Assembly (NCBI RefSeq): GCF_030123065.1
Contig: NZ_CP126093.1
Coordinates: 376,001-440,000, forward strand
Direction: 5' to 3'
From: Neobacillus sp. DY30
Lineage (GTDB): Bacteria > Bacillota > Bacilli > Bacillales > Cytobacillaceae
DNA length: 64,000 nt
A model generated the notes under the pieces. It was given only the letters and a program-made list of their open reading frames with translations, was not told the origin of the DNA and searched no databases. Numbering within the stretch: position 1 is the stretch's first letter; the number at the start of each line of letters is the position of its first letter. Below are positions 1 through 64,000 of this stretch, piece by piece. The translations under genes were made by a program, and so were the position numbers.

Positions 1-872
<872 letters not shown>

Positions 873-949
873 ATTTAAGGTGAACTCGTTTTTACACACT
901 TCTTCTGAAATTATCTAGTTTTGAGGGAATGAAACCTCAAAATAAATAG

Positions 950-1065
<116 letters not shown>

Positions 1066-1070
1066 ACACG

Positions 1071-1100
1071 AACACAACCTGTTATGGGTTGTGTTTTTTT
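1071..1100 (+). terminator. Intrinsic terminator of the rRNA operon
   Basis: ACACAACC and GGTTGTGT form a stem around a short loop and run into a stretch of T residues. It lies just after the 5S gene and ends the rRNA transcript. Confidence 0.85.
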
Positions 1101-1151
1101 TGTGTTGTCTAAAAGAAAAAATTGAAAAGAAAAAATGATTTAAGAATCGTG

Positions 1152-1307
1152 CCTATTCAATACGTTTATGAGTGATAACGGTAACGAATAGCATTTATTC
1201 TTGCCCATTCAATACGCTTATCAGTGATAACGGTAATGAATAGCATTTATTCGTCCCCGTTCAATCCCATTTTCAGTGAAATCGGTAACGAAAAACACTT
1301 TAGACGG
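1152..1307. repeat. Tandem repeat array, three 52-nt units
   Basis: Units start at 1152, 1204 and 1256. The first two are close copies and the third is diverged. Each unit carries CGGTAACGAAT or a variant next to a short hairpin (GAATA pairing with TATTC). Read on the minus strand, the units match the array at 19504-19735 across a 27-nt core. The array fills part of the otherwise empty 1101-1442 gap between the rRNA operon and the next gene; no ORF is seen in this gap. Confidence 0.85.
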
Positions 1308-1442
1308 ACGGAATCTCCCCCTATGTGTTAAAAGTATCTGCTGATTCAAAAAACACTTTAATGAAAGTACAAAGAAGGATAAAAAGGATGTAATAGAGAA
1401 ATCAGTTGTTAGGAAAATGAAAGCAAGGAGGATAATGATTTA

Positions 1443-2330
1443 ATGAAACTAGCAACTATAAAAAAAGAGGGCAAGCTTGTGTTAGGTGTAAAAATTGAAA
1501 ATGGCATAATTAACCTTGAAGAAGCACTAAAAGAGAAGCCAAACAATCAAATACATACAAACATTATGGAAGTAATCTCGGGTGGTCATGAAGCGATTTC
1601 TATACTTGAAGACTACATTACGCATCTGCCAACTCACAATAAACCAAATTATCTTATAAATGAAGAAGAGGTGCAATGGGGACCATGTGTCACACAACCG
1701 AACAAGATTATATGTGTAGGTTTAAATTATCGTAAACATGCGGATGAAACCAAGTCGTCATATCCAAAAGAACCCGTATTATTTAGTAAATTTAATAATT
1801 CATTAACAGGACATAAATGTGAGATAGCTGTGCCAAGGGTGACCCAAAGGCTGGATTACGAAGTTGAGTTAGGGGTTGTCATTGGGAAAGAAGCAAAGTA
1901 TGTAAGTAAGGGAAATGCATTAGATTATGTATTTGGCTATTGTACAGCGAATGATTTATCAGCACGTGACCTGCAGAAAAGATCAAACCAATGGTTACTC
2001 GGAAAAACATGTGATGATTTTAGTCCTATAGGTCCCTATCTTGTAACCGCAGACGAAGTAGGTAACCCTGACAATTTGCAATTAAAAACGTATGTGAACG
2101 GAGAAATGCGTCAGAATTCCAATACATCTGATATGATTTTTAATGTAGAGGAGATTGTCAGCTATATATCGCAGCATATGACTCTTACACCGGGTGATGT
2201 CATTTTAACTGGAACTCCAGAGGGAGTCATTATAGGTTACCCATTGGAAAAACGAGTTTACCTGAAACCAGGTGATGTGGTAACCGTTGAAGTTGAAAAA
2301 TTAGGTACACTGACCAATAAATTAGTTTAA
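1443..2330 (+). CDS. Fumarylacetoacetate hydrolase (FAH) family protein
   Basis: This is a 295-residue cytosolic metal-dependent enzyme of the FAH superfamily, whose members hydrolyse or decarboxylate acylpyruvates and related ring-cleavage products. The N-terminal 80 residues are the variable cap. The catalytic domain begins at IICVGLNYRKHADE (about 89-102). The expected acidic metal ligands are visible as E140 and E142 in DYEVELGVVIG and D171 in TANDLSARD. The C-terminal GDVILTGTPEGV motif is intact. The start follows AAGGAGG at a slightly long spacing. The gene stands alone after the rRNA operon, so the substrate cannot be told from context; a 2-hydroxyhepta-diene-dioate isomerase-like or acylpyruvase activity is equally possible. 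Confidence 0.85.
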   Translation: MKLATIKKEGKLVLGVKIENGIINLEEALKEKPNNQIHTNIMEVISGGHEAISILEDYITHLPTHNKPNYLINEEEVQWGPCVTQPNKIICVGLNYRKHADETKSSYPKEPVLFSKFNNSLTGHKCEIAVPRVTQRLDYEVELGVVIGKEAKYVSKGNALDYVFGYCTANDLSARDLQKRSNQWLLGKTCDDFSPIGPYLVTADEVGNPDNLQLKTYVNGEMRQNSNTSDMIFNVEEIVSYISQHMTLTPGDVILTGTPEGVIIGYPLEKRVYLKPGDVVTVEVEKLGTLTNKLV

Positions 2331-2345
2331 GATCATTAATAGCAA

Positions 2346-2374
2346 GAGCCAGGCACTAATGCCAGCCTGGCTTC
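2346..2374. terminator. Inverted repeat between convergent genes, probable weak terminator
   Basis: GAGCCAGGC and GCCTGGCTT are inverted around a 10-nt loop in the 57-nt gap between two convergent genes. There is no clear T-run on either side, so termination is inferred from position rather than from a full intrinsic-terminator structure. Confidence 0.45.
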
Positions 2375-2387
2375 CAATATTTATAAA

Positions 2388-3611
2388 TTAGCGCCCCGAA
2401 TATAAACTAAACACCTCATCCCAACTCCATTTTTCATAAAAGGAACTGCCAGGATTGATATTTTTTATCCAAACCATCTCTTCTGAATTATAGGTTGGAG
2501 AAATCATAACATCCGCATGCTTTCGGTCAGTCCTGATCCAGAACAAATTATTCTTAACGATCTCTGGTTTGAAATTCCCATCTTTTTCAGAAGGAAAAGT
2601 GATTTGGGTTTGTTTATTATCTGATAGACTTATCTTATATAGTCTTGGTAATGTACTTTCACTTAAGTCTCCAGAACTATTTTCCAGCGAACGAGACACA
2701 ATTATAGTTCGATTATTTTGCCACGTCAAATCGCGGTCCACAAAACCCTTTGGGGTAAGGATTAAATTTTTTATTGATGGTACGGTTAAGACCTTAAGCC
2801 TCTTGTTTAATGCTGCTTCTCGTCCAACACCACTTATATATCCTAACGATCCTTTATATGGTGCCCATTGTATCCATGCAGGTTCATTTAACATTTCATC
2901 TATCTTTAATAATTTCTTTCCGTTAGTAGATAGGAGGCATAAAGTGTTCCCATCAGCCGATAGGGAAGCGGTAGGGATTAACAAAAAGCTAATCCACTTC
3001 TTATCCTTTGACCAGTTAAATGCGCTAGTAGATGCATATATTTCATTTTCATTAATCTTAATGGTATAAAAATCTTTTACAAAAGGCATTCCTTTTTTTC
3101 TAAAAATAACGTTAGATAAAATAATATCTGAATGAAGTTCAGGACTCTTTTTAGTAGATATAAGTAACCCTTTACCGGACGGAAGCCAGGAAAAGTTTTC
3201 TATGTTTTTGGCTGCAGGCGTAAACAGGTTTAATTGGGAGGTATGTAAGATAACTAGATTTTTGGCAGCCTGGAAACCAATCGTATTCGCATTTGGGGAC
3301 CATTGAAAGTTTACGCCAACATTTTCTTTAACCCGAAAATGTCTATTGCTCTTTATATTGTAGAGCCAGAGGCTCATAATATCCCCTTCCTTGGCTCCCT
3401 TTAAATAAGCAACCCAGCTGCCATCGAATGACCACTTTGGATATCTTACATAGCCCGTATCGGTTATCTGTATTTCATTATCTTTCAACTTGATCCATAA
3501 ATGATCGTTTCTTACAAAAGCGGCTTTCAAATTTTCCTTAGGTTCTGCAGAGGATGAAACAGGAAGGAAAGCAATTATCAGAAAAAACATGAAAAATATC
3601 CTTTTTATCAT
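2388..3611 (-). CDS. Secreted TolB-like beta-propeller protein
   Basis: The protein of about 407 residues starts with a signal peptide: lysine and arginine, then a hydrophobic stretch FFMFFLIIAFLPVSSSA ending in an AxA-like cleavage site. The rest consists of repeated blade-like segments with the pattern W-(S/A)-x-(D/N)-G, for example YPKWSFDGSWVAYL and FQWSPNANTIGF, as in TolB and WD40-like propellers. No lipobox or catalytic motif is seen. A GTG lies three codons upstream, but GGTGA sits five bases before the ATG at 3611, so that ATG is preferred. It is divergent from the MarR gene and shares the control region at 3621-3760. Its role is unknown; binding of a cell-wall or extracellular partner is a reasonable guess. 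Confidence 0.7.
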   Translation of the reverse strand: MIKRIFFMFFLIIAFLPVSSSAEPKENLKAAFVRNDHLWIKLKDNEIQITDTGYVRYPKWSFDGSWVAYLKGAKEGDIMSLWLYNIKSNRHFRVKENVGVNFQWSPNANTIGFQAAKNLVILHTSQLNLFTPAAKNIENFSWLPSGKGLLISTKKSPELHSDIILSNVIFRKKGMPFVKDFYTIKINENEIYASTSAFNWSKDKKWISFLLIPTASLSADGNTLCLLSTNGKKLLKIDEMLNEPAWIQWAPYKGSLGYISGVGREAALNKRLKVLTVPSIKNLILTPKGFVDRDLTWQNNRTIIVSRSLENSSGDLSESTLPRLYKISLSDNKQTQITFPSEKDGNFKPEIVKNNLFWIRTDRKHADVMISPTYNSEEMVWIKNINPGSSFYEKWSWDEVFSLYSGR

Positions 3612-3696
3612 CAAAGTCACCCGCCCTATATCTTTAAATCTTATAATTCCTAATAAAAGGTTAAATCTATGTTTGAAATTTTCATTTTTTTACCTT

Positions 3697-3720
3697 AATA
3701 TTTAAGTTTGCTTAAATATT
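3697..3720. promoter_or_regulatory. Candidate MarR operator (perfect palindrome)
   Basis: AATATTTAAG and CTTAAATATT form 10-bp perfect arms around TTTG. The site sits 40 bp before the MarR start codon and in the divergent control region. A near copy occurs at 4226-4249 before the hydrolase gene, which points to one regulator binding both. Confidence 0.65.
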
Positions 3721-3760
3721 TACTGTAATTTATAATGGAGATATGAAGAGGTGATAAGAA

Positions 3761-4213
3761 ATGAATAAAGATTTAGAAATCATATGCAGTAAAATTGTAG
3801 AATACTCCAATGCCTTGAGTTCACTATTTTTAGAGGACTATAAGAAACTAATCAACGATGAGTTTGCAGACTTATCTACAAAACAACAGGTAATCCTTGA
3901 GCTTTTAAGGGTAAAAACTCGAACTGTTAATGAAATTGCACACTTTTTATCGATAACTGCCAGTGCTGCAAGTCAGCTCATTTCAAAACTTGAAAAACAG
4001 GAGTATGTAAAAAGAGAGATAAATCCTGTCAACCGCCGTGAAATTATTGTTCATCTTGGTGAAAAAGGCCTCCACTATAATCAGATGGTCGCTAAAAATC
4101 AACTGTTTATTATTGAAAAGTATTATGCTAAATTGCCTAAGGATGACTTGGAAAAGTTATTAGATATTCATGAAAAACTCTATCAAATCGCAGTCGAAGC
4201 TCAGATGAAGTAA
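3761..4213 (+). CDS. MarR family transcriptional regulator
   Basis: This is a 150-residue protein of normal MarR length. A winged helix-turn-helix is recognisable at about residues 45-105: LSTKQQVILELL, then VNEIAHFLSITASAASQLISKLEKQEYVKRE (the recognition helix includes SAASQLISKLEK), followed by the wing REIIVHLGEKG. The flanking helices form the dimer interface. MarR proteins usually repress their own gene and a neighbour, and release DNA on binding a small phenolic or oxidative signal. Two related palindromes, one before this gene and one before the following hydrolase, support that here. The start is set by GAGGTGA seven bases upstream of ATG. Confidence 0.88.
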   Translation: MNKDLEIICSKIVEYSNALSSLFLEDYKKLINDEFADLSTKQQVILELLRVKTRTVNEIAHFLSITASAASQLISKLEKQEYVKREINPVNRREIIVHLGEKGLHYNQMVAKNQLFIIEKYYAKLPKDDLEKLLDIHEKLYQIAVEAQMK

Positions 4214-4225
4214 ATTTTTTTGTCA

Positions 4226-4249
4226 AACATTTAAGTTAACTAAAATATT
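4226..4249. promoter_or_regulatory. Second candidate MarR operator, before the hydrolase
   Basis: AACATTTAAG-TTAA-CTAAAATATT resembles the palindrome at 3697-3720 in most arm positions and has the same 4-bp centre spacing. It lies in the 66-nt gap between marR and the alpha/beta hydrolase, so the hydrolase probably has its own MarR-controlled promoter. Confidence 0.55.
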
Positions 4250-4279
4250 AAATAAAATTAACTTATGGAGGGGAAAGTA

Positions 4280-5194
4280 ATGAGAGACTATAAGATTCCA
4301 CTGGCAGATGGCAGGAAGCTAGCCGTAATGGAATATGGGGATAAACAAGGGCTGCCAGTGATGTTTTTTCACGGCACTCCAGGGTCACGTCTACTGTTTC
4401 TTGACGATGATGAAATTTCCAAGGCATTAGGAATTCGGTTGATATCATTAGACCGGCCAGGATTTGGGCTTTCTGACCAAAAACCAAATCGGACACTGCT
4501 AGATTGGGCTGACGATATAAACGAAGCAGCCGATTTTTTAAAGCTTGATAGGTTTTCGATTATTGGTGTCTCTGGCGGCGGGGCGTTTGCTGCAGCCTGT
4601 GCCTATAAGCTTGCTCCAAGACTCCATTCAGTATCATTAATAGCCAGCACGACCCCTTTTGTTAATGGAAAGTCTCCTAAAGGTACAATGACAGCTAATA
4701 AAATAGCCTTCTTTCTCGCTAGAAAAGCACCGTGGCTTATAAAAGCAAGCTATCGATCTACGAAAAAGCTGCTTGAAAAGCAGCCAGAAAAGTTTATGGA
4801 GCAAAATAAAAAGGGAAATAAGCATCTGCATGAGTGGGATCGTCAATTTTTACAAACAGACGAACAGTTAAAAGGGCTGATGATGCATATGGGAGAAGCC
4901 TTTCGAGTATCCGTGGATGAATGTGTGAATGAACCGGTATTATTATCAAAACCTTGGGGATTTTCCTTTAAAGATATTACAATACCCGTAGACGTCTGGC
5001 ATGGTGAAGAGGATAGAATGGCACCCGCAGCGGAAATGAAAAAAGCCGCTGCTGCTATTCCGAATTGCCATACCCACTTTATTGCCAAGGCCGGACATTT
5101 TTTAATAGATGATCATCAAATTTGGACAGAAATTTTAACTGCTATTCTTAAGCGTTCAGTAAAAAAACCTTCAGATAAGCTCTCCTTTGTATAA
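4280..5194 (+). CDS. Alpha/beta hydrolase
   Basis: This is a 304-residue alpha/beta-hydrolase fold enzyme. The oxyanion motif HGTPGSR is at about 31-37, and the nucleophile elbow GVSGGG gives Ser98. The acid is probably the Asp in WHGEEDRMAP, and the catalytic His is in KAGHFLID near the C-terminus. There is no signal peptide, so it is cytosolic. A longer reading from ATG at 4265 is possible, but that ATG sits inside the GGAGGGG ribosome-binding site of the ATG at 4280, which is therefore chosen. It is next to and probably controlled by the MarR regulator, which suggests detoxification of an ester or epoxide-like compound; the substrate is unknown. Confidence 0.85.
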   Translation: MRDYKIPLADGRKLAVMEYGDKQGLPVMFFHGTPGSRLLFLDDDEISKALGIRLISLDRPGFGLSDQKPNRTLLDWADDINEAADFLKLDRFSIIGVSGGGAFAAACAYKLAPRLHSVSLIASTTPFVNGKSPKGTMTANKIAFFLARKAPWLIKASYRSTKKLLEKQPEKFMEQNKKGNKHLHEWDRQFLQTDEQLKGLMMHMGEAFRVSVDECVNEPVLLSKPWGFSFKDITIPVDVWHGEEDRMAPAAEMKKAAAAIPNCHTHFIAKAGHFLIDDHQIWTEILTAILKRSVKKPSDKLSFV

Positions 5195-5206
5195 TAATCC
5201 TATCAT

Positions 5207-5245
5207 CGGACCTTCCAAATGGAGGGTCTTGTGTTCTTTTGGTGA
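5207..5245 (+). terminator. Probable terminator after the hydrolase
   Basis: GGACCTTCC and GGAGGGTC form a short stem with one G-T pair around AAAT, followed by a T-rich stretch. It is weak by sequence but well placed between the hydrolase and yebE. Confidence 0.5.
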
Positions 5246-5322
5246 AAAACGGAGACAAAAAGGGTACACTAACAAAATAACAATTTATAATTTGGTTAAA
5301 ATGAGAAAGGGAGGTTAGGTCT

Positions 5323-5865
5323 TTGTTAGAAAATAGTTTTATCATGGTTCTTATTATCTTACTGATTAACATTGTTTATGTTTCATTTTTTACAATTAGG
5401 ATGATTTTAACATTAAAAGGCCAGCGGTATTTGGCTGCATCCTTGAGTATGATTGAAGTTGTTATCTATGTTTTAGGTCTGGGTCTTGTATTAAATAACT
5501 TAAATGAGGTTCAAAACCTAATTGCTTACGCCGTCGGGTATGGGATTGGTGTCATCGTAGGAATGAAAATTGAAGAAAAGCTTGCTTTAGGCTATATTAC
5601 TGTAAATGTCATTACAAAGGAATATGATAAAAACTTACCAAAAGTATTAAGAGAGAAGGGATTCGGTGTTACCGATTGGGCTGCACATGGGCTTGAGGGA
5701 GATCGAATGGCCCTTCAAATCTTAACACCAAGAAAATTTGAACTTAAATTATACGAAACGATAAAAAATTTGGATCCCAAAGCGTTCATCATCTCCTATG
5801 AACCAAAAGCGATTCATGGAGGATTTTGGGTGAAATCTGTGAAAAGAGGGAAATTATTTTCATGA
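5323..5865 (+). CDS. yebE: UPF0316 membrane protein YebE (DUF2179 domain)
   Basis: This 180-residue protein has three hydrophobic helices at about residues 5-25, 38-58 and 65-82 ([47 protein letters not shown]). A cytosolic DUF2179 alpha/beta domain follows from about 95 ([20 protein letters not shown] ... [19 protein letters not shown]). DUF2179 is associated with ligand-sensing in membrane proteins, but the function of YebE is unknown. The start is a TTG eight bases after GGGAGG. It overlaps the next gene by 4 bp (ATGA), and the order yebE-yebG-purE is the same as in Bacillus subtilis. Confidence 0.88.
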
Positions 5866-6059
5866 GTAAAAAGAAAGTTCAATTTGAAGTACAAGAAAAT
5901 GAAAGTATTGAAGCTTGTTTAGAGCGGATGAAAAAACAAGGATATATACCGGTGCGCCGTACGGAAAAACCAATTTTTCAGGAGGTAGTTAATGGAAGTG
6001 AAACTTCCTATGAACCGGTCGGAAGGCAGATTCTATTTGAGGCTATTAGCGCTGAATAA
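5862..6059 (+). CDS. yebG: NETI motif-containing protein YebG
   Basis: This is a 65-residue soluble protein. It contains the family core [20 protein letters not shown] followed by RTEKPIF. The ATG at 5862 overlaps the yebE stop codon, so the two genes are translationally coupled; longer in-frame upstream readings lie inside yebE and are rejected. The function is unknown. It is followed at once by the purine control region. Confidence 0.88.
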
Positions 6060-6101
6060 AAACGAACGATATAATTGGTAAAAATAAAATCGTTCGTTTT
6101 T
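6058..6101. promoter_or_regulatory. Candidate PurR control site (paired inverted PurBoxes)
   Basis: AAAAACGAACGAT at 6058-6070 is repeated in perfect inverted orientation at 6089-6101, with an 18-bp spacer. Both copies carry the CGAAC core of Bacillus PurBoxes, and the pair lies directly upstream of the -35 element, as in known PurR-controlled promoters. Because it is a palindrome followed by T residues, it could also end yebG transcripts. Confidence 0.7.
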
Positions 6102-6102
6102 A

Positions 6103-6131
6103 TTGACCATTTGCCCCTTAAAATGTAATAT
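6103..6131 (+). promoter_or_regulatory. SigA-type promoter of the pur operon
   Basis: TTGACC at 6103-6108 is separated by 17 bp from TAATAT at 6126-6131. The expected start near 6138 gives a leader of about 240 nt that contains the guanine riboswitch. Confidence 0.75.
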
Positions 6132-6161
6132 AAAGGTGTGAAAAAAATATATAACGCAACA

Positions 6162-6232
6162 CCCTCGTATAATAATGGGAATATGGCCCGTAAGTATCTA
6201 CCCAATTACCGTAAATGATTGGACTATGAGGG
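6162..6232 (+). ncRNA. Guanine riboswitch aptamer (purine class)
   Basis: The element has the purine riboswitch architecture: a P1 stem from CCCTCGTA pairing with TATGAGGG, conserved joining segments TATAAT, TAAGTATCTACC and the 3' GGACTATGAGG. The ligand-reading position is C (GACTA), as in guanine and hypoxanthine aptamers, not T as in adenine aptamers. It precedes the terminator at 6289-6352, so excess guanine should stop transcription before purE. Confidence 0.93.
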
Positions 6233-6288
6233 AAAGTGGAAATGCCAAGAACGTTAACTCGTTTATGGTCATTTACTGTGCCGAATTC

Positions 6289-6352
6289 AGCCCGGACAGA
6301 CTGCTTTCCTCTCATTTTTTGAAATTGGGGAAGCAGCTGTTTTGGGCTTTTT
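6289..6352 (+). terminator. Riboswitch-controlled terminator before purE
   Basis: AGCCCGGACAG-CTGCTTTCC pairs with GGGGAAGCAG-CTGTTTTGGGCT, and the stem ends in TTTTTAT. It is the expression platform of the guanine riboswitch. Confidence 0.85.
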
Positions 6353-6380
6353 ATATATTTGTAATGTTAGGGGAGAGAAC

Positions 6381-6869
6381 ATGAATCCGATTGTGGCGGT
6401 AATAATGGGGAGCAAGTCTGATTGGGAAACGATGAAGCATACCTGTGAAATCCTTGATCGATTAGAGGTTCCATATGAAAAAAAGGTGGTTTCAGCACAC
6501 CGTACTCCTGATTTAATGTTTGAATTTGCAGAGAATGCTAGAATAAGAGGAATTAAGGTCATCATCGCAGGTGCAGGAGGTGCGGCACATCTTCCAGGTA
6601 TGGTTGCCGCAAAAACGACATTACCAGTGATTGGTGTTCCTGTTCAATCCAAGGCTTTGAATGGAATGGATTCTCTATTATCAATTGTGCAAATGCCTGC
6701 AGGGGTACCAGTGGCAACAGTTGCGATAGGAAAAGCTGGGGCAGTAAATGCTGGATTGCTGGCAGCCCAAATTGTATCGATTAACGATTCAAACTTACAA
6801 GAGCGACTAGAGCAGGTCCGCGGAGAAGCAAAACTGGCGGCAATAGAAAGTAGTGATGAACTTGTCTAA
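6381..6869 (+). CDS. purE: 5-(carboxyamino)imidazole ribonucleotide mutase
   Basis: PurE moves the carboxylate of N5-CAIR to C4 to give CAIR, a step of de novo purine synthesis in the cytosol. The 162-residue length is typical of class I PurE. Visible motifs are [10 protein letters not shown] at 8-17, SAHRTPD near 41-47 with the catalytic His, and [11 protein letters not shown] at about 71-81. The start is the ATG after GGGGAGAGAAC; an in-frame upstream ATG lies in the terminator and is rejected. It is the first gene of the pur operon, directly downstream of the riboswitch, and overlaps purK. Confidence 0.97.
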
Positions 6870-8007
6870 AACGATTTTTCCAGGACAAACGATTGGAATT
6901 ATTGGCGGCGGTCAGTTAGGCAGGATGATGGCACTTTCCGCAAGAGAAATGGGATATCGAATCGCTGTATTAGATCCTGTTGATGATTCTCCTTGCGGCC
7001 AGGTGGCAGATTATAAAATTATCGGCAGCTATGATGATTTAGCCGCCATTAGCAAACTAGCTGAAGTAAGTGATGTCATTACCTACGAATTTGAAAATAT
7101 TGACGCTGCAGCGCTTGAATGGCTTTGTAATCAAGCCTATGTGCCACAGGGTAAGAGGCTGCTTGAAATTACTCAGGACCGAGTGAAAGAAAAAGCGGCA
7201 ATTGCAAATGCAGGTGTTCAGGTGGCACCCTATGCCGTCATTAATTCACTGAATGACCTTCATGAAAATTGTGAACGACTTGGTTATCCCGTTGTATTGA
7301 AAACAGCACGAGGCGGGTATGACGGTAAAGGGCAAGCAGTTCTTAAAAATAGTCAAGATATCGAAGAGGCTAAAGCGCTACTTGAAAACGGACAATGTAT
7401 CCTGGAAAAATGGATCTCTTTTACGAAAGAAATTTCCGTTATAATCACAAGAAATCCAAATGGTGAAACAGCAGTATTTCCGGTTGGAGAAAACATTCAT
7501 CAAGATAATATTCTCCATCAAACGATTGTTCCAGCACGTATTAGTAAACTAGCGGAGGATAAGGCAATTCAATCAGCAATACAACTTGCTAATGCATTTG
7601 AGTTAGTAGGAACGCTGGCGGTTGAAATGTTTTTATCAGCGGGGGATAAGATATATATAAATGAACTCGCTCCTAGACCGCATAATTCCGGGCATTATAC
7701 GATTGAAGCATGTGAAACATCACAATTCGAGCAGCACATCAGGGCTGTATGTAACCTGCCCCTTGGTAAGACTGAGCTGTTAAAGCCAGCGGTGATGGTT
7801 AATATATTGGGAGAGCATGTTCAAAACGTGTTAGATAATCTTACAAAAGTAAATGATTGGAAAGTTCATTTTTACGGTAAAAAAGAGGCAAAATTTAAAA
7901 GAAAGATGGGGCATGTAACCATTCTATGTGATACTGTTGATACTGCCCTTAAAGATGTGAGTAATAGCAGCATCTGGGAAGAAAAAAGTCTGGAGGCAAA
8001 AAGATGA
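6856..8007 (+). CDS. purK: 5-(carboxyamino)imidazole ribonucleotide synthase
   Basis: PurK uses ATP and bicarbonate to carboxylate AIR to N5-CAIR, the substrate of PurE. The 383-residue protein begins with the dinucleotide-like [13 protein letters not shown] and continues with an ATP-grasp domain ([16 protein letters not shown], then [13 protein letters not shown]) and [18 protein letters not shown] with metal ligands. It overlaps the end of purE by 14 bp. A GTG lies one codon before the chosen ATG, and both give the same protein apart from one residue. No strong ribosome-binding site is seen, which fits coupling to purE. Confidence 0.97.
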
Positions 8008-9302
8008 TTGATCGTTATACAAGACCTGAAATGGGTGCAATTTGGACAGAGGAAAACCGCTTTAAAGCCTGGCTTGAGGTTGAGATCCTAGCTTGTGAGG
8101 CATGGGCTGAGTTAGGTGAGATTCCGAAAGAAGACGTAAAGAAGCTTCGTGAAAATGCATCTTTTAATATTGACCGGATTAAAGAAATTGAAGAAGAAAC
8201 TAGACATGATGTTGTTGCCTTTACTCGCGCAGTATCCGAGACATTAGGGGAAGAACGCAAGTGGGTGCATTACGGATTAACTTCAACAGATGTAGTGGAT
8301 ACGGCTTTATCTTACTTATTAAAACAAGCCAATGCGATTATCCGGAAGGACCTTGAAAACTTTATTGAAATTTTAAAGAACAAGGCGATTGAGCATAAAT
8401 TTACTGTCATGATGGGACGTACGCACGGAGTACATGCCGAACCAACAACATTCGGATTAAAGCTTGCTCTTTGGTACGAAGAAATGAAACGTAACTTGGA
8501 ACGTTTTAATCAAGCAGCAGCTGGTGTTGAGTTTGGGAAGATCTCTGGGGCAGTTGGAACATACGCCAACATCAACCCGTTTGTTGAACAATATGTGTGT
8601 GAAAAACTAGGAACCCAGCCTGCGCCGATCTCAACCCAAACTTTGCAGCGCGACCGTCATGCACACTATATGTCTACTCTTGCATTAATTGCTACTTCAA
8701 TTGAAAAATTCGCAGTGGAAGTTCGCGGATTACAAAAAAGTGAAACACGTGAAGTAGAAGAGTTTTTTGCAAAAGGACAAAAAGGATCATCGGCAATGCC
8801 TCATAAACGAAACCCAATTGGTTCTGAAAATATGACTGGTTTGGCGCGCGTCATTCGCGGCTATATGATGACAGCTTATGAAAATGTTCCATTATGGCAT
8901 GAGCGCGATATCTCACACTCTTCCGCAGAGCGAATTATCTTACCAGATGCAACGATTGCCTTGAATTACATGTTAAATCGTTTCGGCAATATCATTAAAA
9001 ACTTAACGGTTTATCCGGAAAACATGAAACGTAACATGGACCGGACACTTGGCTTGATTTACTCACAAAGAGTTTTACTAGCGCTGATTGACAAAGGTTT
9101 ATCTCGTGAAGAGGCATACGATACCGTACAGCCAAAAACAATGGAATCTTGGGAAAAGCAAGTTCCTTTCCGCAGCTTGGTTGAAGGAGAAGCGAAGATT
9201 ACCAGCCTGCTTTCAGCAGAAGAAATTGCTGATTGTTTCGATTACAACTATCACCTTCAGCATGTGAATACGATTTTTGAACGATTAGGGTTGAACGGCT
9301 AA
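8004..9302 (+). CDS. purB: Adenylosuccinate lyase
   Basis: PurB cleaves SAICAR to AICAR and adenylosuccinate to AMP, releasing fumarate. The 432-residue length matches the family. The fumarase and aspartase superfamily signature is present as [15 protein letters not shown] at about 262-276, and catalytic-region motifs [12 protein letters not shown] (about 136-147) and TSTDVVDTA (about 92-100) are intact. The start overlaps purK by 4 bp with GGAGG seven bases upstream. It is followed by a 350-nt gap filled by a 52-nt tandem-repeat array, which separates it from purC although both belong to one operon. Confidence 0.97.
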
Positions 9303-9311
9303 GATTTATTG

Positions 9312-9570
9312 TTGAACTAAACTAATCCCGGTCACCATGGAGGGCTCTTGGTGACCGAGATTGTTGAAGAAATGAGAAAGTGGTAACCAAAGAGCGCTTT
9401 TGGTGCCTGTAACGGTTGAAGAAATGAGAAAGTGGTAACCAAAGAGCGCTTTTGGTGCCTGTAACGGTTGAAAAAATGAGAAAGTGGTAACCAAAGAAAG
9501 CTTTTGGTGCCCGTAACGGTTGAAAAAACGAAAAAGCGGTAATCAAGGTTCCTAATGGTTACCGAAATCC
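9312..9570. repeat. Tandem repeat array, five 52-nt units, inside the pur operon
   Basis: Units start at 9312, 9364, 9416, 9468 and 9520. Units 2 and 3 differ by a few bases and the outer units are diverged. Each unit contains a hairpin: CGGTCACCA with TGGTGACCG in the first, GGTAACCAAA with TTTTGGTGCC in the middle ones, CGGTAATC with GGTTACCG in the last. The array fills the gap between purB and purC (9303-9652). ORFs read through it are repeat translations, not genes. Confidence 0.9.
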
Positions 9571-9652
9571 ATGAAAATTAAAAATTGGTCACAATAAGTG
9601 GCCAACATTACCCAGAAGATTCCCAATATTGGCAATTTAGGAGGCATTCTTT

Positions 9653-10366
9653 ATGAAAGAACTTCTCTATGAAGGAAAAGCGAAGCGAATTTTTAGTACG
9701 GAAGATGAGCAAACTGTTTTAATCGAATATAAGGATTCGGCAACGGCTTTCAATGGACAAAAGAAGGCGGATATCACAGGTAAAGGGCGTTTGAACAACG
9801 AAATTACTAGTTTACTATTTTTAAAGCTTCAGGCAAAAGGCATCCCATCGCATTTTATTAAGCGCATTTCAGAAACCGAACAGCTGGTAAAGAGGGTAAC
9901 CATTATCCCGCTTGAAGTTGTCGTTCGCAATATCGCTGCTGGAAGTCTTTCAAAAAGATTAGGAATCGAAGAAGGTAAAGAATTAACAAAGCCGCTCGTT
10001 GAGTTTTATTTAAAAAATGACGACCTTGGCGACCCATTACTAACCACTGACCATATCTACGAATTGAACATAGCAACAAAAGAAGAACTAGCCACTCTTA
10101 AAGAGAACGCACTAAAAATTAATACAGTTTTATCAAGCTTTTTTAACGAATTAGGAATTAATCTTATAGACTTTAAACTTGAGTTTGGTAAAGACGCTGA
10201 TGGCAGCATTCTATTAGCAGACGAGATTTCACCGGACACTTGCAGACTTTGGGACAAAAAGACGAATGAAAAGCTCGATAAGGATGTATTCCGACGCGAC
10301 CTTGGCAGTTTAACAGAAGCGTATGAAACTATTTTAGCTAGATTAGGGGGAAAACAGCATGTTTAA
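9653..10366 (+). CDS. purC: Phosphoribosylaminoimidazole-succinocarboxamide synthase
   Basis: PurC joins CAIR and aspartate with ATP to form SAICAR. The 237-residue protein is of typical length. Motifs include [11 protein letters not shown] at 3-13, [17 protein letters not shown] in the middle, and [14 protein letters not shown] near 187-200. A strong AGGAGG lies eight bases before the ATG, so purC can initiate independently after the repeat array. It overlaps purS by 8 bp. Confidence 0.97.
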
Positions 10367-10613
10367 GGTAAAGGTATATGTCACGTTAAGAGAAAGTGTA
10401 CTAGATCCACAGGGTAAGGCAGTAACTCATTCATTACATTCATTAAATTATCCAGAAGTATCCGATGTACGAATCGGTAAATATATGGAACTAACCATTG
10501 AAAAATCAGAACGCGACCTTGATGAAGTGATCAATGAGATTTGCAGCAAGCTTTTAGCAAATACAGTCATTGAAGATTACCGTTATGAAGTAGAGGAGTG
10601 TGTTCCTCAGTGA
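10359..10613 (+). CDS. purS: FGAM synthase subunit PurS
   Basis: PurS is the small structural subunit of the Gram-positive formylglycinamidine synthase complex; it bridges PurQ and PurL and helps pass ammonia. The 84-residue length is typical, and the motifs [15 protein letters not shown] (about 7-21) and [10 protein letters not shown] are conserved. It overlaps purC at its start and purQ at its end. Confidence 0.96.
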
Positions 10614-11293
10614 AGTTTGCAGTAATCGTTTTTCCGGGGTCTAACTGTGACATCGATATGTACCATGCGATTAAGGATGAACTTGGTGAGCAGGTTGAAT
10701 ATGTATGGCACGACACTGAGAGCTTAGATGAGTTTGATGGAATCTTACTTCCTGGCGGATTTTCATACGGAGATTATTTACGAACAGGTGCCATTGCCCG
10801 TTTTAGTAAGGTCATGCAAGCAGTGGTAAAAGCAGCAGAAGCAGGGAAACCGATTCTAGGTGTCTGTAACGGATTTCAGATTCTTTTGGAAGCTGGATTA
10901 CTGCCAGGGGCCATGAGACGAAATGAAAGTTTATCCTTTATCTGTAAACCGGTTGAATTAAAGGTAGTGAACAATCAGACAATGTTTTCTACCGCCTACG
11001 CACAAGGGGAAACCATTTCGATCCCTGTCGCTCATGGTGAAGGAAACTATTATTGTGATGAAGAAACGCTCGCAAAGCTTAAAGAAAATAACCAAATCGT
11101 TTTTACTTACCAAGATAACCCGAACGGAAGCTTAGAAGATATAGCAGGAATTACGAATGAAAAAGGAAATGTCCTTGGGATGATGCCACACCCTGAAAGA
11201 GCCGTTGATGAGTTATTAGGCGGAGCAGATGGACTAAAATTATTTCAATCGATTGTAAGAAGCTGGAGGGAAGCAAATGTTGTTAAAGCATGA
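10610..11293 (+). CDS. purQ: FGAM synthase glutaminase subunit PurQ
   Basis: PurQ is the class I glutamine amidotransferase subunit that supplies ammonia to PurL. With the GTG start at 10610 the protein is 227 residues and begins [16 protein letters not shown], as in the family. The catalytic triad is visible: Cys in GVCNGFQ (about residue 86), His in [10 protein letters not shown] with the following Glu. AGAGGAG lies upstream. An upstream in-frame GTG would add four residues and is less likely. It overlaps purS by 4 bp and purL by 17 bp. Confidence 0.96.
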
Positions 11294-13505
11294 ACCAAGA
11301 CCAGATCAAGTAAAGACAGAAAAACTTTATCAGCAAATGGGCTTATCCGATGAAGAATTCACCCTGATTGAAAACATTCTTGGCCGGACACCGAACTACA
11401 CCGAAACAGGTCTTTTCTCGGTTATGTGGTCTGAGCATTGCAGTTATAAAAACTCTAAACCAGTCCTTAGAAAATTCCCAACGACAGGTGAACGTGTTCT
11501 TCAGGGTCCTGGTGAAGGGGCTGGAATTGTTGATATCGGTGATAATCAAGCGGTTGTTTTTAAAATTGAAAGCCATAACCACCCATCAGCCATCGAGCCA
11601 TATCAAGGGGCGGCTACAGGTGTTGGCGGGATTATCCGTGATATTTTTTCAATGGGTGCACGTCCAATTGCTCTATTAAACTCACTTCGTTTCGGAGAAC
11701 TTGATGAATCAGCAAGAGTACGCTACCTATTCAAAGAAGTTGTGGCAGGAATCGCTGGCTACGGTAACTGTATCGGAATCCCAACAGTTGGCGGTGAAAT
11801 CCAGTTTGAACCATGTTATGAAGGCAATCCATTAGTAAATGCGATGTGTGTTGGTCTAATTGATCATAAAGACATTAAAAAAGGTCTTGCACAAGGTGTT
11901 GGCAATACAGTGATGTATGTCGGCGCAAAAACAGGCCGTGACGGTATTCACGGTGCAACCTTCGCTTCGGAAGAATTAACAGAACAGTCTGATGAAAATC
12001 GTCCGGCAGTTCAAGTGGGCGACCCATTCATGGAAAAACTTTTACTAGAAGCGTGCCTTGAGTTAATTCAATCAGACGCCCTTGTCGGTATTCAGGATAT
12101 GGGTGCTGCGGGATTAACAAGTTCTTCAGCAGAAATGGCAAGTAAAGCTGGAATGGGTATTGAAATGAATTTAGACCTCGTTCCTCAACGTGAAACAGGT
12201 ATGACGGCATATGAAATGATGCTTTCGGAATCACAAGAGCGAATGCTGATTGTTGTTACAAAGGGAAGAGAGCAGGAAATCAAAGATCTTTTCACAAAAT
12301 ACGATCTTGAAGCAGTAGCGATCGGTACAGTAACAGATGATAAAAAGCTTCGTTTGCTTCAGCATGGCGAAATCGTGGCAGATGTTCCAGTAGATGCATT
12401 AGCAGAGGACGCACCTGTTTATCATAAGCCATCAAGAGAACCAATTTACTATCAGGAATTCCAAGCACTAGAAGTGGAAGTCCCACAGGTTGAAGATTTA
12501 AAAGAAACATTAAAACAAATTATCAGCCAGCCTACAATCGCAAGTAAGGAATGGGTTTATAATCAGTACGATTATATGGTACGTACGAATACAGTCGTTG
12601 CACCTGGTTCAGACGCTTCTGTGGTCAGAATCCGTGGAACCCGTAAGGCATTGGCGATGACAACGGATTGTAACTCACGCTATGTGTTTTTAGACCCTGA
12701 AGTAGGCGGAAAAATTGCGGTTGCAGAAGCGGCACGTAATATTGTTTGCTCGGGTGGAGAGCCATTAGCGATTACAGATAACTTGAATTTTGGAAATCCA
12801 GAAAAGCCAGAAGTGTTCTGGCAGATTGAAAAAGCAGCTGATGGAATCAGCGAGGCTTGCCGAGTTCTTAATACTCCAGTTATTGGCGGTAACGTCTCTT
12901 TATATAACGAAACAAGCGGAACAGCGATTTACCCAACACCAGTCATTGGTATGGTTGGTTTAGTAACAGATCTTGATCATATTACGACTCAAAACTTTAA
13001 AAATAGCGGCGACCTTATTTACTTAGTCGGAGAAACAAAGCCAGAATTTGGTGGCAGTGAATTACAAAAGCTTCAAAACGGACGGATTTTTGGAAAAGCT
13101 CCAGAACTTGATGTTCAACTAGAAAAAGAAAGACAGAATCAAGTGTTAGCAGCTATTCGCGAAGGCGTTGTTCAATCGGCACATGACCTTTCTGAAGGTG
13201 GTCTAGGGGTTGCAGTTGCTGAAAGTCTTTTTGGCCAAGAACAGCTTGGTGCTTCTATCACGATTGAAGGTAACCCAGTAACGGCATTATTTAGTGAAAC
13301 ACAATCCCGTTTCCTACTAACGGTGAAAAAAGAACATCAATCACAGTTTGAAAGTTTAGTAGCTGCCAAATTGATCGGGGAAGTAAATGATACAGCCACT
13401 TTAAAAGTAAATGCTGACAATAACACGATTTTAGAAGCTTCAGTAAACGAATTGAAGGATGCTTGGAAAGGAGCTATTCCATGCTTGCTGAAATCAAGGG
13501 ATTAA
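11277..13505 (+). CDS. purL: FGAM synthase large subunit PurL
   Basis: PurL converts FGAR to FGAM with ATP and ammonia from PurQ. The 742-residue size is that of the Gram-positive short PurL, which needs PurQ and PurS. Visible motifs are [12 protein letters not shown] near 51-62, [13 protein letters not shown] near 96-108, the glycine-rich [16 protein letters not shown], and [16 protein letters not shown] in the middle. No truncation or frameshift is seen. It overlaps purQ and, at its end, purF by 25 bp. Confidence 0.97.
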
Positions 13506-14887
13506 ACGAAGAGTGCGGAGTCTTTGGTGTCTGGGGACACCCCGATTCTGCACAGCTAACCTATTATGGGCTTCATAGTCTGCAGCACCGTGGTCAAGAG
13601 GGTACTGGTATTGTTGTATCTGACGGGGATAAGCTTAGAGTGGTCAAAGGTGAAGGACTAGTTTCTGAGATTTTCACAGCTGATGTGATGGAAAAATTAA
13701 AGGGAACCTCTGCGATTGGGCATGTTCGTTATGCAACGGCAGGAGGCGGCGGATATGAAAATGTCCAGCCGTTGCTGTTCCATTCCCAAACTGGCAGTCT
13801 TGCCCTTGCACATAATGGTAATTTAGTAAACGCTAATTTCTTAAAACATCAGCTTGAAACGCAAGGAAGTATATTTCAAACAAGCTCTGATACAGAAGTT
13901 TTAGCCCATTTAATTAGAAGAAGCGGATTTTCTGAACTGAAAGATCAGGTTAAAAATGCTCTTTCGATGTTAAAGGGAGCCTACGCCTATTTAATCCTAA
14001 CAGAAAATGAATTAATGGTTGCGCTAGATCCTAATGGGTTACGGCCTTTGTCGTTGGCATGTTTAGGAGATGCCTATGTGGTTGCTTCTGAAACTTGTGC
14101 TTTCGATGTTATTGGAGCCGAATTTATTCGTGATATTAGACCGGGAGAACTAGTAGTTATCAACAAAGATGGTATCTCCTCTGAACAATTCGCCTTCAAC
14201 TCGACAAAGTCGATCTGTACGATGGAATATGTTTATTTTTCAAGACCTGATAGTAATATCCAAGGAATCAATGTACACACAGCCCGTAAGAACATGGGGA
14301 AAAGATTGGCAGTAGAAGCACCAATTGAAGCGGACGTAGTTACTGGTGTTCCAGATTCTAGTATTTCTGCAGCGATTGGCTATGCAGAAGCTTCGGGTAT
14401 TCCTTATGAAATGGGATTAATTAAAAATAAATATGTCGGCAGGACCTTCATCCAGCCAACCCAAACGTTACGGGAGCAGGGTGTAAAAATGAAGCTTTCC
14501 GCCGTTCGCGGAGTCGTTGAAGGTAAACGCGTTGTCATGGTTGACGATTCGATTGTTCGCGGAACAACAAGTAAACGAATTGTCACGTTATTAAAAGAAG
14601 CGGGAGCGACAGAGGTACATGTTGTCATCAGTTCACCGCCGATAAAAAATCCTTGTTTTTACGGGATTGATACTTCGACAAAAGAAGAATTGATTGCTTC
14701 AGATAAATCAGTGGAAGAGATTAGACAGTTAATTGGTGCGGATTCCCTGACCTTCATTAGTACAGAGGGTATGATAGGAGCTATTGCTAAAACAGAAGGA
14801 ACAAATGGCTTCTGCCTTGGCTGCTTTACTGGTAACTACCCAACTGAGATTTATCCAGATACACTCCAATATTACTATCAAAAATAG
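13481..14887 (+). CDS. purF: Amidophosphoribosyltransferase
   Basis: PurF makes phosphoribosylamine from PRPP and glutamine, the committed step. With ATG at 13481 the protein is 468 residues. It starts with an 11-residue propeptide ([11 protein letters not shown]) before the catalytic Cys12 in ECGVFGVWG. The PRPP-binding motif [15 protein letters not shown] is intact. Cysteines in SICTMEY, NPCFYG and GFCLGCF match the positions of the Bacillus 4Fe-4S ligands. GGAAAGGAG precedes the start, and the start codon lies within the end of purL. Confidence 0.97.
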
Positions 14888-14898
14888 GAGGGAACATC

Positions 14899-15924
14899 AT
14901 GGCGAATGCTTATACACAGGCAGGCGTAAACATCGAAGCAGGCTACGAGGCTGTAGAGAGAATGAAAAAGCATGTACAAAAAACAGCCCGAGCTGGCGTA
15001 ATAGGTGGCCTTGGAGGCTTCGGTGGTATGTTTGATCTATCGTCACTGAATTTGAAAGAACCAGTTCTTGTATCAGGAACAGATGGCGTTGGTACCAAGC
15101 TGATGATTGCCTTTTGGATGGATCAGCATGAAACGATTGGTATTGACGCAGTAGCAATGTGTGTCAACGATATCGTGGTTCAGGGCGCAGAGCCTTTGTT
15201 CTTCTTAGACTATATTGCTACCGGAAAAGCAAAGCCTGAAAAGATTGAAGCGATTGTCAAGGGTATAGCTGATGGCTGCGAGCAGGCAGGCTGCGCTCTT
15301 ATTGGCGGCGAAACAGCGGAAATGCCTGGTTTGTATAGTGAAAATGAGTATGATTTAGCTGGTTTTACGGTTGGTGCTTGCGAAAAAAGCCAATTGATTA
15401 CAGGGGAAACTATTCAGGACGGCGATGTGTTAATTGGATTAGCTTCAAGTGGAATCCACAGCAATGGTTATTCACTTGTGAGAAAGGTGTTTAACAACTG
15501 GGCGTTGACAGAATATGTTGACGAGCTTGGATGCAGTTTGGGCGAGGAATTATTAAAACCAACGAAAATCTATGTAAAACCAATTTTATCAGCGTTGAAA
15601 AAATTCAACTTAAAAGGGATGGCTCATATTACCGGAGGCGGTTTTATTGAAAATATCCCACGGATGCTTCCTAATGGACTTGGAGCATCCATCTTTGAAA
15701 AAAGCTGGGACATACCGACGATTTTTAATTTAATTACGACAGTTGGACAAATTGACCAACAGGAAATGTATAATATCTTTAATATGGGTATTGGCATGGT
15801 GATTGCAGTTGATAAGGAAATCGCTGCCGATGTGATGGCTCATTTTAAAGAATGCGGAGAAACTGCCTATGAAATTGGTGTTGTGACAGCAGAAGAAGGC
15901 ATTACGATTGGTGGCCGCCGATGA
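14899..15924 (+). CDS. purM: Phosphoribosylformylglycinamidine cyclo-ligase
   Basis: PurM closes the imidazole ring: FGAM plus ATP gives AIR. The protein has 341 residues. Characteristic motifs are GVDIE-like [15 protein letters not shown] at the start, [15 protein letters not shown] at about 55-69, [27 protein letters not shown] and [13 protein letters not shown]. It has a clear GGAGGGAACATC ribosome-binding region 11 bp after purF and overlaps purN by 4 bp. Confidence 0.97.
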
Positions 15925-16523
15925 AAAAGATTGCTGTTTTTGCCTCGGGAAGTGGAAGTAACTTTCAAGCAATCATTGATGTAGTGAAATCGGGAGAAAT
16001 TGAAGCGGATATTGCAGTCCTTGTTTGTGACAAGCCGGAAGCATTTGCGGTCGAGCGGGCCAATGCCGCTCGTATCCCAACTTTTGCTTTTAGTCCAAAG
16101 GAGTATAGCTCGAAGGAAGCTTATGAAAAGGCTATTTTAGAAAAATTAGCCAGCTATGGTGTCGAGTTTATCGTTCTGGCCGGTTATATGAGGCTGATTG
16201 GTCCAACATTGCTTGGAGAATATGCTGGCCGTATTGTTAATATCCATCCTTCACTTCTTCCGGCTTTTCCTGGTAAAGATGCGATTGGTCAAGCATTGGC
16301 TGCAAAAGCGGAATGGAGCGGGGTTACCATCCACTACGTTGATGAAGGGATGGACACTGGACCCATTATCGTCCAAGAACGCGTTCGCATAAGTGAAAAG
16401 GAAACAAGAGAGAGTTTGCAGCGGAAAATACAAACTATTGAGCATAAGCTTTATCCATCTATTCTGCAAATGTTGTTAACGAGAGGGGAAATTAAACGTG
16501 ACGAAAAAGCGCGCACTTATTAG
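15921..16523 (+). CDS. purN: Phosphoribosylglycinamide formyltransferase (folate-dependent)
   Basis: PurN formylates GAR using 10-formyl-tetrahydrofolate. The 200-residue protein has the ribose-binding [12 protein letters not shown] at the start, the catalytic segment [14 protein letters not shown] with Asn and His at about 106 and 108, and the Asp in [12 protein letters not shown]. Its last 26 bp overlap the start of purH. The coupled ends of purN and purH suggest paired translation. Confidence 0.97.
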
Positions 16524-18036
16524 TGTTTCTGATAAAAATGGTATTCTCGATTTTGCTAAAGAATTAGTCAGCTTAGGTTTTGAAATTATTTCAACGGGCG
16601 GAACGAAAAAAGCACTTCAAGAACAAGGAGTTCCAGTTCTTGGAGTGAGTGATGTTACCGGTTTTCCAGAAATATTAGAAGGACGTGTAAAAACGTTAAA
16701 TCCATTTATTCATGGCGGCTTACTTGCCAAACATGATGACGAACAGCACCAAAAGCAGCTTGAAGAACATAAAATTGACCCTATTCAAATTGTATGTGTG
16801 AATCTTTATCCGTTTCAACAAACCATCGCAAAGCCAGATGTAACAACGGAGGACGCAATTGAAAATATTGATATCGGCGGCCCAACGATGTTACGTGCTT
16901 CAGCAAAAAATCATCAATATGTAACAGTGGTCGTTGATCCTGTTGATTATAACAAGGTAATTGAAGAATTAAAGGCAGATGGCAGTACAACGCTGGAAAC
17001 ACGCAGGAAACTAGCTGCAAAGGTTTTCCGTCACACTGCAGCATATGACGCATTAATCGCTGAATACATGACAGAGCTAGCACAGGAAGAAACACCTGAA
17101 AAATTAACCGTTACATACGAACTTAAGCAGTCGTTACGTTACGGGGAAAATCCACATCAAAAAGCTGCTTTTTATAAAAAACCTCTTGGTTCTACGTTCT
17201 CCATTGCTAATGCAGAACAGCTTCATGGAAAAGAGCTTTCTTATAATAATATTAACGATGCGGACGCTGCCTTGCAGATTGTGAAGGAGTTTACAGAGCC
17301 TGCAGCAGTTGCTGTGAAGCATATGAATCCATGCGGTATCGGAACAGGCTCTAACAGTTTTACAGCGTTTGAAAAAGCTTTTGCTGCCGACCCTGTGTCC
17401 ATTTTTGGCGGTATTATTGCCTTTAATAGTGAAGTGGATGCCGAGACAGCTGGCAAACTTCATGAGATTTTCTTAGAAATCATCATTGCTCCATCGTTTT
17501 CTGAGGAAGCATTAACAATTCTAACAGCGAAAAAGAACTTACGTTTACTGACGATTCCTTTTTCAGGCGTACAAAAACCAGAGATGAAGCTGACAACAAT
17601 CGAAGGCGGACTGCTTGCACAGGAACAAGACCGTTTTACATTAGAAAATGCTACGATCTCTGTACCAACAAAAAGACAGCCAACTGAGCAGGAGTGGGAA
17701 GCATTAAAACTTGGCTGGAAGGTAGTCAAACATGTAAAGTCAAATGCCATTGTTGTGGCTAAAGATGATATGACAATTGGAATTGGCGCTGGGCAAATGA
17801 ACCGGGTAGGTGCCGCTGAAATTGCACTAAAACAAGCAGGTGAAAAAGCTGCAGGTGCAGCACTCGCCTCTGATGCCTTTTTCCCTATGGATGATACCGT
17901 AGAAGCCGCAGCAAAAGCGGGAATTACAGCAATCATTCAGCCAGGCGGTTCCATCCGCGACGAAGATTCCATCAAAAAAGCGGATGAATACGGAATTGCG
18001 ATGGTCTTTACCGGAGTTAGACATTTTAAACATTAA
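16498..18036 (+). CDS. purH: Bifunctional AICAR formyltransferase / IMP cyclohydrolase
   Basis: PurH performs the last two steps, formylating AICAR and closing the ring to IMP. The 512-residue protein has the N-terminal cyclohydrolase domain ([29 protein letters not shown]) and the C-terminal formyltransferase domain ([25 protein letters not shown] with the catalytic Lys-His pair, [12 protein letters not shown]). The start is GTG with GAGAGGGG seven bases upstream, within the purN 3' end. Confidence 0.97.
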
Positions 18037-19414
<1,378 letters not shown>

Positions 19415-19436
19415 AGCGCATTACCTTCCTTTGCAT

Positions 19437-19470
19437 GGGCTGACCAACCACGGTCAGCCCGTTTATTTTT
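19437..19470 (+). terminator. Terminator of the pur operon
   Basis: GGGCTGACC and GGTCAGCCC form a perfect 9-bp stem around AACCAC, followed by GTTTATTTTT. It ends the purEKBCSQLFMNHD transcript. Confidence 0.88.
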
Positions 19471-19503
19471 AGTTTGTCGGAAAATCGTTAACATAAACCT
19501 CAA

Positions 19504-19735
19504 AAAAACACAGGACTCGAATAGGGGCGTCTATTCGTTACCGTAAAACCCAAAAAGTCAGAGAGAAGGGCACGAATATCGTCTATTCGTTACCGCAAAC
19601 TCCCAAAAGTCGGAGAGAAGGGTACGATTATTGTCTATTCGTTACTGTAAACTCCAAAAAGCCAAGGAGAAGGGCACGAATAGGGTTTATTCGTTATTCG
19701 TTACCTGGGGAGAAGGGCACGAATATCTTCCAACA
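19504..19735. repeat. Tandem repeat array, about four 52-nt units
   Basis: Units start at 19504, 19556, 19608 and 19660, with a partial unit to about 19735. The core GGCACGAATATCG-TCTATTCGTTACCG includes a hairpin (ACGAATA with TATTCGT). It matches the minus strand of the 1152 array and, less closely, of the 9312 array. The array fills the gap between the pur terminator and the DUF2892 gene; no ORF of note lies here. Confidence 0.88.
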
Positions 19736-19759
19736 ATTGAAAATATAAATTGAAAAAGA

Positions 19760-20050
19760 TTAAGTTGGATTATATGGCAGTACTTCATCAACTTCGCCAT
19801 TACTGGACCCGTCACCAAGCGCCAAAGGTTTTTCCTGTTCCATTTCCTGATACTTTTCAAATAAAGCAGTAACTGGGCAGAAACGAACGATACCCTCCGC
19901 CACCTTCATCGCCCCGCAAATGGCAATAAATAAATAGGAATCTCTCCAAGGAAACTTTACCATTTTAGCTGTACTCCAAGAAAGGACAGTAAGCCCAATT
20001 GTAATCCTTATCAATGCATTCAAAATTCCAATATTTTTAGTAATGTTCAC
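19760..20050 (-). CDS. DUF2892 domain membrane protein
   Basis: This protein of about 96 residues has the DUF2892 pattern NITKNIGILNALIRITIGL at the N-terminus. Two hydrophobic segments follow (IRITIGLTVLSW and YLFIAICGAMKVAEGIV), and FCPVTALF carries the conserved Cys. Similar domains occur alone or fused to rhodanese domains, but the function is unknown. A GTG at 20059 overlaps AAGGAG, so the GTG at 20050, eight bases after AAGGAG, is preferred. The C-terminal 25 residues are polar and acidic. Confidence 0.75.
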   Translation of the reverse strand: MNITKNIGILNALIRITIGLTVLSWSTAKMVKFPWRDSYLFIAICGAMKVAEGIVRFCPVTALFEKYQEMEQEKPLALGDGSSNGEVDEVLPYNPT

Positions 20051-20217
20051 ATTGTTCACTCCTTCACAATATTTTTACAGGAAATATCCAATTCTTTAAT
20101 GCGTTAAACAGTAAAATATGATAGTATAGAGGTAAATTCATTTTTGTAAGGGCTTTCTTTACTATAAAATCAACATTCTTACTAGATAAATAGCTTCTTA
20201 GAAAGGGAGGGTCTCGT

Positions 20218-21960
20218 ATGCTCGAACAGCGTTATCGATGGAAAAATAAACATTTACGCATGCATGTATCCGTTATAGATGGAAAAACTTCACCAACCAT
20301 ATTGTTAAAAAATGCCTTGTATTTAAATCAGACATTTCGCCAGTGGATGCGCGCGAATATTTGGATATATGAAGATCGAATTGTGTATGTCGGCGAGAAC
20401 TTACCGCCGAAATTGGAAAACTGTGAAATCATTGACTGTACAAATGAAATACTTGTTCCAGGGTATATCGAGCCACATGCCCATCCTTATCAATTATATA
20501 ATCCCCATACGCTTGCGGCTTATGCATCCCAGTTTGGGACAACAACAATAATCAATGACAACATGTCCTTGATTATGAATTTAAAGAAAAAGGAAGCGTT
20601 TTCTTTATTGAAGGACTTGCGTTCGATCCCGACAACCATGTTCTGGTGGTGCCGATTTGACCCGCAAACGGAAATATTAAATGAAGAAGATGTTTTTTCA
20701 CATAGCAATATAAAATCCTGGTTAGAGCATGACGCTGTTCTACAAGGCGGTGAATTGACGGGCTGGCCTAAATTATTAGATGGCGATGATATGATGCTGC
20801 ATTGGATACAAGAGGCAAAACGAATGCACAAAAAGATTGAAGGACATTTTCCTGGCGCCTCTGAGAAAACATTAGCGAAAATGATTCTGTTAGGTGCAGA
20901 TAGTGATCATGAAGCTATGACAGGCGAAGAAGTATTTGACCGCCTAATGCAGGGCTATATGGTTTCACTTAGATATTCTTCTATTCGTCCAGATCTTCCT
21001 GACTTGCTGGATGATATGAAACGATTGGGCATTGAAGCCTATGATCGGTTAATGTTTAACACGGATGGTTCAACATCTACGTTTTATGAACAAGGTATTA
21101 CTGACCAAATGATCCGTATTGCCATTGATAAAGGTGTACCAGTGATTGATGCTTATAATATGGCAACCGTGAATATTGCTCGTTATTACAATATAGACCA
21201 CCTGCATGGTAATATTGCCACTGGCCGGGTTGCAAATATTAACTTTTTATCTAGTATCGAGGACCCGACGCCTCATTCTGTGCTGGCAAAAGGTAAATGG
21301 GTAAAACGTGCCGGACAAGTGGTCGACGCTTACCACTCGATTAATTGGGATGAATATGGTTTAAAGCCAATGGAACTAGACTGGAATTTAAGCCTAGATG
21401 ATCTACAATTTTCAATGCCATTTGGGATTAAGATGGAGAATTCAGTTATTACGAAGCCGTATTCGATCTCGATTGATGCATCATATGATGAACTATCAAC
21501 AGAACATGATGAATGTTTCTTTACCCTGCTAGACAGAAATGGCAAGTGGAGAATTAATACATTATTAAAAGGATTTGCCACAAATCTTTCTGCATTGGCA
21601 AGTTCATTTTCCAATACCGGTGATATTATCTTAATTGGAAAAAATAAACGTGATATGCTTGCAGCTTTCGAGAGGATGAAGGAGTTAGGCGGCGGTATTG
21701 TCATGGTCGAAGAAGAGCAAGTGGTATGCGAGATACCATTAAAACTCAACGGAATTATGTCAAGCCTGCCGATTAAGGAATTAATAAATGAGGAAAAGAA
21801 ATTACTGATTGAGTTGAAGGACCGTGGATATAATTTTTCCGATCCTGTGTATAGTTTATTATTCTTTTCAGCGACTCATTTACCCTATATTCGAATTACT
21901 CAACAGGGAATGTACGATGTAATGAACAAAACTGTTCTCTTTCCATCGATAATGCGTTAA
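20218..21960 (+). CDS. yerA: Adenine deaminase-like amidohydrolase YerA
   Basis: This 580-residue protein is of the adenine deaminase family of the amidohydrolase superfamily; adenine deaminase turns adenine into hypoxanthine. The metal-binding HxH is in EPHAHPYQLYNP (about residues 85-96). Other supporting segments are EGHFPGAS, SDHEAMTGEEVFDRL and the C-terminal GGGIVMVEEEQVVCEIPL. Strong GGGAGG precedes the ATG. It heads the yerA-yerB-yerC group downstream of the purine operon, as in Bacillus subtilis, and a purine-salvage role fits. Whether it acts on adenine or another purine is not shown. Confidence 0.85.
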   Translation: MLEQRYRWKNKHLRMHVSVIDGKTSPTILLKNALYLNQTFRQWMRANIWIYEDRIVYVGENLPPKLENCEIIDCTNEILVPGYIEPHAHPYQLYNPHTLAAYASQFGTTTIINDNMSLIMNLKKKEAFSLLKDLRSIPTTMFWWCRFDPQTEILNEEDVFSHSNIKSWLEHDAVLQGGELTGWPKLLDGDDMMLHWIQEAKRMHKKIEGHFPGASEKTLAKMILLGADSDHEAMTGEEVFDRLMQGYMVSLRYSSIRPDLPDLLDDMKRLGIEAYDRLMFNTDGSTSTFYEQGITDQMIRIAIDKGVPVIDAYNMATVNIARYYNIDHLHGNIATGRVANINFLSSIEDPTPHSVLAKGKWVKRAGQVVDAYHSINWDEYGLKPMELDWNLSLDDLQFSMPFGIKMENSVITKPYSISIDASYDELSTEHDECFFTLLDRNGKWRINTLLKGFATNLSALASSFSNTGDIILIGKNKRDMLAAFERMKELGGGIVMVEEEQVVCEIPLKLNGIMSSLPIKELINEEKKLLIELKDRGYNFSDPVYSLLFFSATHLPYIRITQQGMYDVMNKTVLFPSIMR

Positions 21961-22017
21961 ACTATAAAAGTATTTGGATGCGATTCCGAGTATAGATGAC
22001 AGGAGTGTTTAATAAAC

Positions 22018-23064
22018 ATGAAGAAATGGGCTGTTGCTATAACAGCAGTTCTTTTCCTTCTGTCCGGCTGCAACAATAAAGAAAAGGCTAATGGGCCAAA
22101 AGAGCCGGTAAAAGAAGCAGAAGAAGTGGTACAAGAAGAGGTAGAGAATGCACTCCCATATGCCTACCCATTAACTGGTGTGGGGTCGGAATCCAAGACA
22201 GATGGAAGAGCAGTGGCGGTAATGGTCAATAACCACCCAAAAGCAAGGCCGCAGTCTGGTTTAGACAAGGCGGACATTGTATATGAACTTTTAGCAGAAG
22301 GGGATGTTACTCGATTCCTCGCTGTTTTCCAAAGTGAAAAACCAGAAAATATAGGACCAGTTAGAAGTGCCAGGGATTATTATATTGATCTGGCAAAAGG
22401 TCTGGATGCTCTATTTATTGCACACGGCTATAGTGAAGATGCAAGAAAATTGCTCGAAAGCGACTTTGTTGATAATTTAAATGGTATGGTCTATGACGGT
22501 ACATTGTTTAAAAGAGCAAGTTTCCGTGCTGCACCCCATAATTCCTATATTACGTATGAGAATGTTTTAAAAGGAGCCAAAGAAAAGGAATATTCAATGA
22601 ATCAGTCTCCGCCTGCATTTCAATTTTTATCAGAGGAAGAAAGTAAATCTTTAGATGGAGACGTAGCAAATTCAGTAATGATTTCATATTCTGCCAGCGG
22701 GGTCTTTAACTCCACCTATGAGTATGATACAACGGTCGGAAAATATAAACGCTACTCTAATGGGGATCAGACGATAGATTATGAAACGAAAAAACCGATT
22801 TTGTTAGATAATTTATTGGTCATCGAGACTACTCATGAAGTGATTGATGAAGTTGCTCATAAGGCAATCGACTTAACATCTGGGGGATCAGGGTACTTAC
22901 TGCAAAAAGGCAAGGTAATGGAAGTAGAATGGAAAAATGATAACGGGATAATTGTTCCAATAAAAAATGGAGAAGTAATTCCATTTGTTCAAGGGAAGAC
23001 GTGGGTGAACGTAGTTCCAGCAAATCCTGGACTTAAATCGAGTGTATCATTTAATGTAAAATAA
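22018..23064 (+). CDS. yerB: DUF3048 lipoprotein YerB
   Basis: This is a 348-residue lipoprotein: a charged start, a hydrophobic helix (AVAITAVLFL) and the lipobox LSGC with Cys at about 18, followed by an acidic linker of about 35 residues. The extracellular region carries DUF3048-like segments: VMVNNHPKARPQSGLDKADIVYE, with LAVFQSEKPENIGPVRSARDYY after it (quoted in two parts), and the C-terminal half includes DLTSGGSGYLLQKGK. The function is unknown. The yerA-yerB-yerC order is conserved with Bacillus subtilis. Confidence 0.87.
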   Translation: MKKWAVAITAVLFLLSGCNNKEKANGPKEPVKEAEEVVQEEVENALPYAYPLTGVGSESKTDGRAVAVMVNNHPKARPQSGLDKADIVYELLAEGDVTRFLAVFQSEKPENIGPVRSARDYYIDLAKGLDALFIAHGYSEDARKLLESDFVDNLNGMVYDGTLFKRASFRAAPHNSYITYENVLKGAKEKEYSMNQSPPAFQFLSEEESKSLDGDVANSVMISYSASGVFNSTYEYDTTVGKYKRYSNGDQTIDYETKKPILLDNLLVIETTHEVIDEVAHKAIDLTSGGSGYLLQKGKVMEVEWKNDNGIIVPIKNGEVIPFVQGKTWVNVVPANPGLKSSVSFNVK

Positions 23065-23091
23065 ATTTAACTATTTAAAGGGGTAAAATAT

Positions 23092-23403
23092 ATGCAAATT
23101 AATAAGTTACGTGGAAAAGAGCTTGATCAGTTATTCCAAGCTGTTCTTTCACTGAAGGACCTTGAAGAATGCTATCGTTTCTTTGATGATTTATGTACAA
23201 TAAATGAAATCCAATCATTAGCGCAGCGTTTAGATGTAGCAAGAATGCTTCGTGAAGGAAATACCTATCATAAAATCGAGACTGAAACAGGTGCAAGTAC
23301 AGCAACTATTTCTCGTGTAAAGCGATGCTTGAATTTCGGCAATGATACGTATGAAATGGTATTAGAGCGAGTCAAAACAGAAAATATAACAGAAGAGAAA
23401 TAA
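23092..23403 (+). CDS. yerC: TrpR-like regulator YerC
   Basis: The 103-residue protein is of the YerC/YecD family with a Trp-repressor-like helix-turn-helix. The DNA-binding part is at about residues 45-80: EIQSLAQRLDVARMLREG, then TYHKIETETGASTATISRVK. It is presumed to be a cytosolic DNA-binding protein; its targets are not known from the sequence. It is close behind yerB and is followed by a terminator. Confidence 0.88.
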   Translation: MQINKLRGKELDQLFQAVLSLKDLEECYRFFDDLCTINEIQSLAQRLDVARMLREGNTYHKIETETGASTATISRVKRCLNFGNDTYEMVLERVKTENITEEK

Positions 23404-23404
23404 G

Positions 23405-23437
23405 CCAAACCGAAGAGATCACTCTTCGGTTTTATAT
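23405..23437 (+). terminator. Terminator after yerC
   Basis: AACCGAAGAG and CTCTTCGGTT form a 10-bp stem around ATCA, followed by TTAT. It ends the yerA-yerB-yerC group. Confidence 0.82.
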
Positions 23438-23494
23438 ATGGTTACATTTTCTATTAAGTAATTTAGTGTTTTCTTTTTTTATCGAATGAGCTAG

Positions 23495-23503
23495 TGCTAT
23501 AAT
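23495..23503 (+). promoter_or_regulatory. Extended -10 promoter for pcrB-pcrA-ligA
   Basis: TGCTATAAT is a perfect -10 hexamer with the TGn extension. The region 17 bp upstream is a T-run without a clear -35, as is common for extended -10 promoters. It lies about 30 bp before the pcrB start codon. Confidence 0.65.
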
Positions 23504-23535
23504 GGTGTAATGTAAGATTGAATGGAGGATCTTGG

Positions 23536-24219
23536 ATGTACGATTTTCGCGAGTGGCGCCATGTGTTTAAACTCGATCCAAATAAAGAGATAAGTGATGA
23601 ACAGTTAGAAAGAATATGCGAATCTGGAACTGACGCGGTAATGGTTGGAGGAACAGATGGGGTAACCCTGGAGAAAGTCCTTGATTTAATGGCTCGAATT
23701 CGCCGCTACACTGTTCCGTGTGTCCTCGAAGTTTCAAGTGTTGATATAGTTACCCCTGGATTTGACCTTTATTTTATTCCGACAATTTTAAATAGCAACG
23801 AAACAAAGTGGATAACTGGATTACATCATCAGGCAGTAAAAGAGTTTGGTGAAATTATGGATTGGGAAGAAATCGTCATGGAAGGCTATTGCATTTTGAA
23901 CGAAGAATGCAAAGCCGCAAAATTGACTTCTGCCAATGCTAATATTTCAACAGAAGAAGTAAAGGCATATGCGATGATGGCAGAGAAAATGTTTCATTTA
24001 CCAATCTTTTATCTTGAATATAGCGGTACCTATGGAGATGTAAATGTTGTAGCTGAAGTTAAGAAAGTCCTTCAAGACACGGTCCTGTTTTATGGCGGGG
24101 GAATTTCAACGCTTAACCAAGCAGCTGAAATGGCTGAACATGCGGATGTCATAGTGGTTGGCAACGCTATTTATGATGATTTCGACCAAGCCTTAGCATC
24201 AGTAAAAAGCGTAAGATGA
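23536..24219 (+). CDS. pcrB: Heptaprenylglyceryl phosphate synthase
   Basis: PcrB transfers heptaprenyl diphosphate to sn-glycerol-1-phosphate to make an archaeal-type ether lipid precursor in Bacillales. The 227-residue TIM-barrel protein shows the start [11 protein letters not shown], the active-site segment [28 protein letters not shown], the product-binding [11 protein letters not shown] (about 162-172) and the phosphate-binding [12 protein letters not shown]. The ATG follows GGAGG closely; an upstream in-frame start lies before the ribosome-binding site. It is the first gene of the pcrB-pcrA-ligA-camS series. Confidence 0.93.
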
Positions 24220-24269
24220 TCATTTGCTTAATTAGACTAAAAGAGTTAAAATAAGAACAAACGTTTGGT

Positions 24270-26582
24270 ATGGTGGTGAAGGAATTGCAATATTTATCAG
24301 AAAAGCTTTTAAATGGTTTAAACCCAGAACAGCAAAGTGCAGTAAAAGCAACGGACGGTCCGCTTTTACTTATGGCCGGCGCGGGTAGTGGTAAAACGAG
24401 AGTACTAACGCACCGTATCGCTTATCTAATTGTTGAAAAACGTGTGAATCCTTATAATATTTTAGCGATTACCTTTACAAATAAAGCCGCTCGTGAAATG
24501 AGGGAGCGTATCGGAAAGATGATGGGCGGAGCCGCAGAAGAAATTTGGATCTCTACTTTCCACTCGATGTGTGTAAGAATTCTTCGAAGAGACATCGACA
24601 GAATGGGCTATAACCGTAATTTTACTATTTTAGATACAGGCGACCAGCAATCAGTGATTAAAGGAATCCTTAAAGATAAGAACCTTGATCCAAAAAAATA
24701 TGATCCACGGGCCCTTTTAGGCGCTATTAGTTCAGCAAAAAATGAATTAATTGATCCTGAAGAGTATGCAAAAACAGCTGGGGGTTATTTTGAACAGACA
24801 GTCAGCGATGTTTATACAGAATATCAAAAACGGTTAAGGAAAAATCAAGCCCTCGACTTTGATGATTTGATTATGATGACGATTCAATTGTTTCAACGTG
24901 TACCTGAAGTCCTTGAATTTTATCAGCGAAAATTTCAATACATCCATGTTGACGAGTATCAGGATACTAACCGGGCACAGTATATGCTCGTTAAGTTCCT
25001 AGCAAATCGTTTTAAGAATCTATGCGTAGTTGGTGACTCCGATCAGTCGATTTATCGCTGGCGCGGTGCTGATATTGCCAATATCCTCTCCTTTGAAAAA
25101 GATTATCCGGATGCAAAAGTCATATTACTAGAGCAAAACTATCGCTCTACAAAAAGGATTCTCTTAGCGGCAAATAAAGTAATTGAAAATAACGTAACCC
25201 GTAAGGCAAAAAATCTTTGGACAGAAAACCCAGAGGGAAACAAACTTGTTTACTATCGTGCAGACAGCGAGCAGGGAGAAGCCCAGTTCGTTGCTGGTAA
25301 AATTAAAGAATTAACTCGTGACGGTAAGTACAAGCTTTCCGACGTCGCAATCCTTTACCGGACGAACGCTCAGTCCCGTGTAATGGAGGAAGTGCTGTTA
25401 AAATCAAATATTGAATACAGCATCGTCGGCGGAACGAAGTTCTATGACAGAAAAGAAATCAAGGACATGCTTGCCTATTTAAGGCTCATTTCTAATAATG
25501 ACGATGATATCAGCTTACAGCGTATTATTAATGTACCAAAACGTGGAATTGGATCAAGCTCGGTAGATAAAATGGCAAACTTCGCCGCAATGCATGATAT
25601 TTCTATTTTTGAAGCGCTTGATTCCGTTGAGTTACTAGGACTGAGTCCCAAAATCACCAAAGGTGCCCGAGAATTTAGAGATTTAATTAAGAACTATACA
25701 CAAATGCAAGAGTATTTATCTGTAACGGAATTGGTTGAGGATATTTTAGATAAGTCTGGTTATCGTGAAATGCTGAAGGCAGAGAAATCAATTGAAGCCC
25801 AAAGCAGACTCGAGAACTTAGACGAATTATTATCTGTAACCAAGAACTTTGAAGAAGTGAATGAAGATAAGAGCTTAGTTGCTTTCTTAACAGATTTGGC
25901 ACTAGTCGCTGATATTGATTCGTTAGATGAAGACGGAGAAAAAACAGATGCGATTACCCTTATGACTTTGCACTCTGCAAAAGGATTAGAATTTCCAGTC
26001 GTCTTTTTAATCGGTTTAGAAGAAGGGGTATTCCCTCACAGCCGTTCATTAATGGAAGAAGCAGAGATGGAAGAAGAGCGCCGTTTGGCATACGTAGGAA
26101 TTACGCGGGCGGAGCAAACTCTCTTCCTGACAAATGCACAAATGAGAACATTGTTCGGGCGCACAAGCATGAACCCTGCCTCCCGGTTTATCCGTGAAAT
26201 CCCAGAAGAACTTCTAGAAGGTGTGGAAAAAGAAGAGAGACAGAATACACCGTTTGGTTCAAGAGGAGGAACCTCATTTGGACGAAGTGTTTCAGGCACA
26301 ACTGGAACGTCTTTTGGAAGAAGCGCTTCGGGTACAACCGGAAGTTCTTTCGGTACACCAGTAACGAGAAAACCAGTAATGAGACCAATAGCCGCTTCCA
26401 CTGGCGGAGACACTGTCGGTTGGAAAGTTGGCGATAAAGCCGAACATGGTAAATGGGGCATTGGAACAGTGGTAAGTGTAAAGGGTGAAGGTGAAGGAAC
26501 AGAACTTGATATTGCTTTCCCAAGTCCTACAGGCATAAAGCGCCTGCTTGCAAAGTTCGCCCCGATTACAAAAAAAGTATAA
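24270..26582 (+). CDS. pcrA: ATP-dependent DNA helicase PcrA (UvrD family)
   Basis: PcrA is an essential 3'-5' superfamily 1 helicase in repair, rolling-circle replication and removal of RecA or RNA polymerase. All motifs are intact: [73 protein letters not shown] and YVGITRAEQ. The 770 residues are somewhat longer than the Bacillus subtilis protein. A Gly/Ser/Thr linker at about 660-700 repeats TSFGRSxSGTTG, and a Tudor-like RNA-polymerase-binding domain follows ([19 protein letters not shown]). The start is uncertain because no good ribosome-binding site precedes ATG 24270; later GTG or TTG codons would trim only a few residues. Confidence 0.96.
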
Positions 26583-26600
26583 TTACAAAGCGATAGATAA

Positions 26601-28670
<2,070 letters not shown>

Positions 28671-28683
28671 GAGGTGTATCAAT

Positions 28684-29850
28684 GTGAGAAAACTCTCATT
28701 GCTCGCTCTTTCCCTTATCTTACTGCTTACTGGATGTGCTCCAAATTTTCAAAAGCAGGAGAATGTTGTACAAACAAAAGAAGAGGCAAAAGAGAAAGCA
28801 ATTATTCCGAAATATAATATTTCTGACAACTATTATCGGACCATTTTACCGTTCGAACCTGGGGAAGCGCGTGGATTAATTGTTGGAAATATTAATACTA
28901 GATATGATATTAATGAATTTGAAACAGGATTGATGAGGATTGCACAGCATCAATTTGACCCCAAAACCTATTTGTTCCGTGAAGGACAAGAATTAAAGCG
29001 GAATACTGTAAGACTATGGTTAAATCGAAAATTTACTGAAGCACAATTGAAGGAAGAGGGCTTAAAGGCAGATGAAAATATCGGCTTAAACCCGTTAATG
29101 GAAGAGGGGGCAGATTTTAAACAAGGAAATACTAACAGCCCTATTTACTTAGCCCATATATTAGAACATGATTACCTAATTAAAGGGGAAAACGATACGG
29201 TTAAATTAGGCGGTGTCGTAATTGGACTGGCATTAAATTCCGTTCACTATTATCGTACAGCAGTAGGTGAACCTTATTTTGAAAGGGAAATCGATTTTGC
29301 TGAAATGGAACGCGAAGGAAAAAAGATTGCCGAGGAGGTCCTCAAACGTCTGCGGGCTATGAAAAACTTAAAGGATGTTCCGATTACCATAGCACTGTTT
29401 GGGCAGCAAAGCAGATCATCTGTCGTGCCTGGCACCTTTTTCACCTATACAAATGTCGATAAAGGGAGCTCCACCATTAATTCGTGGGAGCCGGTTGCTG
29501 AAAAGTATTTTCTTTTTCCATCTACTGAGGCACAAGAGGCACACCGTGATGATGTAACGGCATTTCTTAACTTTAAGCAGGATGTAGAGGAGTACTTTCC
29601 AAACTTTAATGGTGTTATTGGCCGTGCCTTCTATATTGGCGACCAATTTACCGATTTAGATATTTCGATACCCATTCAGTTCTACGGGAAATCTGAAGCC
29701 ATTGGGTTTACTCAGTATGTTACGGGACTCGTCTTGGAGCATTTTCCAAATTATATATCCGTTTCGGTGAGTGTTACATCTGTTGACGGACCTGAGGCAT
29801 TAATTGTCCGCAAAGCAAATGAGGCAGAACCGTTTGTGCATATTTATTAA
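28684..29850 (+). CDS. camS: CamS family lipoprotein (YerH)
   Basis: This is a 388-residue lipoprotein. A signal peptide LLALSLILLLTGC carries the lipobox LTGC with Cys at about 18. In enterococci and staphylococci, CamS family signal peptides are sources of sex-pheromone peptides; in Bacillus the protein's role is unknown. Segments matching the family include YYRTILPFEPGEARGLI and VPITIALFGQQS. The start is GTG eight bases after GAGGTG. It is the last gene of the pcrB-pcrA-ligA series and is followed by a strong terminator. Confidence 0.88.
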   Translation: MRKLSLLALSLILLLTGCAPNFQKQENVVQTKEEAKEKAIIPKYNISDNYYRTILPFEPGEARGLIVGNINTRYDINEFETGLMRIAQHQFDPKTYLFREGQELKRNTVRLWLNRKFTEAQLKEEGLKADENIGLNPLMEEGADFKQGNTNSPIYLAHILEHDYLIKGENDTVKLGGVVIGLALNSVHYYRTAVGEPYFEREIDFAEMEREGKKIAEEVLKRLRAMKNLKDVPITIALFGQQSRSSVVPGTFFTYTNVDKGSSTINSWEPVAEKYFLFPSTEAQEAHRDDVTAFLNFKQDVEEYFPNFNGVIGRAFYIGDQFTDLDISIPIQFYGKSEAIGFTQYVTGLVLEHFPNYISVSVSVTSVDGPEALIVRKANEAEPFVHIY

Positions 29851-29896
29851 CCTGGTGAAAAATATCAAGACCTAAATTAAAAAATTCTTTATAAAT

Positions 29897-29946
29897 AAAG
29901 GACAATACATATTTTAAATGACAAATATGTATTGTCCTTTTGTTTA
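29897..29946 (+). terminator. Terminator after camS
   Basis: AAAGGACAATACATATT and AATATGTATTGTCCTTT form a perfect 17-bp stem around a 10-nt loop, followed by TGTTTATTT. The stretch 29950-30101 after it holds nothing recognisable. Confidence 0.85.
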
Positions 29947-30101
29947 TTTATTTACACAGTACTCCACTGGTGGGCAAGTATTGTGCGAAAAAATATTTAT
30001 AGGAATGTCCTTTTATTTAAGTAATTGAACACATAGACAACCTTGCCTCTTTTAAAAAGGTAATATAAAGGCGCGGTTTCTTTTAGTATTGCTTTCCACT
30101 C

Positions 30102-30269
30102 TTAATAATATAAAACATTTACTTTATTACACTTGATACATGTTTCATAATATTGATTTCTTTTAAAATGATGATCACAATTTTGTTGTATTTCTACTAA
30201 ACATTTTTCCAAAAAAGCAAGATGAATTTTCAATTGATTAATTTCCTCTTCAATTTTTTGGATTTTCAT
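30102..30269 (-). CDS. Small coiled-coil protein with Cys/His cluster
   Basis: This 55-residue ORF has a perfect GGGAGG eight bases before its ATG. The first half is a heptad-like helix (IEEEINQLKIHLAFLEK). The second half has NCDHHF and TCIKCNK, a C-x-H ... C-x2-C arrangement that could bind zinc. I do not recognise the family. It lies just downstream of thiC on the same strand, with a 21-nt gap, so it may be co-transcribed with thiC. A function in thiamine metabolism is not implied by the sequence. Confidence 0.62.
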   Translation of the reverse strand: MKIQKIEEEINQLKIHLAFLEKCLVEIQQNCDHHFKRNQYYETCIKCNKVNVLYY

Positions 30270-30290
30270 CGGAATTGCCTCCCAAGAAAG

Positions 30291-32201
<1,911 letters not shown>

Positions 32202-32227
32202 TTATTTAATACTTGATGACTTTTTTC

Positions 32228-32324
32228 TAACTTCCCCACGCTAGTATGATCTAGATCAGGTCCAAAGGGTCAAGAAACTTCAACGTGTTTCTCTCTCAGC
32301 CCACCTCATTGGACTCCCCCAGTT
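32228..32324 (-). ncRNA. TPP riboswitch (thi element)
   Basis: Read on the minus strand, the element has the conserved ACTGGGGGAGTCC start, GGGCTGAGAG for pyrimidine binding, GACCCTTTGGACCTGATCT for the pyrophosphate arm, and the closing CTAGCGTGGGGAAGT. It precedes thiC and a terminator, so high TPP should reduce thiC transcription. Confidence 0.95.
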
Positions 32325-32442
32325 ATTGCTATTCAATTTGGTTTTAGTATACATAAATCTTAAGTAAAGTTAAAGGCATAATAAAAAAATAGTGCGTAAA
32401 GCCGGGTCTTTTTTTGCAAAAATATGACTTCACGGCTATCCA

Positions 32443-32472
32443 TTGATACGTGTAAAAGAATCATGTTAGAAT
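32443..32472 (+). promoter_or_regulatory. SigA-type promoter of pruA
   Basis: TTGATA at 32443-32448 and TAGAAT at 32467-32472 are separated by 18 bp. They lie about 45 bp before the pruA start codon. Confidence 0.65.
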
Positions 32473-32514
32473 GAACAAGGATGTTATGTTTTTAATACAT
32501 AGGAGGTTTAAGAC

Positions 32515-34062
32515 ATGGTACAACCTTATAAGCATGAACCATTCACAGATTTTACAATTGAAGAAAACCGTCAAGCTTATCTTAACGGTATTAAGACAGT
32601 TGAGAGCTATTTAGGCAAAGATTACCCACTTGTAATCGGCGGCGAAAAAATTACAACAGAAGATAAGATCATTTCTTATAATCCCTCAAATAAAGAAGAA
32701 GTAATTGGAAGCGTTTCAAAAGCTAGCAGAGAGCTTGCCGAACAAGCAATGCAGGCTGCTGTGGAAGCATTTAAGACTTGGAAAAAAGTAAAAGCTGAGG
32801 TACGTGCGGATGTATTATTTAAAGCAGCGACTATTATTCGCCGCCGTAAGCATGAGTTCTCTGCCCTTTTAACCAAGGAAGCTGGTAAACCATGGAAGGA
32901 AGCGGATGCGGATACAGCAGAAGCGATTGATTTCCTTGAATATTATGGACGACAAATGCTGGAACTAAAAGATGGCGTACCAGTAAACAGCCGCCCAAAT
33001 GAATTTAACCGTTATAACTATATTCCGCTAGGTGTGGGAATCATCATCTCACCTTGGAATTTCCCACTAGCAATAATGGCTGGTACAACTGTAGCAGCAA
33101 TTGTTACAGGTAATACGGTTCTATTAAAACCAGCTTCTACTACTCCAATTGTTGCAGCGAAATTCGTTGAAGTAATGGAAGAAGCAGGTCTTCCTAAAGG
33201 CGTATTAAACTTCGTACCAGGAAGCGGTGCTGAAGTTGGCGACTACTTAGTTGACCATAAAGATACTCGTTTCATCAGCTTCACTGGTTCACGCGATGTT
33301 GGACTTCGTATTTTCGAACGTTCTTCTAAGGTGAATCCAGGTCAAATTTGGATGAAGCGTTTGATTGCTGAGATGGGCGGTAAAGATACAATTGTGGTTG
33401 ACTCAGAAGCAGATTTAGAATTGGCTGCACAATCAATCGTTGCCGGAGCATTTGGTTTCTCAGGTCAAAAATGTTCAGCATGTTCCCGTGCAGTAATCGT
33501 TGAGGATGTTTATGATACGGTATTAAACCGTGTTGTTGAACTAACCAGCCAACTAATTGTAGGTGACCCAACTGAGCAAGGAACGTTTATGGGTCCAGTT
33601 AACGACAACAATGCTTTTAAGAAAATCATGGAATATGTTGAAATTGGCAAGCAGGAAGGCAAGTTAATGACTGGCGGTGAGGGTGACAATTCAAAAGGTT
33701 ACTTCATTCAACCAACCGTTTTTGCTGACCTTGCTCCAGATTCACGCATCATGCAGGAAGAAATTTTTGGACCGGTGGTTGGTTTCACAAAGGCTAAAGA
33801 TTTCACGGAAGCAATTGAAATTGCAAACAATACTGAGTACGGCTTAACAGGTGCCGTTATCACGACTAATCGTGAACACCTAGAGCAGGCTCGTGAAGAC
33901 TTCCATGTTGGTAACCTATACTTCAACCGTTCATGTACTGGTGCAATCGTTGGTTATCAGCCATTCGGCGGCTTCAACATGTCTGGAACGGACTCCAAAG
34001 CAGGCGGTCCTGACTATCTATTGCTGCACATGCAAGCAAAAACAACTTCTGAAATGTATTAA
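32515..34062 (+). CDS. pruA: L-glutamate gamma-semialdehyde dehydrogenase
   Basis: This 515-residue enzyme oxidises delta-1-pyrroline-5-carboxylate (as glutamate semialdehyde) to glutamate with NAD, the second step of proline and the last step of arginine breakdown. It matches the RocA type along its length: [10 protein letters not shown] at the start, [12 protein letters not shown], the NAD motif [11 protein letters not shown], catalytic Glu in AEMGGKD and catalytic Cys in GQKCSAC (about residue 320). AGGAGG precedes the ATG. No proline dehydrogenase gene is adjacent; a proline symporter lies further on at 49482. Confidence 0.94.
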
Positions 34063-34074
34063 TCATATATGTGG

Positions 34075-34106
34075 CAGCCCCTTCTCGATTGAGGAGGGGT
34101 TTTTTG
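34075..34106 (+). terminator. Terminator after pruA
   Basis: CCCCTTCTC and GAGGAGGGG form a stem around GATT with a run of six T residues. Confidence 0.85.
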
Positions 34107-34137
34107 TATGTTGAGTATATAGAAGAAATTGTCTAAA

Positions 34138-34231
34138 TGTACAAAAGGCCCTGAGAATTGTTCAAAACGCCCAAAAAATGTAGAAAACTTCTAAAAAAAT
34201 GTCCAAAAGACCCCAAAAAGTGTCCATAAAC
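34138..34231. repeat. Degenerate tandem repeats of 20-21 nt
   Basis: Units beginning TGTnCAAAA start at 34138, 34159, 34179, 34200 and 34221 (last partial). They are A-rich and diverged, with a period of 20 or 21. They lie in the 34107-34271 gap between pruA and the nirB control region, which has no other recognisable content. Confidence 0.6.
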
Positions 34232-34271
34232 TTTCATCTAAAAAAATCCATCTCTATCTTTATGACAATAA

Positions 34272-34287
34272 TGTGAAATGTTTCACA
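34272..34287. promoter_or_regulatory. Upstream FNR-type box
   Basis: TGTGA-AATGTT-TCACA is a perfect FNR/CRP-type palindrome with a 6-bp centre. Its centre is 30 bp upstream of the second box, about three helical turns. Confidence 0.72.
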
Positions 34288-34301
34288 ATCTAATCGTTGA
34301 T

Positions 34302-34317
34302 TGTGACGTACCTCACA
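34302..34317. promoter_or_regulatory. Promoter-proximal FNR-type box
   Basis: TGTGA-CGTACC-TCACA is a perfect FNR/CRP-type palindrome. TnrA sites have a 7-bp centre, whereas this one has six, which favours FNR. Its centre lies at about -41.5 from the start predicted by the TACAAT box, the classic position for activation. Confidence 0.75.
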
Positions 34318-34338
34318 ATTTTTCTTAACCCCAGCATT

Positions 34339-34344
34339 TACAAT
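34339..34344 (+). promoter_or_regulatory. -10 element of the nirB operon promoter
   Basis: TACAAT is followed by a likely start near 34351. No good -35 hexamer is present; the FNR box replaces it, as at activator-dependent promoters. The leader to the nirB ATG is about 57 nt. Confidence 0.6.
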
Positions 34345-34407
34345 GTAAATATAGAGAAAAACTTAAAAAATAAAAGACATCGATTAACATATAAGGAGCG
34401 ATCCAAC

Positions 34408-36822
34408 ATGAAAAAACTAGTGATGATAGGGAACGGGATGGCGGGAGTTAGAACAATTGAGGAAATTCTTAAACTATCACCGGCTCAATTTGAAATTACT
34501 ATTTTTGGACAAGAACCACATCCCAACTACAACCGTATAAAATTATCAAATATTCTTCAAGGTGACACAAGCTTTGAAGAAATCATAATAAATCCGCTCG
34601 ATTGGTATAAAGAAAATAATATTAAATTATACAGTGGTGAAGCCGTAACAAAGATTGATGTTGAGCAGAAGAAAGTAATATCTGATCAAGGACGCGAAGT
34701 AGAGTATGACGAGTTAATAATTGGTACAGGTTCGAACTCATTTATCCTGCCAATTCCAGGTGCGGACAAAATTGGCGTAACCGGTTTTCGGGATATAAAA
34801 GATTGTGAAATGATGATCAAATCAGCGGAAAACTATAAAAAGGCAATTGTAATCGGAGGAGGACTTCTTGGACTTGAAGCAGCGCGAGGATTACTAAACC
34901 TTGGAATGAAGGTTGATGTTGTTCATCTCATGCCAAATTTAATGGAACGCCAGTTAGATCCAATTGCCTCTGGTCTACTAAAAGCAGAGCTCGAATCCCA
35001 GGGCATGAGATTTTTGATGGAAAAGGAAACCGTCGAGATAATCGGTGATGAGCGTGTTGCCGGTCTGCGTTTTAAAGATGGGTCTTTTGCGAGAGCGGAC
35101 CTTGTTGTAATGGCAATTGGAATCAAGTCTAACACCATGGTGGCGAAAGAAAGCGGAATTTATGTAAACCGCGGTATCGTTGTCAATGATTTCATGGAAA
35201 CAAGCGCTCCAAATGTGTATGCCGTTGGTGAATGTGCCGAGCATAGAGAAATTGTTTACGGGCTGGTAGCACCACTATACGAGCAAGGAAAAGTGCTTGC
35301 TGAACGAATTTGTGGAAAATATCCGGCACCGTACGAAGGCTCGGTGACAGGCACGCAGTTAAAGGTTGCAGGAGTGGACCTTTACTCAGCTGGTGAAATA
35401 TTTGAAGATGGTACAACAAAATCAATTATGTCCTATAACGAATATGAAGGTAACTTTAAGAGGGTTTTAGTTCGTGATAACAGGATTGTTGGGATTGTAC
35501 TATATGGTGACACCAAAGATAGTACTAGATTGTTTAGAATGCTTTCGAAAAAAGAAGATATTACTGGAATCTCTATTTTTGAGTCACAGTGTTCAGCGGA
35601 AGGAGGCAGCGGTGATATTGCCTCTATGCCGAATGATGAATTGGTGTGCGGGTGTAATGGTGTCACAAAAGGAGCCATTGTTGAAGCGATTAAAACACAA
35701 GGCCTGACAACTCTTGATCAAGTTAGTCATTGTACAAATGCCGGCCGCTCTTGCGGGCGCTGTAAGCCAATGGTAAATGATATTTTAGCTTACACATTAG
35801 GTGATCAGTTTGACGCTGCCGCTGCACAGAAAACAAGTATTTGCGGATGTACAACTATCAGCCGAGAAGAGTTGATTGCTGAAATCAAAGAAAAAGGTTT
35901 AACGAGTGTAAAAGAAGTGATGAACGTCTTAGAGTGGAATAACGAGGAAGGGTGTACAAAATGCCGTCCTGCGATTAACTACTACCTAGGTATGATTCAC
36001 ATGGATGAATACGTGGATGACCGTGACTCCCGTCTAGTAAACGAGAAAATGCATGCGAATATCCAGAAGGATGGAACATACTCAGTCGTACCAAGAATGT
36101 ATGGTGGTGTCACGACTGCTGCCGACTTGAAGAAGATTGCCGAAGTGGCAGAAAAATATGAGGTTCCACTTGTAAAACTAACCGGAGGACAACGAATTGG
36201 CTTGTTTGGAGTCAAAAAAGAAGATTTACCAAGTATGTGGGAAGAGCTGGATATGCCTTCCGGCTATGCATATGGAAAAACACTTCGCACTGTAAAAACT
36301 TGTGTAGGAGCACAGTTCTGCCGCTACGGAACACAGGATTCGATGTCATTGGGAATTGAACTAGAGAAGAAATTCGAGCGACTTGATACTCCTCATAAAG
36401 TAAAAATGGGTGTGTCAGCCTGCCCAAGAAACTGTTCAGAAGCGGGAATTAAGGATATTGGCTTTGTTGGAATTGATGGAGGCTGGGAAATTTATGTGGC
36501 GGGTAACGGCGGTGTAGACCTCCGTGCAGGAGATCTTTTAGATACGGTAAAAACAGAAGCTGAAGTTATGGAAATGACCGGTGCCTACCTGCAATATTAT
36601 CGTGAAACAGCAAATTATTTGGAGCGTACTTCTAAGTGGGTAGAACGTGTTGGCTTAGAACATGTAAAAGAAGTTCTAGCTGATAAAGAAACTAGAAAAG
36701 AATTAAATGAGCGTATGGATCAAACGTTGAAGAAATACATTGAGCCTTGGAATGAGGCAATCGAAAGTGAAGAAATTAAAGATAAATACTATTCAGTACA
36801 CACTGTTAAGGCAGGAGAGTGA
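34408..36822 (+). CDS. nirB: Nitrite reductase (NADH) large subunit NirB/NasD
   Basis: This cytosolic enzyme reduces nitrite to ammonium with NADH, using FAD, Fe-S clusters and siroheme. From ATG 34408 it has 804 residues. Domains in order: FAD/NAD-binding oxidoreductase (VMIGNGMAGVRTIEEIL; VIGGGLLGLEAARG), two BFD-like Fe-S segments (VCGCNGVTKGAIV with SCGRCKP; ICGCTTISREEL with GCTKCRP), and the siroheme/4Fe-4S domain (TCVGAQFCRYGTQDS; SACPRNCSEAGIKDIG). AAGGAG lies ten bases before the start, and a longer in-frame reading starts within the FNR box and is rejected. It leads the nirB-nirD-sumT-sirC operon. Confidence 0.96.
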   Translation: MKKLVMIGNGMAGVRTIEEILKLSPAQFEITIFGQEPHPNYNRIKLSNILQGDTSFEEIIINPLDWYKENNIKLYSGEAVTKIDVEQKKVISDQGREVEYDELIIGTGSNSFILPIPGADKIGVTGFRDIKDCEMMIKSAENYKKAIVIGGGLLGLEAARGLLNLGMKVDVVHLMPNLMERQLDPIASGLLKAELESQGMRFLMEKETVEIIGDERVAGLRFKDGSFARADLVVMAIGIKSNTMVAKESGIYVNRGIVVNDFMETSAPNVYAVGECAEHREIVYGLVAPLYEQGKVLAERICGKYPAPYEGSVTGTQLKVAGVDLYSAGEIFEDGTTKSIMSYNEYEGNFKRVLVRDNRIVGIVLYGDTKDSTRLFRMLSKKEDITGISIFESQCSAEGGSGDIASMPNDELVCGCNGVTKGAIVEAIKTQGLTTLDQVSHCTNAGRSCGRCKPMVNDILAYTLGDQFDAAAAQKTSICGCTTISREELIAEIKEKGLTSVKEVMNVLEWNNEEGCTKCRPAINYYLGMIHMDEYVDDRDSRLVNEKMHANIQKDGTYSVVPRMYGGVTTAADLKKIAEVAEKYEVPLVKLTGGQRIGLFGVKKEDLPSMWEELDMPSGYAYGKTLRTVKTCVGAQFCRYGTQDSMSLGIELEKKFERLDTPHKVKMGVSACPRNCSEAGIKDIGFVGIDGGWEIYVAGNGGVDLRAGDLLDTVKTEAEVMEMTGAYLQYYRETANYLERTSKWVERVGLEHVKEVLADKETRKELNERMDQTLKKYIEPWNEAIESEEIKDKYYSVHTVKAGE

Positions 36823-36828
36823 TTATAA

Positions 36829-37149
36829 ATGATTGTAACAAAGACTCGGACTCTAGTTGCTGATTATTCTAAACTACCCGTACGCGCTGGATATGCTGTG
36901 AAAATCGATGATAAAGAAATAGCTTTATTTAAAGTAACCAATGGTAAAGTATATGGTATTGAAAATCGCAGTCCGCATCCAAAAGGCGGGGTTTTAACTG
37001 AAGGTCTGGTAAGCGGTGAATATGTTTTCTGCCCAGTCTATGATTGGAAGATTTCCTTGAGTGATGGAAAAGTACAGGCACCAGATGAAGGGCAAGTAAA
37101 AACCTATCAAGTGGAAGTCGAAGGCGATAACGTTTATATTATTAGTTAA
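36829..37149 (+). CDS. nirD: Nitrite reductase small subunit NirD/NasE
   Basis: NirD is the Rieske-fold partner of NirB. The 106-residue protein aligns along its length with the family (EIALFKVTNGKVYGIENR, GGVLTEGLVSGEYVFCPV, DWKI). The cluster-ligand positions are degenerate: the first pair reads SPH instead of CPH, and the second CPVYD instead of CPxHD. Only one Cys and one His remain, so a normal 2Fe-2S cluster is unlikely. Rieske-fold NirD proteins without a cluster are known elsewhere. The start lies 6 bp after nirB. Confidence 0.9.
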   Translation: MIVTKTRTLVADYSKLPVRAGYAVKIDDKEIALFKVTNGKVYGIENRSPHPKGGVLTEGLVSGEYVFCPVYDWKISLSDGKVQAPDEGQVKTYQVEVEGDNVYIIS

Positions 37150-37216
37150 GATTGTTTTGGGAAAAGATTGTTGTGATAAGAGCCTTATATAAAGAGTTTG
37201 GAAGGATGGCTGCAGG

Positions 37217-38653
37217 ATGAAGACAGGGAAGGTATTTTTAGTAGGAGCAGGACCGGGGGATGTTCGTTTAATCACAGTAAAAGGATTGGAAGCTATTCAA
37301 CAGGCCGAAGTCATTCTTTATGACCGGCTGGCCAATCCCAAATTGCTGGAGTATGCACCAGCGGATTGTGAGCTGATCTATTGCGGCAAATTACCTGACC
37401 GCCATATTTTACGCCAAGAGAACATCAATGATCTGTTGGTAGAGAAGGCTTTAGCGGGCAAAAGAGTCGTCCGGTTAAAAGGCGGAGATCCTGGTGTTTT
37501 TGGCAGAGTTGGTGAAGAAGCAGCTGCTCTTGCTCTATTTCAAATTCCATTTGAAATAGTACCTGGCATATCATCGGGGATTGCAGCCCCCCTTTATGCA
37601 GGAATACCCGTTACCCATCGCGAGCATGCTGAATCGTTTGCTGTCGTAACAGCGCATGACAAATCCAGCGACGGGAAGCCAATGGTTGATTGGGAAGGGC
37701 TTGTCCGTGGCGTCGATACAATAGCTTTTTACATGGGTGTTGGAAATCTGCCGTTTATTTGTGAAAATCTGATGGCTCATGGAAAACCTTCCTGCACTCC
37801 GGTTATTTTAATTCAATGGGGTACATTTGGCCGCCAAAAAACCCTTCAAGGTACTTTAAGTGATATTTCTGTAAAGGTCCAAGAGGCTAAATTTAGTAAC
37901 CCGTCGATCATACTTGTAGGAAAAGTCATTTCCCTTCGTGAAAAAATAAGCTGGTTTGAAAAAATGCCTTTATACGGCAGACAAATTTTACTAGCCCGTA
38001 CAAGTGAAGGCGCCAGCGGCTTGGCGAAGGAATTAATGAACCAGGGCGCGGATGTAATCGAATTTCCAAAATGGAAAAAGACCATTTTACCTGTGGATGC
38101 AGGGAATGTAGCAAATTACGATAAAATTTTGTTTACATCCCCTGAGAGTGTCGGCGAATTTTTTGATGCAGTCATTAAACAAGAAATCGACATCCGAAAA
38201 ATTAAGGCTGACTTCTATGGCGGCTCCAGCAAATCTATTAATGCCCTAAAAAAACGTGGATTTATGGCTGGCCTTATCGAGGACATGCCACGAGAAGGAA
38301 GCTTGCTAGTGGTCGGGGACGATCGTAAATATAAGGTTGAAAATGCAGATTTTCTAGTTACTAGTATAAAAGAGATTGACGAGCAGTTCCTGCCAATTTT
38401 TCAACGAATGCTTGAGGAGGCTTCAGTAAATACGATGGTATTTCCAAGCGGAGCATCGGTTGACGTATTTATCGAAGGCTTAAAGAAATGCGATATTGAC
38501 ATTTACCAACTGTTAAAAGATGTCCAAGTAGTGTGCATGGGGCAGCATACAAAAGCTAAGGTTGAAAGCGTTGGACTAGTATCAGATGGAATGCCTGTTT
38601 CTGCAACGAGAGAAGCGTTGGTTGAATATTTAACTCAGTGTCCGATTGTATAG
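37217..38653 (+). CDS. sumT: Uroporphyrinogen-III C-methyltransferase fused to a HemD-like domain (NasF)
   Basis: This 478-residue protein has an N-terminal SUMT domain (about 1-245) that methylates uroporphyrinogen III twice to make precorrin-2, using SAM. Its motifs are VGAGPGDVRLITVKG, LYDRLANPKLL, RLKGGDPGVFGR and PGISSGIAAPLYAGIP. The C-terminal half (about 255-478) resembles uroporphyrinogen-III synthase (LYGRQILLARTSEGASGLAK; FTSPESVGEFF; FPSGASVDVF). The same fusion occurs in Bacillus NasF. It supplies precursor for the siroheme of NirB. Whether the HemD-like half is active is not shown. Confidence 0.93.
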   Translation: MKTGKVFLVGAGPGDVRLITVKGLEAIQQAEVILYDRLANPKLLEYAPADCELIYCGKLPDRHILRQENINDLLVEKALAGKRVVRLKGGDPGVFGRVGEEAAALALFQIPFEIVPGISSGIAAPLYAGIPVTHREHAESFAVVTAHDKSSDGKPMVDWEGLVRGVDTIAFYMGVGNLPFICENLMAHGKPSCTPVILIQWGTFGRQKTLQGTLSDISVKVQEAKFSNPSIILVGKVISLREKISWFEKMPLYGRQILLARTSEGASGLAKELMNQGADVIEFPKWKKTILPVDAGNVANYDKILFTSPESVGEFFDAVIKQEIDIRKIKADFYGGSSKSINALKKRGFMAGLIEDMPREGSLLVVGDDRKYKVENADFLVTSIKEIDEQFLPIFQRMLEEASVNTMVFPSGASVDVFIEGLKKCDIDIYQLLKDVQVVCMGQHTKAKVESVGLVSDGMPVSATREALVEYLTQCPIV

Positions 38654-38671
38654 GAAAGGCAGGGTTTATGC

Positions 38672-39298
38672 TTGGTTTCGAATTATCCAATTATGTTAAA
38701 GCTTGAGGGTAAGAAAGTAGTCGTTGTAGGCGGCGGTAAGGTGGCAGAACGGAAAGTTACCGGACTGATTGGTACAGGCTCTCTTATCACTGTGATTAGT
38801 CCTAATGCTACAGATGAACTTAAAGGGTTAGCTGGCAGTGGAAGGATAGAGTGGCTGGAAAAATCCTTTGCAAAAGAAGACATTGATGGTGCGTTTTTAA
38901 TTTTTGCCGCAACGAACGATAGTAAGTTAAATCAATTGATAAAAAACGCAGTAAGTGACCAGCAGCTTGTTACGATTGCAGATGACCCAGAAGGATCGGA
39001 TTTTCATGTTCCCGCACATATTCAGCGGGGACGATTGAGCATTGCGGTATCAACAGGCGGAGCCAGTCCAACATTGGCGAGGAAATTAAGGGAACAGCTG
39101 GAACAGCAATTTGTTCAGGAATTTGAAGATTATTTAGAATTCTTATTTTCAGCCAGGCAGCGAGTCTTGAAAGAAGTGAAAGAAGCCTCAAGGAAACGAA
39201 AAATATTATCCGCAATTGCCAGTGAAGAGTTTTTAAACAGCCAAAATCGTGAAGCTGACTTTTTACGGCTATTGCAAAACACAAGAAATGACGTGTGA
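38672..39298 (+). CDS. sirC: Precorrin-2 dehydrogenase / sirohydrochlorin ferrochelatase-like SirC
   Basis: This 208-residue protein oxidises precorrin-2 to sirohydrochlorin with NAD, and in some homologues also inserts iron. The N-terminal Rossmann motif is KVVVVGGGKVAERKV, followed by FAATNDSKLN, FHVPAHIQRGRLSIAVSTGG and ASPTLARKLREQLE. The start is TTG at 38672 with AGGCAGGG upstream; the next in-frame ATG would cut into the first strand. It follows sumT by 18 bp. No separate ferrochelatase gene (sirB) is seen in the window. Confidence 0.9.
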   Translation: MVSNYPIMLKLEGKKVVVVGGGKVAERKVTGLIGTGSLITVISPNATDELKGLAGSGRIEWLEKSFAKEDIDGAFLIFAATNDSKLNQLIKNAVSDQQLVTIADDPEGSDFHVPAHIQRGRLSIAVSTGGASPTLARKLREQLEQQFVQEFEDYLEFLFSARQRVLKEVKEASRKRKILSAIASEEFLNSQNREADFLRLLQNTRNDV

Positions 39299-39323
39299 AA
39301 ATGAATCACACGTCATTTCTTAT
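39287..39323. terminator. Bidirectional terminator after sirC
   Basis: AATGACGTGTGA and TCACACGTCATT form a 12-bp perfect stem around AAATGAA, overlapping the sirC stop codon and followed by TCTTAT. The A-rich other side lets it also serve the minus-strand small gene. Confidence 0.82.
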
Positions 39324-39496
39324 AAATTTATCACATCGTTATCGTATTCTTTTAATTGTTCTTGTAGATTTGAAATATAATTCATCATCGCTATTCTCAC
39401 GATTGAAGGGTAATATCGATTATTAAGTTCATGTTCACATTCCTCTAAATCCATTTTTTTCACTGCAATAATTTTGTTTAATTCATCAACGCTCAT
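39320..39496 (-). CDS. Small hypothetical protein (58 aa)
   Basis: The ORF encodes 58 residues starting MSVDELNKIIAVKKMDLEE, with one Cys and an amphipathic helical C-terminus (YISNLQEQLKEYDND). GGGGAG lies about ten bases before the ATG. It resembles small Spo0E-like proteins only in size and helical character; the SxxxD motif of that family is not seen, so no function is assigned. It is convergent with sirC and uses the shared terminator. The stretch 39497-39660 between it and the next gene shows nothing recognisable. Confidence 0.58.
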   Translation of the reverse strand: MSVDELNKIIAVKKMDLEECEHELNNRYYPSIVRIAMMNYISNLQEQLKEYDNDVINL

Positions 39497-39678
39497 TTAT
39501 AAACACTCCCCATATTAAGCTTGCCTTCCCAAATCCAACCATAACAAGTATCACACTCTCCTAATCTATTTCTATAGCTTCAGCATGGACAATTTTTTAC
39601 TAGTTTATACATCCTTTAACTTGTATAAAAAGTTCATGAAATGGCAAAAAAGATAGAAAAAAGCTGCGAGGGTGGATT

Positions 39679-40728
39679 ATGAACGAAAAAATTAGCCATA
39701 GTTATCAAATCCTAGATCAGTTACGTTTACCGCATGGTTTGTATTTAGCGTCTTCTTCCCAGGACTATAAATATGTTTGGTTACGAGATTCTTTTTATAT
39801 GTCACTGCCTTATTTGAAGCAAAACAATCAAATTTATGAAATGACCTATCATCGGATTCTGGACTTATTTAGAGAGTACGAATGGAAGTTGGATATTCAT
39901 ACGGTACAAAGACCGAGAGAGCAATGGGAATACATCCATTCGAGGTACTCTGCTTCCGAAGTAAGGGAAATCGATACCCCATGGGGACATGCTCAGCATG
40001 ACGCGATTGGTGCGATTCTATGGGGAATAGGAGTGGGGCAGCAGCATGGGAAAAATATGATTAGAGATGCAAAGGATCATGAGATTGTTCAAAAGCTGGT
40101 TGGCTATTTAGGTTGTGTTCAATACTGGGAGGACGAGGATAATGGAATGTGGGAGGAGTGGAGAGAGGTCCATTCAAGCTCAGTCGGTGCCTGTGTGGCT
40201 GGCCTTCAAGCAGTCAGAGATATCGTATTTGTACCCGGAGAATGGATTGCCAACGGGTATCAAACGCTATCGCGTCTCTACCCACATGAAAGTAACCAGC
40301 GCCCATTTGATTTAGCTCAGTTGAGTTTAATCTTTCCCTACCGGGTTTTGCAAGGGGAAGAAGCGAAAGTAGTTGTCGGCCAAATTGAAACGCACCTTTT
40401 ACGGGATCGAGGGGTAATCCGCTACAAGGGAGATTCCTATTATTCAACCATTGAACATATGGGAAGGCATCACGATTTATCTTTTTATTATGGTACGGAA
40501 GCAGAGTGGACATTTGGATTACCTTGGCTTGCACTATGCCATTTAGAATTAGGTAATCTCGGTAAAGCTAAACACTACATAATACAAACCGAGAACGTTA
40601 TGCTGCAGGATGGCAGCTTGCCAGAATTGTATTTTGCTCAATCTGAGAATTATAATGCTAATACCCCTTTAGGATGGGGAAGCGCTATGTATATCTTAGC
40701 TAAAGAGCGGTATGAAGGAATAATGTAA
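39679..40728 (+). CDS. Glycoside hydrolase family 15-like protein
   Basis: This 349-residue protein resembles the alpha/alpha-barrel proteins of the GH15 and phosphorylase-kinase family. Supporting segments are [19 protein letters not shown] at about 20-38 (the WLRD motif), the acidic [19 protein letters not shown], and the C-terminal [22 protein letters not shown]. No signal peptide is present, so it is probably cytosolic and acts on oligosaccharides or is non-catalytic. The likely catalytic acids are in the MWEEW and LPELY segments, by comparison with glucoamylases. It stands alone with a GAGGGTGG ribosome-binding site and its own terminator. Confidence 0.8.
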
Positions 40729-40734
40729 TAAGAT

Positions 40735-40769
40735 GGGGCTGTTGATATACTCAACAGTCTCTTTTTTTA
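40735..40769 (+). terminator. Terminator after the GH15-like gene
   Basis: GGCTGTTGA and TCAACAGTC form a stem around TATAC, followed by TCTTTTTTT. Confidence 0.8.
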
Positions 40770-40849
40770 TAAAAATAGGCCTTATGTATTATTTTACCTA
40801 TTTTTATAAAATTTTCAGAAAACTAGTTCCATTTTTAAATTTTGTGTTA

Positions 40850-40881
40850 TATAATACAACACATGGTAATACACTGTATTA
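40850..40881 (+). promoter_or_regulatory. aceB promoter with palindromic operator candidate
   Basis: TATAAT at 40850-40855 is a perfect -10; TTCCAT 17 bp upstream is a weak -35. Just downstream, TAATACA-C-TGTATTA (40867-40881) is a 15-bp perfect palindrome covering the expected start point, a typical repressor position. A related half-site (TGTATTATA, minus strand) overlaps the -10. Confidence 0.55.
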
Positions 40882-40903
40882 TAACAAAGAGGTGAACGAG
40901 TCC

Positions 40904-42496
40904 ATGTCGACGCAAACAACAGGTATAGAAGTAGTAGGAGCCCTCAAAGCGCACTACAATGAGGTTTTAACACTCGAAGCGCTGAACTTTATTGAGGAGC
41001 TGGAACAAAAATTCGGTGCAAGGCGAATGGAACTGTTACAGTACAGGGGAAAACGCCAAGAGGAAATCAATAACGGTAATTTCCCTGATTTCCTTCCAGA
41101 AACCAAACAAATTCGTAATGGTAATTGGACAATTGCACCATTACCGAAAGACCTTCAGGATCGCCGGGTAGAGATTACCGGACCCACAGACAGAAAGATG
41201 GTCATCAATGCTCTAAATTCTGGTGCAAAAGTATTTATGGCAGATTGTGAAGATGCAACTTCTCCAACCTGGGAGAACATCGTCGAAGGACAAATCAACT
41301 TAAGAGATGCAGTAAATCGGACGATTTCCTATGAAAATCAAAACGGAAAAAGATATGTGCTGAATGAGGAAACAGCTGTCCTGTTTGTTAGACCGCGCGG
41401 ACTTCATTTAGAAGAGAAACATGTGCTGCTTAATGGCAAGCCTATTTCTGCGAGCTTTTTTGATTTTGGAATGTACTTTTTCCACAATGTTAAACATTTG
41501 TTAGCCAGACGAACAGGTCCATATTTTTACCTGCCAAAGCTAGAAAGCCATATAGAAGCAAGGCTGTGGAATGATGTTTTTATTTTTTCGCAAAACAGGC
41601 TTGGAATTTCTCAAGGAACCATTAAAGCGACTGTCTTAATTGAAACCATAATGGCGGCATTTGAAATGAATGAAATCCTATTTGAATTAAAGGAACATTC
41701 AGCGGGCTTGAACTGCGGCAGATGGGATTATATTTTTAGTTATTTAAAAAAGCTTCGTAAACATGAAAATATTATTCTGCCAGATCGATCCCAGGTAACC
41801 ATGACTGTGCCGTTTATGCGTTCTTATTCATTGCTTACCATTCAAACCTGTCACCGCCGGAAGGCACCGGCGATTGGAGGGATGGCAGCACAAATACCCA
41901 TCCGAGATAATCCACAGGCAAACGAGGAAGCATTTGCAAAGGTTCGTGCTGACAAAGAGCGAGAAGCAAGGGATGGTCATGATGGTACATGGGTAGCACA
42001 CCCTGGTTTAGTACCAGTAGCGCTTGAAGTATTTGATCGAGAAATGCCGGTAGCTAACCAGATTCATACAACCAAACAACAAAAGATTACGATAACAGCC
42101 AGTGATCTCCTTGAATCACCCGTGGGTACGATTACTGAAGAAGGTGTCCGCGTTAATATCAATGTTGGAATTCAATATATTGCTTCCTGGTTATCCGGAA
42201 GAGGAGCTGCACCGATCCACAACTTAATGGAGGACGCAGCAACGGCTGAAATCTCAAGAGCTCAGTTATGGCAGTGGATCCGCCAACCGAGAGGTATACT
42301 TGCGGACGGTAGAAAAGTAACCACAGCTATGTATGAGCAGTATAAGGTTGAGGAATTAGAAAAAATTAAGGTTGAGATTGGCTTGTCTGCCTATGAGAAT
42401 GGGCGTTTGGATGAAGCGGTTAAGCTATTTGACAGTTTAATCCTAAACGATGAATTTGTAGAGTTTTTAACCTTACCTGGAAATAAGCTTTTATAA
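40904..42496 (+). CDS. aceB: Malate synthase A
   Basis: AceB condenses glyoxylate with acetyl-CoA to malate, the second step of the glyoxylate bypass used on acetate or fatty acids. From ATG 40904 it has 530 residues. The family signature [15 protein letters not shown] is at about 218-232, and [27 protein letters not shown] and the C-terminal catalytic region [18 protein letters not shown] are intact. GAGGTGAA precedes the start; a longer reading upstream spans the promoter and is rejected. It is followed after 33 bp by aceA. Confidence 0.95.
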
Positions 42497-42529
42497 AAAA
42501 TTTTAATAGATTAATAGGAGGAATTTAGA

Positions 42530-43807
42530 ATGACAAATTCAAGAGCGAAGGCATTACAAGAAAGCTGGGAAATGGATAAGCGCTGGAATGGGATTACTAG
42601 ACCATATAGTGCTGAGGATGTTATTAAACTTCGTGGTTCACTAGATATTGAGCATACATTGGCTAAACGTGGTGCAGAAAAACTGTGGAAGCAATTGAAT
42701 GAAGAAGATTATATTAATGCTTTAGGAGCACTAACAGGAAATCAAGCTGTTCAACAGGTTAAGGCTGGACTAAAGGCCATTTATCTTAGCGGCTGGCAAG
42801 TCGCAGCCGATGCGAACCTCTCTGGACATATGTATCCGGATCAAAGTTTATATCCTGCCAACAGTGTACCGAGTGTAGTAAAACGCATTAATCAAGCACT
42901 TCAGCGTGCAGACCAAATCACTCATTCAGAGGGTGATAATTCTATCGACTGGTTTGTGCCGATTGTAGCGGATGCAGAAGCAGGCTTTGGCGGACAGTTA
43001 AACTGTTTTGAACTGATGAAAGGAATGATTGAAGCCGGAGCAGCAGGTGTTCATTTTGAAGATCAGCTTTCCTCTGAGAAAAAGTGTGGTCATTTAGGAG
43101 GAAAAGTCTTATTGCCGACACAAACGGCAGTTCGTAACTTAATTGCTGCTCGCTTAGCGGCCGATGTTATGGGGGTTCCAACTGTATTGGTTGCGCGGAC
43201 AGATGCAAATGCTGCTGATTTAATTACAAGTGATATCGATATGAATGACGCGCCGTTCATTACAGGTGAGCGGACAGGGGAAGGTTTCTTCCGGACTAAA
43301 GCAGGGCTTGACCAGGCGATTGCCCGCGGCTTAGCTTATGCACCATACGCAGATCTGATTTGGTGTGAAACATCCGAGCCAAACATTGAAGAAGCTAGAC
43401 GCTTTGCAGAAGCAATTCATGAAAAATTCCCTGGCAAACTGCTTGCGTACAACTGCTCGCCATCCTTCAATTGGAAAAAGAAACTAGATCAAGATACAAT
43501 TGCAAAATTCCAGCAAGAGCTTGGAAAAATGGGCTACAAGTTCCAATTCGTTACACTTGCCGGCTTCCACGCCTTGAACCACAGCATGTTTGAACTGGCT
43601 CGCGGCTACAAAGAGCGCGGTATGGCGGCATATTCCGAATTGCAGCAAGCTGAGTTCGACAGCGAGCAGTACGGCTACACAGCAACAAGACACCAGCGCG
43701 AAGTAGGAACAGGCTACTTTGACCAAGTTTCCATGGTAATTACAGGAGGAACCTCCTCTACAACTGCTCTAAAAGGGTCAACTGAGGAAGAGCAGTTTAC
43801 AAAATGA
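42530..43807 (+). CDS. aceA: Isocitrate lyase
   Basis: AceA splits isocitrate to succinate and glyoxylate. The 425-residue protein carries the catalytic [14 protein letters not shown] at about 184-197 and the substrate-binding segments DADLNLSGH-like [24 protein letters not shown] and [23 protein letters not shown] precedes the ATG. It shares the operon and probably the promoter of aceB, and a terminator follows at 43821. Confidence 0.96.
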
Positions 43808-43820
43808 TTTTTGGTGGTAT

Positions 43821-43853
43821 GAACCCCTTCTCCGATTGGAGTGGGGGTTTTTT
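43821..43853 (+). terminator. Terminator after aceA
   Basis: ACCCCTTCTCC and GGAGTGGGGGT pair around GATT, followed by six T residues. Confidence 0.82.
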
Positions 43854-43872
43854 GCTGGAGGAGAAGGAGTTA

Positions 43873-44220
43873 GTTGCGGATGGCGGGAGATTAGTTGCGG
43901 ATAGCGGGGGATTAGTTGCGGATGTCGGAAAATACTGGCGGATAACGAGAAACACTGGCGGATGACCGAGGAACACTGGCGGATGGCGAGAAACACTGGC
44001 GGATGGCGAGAAATACTGGCGCATGGCGAGAAATACTGGCGGATAACGAGAAACACTGGCGGATGGCGAGAAATACTGGCGCATGGCGAGAAATACTGGC
44101 GGATAGCGAGAAACACTGGCGCATGGCGAGAAATACTGGCGGATGACCGAGGAACACTGGCGGATGACCGAGGAACACTGGCGCATGGCGGAAAACACTG
44201 GTGGATAACAAAAAAACTCA
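43873..44220. repeat. Tandem repeat array, about 17 units of 20-21 nt
   Basis: The unit is GGCGGATGGCGAGAAACACT and variants of 20 nt (21 nt where GATGACCGAGG occurs). The first three units begin GTTGCGGAT. The blocks at 43981-44040 and 44041-44100 are near copies, which gives a 60-nt higher-order repeat. Because 20 is not a multiple of 3, all frames can stay open, and ORFs over 100 codons read on either strand are repeat translations. No conserved spacers exist, so it is not a CRISPR array. Confidence 0.92.
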
Positions 44221-44314
44221 AATAATCCATACACCAAACACCCCCTTTTGGAAACGAACACTTTTTAGGGTATTATCATACATAATAATAGCCCTTTTAA
44301 TGGAGTTGATCTAG

Positions 44315-44746
44315 TTGAAAAAGCAGAGTGTGGAGGAAGTCCTTCAACAGGGGATTCATGGTCCTTTGGAAACGAAGCCGGATGAAAGACGAGAATTTTT
44401 AGGAACATTACGAGAACGCATTATTCTTGCTCTTAAGAAAAACCAAGTGGCGGAAACAATGATATATCCTCAAGTAGAGAGGGAAATGAAAAAAAATCCC
44501 CAGGCGAATCTCTTATTAAATGGAAATATCGAGTACGCAGCTTTATCAAAATATGTAAAGTTGGCGGCTAAACACAAGATTGAACATAAGATTGTAACCA
44601 ATAAGGAACGCGATACGGATATAGGCCTATTGCTCGCAATGGACCATGCAATTGATAAAGAAGATATTTACATCACCAAAAAAGAAATCAGTCAGCCGGA
44701 ACCCCCAAAAAGTAAAGGTCTATTTGCGAAGTTATTTAAAAGATAA
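44315..44746 (+). CDS. yueI: YueI family protein (DUF1694)
   Basis: This is a 143-residue soluble protein of the YueI family. It is recognisable from the GIHGPLETKPDERREFLGTL start, the RERIILALKKNQV helix and the central NPQANLLLNGNIEYAALSKY region. The function is unknown. The start is TTG, 11 bases after GGAG. In Bacillus subtilis yueI lies next to the nicotinamide salvage genes pncA and pncB; here those are 14 kb away at 58425-60501. Confidence 0.85.
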   Translation: MKKQSVEEVLQQGIHGPLETKPDERREFLGTLRERIILALKKNQVAETMIYPQVEREMKKNPQANLLLNGNIEYAALSKYVKLAAKHKIEHKIVTNKERDTDIGLLLAMDHAIDKEDIYITKKEISQPEPPKSKGLFAKLFKR

Positions 44747-44756
44747 TAGCCAAAAA

Positions 44757-44788
44757 GCAAAAGCAGTCAATAGGACTGCTTTTTACTA
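44757..44788 (+). terminator. Terminator after yueI
   Basis: AAAGCAGTC and GGACTGCTTT pair around AATA and run into TTACT. The following gap, 44789-45007, holds only a possible 9-codon reading frame at 44899. Confidence 0.75.
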
Positions 44789-45007
44789 TTTTTAAGGTTA
44801 ATCGAGTTGGACTAATATTTGGGTATAACTGGAATTAAACGGAAAATTAGAATATTATAAAATTAGATCCATTTATAAGGGGGACAGGAGAACTCATAAT
44901 GGAAACGAAAGGAAAAATGGTCAGGTAAGGTATCGGGATAAAGTCCCTGTACTTTTCACAAGAGATTACTAGATTACTAAACTCTGACCAAGTCTAGGAG
45001 GAGAATT

Positions 45008-45553
45008 ATGAGAAAAGGTAAGGTTCTTTTTATCACGATTGTTTTAATGCTTATTCTTACGGGATGCAAATATCCAACGCTGGAAAAGGCGATTGCTGAA
45101 ACGATTCCATTTGAAGTCCAAGATGTTTTGTACAAGACGAAAAGCAATGGTATCACGATTGTTCTATACACTACCAAAGCCGAAGGAAAAGAAGTAGAAC
45201 ATATAAAAGAGCCGGTTCTGGGTGTCTCTTTTTTCGAGGGGAATGATGAAAAGGGATGGAAAAATGATGGTCCAAATGGCTGGGAACATGCAGAGAGCGA
45301 AACCTATTCCATTTACCATGAAAATTACACAAAGTATGATGAAAAAGGAAATGTTCTTAAAGATATATACGTAGTATTTGGAGAAATCAATAATGAAAAC
45401 ATAACTACCATTGAAATAGCCTATCAGGATACTGAAGATTATAAAAAAGCAAAGATGATTAAGAAAGATGGAAAACGGTACTATGTGGGACTTGGCTTCC
45501 GTCCAAAGGTTAGAGCATTAAATAGTAATGGAGAGGTTATTCCGCAACAATAA
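45008..45553 (+). CDS. Hypothetical lipoprotein
   Basis: This is a 181-residue protein with a lipoprotein signal: MRKGKVLFITIVLMLILTGC, lipobox LTGC with Cys20. The mature part is charged, with EVEHIKEPVLGVSFFEGNDE and an aromatic-rich middle (GWKNDGPNGWEHAESETYSI). I do not recognise a family. AGGAGGAG is close to the ATG. It is monocistronic, preceded by a leader region and followed by a strong terminator. Confidence 0.75.
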   Translation: MRKGKVLFITIVLMLILTGCKYPTLEKAIAETIPFEVQDVLYKTKSNGITIVLYTTKAEGKEVEHIKEPVLGVSFFEGNDEKGWKNDGPNGWEHAESETYSIYHENYTKYDEKGNVLKDIYVVFGEINNENITTIEIAYQDTEDYKKAKMIKKDGKRYYVGLGFRPKVRALNSNGEVIPQQ

Positions 45554-45576
45554 TCAATACATAATTAGAGCGAAAA

Positions 45577-45605
45577 CAACAGGAGCAAAATGCTCCTGTT
45601 TTTTG
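45577..45605 (+). terminator. Terminator after the lipoprotein gene
   Basis: ACAGGAGCA and TGCTCCTGT form a 9-bp perfect stem around AAA, followed by TTTTTG. Confidence 0.88.
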
Positions 45606-45655
45606 TGCTTACCAATCTAAAAACACTTAACCTGTCTATACTGATAAAGCAATTA

Positions 45656-45685
45656 TTGCGGTAAAGCGGAAAAGTCTGGTATTAT
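45656..45685 (+). promoter_or_regulatory. Probable gatCAB promoter
   Basis: TTGCGG at 45656-45661 and TATTAT at 45680-45685 are separated by 18 bp, about 45 bp before the gatC start. Confidence 0.55.
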
Positions 45686-45729
45686 CAATAATAAATTAAC
45701 TAAGACCAAAAGGGATTGGAGGATATAAA

Positions 45730-46023
45730 ATGACACGAATTTCAAACGAGCAGGTTAAGCATGTTGCCAACCTTGCAAGGTTAGCAATAACGGAGGATGA
45801 AGCTGAAATCTTCACAAAGCAACTTGACGCGATTATTACATTCGCAGAACAGTTAAACGAGCTGGATACGACAAATATTGAACCTACTTACCATGTGCTC
45901 GATATGAAAAATGTATTCCGTGAGGACATTAAGGAAACGGGATTGCCTCGTGAAGAAGTATTAAAAAATGCACCTGACCATCAGGATGGCCAAATTAAAG
46001 TTCCAGCGATTATAGGGGAGTAA
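45730..46023 (+). CDS. gatC: Glu-tRNA(Gln)/Asp-tRNA(Asn) amidotransferase subunit C
   Basis: GatC is the small subunit that helps assemble the GatCAB complex, which converts misacylated Glu-tRNA(Gln) or Asp-tRNA(Asn) to the correct Gln or Asn form. The 97-residue protein has the family pattern [34 protein letters not shown] and [14 protein letters not shown] precedes the ATG. It is first in the gatCAB operon. Confidence 0.95.
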
Positions 46024-46059
46024 ATCCTAGCCGAAGGAGCTAACTAAAGGAGGGAAAAC

Positions 46060-47517
46060 ATGAGCTTATTTGATTATAAAGTTTCAGATCTTCATGAACT
46101 TTTACATAAAAAGGAATTAAAGGTTACTGATCTTGTAGAAGAGTCTTATAAACGTATTACCCAAGTAGAAGGAAAAGTTCAGGCATTTTTAACATTGGAC
46201 GAAGAGAGAGCCCGGCAAACAGCCAGTTCCCTTGATGACAAGCTTGCCACTGACTCCCAAAAGGGTTTGTTATTTGGGATGCCAATTGGAGTAAAGGATA
46301 ATATTGTCACTAAAGGACTTCGGACCACCTGTGCTAGTAAGATTCTAGAAAATTTTAATCCCATTTATGATGCTACTGTTGTTCAGAAACTTCAGCAGCA
46401 AGAAACAATAACAATTGGTAAGTTAAACATGGATGAGTTCGCAATGGGCTCTTCAAACGAAAATTCTCACTATCAAAAGACTCGCAATCCTTGGGACTTA
46501 GATAGGGTACCAGGCGGTTCATCAGGCGGCTCTGCTGCTTCCGTTGCGGCAGGAGAAGTTCTATTTTCACTTGGTTCCGATACAGGGGGATCCATCAGGC
46601 AGCCAGCAGCTTTTTGCGGGGTAGTAGGGTTAAAGCCGACATATGGACGAGTATCCCGCTTTGGACTAGTGGCATTTGCATCGTCCCTAGATCAAATTGG
46701 TCCTATTACCAGAACAGTTGAAGATAATGCCTATCTCCTGCAAGCTATATCTGGATTAGACCCAATGGATTCTACATCTGCAAATGTTCAGGTACCGAAT
46801 TTTGTGTCTGCTCTAAACGGTGATGTTAAAGGGCTAAAAATAGCTGTACCAAAAGAGTATCTTGGCGAGGGTGTGAATGAAAGTGTTCGTCAGTCGGTGC
46901 TCGATGCATTAAAAGTTCTTGAAAAGCAAGGGGCTGTTTGGGAAGAGGTTTCCTTACCTCACTCTAAATATGCATTAGCAGCCTACTATTTGCTTTCATC
47001 TTCGGAGGCGTCTGCCAATTTAGCCCGTTTTGACGGCGTTCGTTATGGTTACCGGACACCAAATGCGGATAATTTACTTGATTTATACAAGAAATCAAGA
47101 TCGGAAGGTTTTGGGGATGAAGTAAAACGCCGTATCATGCTCGGTACCTTTGCATTAAGTTCAGGTTATTACGATGCCTACTATAAAAAGGCACAGCAAG
47201 TCCGTACCTTAATTAAGAAGGATTTCGAAGATGTTTTTGAAAAATATGATGTCATCATTGGTCCAACGACTCCAACACCTGCCTTTAAAATCGGGGAAAA
47301 TATAGATGATCCATTGACCATGTATGTGAATGATATTTTAACGATTCCTGTAAACTTAGCTGGAGTACCAGGAATCTCTGTACCGTGTGGATTTGATCAT
47401 GGATTGCCGCTAGGTTTACAAATCATCGGCAAGCATTTTGATGAGGCGACCATTTACCGTGTCGCACATGCATTTGAACAGGCAACAGATTATCATAAAC
47501 AAAAGCCAGGACTATAG
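46060..47517 (+). CDS. gatA: Glu-tRNA(Gln)/Asp-tRNA(Asn) amidotransferase subunit A
   Basis: GatA is the amidase-signature subunit that releases ammonia from glutamine for GatB. The 485-residue protein has the catalytic triad of the family: Lys in GVKDNIV (about 80), cis-Ser and the nucleophilic Ser in the segment [17 protein letters not shown] (about 170-180), preceded by [22 protein letters not shown] lies eight bases before the ATG. It is 3 bp from gatB. Confidence 0.97.
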
Positions 47518-47529
47518 GAGGTGAATAAA

Positions 47530-48957
47530 ATGGAGTTTGAAACAGTAATTGGTCTTGAAGTTCATGTGGAGTTGAAAACAGATTCGAAGATCTTTTCAGC
47601 TAGCCCAAACCATTTCGGGGCTGAGCCAAATACAAATACAAGTGTCATTGATCTTGGATATCCCGGTGTGCTGCCGGTCTTAAATAAAAAAGCGGTTGAA
47701 TTCGGAATGAAGGCAGCCATGGCCTTAAATTGCCAAGTTGCCACTCATACAAAATTTGACCGTAAGAACTATTTCTATCCAGATAATCCAAAGGCCTATC
47801 AGATTTCTCAATTCGATAAGCCAATTGGGGAGCATGGCTGGATTGAAATTGAAGTAAATGGCTATACAAAACGAATTGGAATCACAAGGATTCACTTAGA
47901 AGAAGACGCCGGGAAACTAAGTCACGGGAATGGATATTCACTAGTCGACTACAACCGTCAGGGAACACCGCTTGTAGAAATCGTATCTGAACCTGATATC
48001 CGTACACCTGATGAGGCCTATGCTTATCTAGAAAAATTAAAATCGATTATTCAATATACGGGAGTATCAGATTGTAAGATGGAAGAAGGCTCTCTCCGTT
48101 GCGACGCCAATATATCCATTCGTCCGGTTGGACAAAAAGAGTTTGGAACGAAGACAGAATTAAAGAACTTAAACTCGTTCAATTTTGTTCGAAAAGGGCT
48201 TGAATTTGAAGAGAAAAGACAGCGTGAAGTTGTCTCTAACGGCGGAAAAATCGATCAGGAGACACGTCGATTTGATGAAGCGACTGGCGCTACACTGCTT
48301 ATGCGTGTAAAAGAAGGGTCCGATGATTATCGTTACTTCCCTGAACCAGATTTACTAGATATTTATATTGATGAGGAATGGAAAGCAAGAATAGCCACTG
48401 AAATACCAGAGCTTCCAGATCAGCGCCAAAAGCGCTATGTAGAAGAGCTAGGCTTACCTGTTTATGACGCCAAGGTTTTAACGGTAACGAAAGAAATGGC
48501 TGATTTCTTTGAAGGTACAGTAGCTGCTGGTGCAGAGGCGAAATTAGCTTCGAACTGGATTATGGGAGATGTATCTGCTTACCTGAATTCAGAAGGAAAA
48601 GAACTTCATCAAATTGCCTTAACACCTAAAAGCTTAGCAAGTATGATTAAGCTCATTACAAACGGAACGATTTCTTCAAAAATTGCTAAAACCGTTTTTA
48701 ATGAGTTGATTGAAAACGGCGGAGATGCTGAGAAAATTGTTAAAGAAAAAGGGCTCGTACAAATTTCAGATGAGGGAACATTGTTGAAAATCATTTCCGA
48801 AGTTCTCGATGCAAATCCACAATCCGTTGAAGATTTTAAAAATGGTAAAAATAAGGCAGTAGGTTTCCTTGTTGGGCAGCTAATGAAGGCTACAAAGGGA
48901 CAGGCAAACCCACAAATGGTAAATCAATTATTGCAGCAGGAATTAGGCAAACGATAA
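47530..48957 (+). CDS. gatB: Glu-tRNA(Gln)/Asp-tRNA(Asn) amidotransferase subunit B
   Basis: GatB activates the tRNA-bound carboxylate with ATP and accepts ammonia from GatA. From ATG 47530 the protein has 475 residues, starting [17 protein letters not shown]. Family motifs are [44 protein letters not shown] and the C-terminal YqeY-like tail domain. A GTG at 47521 lies inside AGGAGGTG and is rejected as the start. A terminator follows. Confidence 0.97.
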
Positions 48958-48962
48958 ACGGC

Positions 48963-48995
48963 AAACAGGCAGATTCTACTCTGTCTGTTTTTTTG
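48963..48995 (+). terminator. Terminator after gatB
   Basis: AAACAGGCAGA and TCTGTCTGTTT form a stem around TTCTAC, followed by TTTTTTG. Confidence 0.85.
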
Positions 48996-49067
48996 TCGAA
49001 TCAATCATCGACTTATTCCGCATCATTTCCTGGGAAAAAGCTTTATTTCCTAAGGCTTTAAGCAAAA

Positions 49068-49408
49068 CTAATTAAACGTTTGATTAGACGACAAAAATCT
49101 ACCCTTTTTTGGAAATAAAGCCTTTTGCAATAGGCTTGAAAATCATTTTAATTAAACGTTTAATTAGTATAATTTGAGTGGTTTTTTGTCGAGTAGTTGA
49201 GTGAATTTCAAAATGATCAGATTTCAGGAAATAATAATATAAAAAGTGACAATAAATTCATGAAAAAAGCTATAGAAAGTAAGTGGTTATAAGGGTTTAT
49301 TCTAATTCTAATCAAACGATTGTTTAGTCGACAGAATTCCCCCCTTTTTTAAAGAAAAACTCTTTTAAAACAAAGGTTAAAGTCCATTTTAATCAAACGT
49401 TTGTGTAA
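49068..49408. repeat. Cluster of four 20-bp palindromes with AAACGTTT core
   Basis: Palindromes of the form CTAATyAAACGTTTrATTAG lie at 49068-49087, 49148-49167, 49308-49327 and 49389-49408, so the steps are 80, 160 and 81 bp. The second is a perfect 18-bp palindrome. The segments between sites 1-2 and sites 3-4 are themselves diverged copies (a C-run then T-run after a GAC motif). The region 48996-49442 lies between convergent genes and has no ORF. It looks like a set of TetR-type operators or a paired intergenic element; which cannot be told here. Confidence 0.75.
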
Positions 49409-49442
49409 TGGGAAAAGGAGAAATTTGCTGAATACCCCAATA

Positions 49443-49472
49443 GAAAAACGCTCGAACAATTACGAGCGTTTT
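49443..49472 (-). terminator. Terminator of the proline symporter gene
   Basis: On the minus strand, GAAAACGCTCG and CGAGCGTTTTT pair around TAATTGTT and end in T residues, just after the putP stop codon. Confidence 0.85.
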
Positions 49473-49481
49473 CTTCATGAC

Positions 49482-50960
49482 TTATTTTTGTTTTAATAAA
49501 CGTACACTTTCATCAAACTCTTTTTCAATGTCTTCATTTTTCTTATATGTGACTAAGCTTACGATTACAGCAACAACTAAGTTAAAAACAAATCCAGGAA
49601 CGATTTCATAAAGTGTTTCGCCAAGTCCAACGTTTTTCCAAACAATAACTGTTACAGCACCGACAATCATTCCGAAAAGGGCTCCCCAATTCGTAATCTT
49701 TTTCCAGAATAGACTTAAGAGAATGATTGGTCCGAAAGCGGCACCGAAGCCTGCCCATGCATAGGCAACTAGGTCTAATATCGTGCTGTTTTGTTTGAAA
49801 GCAAGTGCTGCTGCAACCACAGCAACAAGGAGAACGGCCATTCTACCTAAGAATACTAGATGCTTATCACTTGCATTTTTGTTCATAACCACTTTATATA
49901 AATCTTCTACAAGTGCACTAGAAGTAACGATTAATTGAGAAGAAATCGTACTCATTATCGCAGCAAGAATAGCAGCTAATGCAAAACCTGCAAACAATGG
50001 ATGAAACAAAATTTGACTTAATTCAATAAAAACGGCTTCAGGATTTTCCAATACATGCTGCGGATTCTGATGAAAGTAGGCTATTCCGATTAATCCTGTA
50101 AAGATTGTACCAATAAGCGAAATAATCATCCAGCTCATACCAATACGACGGGCACTTTTTGTTTCATTAATCGTTTTGATTGCCATAAAGCGGACGATGA
50201 TATGCGGCTGGCCAAAATACCCAAGTCCCCACGCCATTGCAGAAACAATACCTAAAAAGGTCGTTCCTTTTAATAAATCAAGTTTAGAAGGATCGATTGC
50301 TCTGATGGTATCAAACGTTTCGCTAGGACCACCAGTACTAAAGATTCCAATTGCCGGAATAAGTAAAAGGGCAATAAGCATCATTAATCCTTGGATAAAG
50401 TCCGTATAACTTACTGCTAAAAAGCCGCCAAATAAAGTATAGGCAACGACAACGCCGCCAACGATATAAAGACCTGTATGGTAGCTTGTGCCGAATGAAC
50501 TTTCAAAAAAGACGGCACCTGAAACCATCCCCGAAGAAACATAAAAAGTAAAGAATATGAGTATAACGATACCAGATACAATTCGGAGTAGTTTCGTGTC
50601 ATCTTTAAATCGATTTTCAAGATAGCTTGGAATTGTAATAGAATCATTGGCAACCTGTGTATAAGAGCGCAGCCGAGGTGCAACCAATAACCAGTTAAGG
50701 TAAGCGCCAATTGTTAAACCAATGGCAATCCAGGCATCCGCTAAACCGGTCACATAAATACCCCCAGGCAATCCCATTAATAACCAGCCGCTCATGTCTG
50801 CAGCCCCAGCACTTAAGGCAGTTACAGCGGGTCCTAAGGATCTTCCCCCTAGCATGTAATCCGTTAAATTGCTTGTTTTGCGATAAGAATACCAACCGAT
50901 GAAAAGCATCATTGCGATGTAAATTCCAATCGATACAAGCTGAAGTGTTTCAGTGGACAT
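49482..50960 (-). CDS. putP: Sodium/proline symporter (PutP/OpuE type)
   Basis: This 492-residue inner-membrane symporter takes up proline with sodium, for nutrition or osmoprotection. It has about 13 transmembrane helices of the sodium:solute symporter family. Visible features are MLGGRSLGPAVTALSAGAADMSGW with LLMGLPGGIYVTG after it, AYTLFGGFLAVSYTDFIQG and ATSSALVEDLYK-like SSQLIVTSSALVEDLYK. In Bacillus subtilis the osmotically induced relative OpuE is also beside gatCAB on the opposite strand, so an OpuE role is plausible. GGGGGAAAAAGT precedes the ATG. Confidence 0.93.
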   Translation of the reverse strand: MSTETLQLVSIGIYIAMMLFIGWYSYRKTSNLTDYMLGGRSLGPAVTALSAGAADMSGWLLMGLPGGIYVTGLADAWIAIGLTIGAYLNWLLVAPRLRSYTQVANDSITIPSYLENRFKDDTKLLRIVSGIVILIFFTFYVSSGMVSGAVFFESSFGTSYHTGLYIVGGVVVAYTLFGGFLAVSYTDFIQGLMMLIALLLIPAIGIFSTGGPSETFDTIRAIDPSKLDLLKGTTFLGIVSAMAWGLGYFGQPHIIVRFMAIKTINETKSARRIGMSWMIISLIGTIFTGLIGIAYFHQNPQHVLENPEAVFIELSQILFHPLFAGFALAAILAAIMSTISSQLIVTSSALVEDLYKVVMNKNASDKHLVFLGRMAVLLVAVVAAALAFKQNSTILDLVAYAWAGFGAAFGPIILLSLFWKKITNWGALFGMIVGAVTVIVWKNVGLGETLYEIVPGFVFNLVVAVIVSLVTYKKNEDIEKEFDESVRLLKQK

Positions 50961-51028
50961 ACTTTTTCCCCCTTTGTTATCTTAGAAAAAAATAAAATAA
51001 TCTTTTTTATATATAAAATATTCTATCA

Positions 51029-51053
51029 ACTAGTGAAAGCGATATCCACTAGT
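51029..51053. promoter_or_regulatory. Inverted repeat upstream of putP, candidate operator
   Basis: ACTAGTG and CACTAGT are perfect 7-bp arms around an 11-bp spacer. The site is about 70 bp upstream of the putP start codon and 115 bp before the divergent thioredoxin-like gene, so it could regulate either. Confidence 0.45.
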
Positions 51054-51168
51054 ATTTTTTTACTTTCGTAAAATAGGGTAAACTGCTTTTAGAATAGTAG
51101 TGAATCCTTTCATTTGTATCGAAGAAATGGAAGGGCTATGATAAAAGAAATAGAAGGGAGTGTTTGAT

Positions 51169-51720
51169 TTGCAATTAAATTCTTGGTTTCAAAAAGGGTT
51201 AACGAAAGATGAGTACATAAGTTCAATGACTCGAAATAAAGAAGAAATGACTTCTATTTATGATCGCTTTGAGTTAACAGAAGGAGATAAACAGAAACTC
51301 GAAGCAATCCAGTCAAAGAAATTACGAGCTATTGTACTGACAGAGGATTGGTGCGGTGACGCCATGCTAAACAATCCAGTATTGCTTAGATTAGCAGAAG
51401 CTGCTGGCATGGAGGTCCGGTTTGTTCTACGAGATCAGAACCTTGAACTTATGGACCAATATTTAACGAATGGCACCTCTAGAGCAATTCCTATTATTAT
51501 TTTCATTGATCAAGAAGGAAATGAAGTTGGAGTATGGGGACCACGAGCACCTGAAATGCAAGCTCTAGTGGAAAAGGGCCGTGCAGAACTGCCTGATAAA
51601 GATGCTCCGGATTTCCAAGAGAAGCAGATGGCATTGTATAAGCGTCTTGGTCAATCTTATCAGACGGACTCTTCTATTTGGCAAACAGTTGCAAACAGTA
51701 TTATGACCGTCTTATTGTAA
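51169..51720 (+). CDS. Thioredoxin-family protein
   Basis: This is a cytosolic protein of about 183 residues with a thioredoxin-like fold. The segment LRAIVLTEDWCGDAMLN (about 57-73) replaces the usual CxxC with a single Cys in WCGD, and the cis-Pro loop is likely SRAIPIIIFID, followed by GVWGPRAPEM. With one redox Cys it cannot act as a classical dithiol thioredoxin. A GTG at 51160 overlaps the AAGGGAG ribosome-binding site, so the TTG at 51169 is preferred. It is divergent from putP and followed by a terminator shared with plsY. Confidence 0.8.
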   Translation: MQLNSWFQKGLTKDEYISSMTRNKEEMTSIYDRFELTEGDKQKLEAIQSKKLRAIVLTEDWCGDAMLNNPVLLRLAEAAGMEVRFVLRDQNLELMDQYLTNGTSRAIPIIIFIDQEGNEVGVWGPRAPEMQALVEKGRAELPDKDAPDFQEKQMALYKRLGQSYQTDSSIWQTVANSIMTVLL

Positions 51721-51726
51721 AAATGA

Positions 51727-51757
51727 AAGATCCCTGGCTAATCGCCAGGGATTTTTA
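51727..51757. terminator. Bidirectional terminator between convergent genes
   Basis: ATCCCTGGC and GCCAGGGAT form a 9-bp perfect stem around TAATC, with T residues on the plus side and A/T-rich flank on the other. Confidence 0.85.
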
Positions 51758-52384
51758 TTACATTCTCAAGTTACCGTTTTTAGGTGGAATGCGGTCATTA
51801 ATTAAATTTTTATCATTTATTTTCGGTTCAATTCCTAGGATGAGATTTCGAATATTTGAGCGGTGAAGATAAATTAGAAATAAAGTAAAAAATAAGAAAA
51901 TAATTTCAAAATCAATTCCAGTTGAGGTATAAGAATAAATCATCAGGCTGACACCAACTGAGATGGAGCCTAAAAATACATACTTAGTTAAAAAAATAAC
52001 AAAAAAGAATGTAATATAGCTAACTAAAAGCAATGGAAAGCTTGCAACGGCCAAGGTTCCAGCAGTGGTGGCGATGGCTTTGCCCCCGCGAAAACCAGCA
52101 AATATAGGAAAACAATGTCCGATTACTGCCAACAGACCAAAGTAAAGTGGTTCAACATCAAGGTGAAAGTATATAGGAAGGTAGGCCGCGAGTGCACCTT
52201 TACCTATATCGACCAGTACCACGATAATCGCAGAACCTTTGCCGAGAACCCTTAACGTGTTAGTGGCACCGGGATTTTTGCTTCCATGGTCACGAATATC
52301 AATTCCGTAAACCAGCTTGCCCACAATTAGCGCAGTCGGAATGCTTCCAATTAAATAGGAGGAAAGGAGCAACAACCAGAGCAT
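51758..52384 (-). CDS. plsY: Glycerol-3-phosphate acyltransferase PlsY
   Basis: PlsY acylates glycerol-3-phosphate with acyl-phosphate, the first step of phospholipid synthesis, in the membrane. The 208-residue protein has five or six hydrophobic helices. The conserved motifs are SYLIGSIPTALIVGK, the first catalytic loop DIRDHGSKNPGATNTLRVLG, and the third loop GHCFPIFAGFRGGKAIATT. AAAGGAATGATGAA precedes the ATG. It is convergent with the thioredoxin-like gene and divergent from the methyltransferase. Confidence 0.94.
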   Translation of the reverse strand: MLWLLLLSSYLIGSIPTALIVGKLVYGIDIRDHGSKNPGATNTLRVLGKGSAIIVVLVDIGKGALAAYLPIYFHLDVEPLYFGLLAVIGHCFPIFAGFRGGKAIATTAGTLAVASFPLLLVSYITFFFVIFLTKYVFLGSISVGVSLMIYSYTSTGIDFEIIFLFFTLFLIYLHRSNIRNLILGIEPKINDKNLINDRIPPKNGNLRM

Positions 52385-52493
52385 TTCATCATTCCTTTGT
52401 CAGAATATCTTCTATTACAATAGCATTTTACCATACTTCAATGGTATGATTTTAATAATTCCTGAATTAGGAAATATTAAAGGGGCGACTAGA

Positions 52494-53276
52494 ATGGAAC
52501 AGATAGATTTTGGCCAAGTTGCTACAAGTTATGCAAAGGCAAGAGAAGATATTCCAGTAAGTTTAATGGATAGCCTTTATGTCCGGGGTATTTTTTTTGA
52601 TGGAAGAAAAGTTGCGGATATTGGCTGTGGCACTGGAGCCTTAACAAGGAAAATCGCTATGAGGAAAGCAGATGTTACAGGGGTAGATCCATCAAAAGAA
52701 TTACTACAACATGCAGTGGCGTTTAATAAGTCGAAAAGTTATACCATTCCCTATCTGCAAGGTACTTCTGAGAATACTGGATTAGATGATTCTAAGTTTG
52801 ATATCGTAACGGTTATGCGTGCCTGGCACTGGTTTGACCGTGATGCGGCAATGTCAGAATTGAAGCGAATATTAAAGGCAAAAGGGAAGTTGATTGTTAT
52901 AGATTCCGGTTTTCTTTCAGGAACACCAGTTGTTGAAAAGACGTTTGAAGTGCTATCAAGGTATGTAAGTGGAGGACTTAAACCGGCAGGGACAAAAGCA
53001 GAGGCTAGTCAGCGGATTAACGGCTTTCCGGCAGAGTGGTTCGAAGAATGGCAAACGAATGGGTTCGAGTTAAGGGATTTATATAAACTTAACTATAATG
53101 TTGCCTTTACAAAAGAGACATGGATAGAAAGAATGGAATCCATCTCCTGGCTTGCTGGATTGGAAAAGGATATTAGGAATAAGGCGCTGCAGGATTTAAC
53201 TGAATCCTTATCCGACAATGAAACGTTCGTAATTCCACACGAATGTAATGTTTGTATATTAAGACTTCAAGAATAG
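52494..53276 (+). CDS. Class I SAM-dependent methyltransferase
   Basis: The 260-residue protein has the SAM-binding motif I VADIGCGTGALTRKI at about 41-55, motif II VTGVDPSKELLQHA, and a post-motif region DIVTVMRAWHWFDRDAAMSE typical of the methyltransferase type 11/25 group. The C-terminal part, about residues 145-260, is the variable substrate-binding region. The substrate cannot be inferred. The ATG after AAAGGGGCG is chosen over an upstream ATG with no ribosome-binding site. It is divergent from plsY and ends at a terminator. Confidence 0.85.
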   Translation: MEQIDFGQVATSYAKAREDIPVSLMDSLYVRGIFFDGRKVADIGCGTGALTRKIAMRKADVTGVDPSKELLQHAVAFNKSKSYTIPYLQGTSENTGLDDSKFDIVTVMRAWHWFDRDAAMSELKRILKAKGKLIVIDSGFLSGTPVVEKTFEVLSRYVSGGLKPAGTKAEASQRINGFPAEWFEEWQTNGFELRDLYKLNYNVAFTKETWIERMESISWLAGLEKDIRNKALQDLTESLSDNETFVIPHECNVCILRLQE

Positions 53277-53283
53277 ATATCCC

Positions 53284-53312
53284 TAAAACGTGCGAGTCTA
53301 CCGCACGTTTTT
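53284..53312 (+). terminator. Terminator after the methyltransferase gene
   Basis: AAAACGTGCG and CGCACGTTTT pair around AGTCTAC and run into a T-stretch. Confidence 0.85.
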
Positions 53313-53440
53313 TAATGTTGTTTTTTCATTGGTTGGTACTCTCCAACAGAACAATAATTTTAGAAGTTTTAAAACGCAGATGATCGGACTCGGTTGCAAA
53401 AGGCTTCTTCTAAATATGGCCATGAAGATTAGTCCTAAGT

Positions 53441-53882
53441 AGAGGGCCTTAAGGACAAATCGCATGAGATATCAGAAAGATTTGTCCTTCATCGAGGGCC
53501 TTAAGGACAAATCGCATGAGATATCAGAAAGATTTGTCCTTCATCGAGGGTCTTAAGGACAAATCGGACGAGATATCAGAAAGATTTGTCCTTCATCGAG
53601 GATCTTAAGGACAAATCGGACGAGATATCAGAAAGATTTGTCCTTCATCGAGGGTCTTAAGGACAAATCGGACGAGATATCAGAAAGATTTGTCCTTCAT
53701 CGAGGATCTTAAGGACAAATCGGACGAGATATCAGAAAGATTTGTCCTTCATCGGGGGTCTTAAGGACAAATCGCACGAGGTGTCAGAAAGATTTGTCCT
53801 TCATCGAGGGTCTGAAGGACAAATCGGACGAGATGTTAGAAAGGTTTGTCCTTAAACGAGGATCTTGAGGACAAATCACAAG
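53441..53882. repeat. Tandem repeat array, eight and a half 52-nt units with long hairpins
   Basis: Units start at 53441, 53493, 53545, 53597, 53649, 53701, 53753 and 53805, with a partial unit from 53857. Each contains AAGGACAAATC and GATTTGTCCTT as perfect 11-bp inverted arms around a 17-nt loop; the variable bases are mostly in the loop and in the linker CGAGGGTCTT. The period is exactly 52 nt throughout. The array lies in the 800-bp gap 53277-54079 between the methyltransferase and the sigma-factor gene; the rest of the gap (53313-53440 and 53883-54079) is AT-rich and shows no ORF. Confidence 0.95.
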
Positions 53883-54079
53883 TATTGACCTTTCATTTGG
53901 TAAAGCTGTCATAATATGTCTGAAGTAATCTCTCGGTTATTTTGATTAGAAAGAAGCCTTTTTAATAGTCCCTATAACATAAATCCATTAACAGAGCCTT
54001 TTATGCTACTATTTTATCTGGAATCAAAAATATTTTTAAAAAAAGTGTAGGGTTTGTAACAATCATCTCGTCTATTAAG

Positions 54080-54655
54080 GTGAAGGTCAGGAGAAAGGGG
54101 GAGAGTGCGATTAGTGATTCAGCTTTAATACAAAATGTGATGGACGGCAGTGACCATGCCTTCAGGCTTTTGGTTGAGAAGTACCGTAATGACGTGTTCC
54201 GGACCGTCTATGCTGTACTTCGTGATCAAAAGGAAGCAGAGGATGCCGCTCAAGAAGTATTTATGAAGATTTATTCCTCTCTCTCCCAATATGAGAATCA
54301 AGGCTTTAAGACTTGGATGACTAGGATAGCTGTTAATCATGCAATCGATATAAAAAGAAGGCAAGCACGAAGAAAAGAAGAAGTGATGGAGGCATTGGAG
54401 CAGGAGGTGCTGGGCACTCCAAAGGATGGGGTTGAGAAAGAAATAATTGTTAATGAAAGACGAAAGCTTGTACGAAATAGACTTAATGAGCTTCCTGAGA
54501 ATTATCGGGATGTCATCTATGGTTTCTATATAGCGGAAAAAAGTTATCAGCAGATGGCTGAAGAACAGAATGTTCAGGTAAAAACAATTGAAACAAAGCT
54601 TTATAGGGCACGTGTATGGATGAAAAAGAATTGGAAGGAGGACGATTTTTCATGA
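54080..54655 (+). CDS. ECF-type RNA polymerase sigma factor (SigY-like)
   Basis: This sigma-70 family protein of up to 191 residues has only regions 2 and 4, as in ECF sigmas. Region 2 is FRLLVEKYRNDVFRTVYAVL with EAEDAAQEVFMKIYSSLSQY and FKTWMTRIAVNHAIDIKRR. Region 4 is LNELPENYRDVIYGFYIAEK with YQQMAEEQNVQVKTIETKLY. Reading from GTG 54080 lacks a ribosome-binding site. AAAGGGGGAG stands six bases before an ATT at 54110, which would give a 181-residue protein with a normal family N-terminus and is the likelier start. It directly precedes its anti-sigma gene with a 4-bp overlap. Confidence 0.88.
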   Translation: MKVRRKGESAISDSALIQNVMDGSDHAFRLLVEKYRNDVFRTVYAVLRDQKEAEDAAQEVFMKIYSSLSQYENQGFKTWMTRIAVNHAIDIKRRQARRKEEVMEALEQEVLGTPKDGVEKEIIVNERRKLVRNRLNELPENYRDVIYGFYIAEKSYQQMAEEQNVQVKTIETKLYRARVWMKKNWKEDDFS

Positions 54656-55134
54656 AGCATTTTCGTTATGATGAGTGGTTGAGCTATGTAAGAGACGAAG
54701 TTAGCGGGAAGACCCGAGAGGAACTTGAAAGTCATCTATATACTTGTGATCAATGTCTTGAACATTACCTATTAGCTGTCTCAGAACATGAATCATCACT
54801 TCCAGTTCTTTCAGATGAGAACAGCTTTACAGACCTGGTAATGGCGGAGGTTTCTAAACAAAAAGAATTCAATGAACAACCGCCAGTGGTGAAACAGTCT
54901 GTAAAAAAGAAAAAGCCTTTCTATCAACAGGCCGCTTTTCACTATTTCATTGCAGCTGCTGCAACATTATTGCTTACTTTTTCAGGAGTGTTCCAATCAC
55001 TTGCTGCCTATGCAGGTGCTATAGAGGCACCGCAGTATAGTAAGGAAAAAAAGCCTACGGTTACAGAGGGTGTTATTGATAAAACATTTGCATGGATGGA
55101 TTCTTTAGAGAAAAAGGAGGCAAATAAAAAATGA
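54652..55134 (+). CDS. Zinc-finger anti-sigma factor
   Basis: This is a 160-residue single-pass membrane protein. The cytosolic N-terminal part has the zf-HC2 anti-sigma motif HLYTCDQCLEHYL (H-x3-C-x2-C) at about 30-42 that grips the sigma factor. A linker with many Lys residues follows, then a transmembrane helix (YFIAAAATLLLTFSGVF, about 102-118) and a short extracellular tail. It overlaps the sigma gene by 4 bp and the next gene by 4 bp (ATGA). A signal should release or degrade it to free the sigma factor. Confidence 0.88.
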   Translation: MKHFRYDEWLSYVRDEVSGKTREELESHLYTCDQCLEHYLLAVSEHESSLPVLSDENSFTDLVMAEVSKQKEFNEQPPVVKQSVKKKKPFYQQAAFHYFIAAAATLLLTFSGVFQSLAAYAGAIEAPQYSKEKKPTVTEGVIDKTFAWMDSLEKKEANKK

Positions 55135-56207
55135 AAAGTTCTACGAAGGCGTTAACTCTATCGTTATTTCCTGGCCTCGGTCATATATATTTCGGCAATA
55201 TGTTTCGGGGAGTTTTTTATCTATTGTCTGTAGTTAGTTTAGCTTTCTGTACGGTGATCTGGCTGATGGGCAACAATGGGCAATTAGCAGTATTGTTCTT
55301 TATGATAGGTATCTTTATTTACTTGGTAAGCTTTATTGATATGGGGGTGCAAATCTCTAAACAAAAGAAATCGTTAAAAGCTGCCAATCCTGATGTTCCT
55401 AATTCAGTAGTAACACAAGAGTCTGAAAGGTTCTATACAATTGCGTTGTCGTTTGTACCAGGTCTCGGCCATTTCCAGCTTGGGCTAATGAATCGCGGTT
55501 TAACATTGTTAGCAGCTTTCTTAGGGCTGGCTGTGATGGTGATCTTTGTTACGGCGTTAAGCGGCCGCGGTGAGTTTATGGTGTTCTTGTTAGGACTGCC
55601 CATCATTTGGGTGTACGGGTTTTTTGACGCAGTGCAACAGGTAAGTAAGAAGCAGCGTGGCGAAGAACTTGTTGACCGTACTATTTTTGAAGATTTTGAA
55701 ACACGGAGAGAAGATGGAAAAAAGAGCAAATCGATTGCTACCTTCCTTTCGATTTTTCCTGGTGCAGGACACCTTTATCTAGGATTACAAAAACGCGGCA
55801 TTCAGTTAATGGCAGCGTTCCTGTTTTCCATCTATATTCTAGATATTTTACGCCTTGGGATCTTTTTGTTCCTGATTCCAATTATCTGGTTCTATAGCTT
55901 CTTTGATGCAATGCAGAAGGTATCCAAATACGGTGAGGAAGAAATGGAGGATGTTCCAATTATTTCTTACTTAATTAATCATCAAAAGTTGGTTGGAATT
56001 GGTTTAGTCGTAATGGGGCTCTATTACCTATTCATGAATGTGGTCATTCCCGTCTTTGCCCCGATGCTGTCTAATATGATCAATATAGATTTAATGTATT
56101 GGGTACAAAGTTATTTTCAAACGGGGATTGTATGTGTGCTGTTAATTGGCGGCGGCATTAAGCTTTTGGCCGGCAGCAAGCATAAGAGGGAGGAGAGAAA
56201 ATCATGA
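55131..56207 (+). CDS. Membrane protein with three TM2-like repeats
   Basis: The 358-residue protein has three internal copies of a motif P-G-x-G-H followed by Y/F-x-G and a hydrophobic hairpin: FPGLGHIYFGNMFRG at about 13-27, VPGLGHFQLGLMNRG at about 106-120, and FPGAGHLYLGLQKRG at about 208-222. Each copy precedes one or two hydrophobic helices. Two further helices lie near the C-terminus. This is a TM2-domain-like architecture, unusual for having three copies. The function is unknown. It overlaps the anti-sigma gene and the 30-residue gene by 4 bp each. Confidence 0.78.
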   Translation: MKSSTKALTLSLFPGLGHIYFGNMFRGVFYLLSVVSLAFCTVIWLMGNNGQLAVLFFMIGIFIYLVSFIDMGVQISKQKKSLKAANPDVPNSVVTQESERFYTIALSFVPGLGHFQLGLMNRGLTLLAAFLGLAVMVIFVTALSGRGEFMVFLLGLPIIWVYGFFDAVQQVSKKQRGEELVDRTIFEDFETRREDGKKSKSIATFLSIFPGAGHLYLGLQKRGIQLMAAFLFSIYILDILRLGIFLFLIPIIWFYSFFDAMQKVSKYGEEEMEDVPIISYLINHQKLVGIGLVVMGLYYLFMNVVIPVFAPMLSNMINIDLMYWVQSYFQTGIVCVLLIGGGIKLLAGSKHKREERKS

Positions 56208-56296
56208 AAAGGTGGAAAAACACGATTACAGGGGTGCTCTTAATCGGGGCAGGAATTGGCTTCCTTTTTAGAAAAAGAAAGGAGGAACAGGCATGA
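56204..56296 (+). CDS. 30-residue membrane microprotein
   Basis: This short gene encodes MKRWKNTITGVLLIGAGIGF followed by LFRKRKEEQA. It has a basic start, a short hydrophobic helix with glycines, and a basic end, as in single-pass membrane microproteins. The ATG overlaps the stop of the upstream gene (ATGA), and its own TGA overlaps the ATG of the next gene. GGGAGGAG stands eight bases before its start. The exact fit between two coupled genes makes it more likely to be real than a chance frame. Its function is unknown. Confidence 0.68.
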   Translation: MKRWKNTITGVLLIGAGIGFLFRKRKEEQA

Positions 56297-57204
56297 GAAC
56301 ATGGCGTGTTGGTACGTTTTCGATGGGGGCCTCGCTTCTTTTACTAGGTCTCTTCCTGTTTCTTTCAAGGTTTTTAGGATTGGATCTTGTCCATGTGATG
56401 TCGGCATGGTGGCCGGTACTATTAATTGTTCTTGGGAGTGAAATTCTACTCTACTTATTCTTCTCGAAACAGGAGAAGCCAATTTTAAAGTATGATTTTG
56501 TCAGTATCCTCTTTGTTGGGTTGCTCGGAATGGCAGGAATACTGTTTGCTACTCTTAGTGCAACCGGTATTATGGGGAAAGTGGAGGAAGTGGTTGCCAG
56601 GGAAGAACGTTCCTTTGAGCTGCCGGACTTCTCCTATCAAGTGGATGATAGGATTAAACGAGTTGTCGTGAGGACAGTCGCCTACCAAACCACGATTGAA
56701 GCAACTGAAGAAAAAGAGGTATCGATGTTTGGGACTTACAGGACACAGACCGCTAAAAAGGAGAAGCTCTTAGCGAGTGCCAATGATTATGTGTATGCAA
56801 AAAGAAAGGGAGATACTCTTTATATAAACGTTAAGACACTTCCGAACGAATTGGGTCCTTTTTATAGTCATCGTGAAGTTGCTTCAACCATTCTTATTCC
56901 TAGGGATGTGGAGCTTGAGGTAATTAGTACCGGAGCAGACATTACGTTAAACCCAAGGGAACTCGAGAATCATTGGAATATTAAAGGTGTATCGTCACTA
57001 GATATTAAGGTTGCTGAAACGAGCAACTTGAGTGTTCAGGCGGTTGACGTAGATGGAGTTAATGGTGCGGACGGCGCATGGAATATTACAAAAGAAGGTG
57101 ATCCTAATCTGGGTGACCGTGTAGACGCTGTACACAAGTCTGGTGAGGGTAAGTACCATATTACCATTTCGAATACACATTATGTTAGCTTAAATCGTAA
57201 TTAG
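56293..57204 (+). CDS. LiaF-like membrane protein with beta-rich extracellular domain
   Basis: This is a 303-residue protein. Helices at about 8-27, 35-53 and 65-90 (MGASLLLLGLFLFLSRF, VHVMSAWWPVLLIVLG, FVSILFVGLLGMAGILFATL) include the WWPVLLI motif seen in LiaI-LiaF-like proteins. The rest is a beta-strand-rich region (VVVRTVAYQTTIEATEEK, VISTGADITLNP, SSLDIKVAETSNLSVQAVD) of the adhesin-like DUF4097 type. Such proteins often sense or respond to envelope stress. It is the last gene of the sigma-factor operon, overlapping the microprotein. GAAAGGAGG precedes the start. Confidence 0.75.
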   Translation: MRTWRVGTFSMGASLLLLGLFLFLSRFLGLDLVHVMSAWWPVLLIVLGSEILLYLFFSKQEKPILKYDFVSILFVGLLGMAGILFATLSATGIMGKVEEVVAREERSFELPDFSYQVDDRIKRVVVRTVAYQTTIEATEEKEVSMFGTYRTQTAKKEKLLASANDYVYAKRKGDTLYINVKTLPNELGPFYSHREVASTILIPRDVELEVISTGADITLNPRELENHWNIKGVSSLDIKVAETSNLSVQAVDVDGVNGADGAWNITKEGDPNLGDRVDAVHKSGEGKYHITISNTHYVSLNRN

Positions 57205-57220
57205 TTCAGCATTTTACTTT

Positions 57221-57248
57221 TTGCAAATTAATAAAAAAAAGGTATGAT
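57221..57248 (+). promoter_or_regulatory. Probable dagK promoter
   Basis: TTGCAA and TATGAT are separated by 16 bp, giving a start near 57255 and a leader of about 125 nt. The first bases of the leader (GACGGC at 57253-57258) are complementary to GCCGTC at 57337-57342. Confidence 0.6.
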
Positions 57249-57381
57249 AGTAGACGGCAGAGATATGGACAGAATAATATTTGTGTCTTGGGTTAATAAT
57301 TGTAAGCCAAGGGGTAAATTGGTAGAATATAGAAGGGCCGTCAATGCCATCTAATGATTTCAAAAAATAGGATGATGAATG

Positions 57382-58323
57382 ATGAAACGAGCAAGGTTAA
57401 TATATAATCCTACTTCAGGGCGGGAAATTCTTAAACGCCATCTAGCAGAAATACTAGAGAAACTTGAGATTGCCGGATATGAAGCCTCTTGTCATGCGAC
57501 CACTGGTGCTGGAGATGCGACGGCTGCCGCTCGGATAGCAGTAGAACGACAATATGATGTTGTCATAGCTGCTGGAGGTGACGGTACCATTAATGAAGTG
57601 GTTAACGGGCTTGCAGAGCAGGAGTACCGTCCCAAATTAGGTATTATTCCTTCAGGTACAACAAATGATTTTGCGAGAGCACTGCATATACCAAGAGATA
57701 TTGGTGCAGCGGTTGATATTATTACAAAAGGTGATCGAATTCCGGTGGATATTGGTCGAATCAATGACCGTTATTTTATCAATATCGCCGGCGGCGGGAG
57801 AATCACGGAGCTTACATACGAAGTTCCAAGTAAACTAAAGACGATGCTTGGGCAGCTTGCCTACTATCTAAAAGGCATGGAAATGCTCCCTTCGATTAAG
57901 GCGTCAGATATAAGTATCGAGTATGATGGCAAGCTTTTTGAAGGGGAAGCGATGTTGTTCCTTGTAGGGCTGACGAATTCAATCGGCGGCTTTGAAAAGA
58001 TTGCTCCTGATTCTTCGATTAATGATGGACTATTTTCATTACTTATCTTGAAAAAAATTAACTTGGCGGAGTTTATTCGAGTTGCAACGCTGGCCATTCG
58101 AGGTGAGCATGTGAATGATCCCAATGTGATTTATGCTAAAGCGAGCCGGATTAAAGTACATTCTAATGAAAAGGTACAATTGAATCTTGATGGTGAATTT
58201 GGCGGATTACTGCCTGCAGAGTTTGCAAACTTGTACAGGCATTTGGAAGTATTTGTTCCCCTTGATGACATCCGTCCACTCGATAAACCAACCGATTGGG
58301 TACCGGGACAGAGATATAGCTGA
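57382..58323 (+). CDS. dagK: Diacylglycerol kinase (DgkB/YerQ type)
   Basis: This cytosolic, membrane-associated lipid kinase phosphorylates diacylglycerol to phosphatidic acid and recycles lipid from teichoic-acid synthesis. The 313-residue protein starts MKRARLIYNPTSGRE, as in the family. The catalytic GGDGTINEVVNGL is at about 67-79, the glycine loop IIPSGTTNDFARAL near 95-108, and LNLDGEFGGLLPAEF near the C-terminus. ATGATG gives two adjacent start choices; the second matches the family. Its place before rlmCD is the same as in Bacillus subtilis. Confidence 0.95.
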   Translation: MKRARLIYNPTSGREILKRHLAEILEKLEIAGYEASCHATTGAGDATAAARIAVERQYDVVIAAGGDGTINEVVNGLAEQEYRPKLGIIPSGTTNDFARALHIPRDIGAAVDIITKGDRIPVDIGRINDRYFINIAGGGRITELTYEVPSKLKTMLGQLAYYLKGMEMLPSIKASDISIEYDGKLFEGEAMLFLVGLTNSIGGFEKIAPDSSINDGLFSLLILKKINLAEFIRVATLAIRGEHVNDPNVIYAKASRIKVHSNEKVQLNLDGEFGGLLPAEFANLYRHLEVFVPLDDIRPLDKPTDWVPGQRYS

Positions 58324-58324
58324 T

Positions 58325-58358
58325 AAAGTTCGTTCCATTGAGGAGCGGACTTTTTTAT
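58325..58358 (+). terminator. Terminator after dagK
   Basis: AAAGTTCGTTCC and GGAGCGGACTTT pair (with two G-T pairs) around ATTGA and run into a T-stretch. Confidence 0.82.
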
Positions 58359-58424
58359 TTAGAGGAAAAAAAACTTTGGTACAGAATAAATAAAATAATA
58401 AAGTACGAAAGAGGAGGCAGAGGA

Positions 58425-58976
58425 ATGGAAAAAAAGGCACTCATTAATATTGATTTTACATATGACTTTGTTGCGGATGCAGGGGCATTAACCTGCGGGA
58501 AGCCGGGGCAGCAAATTGAGGAGAGACTGGTCCATATCACACGAGAGTTTATCGAAGACGGCAGCTATGTGGTTTTTGCGGTCGACGTTCATGATAAAGG
58601 AGACTCTTTTCATCCCGAGACAAAACTTTTTCCGCCTCATAATATTCGCGGTACTTCAGGAAGAGATTTGTTTGGCGGACTGCAGGTTCTATATGAGGAG
58701 AATAAAGAGCGCGAAAACGTATATTTCATGGATAAAACAAGATACTCCGCTTTCGCTGGCACCGACCTTGAAATTAAGCTGCGGGAACGGGGAATAACCG
58801 AGCTGCACCTCGTTGGGGTTTGCACAGATATTTGTGTTCTTCACACTGCTGTAGATGCCTACAATAAGGGATTTAAAATCGTTGTTTATGAAGATGCAGT
58901 TGCTTCATTTAATCAAAAAGGGCATGAATGGGCATTAGGACACTTTGAACAATCACTTGGAGCGCTGGTGAAATAG
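58425..58976 (+). CDS. pncA: Nicotinamidase (cysteine hydrolase family)
   Basis: PncA hydrolyses nicotinamide to nicotinate for NAD salvage. The 183-residue protein has the triad of the isochorismatase-like family: Asp in NIDFTYDF (about 8-15), Lys in MDKTRYSAF, and Cys in GVCTDICVLHTA (about 131-142). A metal-binding segment DVHDKGDSFHPE (about 53-64) is present. A longer upstream reading lacks a ribosome-binding site; GGAGG is nine bases before this ATG. It is 58 bp before pncB, the next enzyme in the route. Confidence 0.93.
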   Translation: MEKKALINIDFTYDFVADAGALTCGKPGQQIEERLVHITREFIEDGSYVVFAVDVHDKGDSFHPETKLFPPHNIRGTSGRDLFGGLQVLYEENKERENVYFMDKTRYSAFAGTDLEIKLRERGITELHLVGVCTDICVLHTAVDAYNKGFKIVVYEDAVASFNQKGHEWALGHFEQSLGALVK

Positions 58977-59034
58977 TTTTTATAATGGTAAAATTATTAA
59001 ATATGTTGAAAAAGTAGTTGTTCGGAGGGTTAGA

Positions 59035-60501
59035 ATGAAAAACATTTATCAGGATGATAGCTTAGCACTGCATACTGATCTATACCAGATCAATATGGTA
59101 GAAACGTATTGGAGAGACGGAAGATATAATAAACGTGCAGTGTTTGAATTGTTTTTCCGTAAGCTCCCTTTTGGGAATGGATATGCTGTATTCGCTGGCT
59201 TGGAAAAAGTCATTCAATTTATCCAGAACTTCCGTTTTTCAGATGATGATCTGGAATATTTAAAAAACGAAGTAGGCTACCAGGATGACTTTTTAGAATA
59301 TTTAAGGGACTTGCGCTTTACGGGTACCATTCGCTGTATGAGAGAAGGCGAGTTAGTTTTTGGAAATGAGCCGATTTTGAGCGTAGATGCCCCGCTTTGT
59401 GAAGCGCAGTTAATTGAAACGGCACTATTAAACATCATTAATTATCAAACATTAATAGCGACCAAAGCCTCTCGTATTAAGCAGGTTCTCGGCAGCGAAA
59501 TTGCAATGGAATTTGGTACCCGCCGAGCTCAAGAAATGGACGCTGCTATATGGGGTACAAGAGCGGCTTACCTAGCAGGTTTTGATGGAACCAGTAATGT
59601 ACGCGCGGGTAAATTATTTCAAATTCCCGTTTCAGGTACACACGCCCACTCAATGGTCCAAGCGTATAAGGACGAATATATCGCATTTAAAAAGTATGCT
59701 GAGTCTCATAAGGATTGTGTCTTTTTGGTTGATACATATGATACCCTGCGTTTGGGGGTTCCAAATGCTATTAAAGTGGCCAAAGAAATGGGCGATTCTA
59801 TCAACTTTATAGGAATCCGTTTGGACAGCGGTGACCTTGCCTATCTTTCAAAGGAAGCACGAAAATTGCTCGATGAAGCAGGGTTTAAGGATGCAAAAAT
59901 CTTTGCATCAAGTGACCTCGACGAGTATACCATTCTCAACTTGAAAGCACAGGGTGCAAAAATTGACAGCTGGGGAATTGGGACTAAACTGATTACGGCA
60001 TATGAACAGGCAGCATTAGGGGCAGTCTATAAGATTGTTTCGATAGAAGATGATAACGGCAAAATGGAGGATACGATAAAAATCTCTTCCAATCCAGTAA
60101 AAGTGACGACTCCTGGGATTAAGAAAATTTACCGTATCATTAATAATAAGAATAACCATGCTGAAGGAGACTACATTGCGCTCGAGGATGAAAAATTGCC
60201 AGAAAAGCGCCTGAGAATGTTCCACCCTACGCATACTTACATGAATAAGATTGTGACAAACTTTACCGCTAAAGATCTTCATGAAGTGATTTTTTCAAAA
60301 GGTGAGCTTGTCTATGAAATGCCATGTTTGGAAGAATCACGTGAATATGTTAAGCAAAATCTGGCTGCCCTTTGGGATGAATATAAACGTACGATGAACC
60401 CCGAGGAATATCCAGTCGACCTTAGCCAAAAATGCTGGGATAACAAAATGAGAAATATAGAAGAAGTAAAAGAAAAAGTGGCTGAAATGAAGGCAGAATA
60501 G
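59035..60501 (+). CDS. pncB: Nicotinate phosphoribosyltransferase
   Basis: PncB joins nicotinate to PRPP, giving nicotinate mononucleotide; it follows PncA in NAD salvage. The 488-residue protein shows LHTDLYQINMVETYW at the start, EFGTRRAQEMDAAIWGTRAA near 162-181, the segment PVSGTHAHSMVQAY holding the His that is phosphorylated in this family, and the C-terminal cysteine-containing region. CGGAGGG precedes the ATG, and a terminator follows. Confidence 0.95.
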   Translation: MKNIYQDDSLALHTDLYQINMVETYWRDGRYNKRAVFELFFRKLPFGNGYAVFAGLEKVIQFIQNFRFSDDDLEYLKNEVGYQDDFLEYLRDLRFTGTIRCMREGELVFGNEPILSVDAPLCEAQLIETALLNIINYQTLIATKASRIKQVLGSEIAMEFGTRRAQEMDAAIWGTRAAYLAGFDGTSNVRAGKLFQIPVSGTHAHSMVQAYKDEYIAFKKYAESHKDCVFLVDTYDTLRLGVPNAIKVAKEMGDSINFIGIRLDSGDLAYLSKEARKLLDEAGFKDAKIFASSDLDEYTILNLKAQGAKIDSWGIGTKLITAYEQAALGAVYKIVSIEDDNGKMEDTIKISSNPVKVTTPGIKKIYRIINNKNNHAEGDYIALEDEKLPEKRLRMFHPTHTYMNKIVTNFTAKDLHEVIFSKGELVYEMPCLEESREYVKQNLAALWDEYKRTMNPEEYPVDLSQKCWDNKMRNIEEVKEKVAEMKAE

Positions 60502-60509
60502 GTAAATGT

Positions 60510-60537
60510 AAAGGCACCCTAAGTGGGTGCCTTTTGT
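60510..60537 (+). terminator. Terminator after pncB
   Basis: AAAGGCACCC and GGGTGCCTTTT form a 10-bp stem around TAAGT. Confidence 0.9.
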
Positions 60538-60573
60538 ATGAAAAAAGAGGTTTGCATGATTTAAACTGAACTT

Positions 60574-60687
60574 TTATTTATTTTTAAAGAAATCCATGAA
60601 AGCATGGTAAATTTCTATACCTTGATAGGTAAGCATTCCTGCTGCTGTTAATGAAAATACTCCAATCATTAAGAAGCGAATCCACAT
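60574..60687 (-). CDS. Small membrane protein (37 aa)
   Basis: The ORF encodes MWIRFLMIGVFSLTAAGMLT followed by YQGIEIYHAFMDFFKNK. The first 20 residues form one hydrophobic helix, and the tail is amphipathic. AAGGAGG is eight bases before the ATG, a strong sign of translation. It follows the next minus-strand gene by 26 bp, so the two may form a small operon. The family is not recognised. Confidence 0.66.
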   Translation of the reverse strand: MWIRFLMIGVFSLTAAGMLTYQGIEIYHAFMDFFKNK

Positions 60688-60713
60688 TTTATTTTCCTCC
60701 TTATTGTAAGTTT

Positions 60714-61049
60714 CTAGCTTATCAAATGAGGAGGAGAGATCACATAATTGGATTGATGGAAAACTGGGGTAAGGAAAATGAATATCCTGTTGTGTATCCT
60801 TAAAAAGATTTTTTGAAGGATGACTACGATTAATGAAATTAGAATAAGTACACCCACAAAATGTAAATGAAATAAATGCTTTTGATCATCGTCGTTTTGG
60901 GATTTCATAATCGAATCATCAATCATCAGCACTGCTTTATCGGCATGATGGGATTGCGTAATTACATTAGAATGATGAAGAACAGTGAAGGATAAGAAAG
61001 TAAGGAGAAACACAATGGGTAAAATATTTAACTTCTTGATCGTAACCAC
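60714..61049 (-). CDS. Small membrane protein with His-rich loop
   Basis: This protein of about 108-111 residues has two hydrophobic helices: LPIVFLLTFLSFTVLHH near the start and FVGVLILISLIVVILQKIF at about 64-82. The segment between them has HHSN, QSHHAD and MIDDSIM, and HLFHLHF precedes the second helix; the histidines and acids might bind metal. The only usual start codon, GTG at 61049, lies inside the AAGGAGGTG ribosome-binding site. The codon at the correct distance (8 bases) is ATC. The protein is not recognised. It shares its upstream region with rlmCD. Confidence 0.55.
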   Translation of the reverse strand: MVTIKKLNILPIVFLLTFLSFTVLHHSNVITQSHHADKAVLMIDDSIMKSQNDDDQKHLFHLHFVGVLILISLIVVILQKIFLRIHNRIFIFLTPVFHQSNYVISPPHLIS

Positions 61050-61182
61050 CTCCTTATAACCGGATTGTTTTCATTATAAACACATTAGTTGTAATGTTAA
61101 ATTAAAATGCTCCGACATTTTACGCAGATAGTAAATGGTATACAATCAAATTATGGCTGATTTCGCAATTAGACTGGGTTTA

Positions 61183-61191
61183 TGATACAAT
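61183..61191 (+). promoter_or_regulatory. Extended -10 promoter of rlmCD
   Basis: TGATACAAT has the TGn extension plus TACAAT and lies about 34 bp before the rlmCD start; only a weak -35 (TCGCAA) is found 17 bp upstream. Confidence 0.55.
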
Positions 61192-61225
61192 CTTGCTAGT
61201 TAATTCGGAGCAAAGGAAGTAAATA

Positions 61226-62596
61226 ATGAAAAAAACAATACCGGTTAAAAAGAATGATTACATAGATGTGGTATTTGAGGATTTAACACATGATGGTACT
61301 GGAGTAGCGAAGGTGGATGGCTACCCATTATTCATACCAAACGGTCTGCCTGGTGAAAAGGCGCAGGTTAAAGTGATAAAAGTGAACAAAGGCTACGGGT
61401 TCGGGCGCTTAATTGAAATCTATGAAAAAAGTCCATACCGCGTAGAGATTCCTAGCAGCGAGACACACAAGTATGGCGGCTGTCAGCTAGAACACATCAG
61501 CTATGAAGGACAGCTGAAATATAAGGAGAATCAAGTGCGTCAGGTACTGACCAGAATTGGAAAACTAGAGGACGTGATTGTTCATCCAATTTTAGGGATG
61601 GACAACCCATGGCATTATCGAAATAAAGCACAGGTACCAGTCGGTGAAAAAGATGGTAAGCTGATTGCTGGATTTTTTAAGCCTAGAAGTCATGAAATCG
61701 TGGATACAGATGAGAGTCTAATCCAGCTGCCTGAAATTAATGAGGCAGTTAAAGCTGTAAAAGAAATTTGCAGCAGATTAGGGATATCTGCCTATCAAGA
61801 AGAATCACATAAAGGTATTCTTCGCCATATTATGGCTCGTTATGGACAACAAACAGGTGAGCTGATGGTTGTGCTGATTACCAGAACGAATGATATTCCA
61901 AACAAAAACAAATTGGTTGAGGAAATAATCGCACGCCTTCCTAAAGTGAAATCAATTGTACATAATGTGAATTCAAAGCGTACAAATGTAATCCTTGGCG
62001 AAAAAACAACGATCCTTTGGGGTAATGAAGTGATCTATGACTTAATAGGAGACGTTAAGTTTGCGATATCAGCTCTTTCTTTCTATCAGGTAAATCCTAT
62101 TCAAACGAAGGTCCTTTATGATAAGGCACTGGAATATGCAGGGCTAAGTGGGCAAGACTCAGTAATCGATGCATACTGCGGAATCGGAACAATATCACTG
62201 TTTTTAGCGCAAAAGGCAAAGAAGGTCTTTGGAGTAGAAGTTGTTCCAGAAGCGATTGAAGATGCGAAACGGAATGCAGAGATCAATGGTATGACAAATG
62301 TAGAGTTTGCAGCTGGGGAAGCAGAGGTTGTGATTCCAAAGTGGTATAAAGAGGGGAATTCGGCGGATGTGCTGGTTGTTGACCCTCCGCGTAAGGGCTG
62401 TGACGAAACGTTTTTGCAAACAATAATTGAAATGAAACCGAAAAAGGTAGTTTATGTATCCTGTAATCCAGCCACACTTGCGCGTGATTTACGGATTCTT
62501 GAAGATGGTGGTTATAAAACGGTCGAAGTTCAGCCTGTTGATATGTTTCCGCAGACGACGCACGTAGAAGTGGTCACTAGTATAGTCCTCCAATAA
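61226..62596 (+). CDS. rlmCD: 23S rRNA (uracil-5-)-methyltransferase RlmCD (YefA)
   Basis: This SAM-dependent enzyme methylates uridines of 23S rRNA; the Bacillus YefA type does both sites made by RlmC and RlmD in Gram-negatives. The 456-residue protein has an N-terminal TRAM domain ([20 protein letters not shown]), the SAM motif [14 protein letters not shown] at about 313-326, DPPRKGCDE, and the nucleophilic Cys in [12 protein letters not shown]. In the usual Fe-S region only one Cys is seen (KYGGCQLEH), so a 4Fe-4S cluster is doubtful. It ends the conserved backbone; the Wadjet gene starts 213 bp later. Confidence 0.93.
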
Positions 62597-62600
62597 ATAA

Positions 62601-62672
62601 AAAAGTGCCTGTACACCTGGAATTTGTCCATTTTATCGACTAAAACCGGGATGTGACATAGGCACTTATTTT
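62601..62672 (+). terminator. Probable terminator after rlmCD
   Basis: AAGTGCCT and AGGCACTT pair at the base of a long, imperfect hairpin, followed by ATTTTTTT. The long loop makes it less certain than other terminators here. Confidence 0.6.
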
Positions 62673-62808
62673 TTTGAGTGAAATTTGTCCAACTACAAGT
62701 GCATTATAGTTCTATCCTAACGGTTCACTAGACCCACAATAAAGGATTGGTATATCATGGAATTAGCAAAAGGAAATGGTAGGAAATTTTCTCCCAAGTT
62801 TTAATGAG

Positions 62809-64000
62809 GTGATTACTATAAATTTATTTAACATAATCTCTGAAGATTTTTTCAAACCACTAACTAGTAAATATAAAGCAACTTATATTGATTGTATCCG
62901 GCTAATATACAATACATATAAAACTGAATTGTCGTTTGGTGTTGATAAAGAAGTTATACTTACAGAACTAGAAAGTTATTTTGAAAATCAATCAAGTGAG
63001 GATATGATATTTGACGATAACGAAGAGATTGCTAAAGATTCTAGAGCAAAAGCAAATGCAATTTTACGTAGCTTGAAGGAAAGTGGTTGGATTGAGTATG
63101 AGGTTTCCAATGACTATAAGGTAAAGATAAATTTGTTTGATTATGCTGCTACTATGATAGAATCTTTCAACAAGATATTAAAGAATGAAGAAATGGAATA
63201 TCAGAGTCTAGTATCTCAAATACATGCCACCCTTTTGAATAAAGAAGCCTATGTGAAGCCCTATGAATATATTATAAAACGTGTAGTAGAAAATACGGAA
63301 GAATTAATAACAGGTCTAAAGAAACTAAATACCAATATAAAGAAATATATTGATGCTATTACAAATGAAAAGACGGCTGGGGAAATTGTACAGGATTTCT
63401 TTGTATATCATAAAGATATCGGATCTAAAGCCTATCATCGTATTAAAACAAGTGATAATATATCACATTTTAGAACGTCAATAATTGAGAGTCTTTACAA
63501 CATATTGAACGATAGAAATATTTTCGAGCGTGCGGTACTAGGCTATATGGAAATAGAGCAAGTAGAAAAAAAAGCAGATGCAGAAGATTCATTGCGAGAA
63601 AAGATACTAAATGTTATTTCGGCCTTTAGAAATTATGATGATATTATTTCTGAGATAGACAACAAAAACGCTAAATACATAGGAAGTGCTGTGGCAAGAG
63701 CAAAGTTCCTGTTGACTAATACAAATAATGCAGAAGGTAAGATTTCAAAGATACTAGCGTATTTATCTAATGAATTTAATCGTGATGAAAACATAAACCT
63801 ATATGATGAGGTGGATGACACGCTCCTTGAGGTGTTTAATATATTCCCACAAGGATTTATCGATAGTGACTCGCTATATGTAGTTCCTATTTCAAGGAAA
63901 ATGTCTATGCCACAAGAACTTAGCCCTACGCTGGGGATTTCGGAAGATGAGCGAGAACGACGGAAACTTGCTTTACATGAAAAAAATAAGAATAGATTTT
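62809..64000 (+). CDS. jetA: Wadjet defence protein JetA (DUF5716 type), 3' end outside window
   Basis: This gene is open to the window end, giving about 397 residues so far. It has the JetA pattern: NLFNIISEDFFKPLTSKYKA, then YIDCIRLIYNTYKTELSFGVD, ESGWIEYEVSNDYKVKINLF, LKKLNTNIKKYIDAI, SKAYHRIKTSDNI and NAKYIGSAVARAKFLL. JetA is the kleisin-like (MukF-like) subunit of Wadjet, an SMC-family system that cleaves foreign plasmid DNA; partners are JetB, JetC and JetD, expected downstream. About 22 ATA codons show a more AT-rich codon use than neighbours. The start may be GTG 62809, or ATA 62818, which matches where relatives begin (NLF) and lies five bases after GAGGTGA. Confidence 0.82.
   Translation, partial: MITINLFNIISEDFFKPLTSKYKATYIDCIRLIYNTYKTELSFGVDKEVILTELESYFENQSSEDMIFDDNEEIAKDSRAKANAILRSLKESGWIEYEVSNDYKVKINLFDYAATMIESFNKILKNEEMEYQSLVSQIHATLLNKEAYVKPYEYIIKRVVENTEELITGLKKLNTNIKKYIDAITNEKTAGEIVQDFFVYHKDIGSKAYHRIKTSDNISHFRTSIIESLYNILNDRNIFERAVLGYMEIEQVEKKADAEDSLREKILNVISAFRNYDDIISEIDNKNAKYIGSAVARAKFLLTNTNNAEGKISKILAYLSNEFNRDENINLYDEVDDTLLEVFNIFPQGFIDSDSLYVVPISRKMSMPQELSPTLGISEDERERRKLALHEKNKNRF

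Follow-up and report, generated by a model that had tools for sequence, protein, structure and literature searches.

Type I Wadjet systems consist of the genes jetABCD, and the subunit roles used here, those of a kleisin (JetA), a KITE subunit (JetB), an SMC-like ATPase (JetC) and a Toprim nuclease (JetD), are taken from a review (PMC10586767) and a Wadjet paper (PMC12287153). By homology, JetABC would extrude small circular DNA and pass it to JetD for cutting. The operon described here resembles these systems in gene order, in its four protein families and in its Walker and Toprim motifs, and would differ from them in the weak AUA start proposed for jetA. The literature that we searched (on Wadjet, AUU/AUA starts and non-canonical starts in defence systems, mostly open-access papers) yielded no report of a weak jetA start, and in PMC12287153 the only start codon mentioned concerns a vector.

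The closest described parallels for the start codon come from Staphylococcus aureus, in which infC, cvfC1, ccpN and citZ start at AUU or AUA, most of them behind an extended Shine-Dalgarno sequence (2026; PMC13009471). Reporters of cvfC1, ccpN and citZ gave about 10% of the AUG level in poor medium, with ccpN rising to as much as 30% in rich medium; the weak starts of cvfC1 and ccpN are conserved across species, and that of citZ is found in one S. aureus lineage only (PMC13009471). Like these genes, jetA combines an AUA or AUU codon with a strong proximal Shine-Dalgarno sequence; unlike them, it belongs to a mobile defence system and occurs in genomes of different classes.

The closest parallel for the genomic site is provided by streptococcal ICEs, in which a serine recombinase integrates in rumA and exchanges the 3' part of that gene (PMC4701971). 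In this sense the mechanism of integration at rlmCD/rumA is already known from streptococci. The site described here shares with the streptococcal elements the gene family, the recombinase on the facing strand at the gene end and the swap of the C-terminal tail; it differs in genus, in the use of two rlmCD-like genes and in orphan tails that point to successive insertions. No report of an rlmCD attachment site in this genus was found in the literature searched.

The window analysed here, a stretch of 64,000 nucleotides, covers positions 376001-440000 of the 6.14-Mb single-contig genome of Neobacillus sp. DY30 (window base n is genome position 376000+n). We think it likely that the type I Wadjet genes at its right edge are the cargo of a serine-recombinase insertion at the 3' end of rlmCD, and that a weak start of jetA keeps JetA low and limiting. 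The weak-start habit of jetA, and the rlmCD attachment site with its orphan tails in the genus, go beyond a preliminary description of the window.

A complete type I Wadjet operon

The open frame that reaches the window edge begins at 62776 on the + strand and comprises 482 amino acids in full, counted from that position; its stop ends at genome position 440224. It matches PADLOC JetA1 (PDLC00442; 572.5 bits, E 1.7e-172) and Pfam PF18982 (DUF5716; 345.5 bits, cut-off 26.2), in agreement with the preliminary description, which had taken the open gene for jetA. The JetA peptides quoted there are all present in frame, although AVARAKFLL lies about two-thirds along the protein rather than at the C terminus. 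The position 62690 given there holds as an approximate boundary of the region, but the gene itself most likely begins at 62818 and runs past the window edge at 64000. It had also been called richer in AT than the genes before it, as is borne out by a third-position G+C of 0.249 against 0.365 for rlmCD; the values for jetB to jetD are 0.245-0.264.

As had been predicted, jetB, jetC and jetD follow directly and in that order, co-directional with jetA, and the genes for the SMC-like ATPase and the Toprim nuclease end less than 6 kb to the right of the window edge. The first of the three, jetB (genome 440230-440853), starts 5 nt after the jetA stop and matches PADLOC JetB1 (241.2 bits) and Pfam PF13835 (DUF4194; 121.9 bits). 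The start of jetC (440825-444031) lies within jetB, and its product scores 1081.1 bits with JetC1, against 38.5 for the best JetC2 model, with Pfam matches to SbcC_Walker_B/AAA_29. Overlapping jetC by 4 nt, jetD (444028-445200) encodes a protein with matches to JetD1 (394.1 bits) and PF09983 (JetD_C; 82.9 bits). All four proteins cover nearly the full length of the PADLOC type I models. In NCBIfam, JetC has sub-cut-off matches only and the other three proteins have none, and phmmer at E 0.001 found no PDB chain for JetA, JetC or JetD.

The catalytic motifs are conserved in alignments with relatives. The predicted acidic Toprim residues of JetD (E266, D313 and D315) are unchanged in 17 rows, the JetC Walker A motif GEN..GKST is kept in 19 rows, and the signature YGEKSGGETQT and the Walker B motif DEAFDKMD appear in every row long enough to show them. 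Judged from these matches and motifs, the genome carries a complete, ordinary-looking type I Wadjet jetABCD operon, for which plasmid restriction is the expected function.

Start codons of jetA and the dose of JetA

The similarity of JetA to its relatives begins at INLFNII, the first codon of which in the window is the ATA at 62818-62820 (+ strand). We propose this codon as the start of jetA from its duplex energy and from the start-aligned codons of relatives. Immediately upstream, at 62806-62813 (+ strand), lies the Shine-Dalgarno sequence GAGGTGAT, which pairs over 8 nt with the 16S 3' end GGATCACCTCCTTTCT, present 10 times in the genome.

Start codons were surveyed in 48 loci, 47 of them with a JetA match, and in 5 loci added later. 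Dropped from the final count were L042 (start missing), L046 (no match), rows below 55% JetA identity, the re-fetched copies L117-L121, L122 and L142 as presumed copies of L051 and L049 (equal upstream bases, equal identity), and L047 and L048 (47% identity; ATG one codon upstream). Among the remaining 20 sequences of at least 55% identity, window included, the start-aligned codon is AUA in 4 (the window's locus L002, L036, L038 and L050), AUU in 4 (L037, L053, L123 and L124), CUG in 1 (L049), GUG in 6 (L039, L040, L041, L045, L054 and L207), UUG in 2 (L051 and L208) and AUG in 3 (L043, L044 and L052). All 20 codons are thus ATG or one base away from it, and 17 are not AUG. Two of the nine sequences with AUA, AUU or CUG have no in-frame ATG, GTG or TTG upstream: L124 (AUU), with an in-frame stop 3 codons upstream, and L049 (CUG), with one at -5. 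Because no canonical start is available between stop and aligned codon, the AUU of L124 and the CUG of L049 are forced, unless translation begins inside the conserved region.

Such starts are not general in Wadjet, since distant JetA sequences mostly have ATG or GTG. The distant rows added later include L209 (40% identity; ATG) and L210 and L211 (both 40%; TTG). The distant L126 (35%) has no canonical start back to the stop and carries an ATT two codons upstream, behind a Shine-Dalgarno sequence. A tree of 39 JetA rows (8 copies or fragments among the 47 were omitted) unites 18 members of the clade in one supported group (96/80), the inner order of which is mostly open, so that independent changes of start codon were left uncounted. 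The codons used would be somewhat unexpected from codon usage (chance 0.015 for five of five Val codons being GTG, 0.12 for both Leu codons being NTG and 0.32 for the lack of Ile ATC; related sequences are not independent), a test that we found too weak on its own to serve as the main argument for weak starts.

The other genes of the same operons keep ordinary starts. Of 17 readable jetB rows, 16 begin with ATG and 1 with TTG; all 20 jetC rows show an ATG either at MKK or no more than two codons away; and jetD has ATG in all 13 rows readable at the aligned place, the further rows having ATG one or two codons on (3), being unreadable (1) or giving no match (3). In the window's operon the ribosome-site energies behind ATG are -12.3 for jetB, -15.4 to -17.7 for jetC and -8.4 for jetD. 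For comparison, infC is the classical AUU-start gene. Its start, read from sequence context, is non-AUG in all ten chosen genomes (8 ATT, 1 ATA and 1 ATC; ATT in the window's genome), and its build of weak codon and Shine-Dalgarno sequence resembles that of jetA. In genome G599, both infC matches (L159 and L161) contain one in-frame TAG, possibly a sign of a broken copy, a contig edge or a recoded TAG.

By analogy with the S. aureus AUU and AUA reporters, the output of jetA should be low. We suspect that in this branch of Wadjet a weak start codon such as AUA, preceded by a strong Shine-Dalgarno sequence, yields little JetA, and that the scarce kleisin would limit the number of complete nuclease complexes. 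JetA in particular could be limiting, because jetB, jetC and jetD have their own ribosome sites behind ATG. Wadjet cuts DNA in its own host cell, and its dose must stay safe; a weak start that relatives share in one subunit gene, with AUG retained in the other three, would be a concrete dosage safeguard and one that is experimentally accessible.

Alternatively, the AUA and AUU starts may have arisen by neutral drift in a gene that needs little product, without any regulatory use, a reading to which we give somewhat less than an even chance. Drift would suit the variety of starts within the clade (from AUA, AUU and CUG to GUG, UUG and AUG), but it would hardly lead one to expect non-AUG starts in 17 of 20 jetA genes whereas the other three jet genes have AUG almost throughout, nor a Shine-Dalgarno sequence that is stronger where the start is weak. 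In the main set, all 15 non-AUG rows have an energy of -10.1 or below, and the 3 AUG rows lie between -7.4 and -8.0, although this contrast is not clean: among the added rows, the non-AUG L207 (-12.1) and L211 (-10.1) fall in the range of the other non-AUG rows, while L208 (UUG, -9.2), L210 (-9.5) and L209 (AUG, -10.7) blur it, and strong Shine-Dalgarno sequences are not confined to weak starts.

If the weak start does set the dose of JetA, it might further be under IF3-type control like infC, with the nuclease complex low in normal growth and rising when initiation fidelity falls (e.g., when IF3 is limiting). We regard this extension as rather unlikely; if true, the choice of start codon would be a conserved safety catch on an immune system.

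Position of the jetA start in the window

Two canonical codons lie in frame upstream of the AUA in the window, GTG(-3) at 62809-62811 and ATG(-14) at 62776, both with weak Shine-Dalgarno pairing. The duplex energy with 16S rRNA, computed on the bases 4-20 nt upstream of each candidate, is -13.1 for the ATA at 62818, 0.0 for the GTG and -3.3 for the ATG, and the intragenic mean at sampled positions is -3.6. The same holds for all 8 AUA/AUU sequences (window included), with energies between -10.1 and -14.9 at the aligned codon and nothing stronger than -6.0 at any upstream start. On these grounds jetA very probably starts at the AUA at 62818, and neither at the ATG nor at the GTG within the Shine-Dalgarno sequence.

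It is improbable, in our judgement, that jetA starts at one of these two codons and that the AUA is a plain isoleucine codon. Both are legal starts in the open frame and might be picked by a gene finder, and the start-aligned residue is always hydrophobic (I, V, L or M) in the close clade, which a constraint on the protein could account for; yet, their poor pairing apart, the GTG overlaps the Shine-Dalgarno sequence itself (it is in frame inside it in 6 of the 8 AUA/AUU sequences, and relatives read GTA, GGT or TGA there), L124 and L049 are unable to use an upstream GTG, and similarity upstream of the Shine-Dalgarno sequence is slight even between the window and L036, the JetA of which is 95% identical. 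In that pair, 12 of the last 15 bases before the start are alike, the next blocks agree at 3, 5 and 7 of 15, and L036 has no counterpart of the ATG at 62776. Complete dissimilarity of the two upstream of the Shine-Dalgarno sequence would be too strong a claim, since 12 of 200 shuffles score at least as high as the gapped alignment (-120 to -20), and a faint similarity is possible there. If the AUA start is right, gene finders are expected to misplace the start of jetA in this branch.

A structured leader before jetA was considered and set aside, the folding being not unusual (z +1.81). A promoter scan for jetA gave one weak forward match, with 4 matches overall against 1.5 expected by shuffling.

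The 3' end of rlmCD and its cargo

The gene preceding jetA, at 61226-62596 (+ strand), we take, from the preliminary description and from family knowledge (SCNP and TTHVE motifs), to be rlmCD, of the 23S rRNA uracil-5-methyltransferase family. The putative attachment-site region at its 3' end (62552-62596, + strand) comprises the QTTHVE codons and the genome's own tail, VVTSIVLQ and stop. Across 20 genomes of the genus, the proteins (100 amino acids or longer) encoded within 10 kb downstream of rlmCD have a mean sharing with the other genomes of 0.030, with 101 of 149 shared with none, against 0.659 and 20 of 201 within 10 kb upstream. This upstream side is the sole negative control for the insertion site. 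The preliminary description had suggested a conserved insertion site for defence genes after rlmCD; a variable locus with recombinases is indeed present, but it takes any cargo, of which defence genes are only part.

The site was followed in 60 loci from 61 genomes of the genus (G010, in which the contig ends at the gene, was left out; in 4 of the 60, the sequence beyond rlmCD is shorter than 3 kb). In 11 of the 60 loci, a serine recombinase gene or fragment lies on the facing strand less than 100 nt from the rlmCD stop, and with three queries such genes or remnants were found anywhere in the fetched stretch in 15; the recombinase of L056 has the Pfam Resolvase and Recombinase domains. After TTHVE, the 59 readable RlmCD ends carry 54 distinct tail strings. 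Many of these strings are variations on a few types, and part of this variety may be ordinary divergence. Orphan RlmCD tails number 25 on the forward strand (in 20 of the 60 loci, and including one in L111 that ends a broken rlmCD) against 1 on the reverse strand in 1.03 Mb, and none was found on either strand in 360 kb upstream of rlmCD. Some are equal or nearly equal to the RlmCD ends of other genomes. Taken together, the recombinase genes and the tails indicate that, in this genus, serine recombinases use the 3' end of rlmCD as an attachment site and that tails are swapped there. This would explain why unrelated cargo, defence genes included, follows the gene.

The window's genome itself has five orphan tails, at genome positions 454448, 454504, 461793, 470623 and 470679, and recombinase remnants begin 94 nt past the tail at 461793 and 64 nt past that at 470679. 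With at most one mismatch, the DNA of the tail start has 5 matches, against 0.35 expected in random sequence. We read the orphan tails as probable scars of successive insertions, from which the order of insertion can be read; the Wadjet genes would then lie in the stretch of about 15.9 kb between rlmCD and the tail at 454448. Serine recombinases would thus integrate DNA at the 3' end of rlmCD and may have brought the Wadjet genes as cargo. That the island merely sits in a slowly shuffled region without an attachment site, its orphan tails being there by chance, is very improbable: such a region would suit the lack of a recombinase match in the first 20 kb after rlmCD in the window's genome (one query), and a stretch that may be composite (only its right part recurs in G048), but not the strand bias of the tails and their absence upstream, their identity or near identity with RlmCD ends elsewhere, or the recombinase remnants close behind two of them, 94 nt from the tail at 461.79 kb and 64 nt from that at 470.68 kb.

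A second RlmCD-like gene (44% identity; L182-L201) was tried as a negative control site and rejected, being equally variable, with a downstream mean sharing of 0.010 and differing tails. Over 329 kb, its loci have 6 orphan tails on the forward strand and none on the reverse, and 5 of the 20 show recombinase traces. In the window's genome, the tail of the second RlmCD copy is one residue off the orphan tail at 470679.

Beyond jetD, the stretch contains an open reading frame of 616 amino acids (genome 446255-448105; L002 10256-12106) without a family match in PADLOC, Pfam or NCBIfam, in which RARNMLIHSG, near the end, presumably resembles the HEPN RNase motif. The next gene (448638-450239; L002 12639-14240) encodes an HNH_2 endonuclease (Pfam) and, after it, a row of six similar zinc-binding repeats (CPRC...CxxC, about 40 residues each); weak matches to the ECs_2282 CxxC and anti-TRAP families were also obtained. 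It is followed by genes with Pfam matches to DUF5677 (450719-451420), DUF6946 (451796-452902, from the second ATG) and a PLD nuclease (453008-454237, from the second ATG). The block of these last three (L002 14720-18238) recurs in G048 (L084 7499-10980), also after rlmCD, at 88, 94 and 96% identity, which shows shared recent cargo and not a demonstrated, deeply conserved unit; the block is possibly an uncharacterised defence cassette. Of 398 genomes of the phylum, DUF6946 was found in the window's own and in one other; it also matches 13 plasmid records, each with less than 80% of the query covered in one place. Profile scans of these five further genes of the first element matched no relaxase, coupling protein or type IV secretion family.

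For the genus as a whole, 119 proteins of at least 150 amino acids encoded after rlmCD in 20 genomes matched 123 PADLOC models at 1e-15, and 119 proteins drawn from 179 upstream matched 2 (summed length 44,264 amino acids downstream and 34,944 upstream); the count is of overlapping models, not of systems, and some, mad3 and mad8 among them, may reflect common regulators. The 25 downstream models listed include Gabija, Zorya ZorD, DpdE, LmuB and methyltransferases, and Pfam also finds many ordinary genes there (ABC transporters, sugar permeases and histidine kinases). The end of rlmCD is open to insertions in general, sometimes of defence genes.

JetC was found at 1e-20 in 2 of 61 genomes of the genus, the second of which (G028) shares 28% identity and has no JetA match in its 6.3-kb locus (L035). 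At 1e-30, JetA occurs in 1 of 299 genomes of the order, namely the window's own, and in 22 of 391 genomes of the class of the Alkaliphilus genome, 5 of them at 57% identity or more. With the cut-off at 1e-60, genomes with a JetA match number 9 of 299 in the phylum to which the Desulfoscipio genome belongs (2 above 70%), 6 of 227 in the order that includes the Alkaliphilus genome and 1 of 31 in that of G599. The nearest JetC proteins found are those of Robertmurraya massiliosenegalensis (83%) and Alkaliphilus pronyensis (Clostridia; 79%); a further match, L055, spans 21 residues of JetC. The viral contigs searched contained no JetA relative, phage records gave 2 partial JetC matches, and plasmid records gave 4 JetA matches at 19.6-27.6% identity. 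From this distribution and the low G+C of the operon we infer that the Wadjet genes probably arrived recently by horizontal transfer. Between the window and L036, identity declines along the operon (JetA 95, JetB 94, JetC 83 and JetD 74%); a recombination point may lie behind this, or a JetD that changes faster.

In 9 of the 60 loci, a gene for an ABC-F-like ATPase of 517 amino acids follows rlmCD at a distance of 1 to 18 kb and may represent the right flank of the variable region; in the 40 kb examined in the window's genome, this protein has weak ABC matches only.
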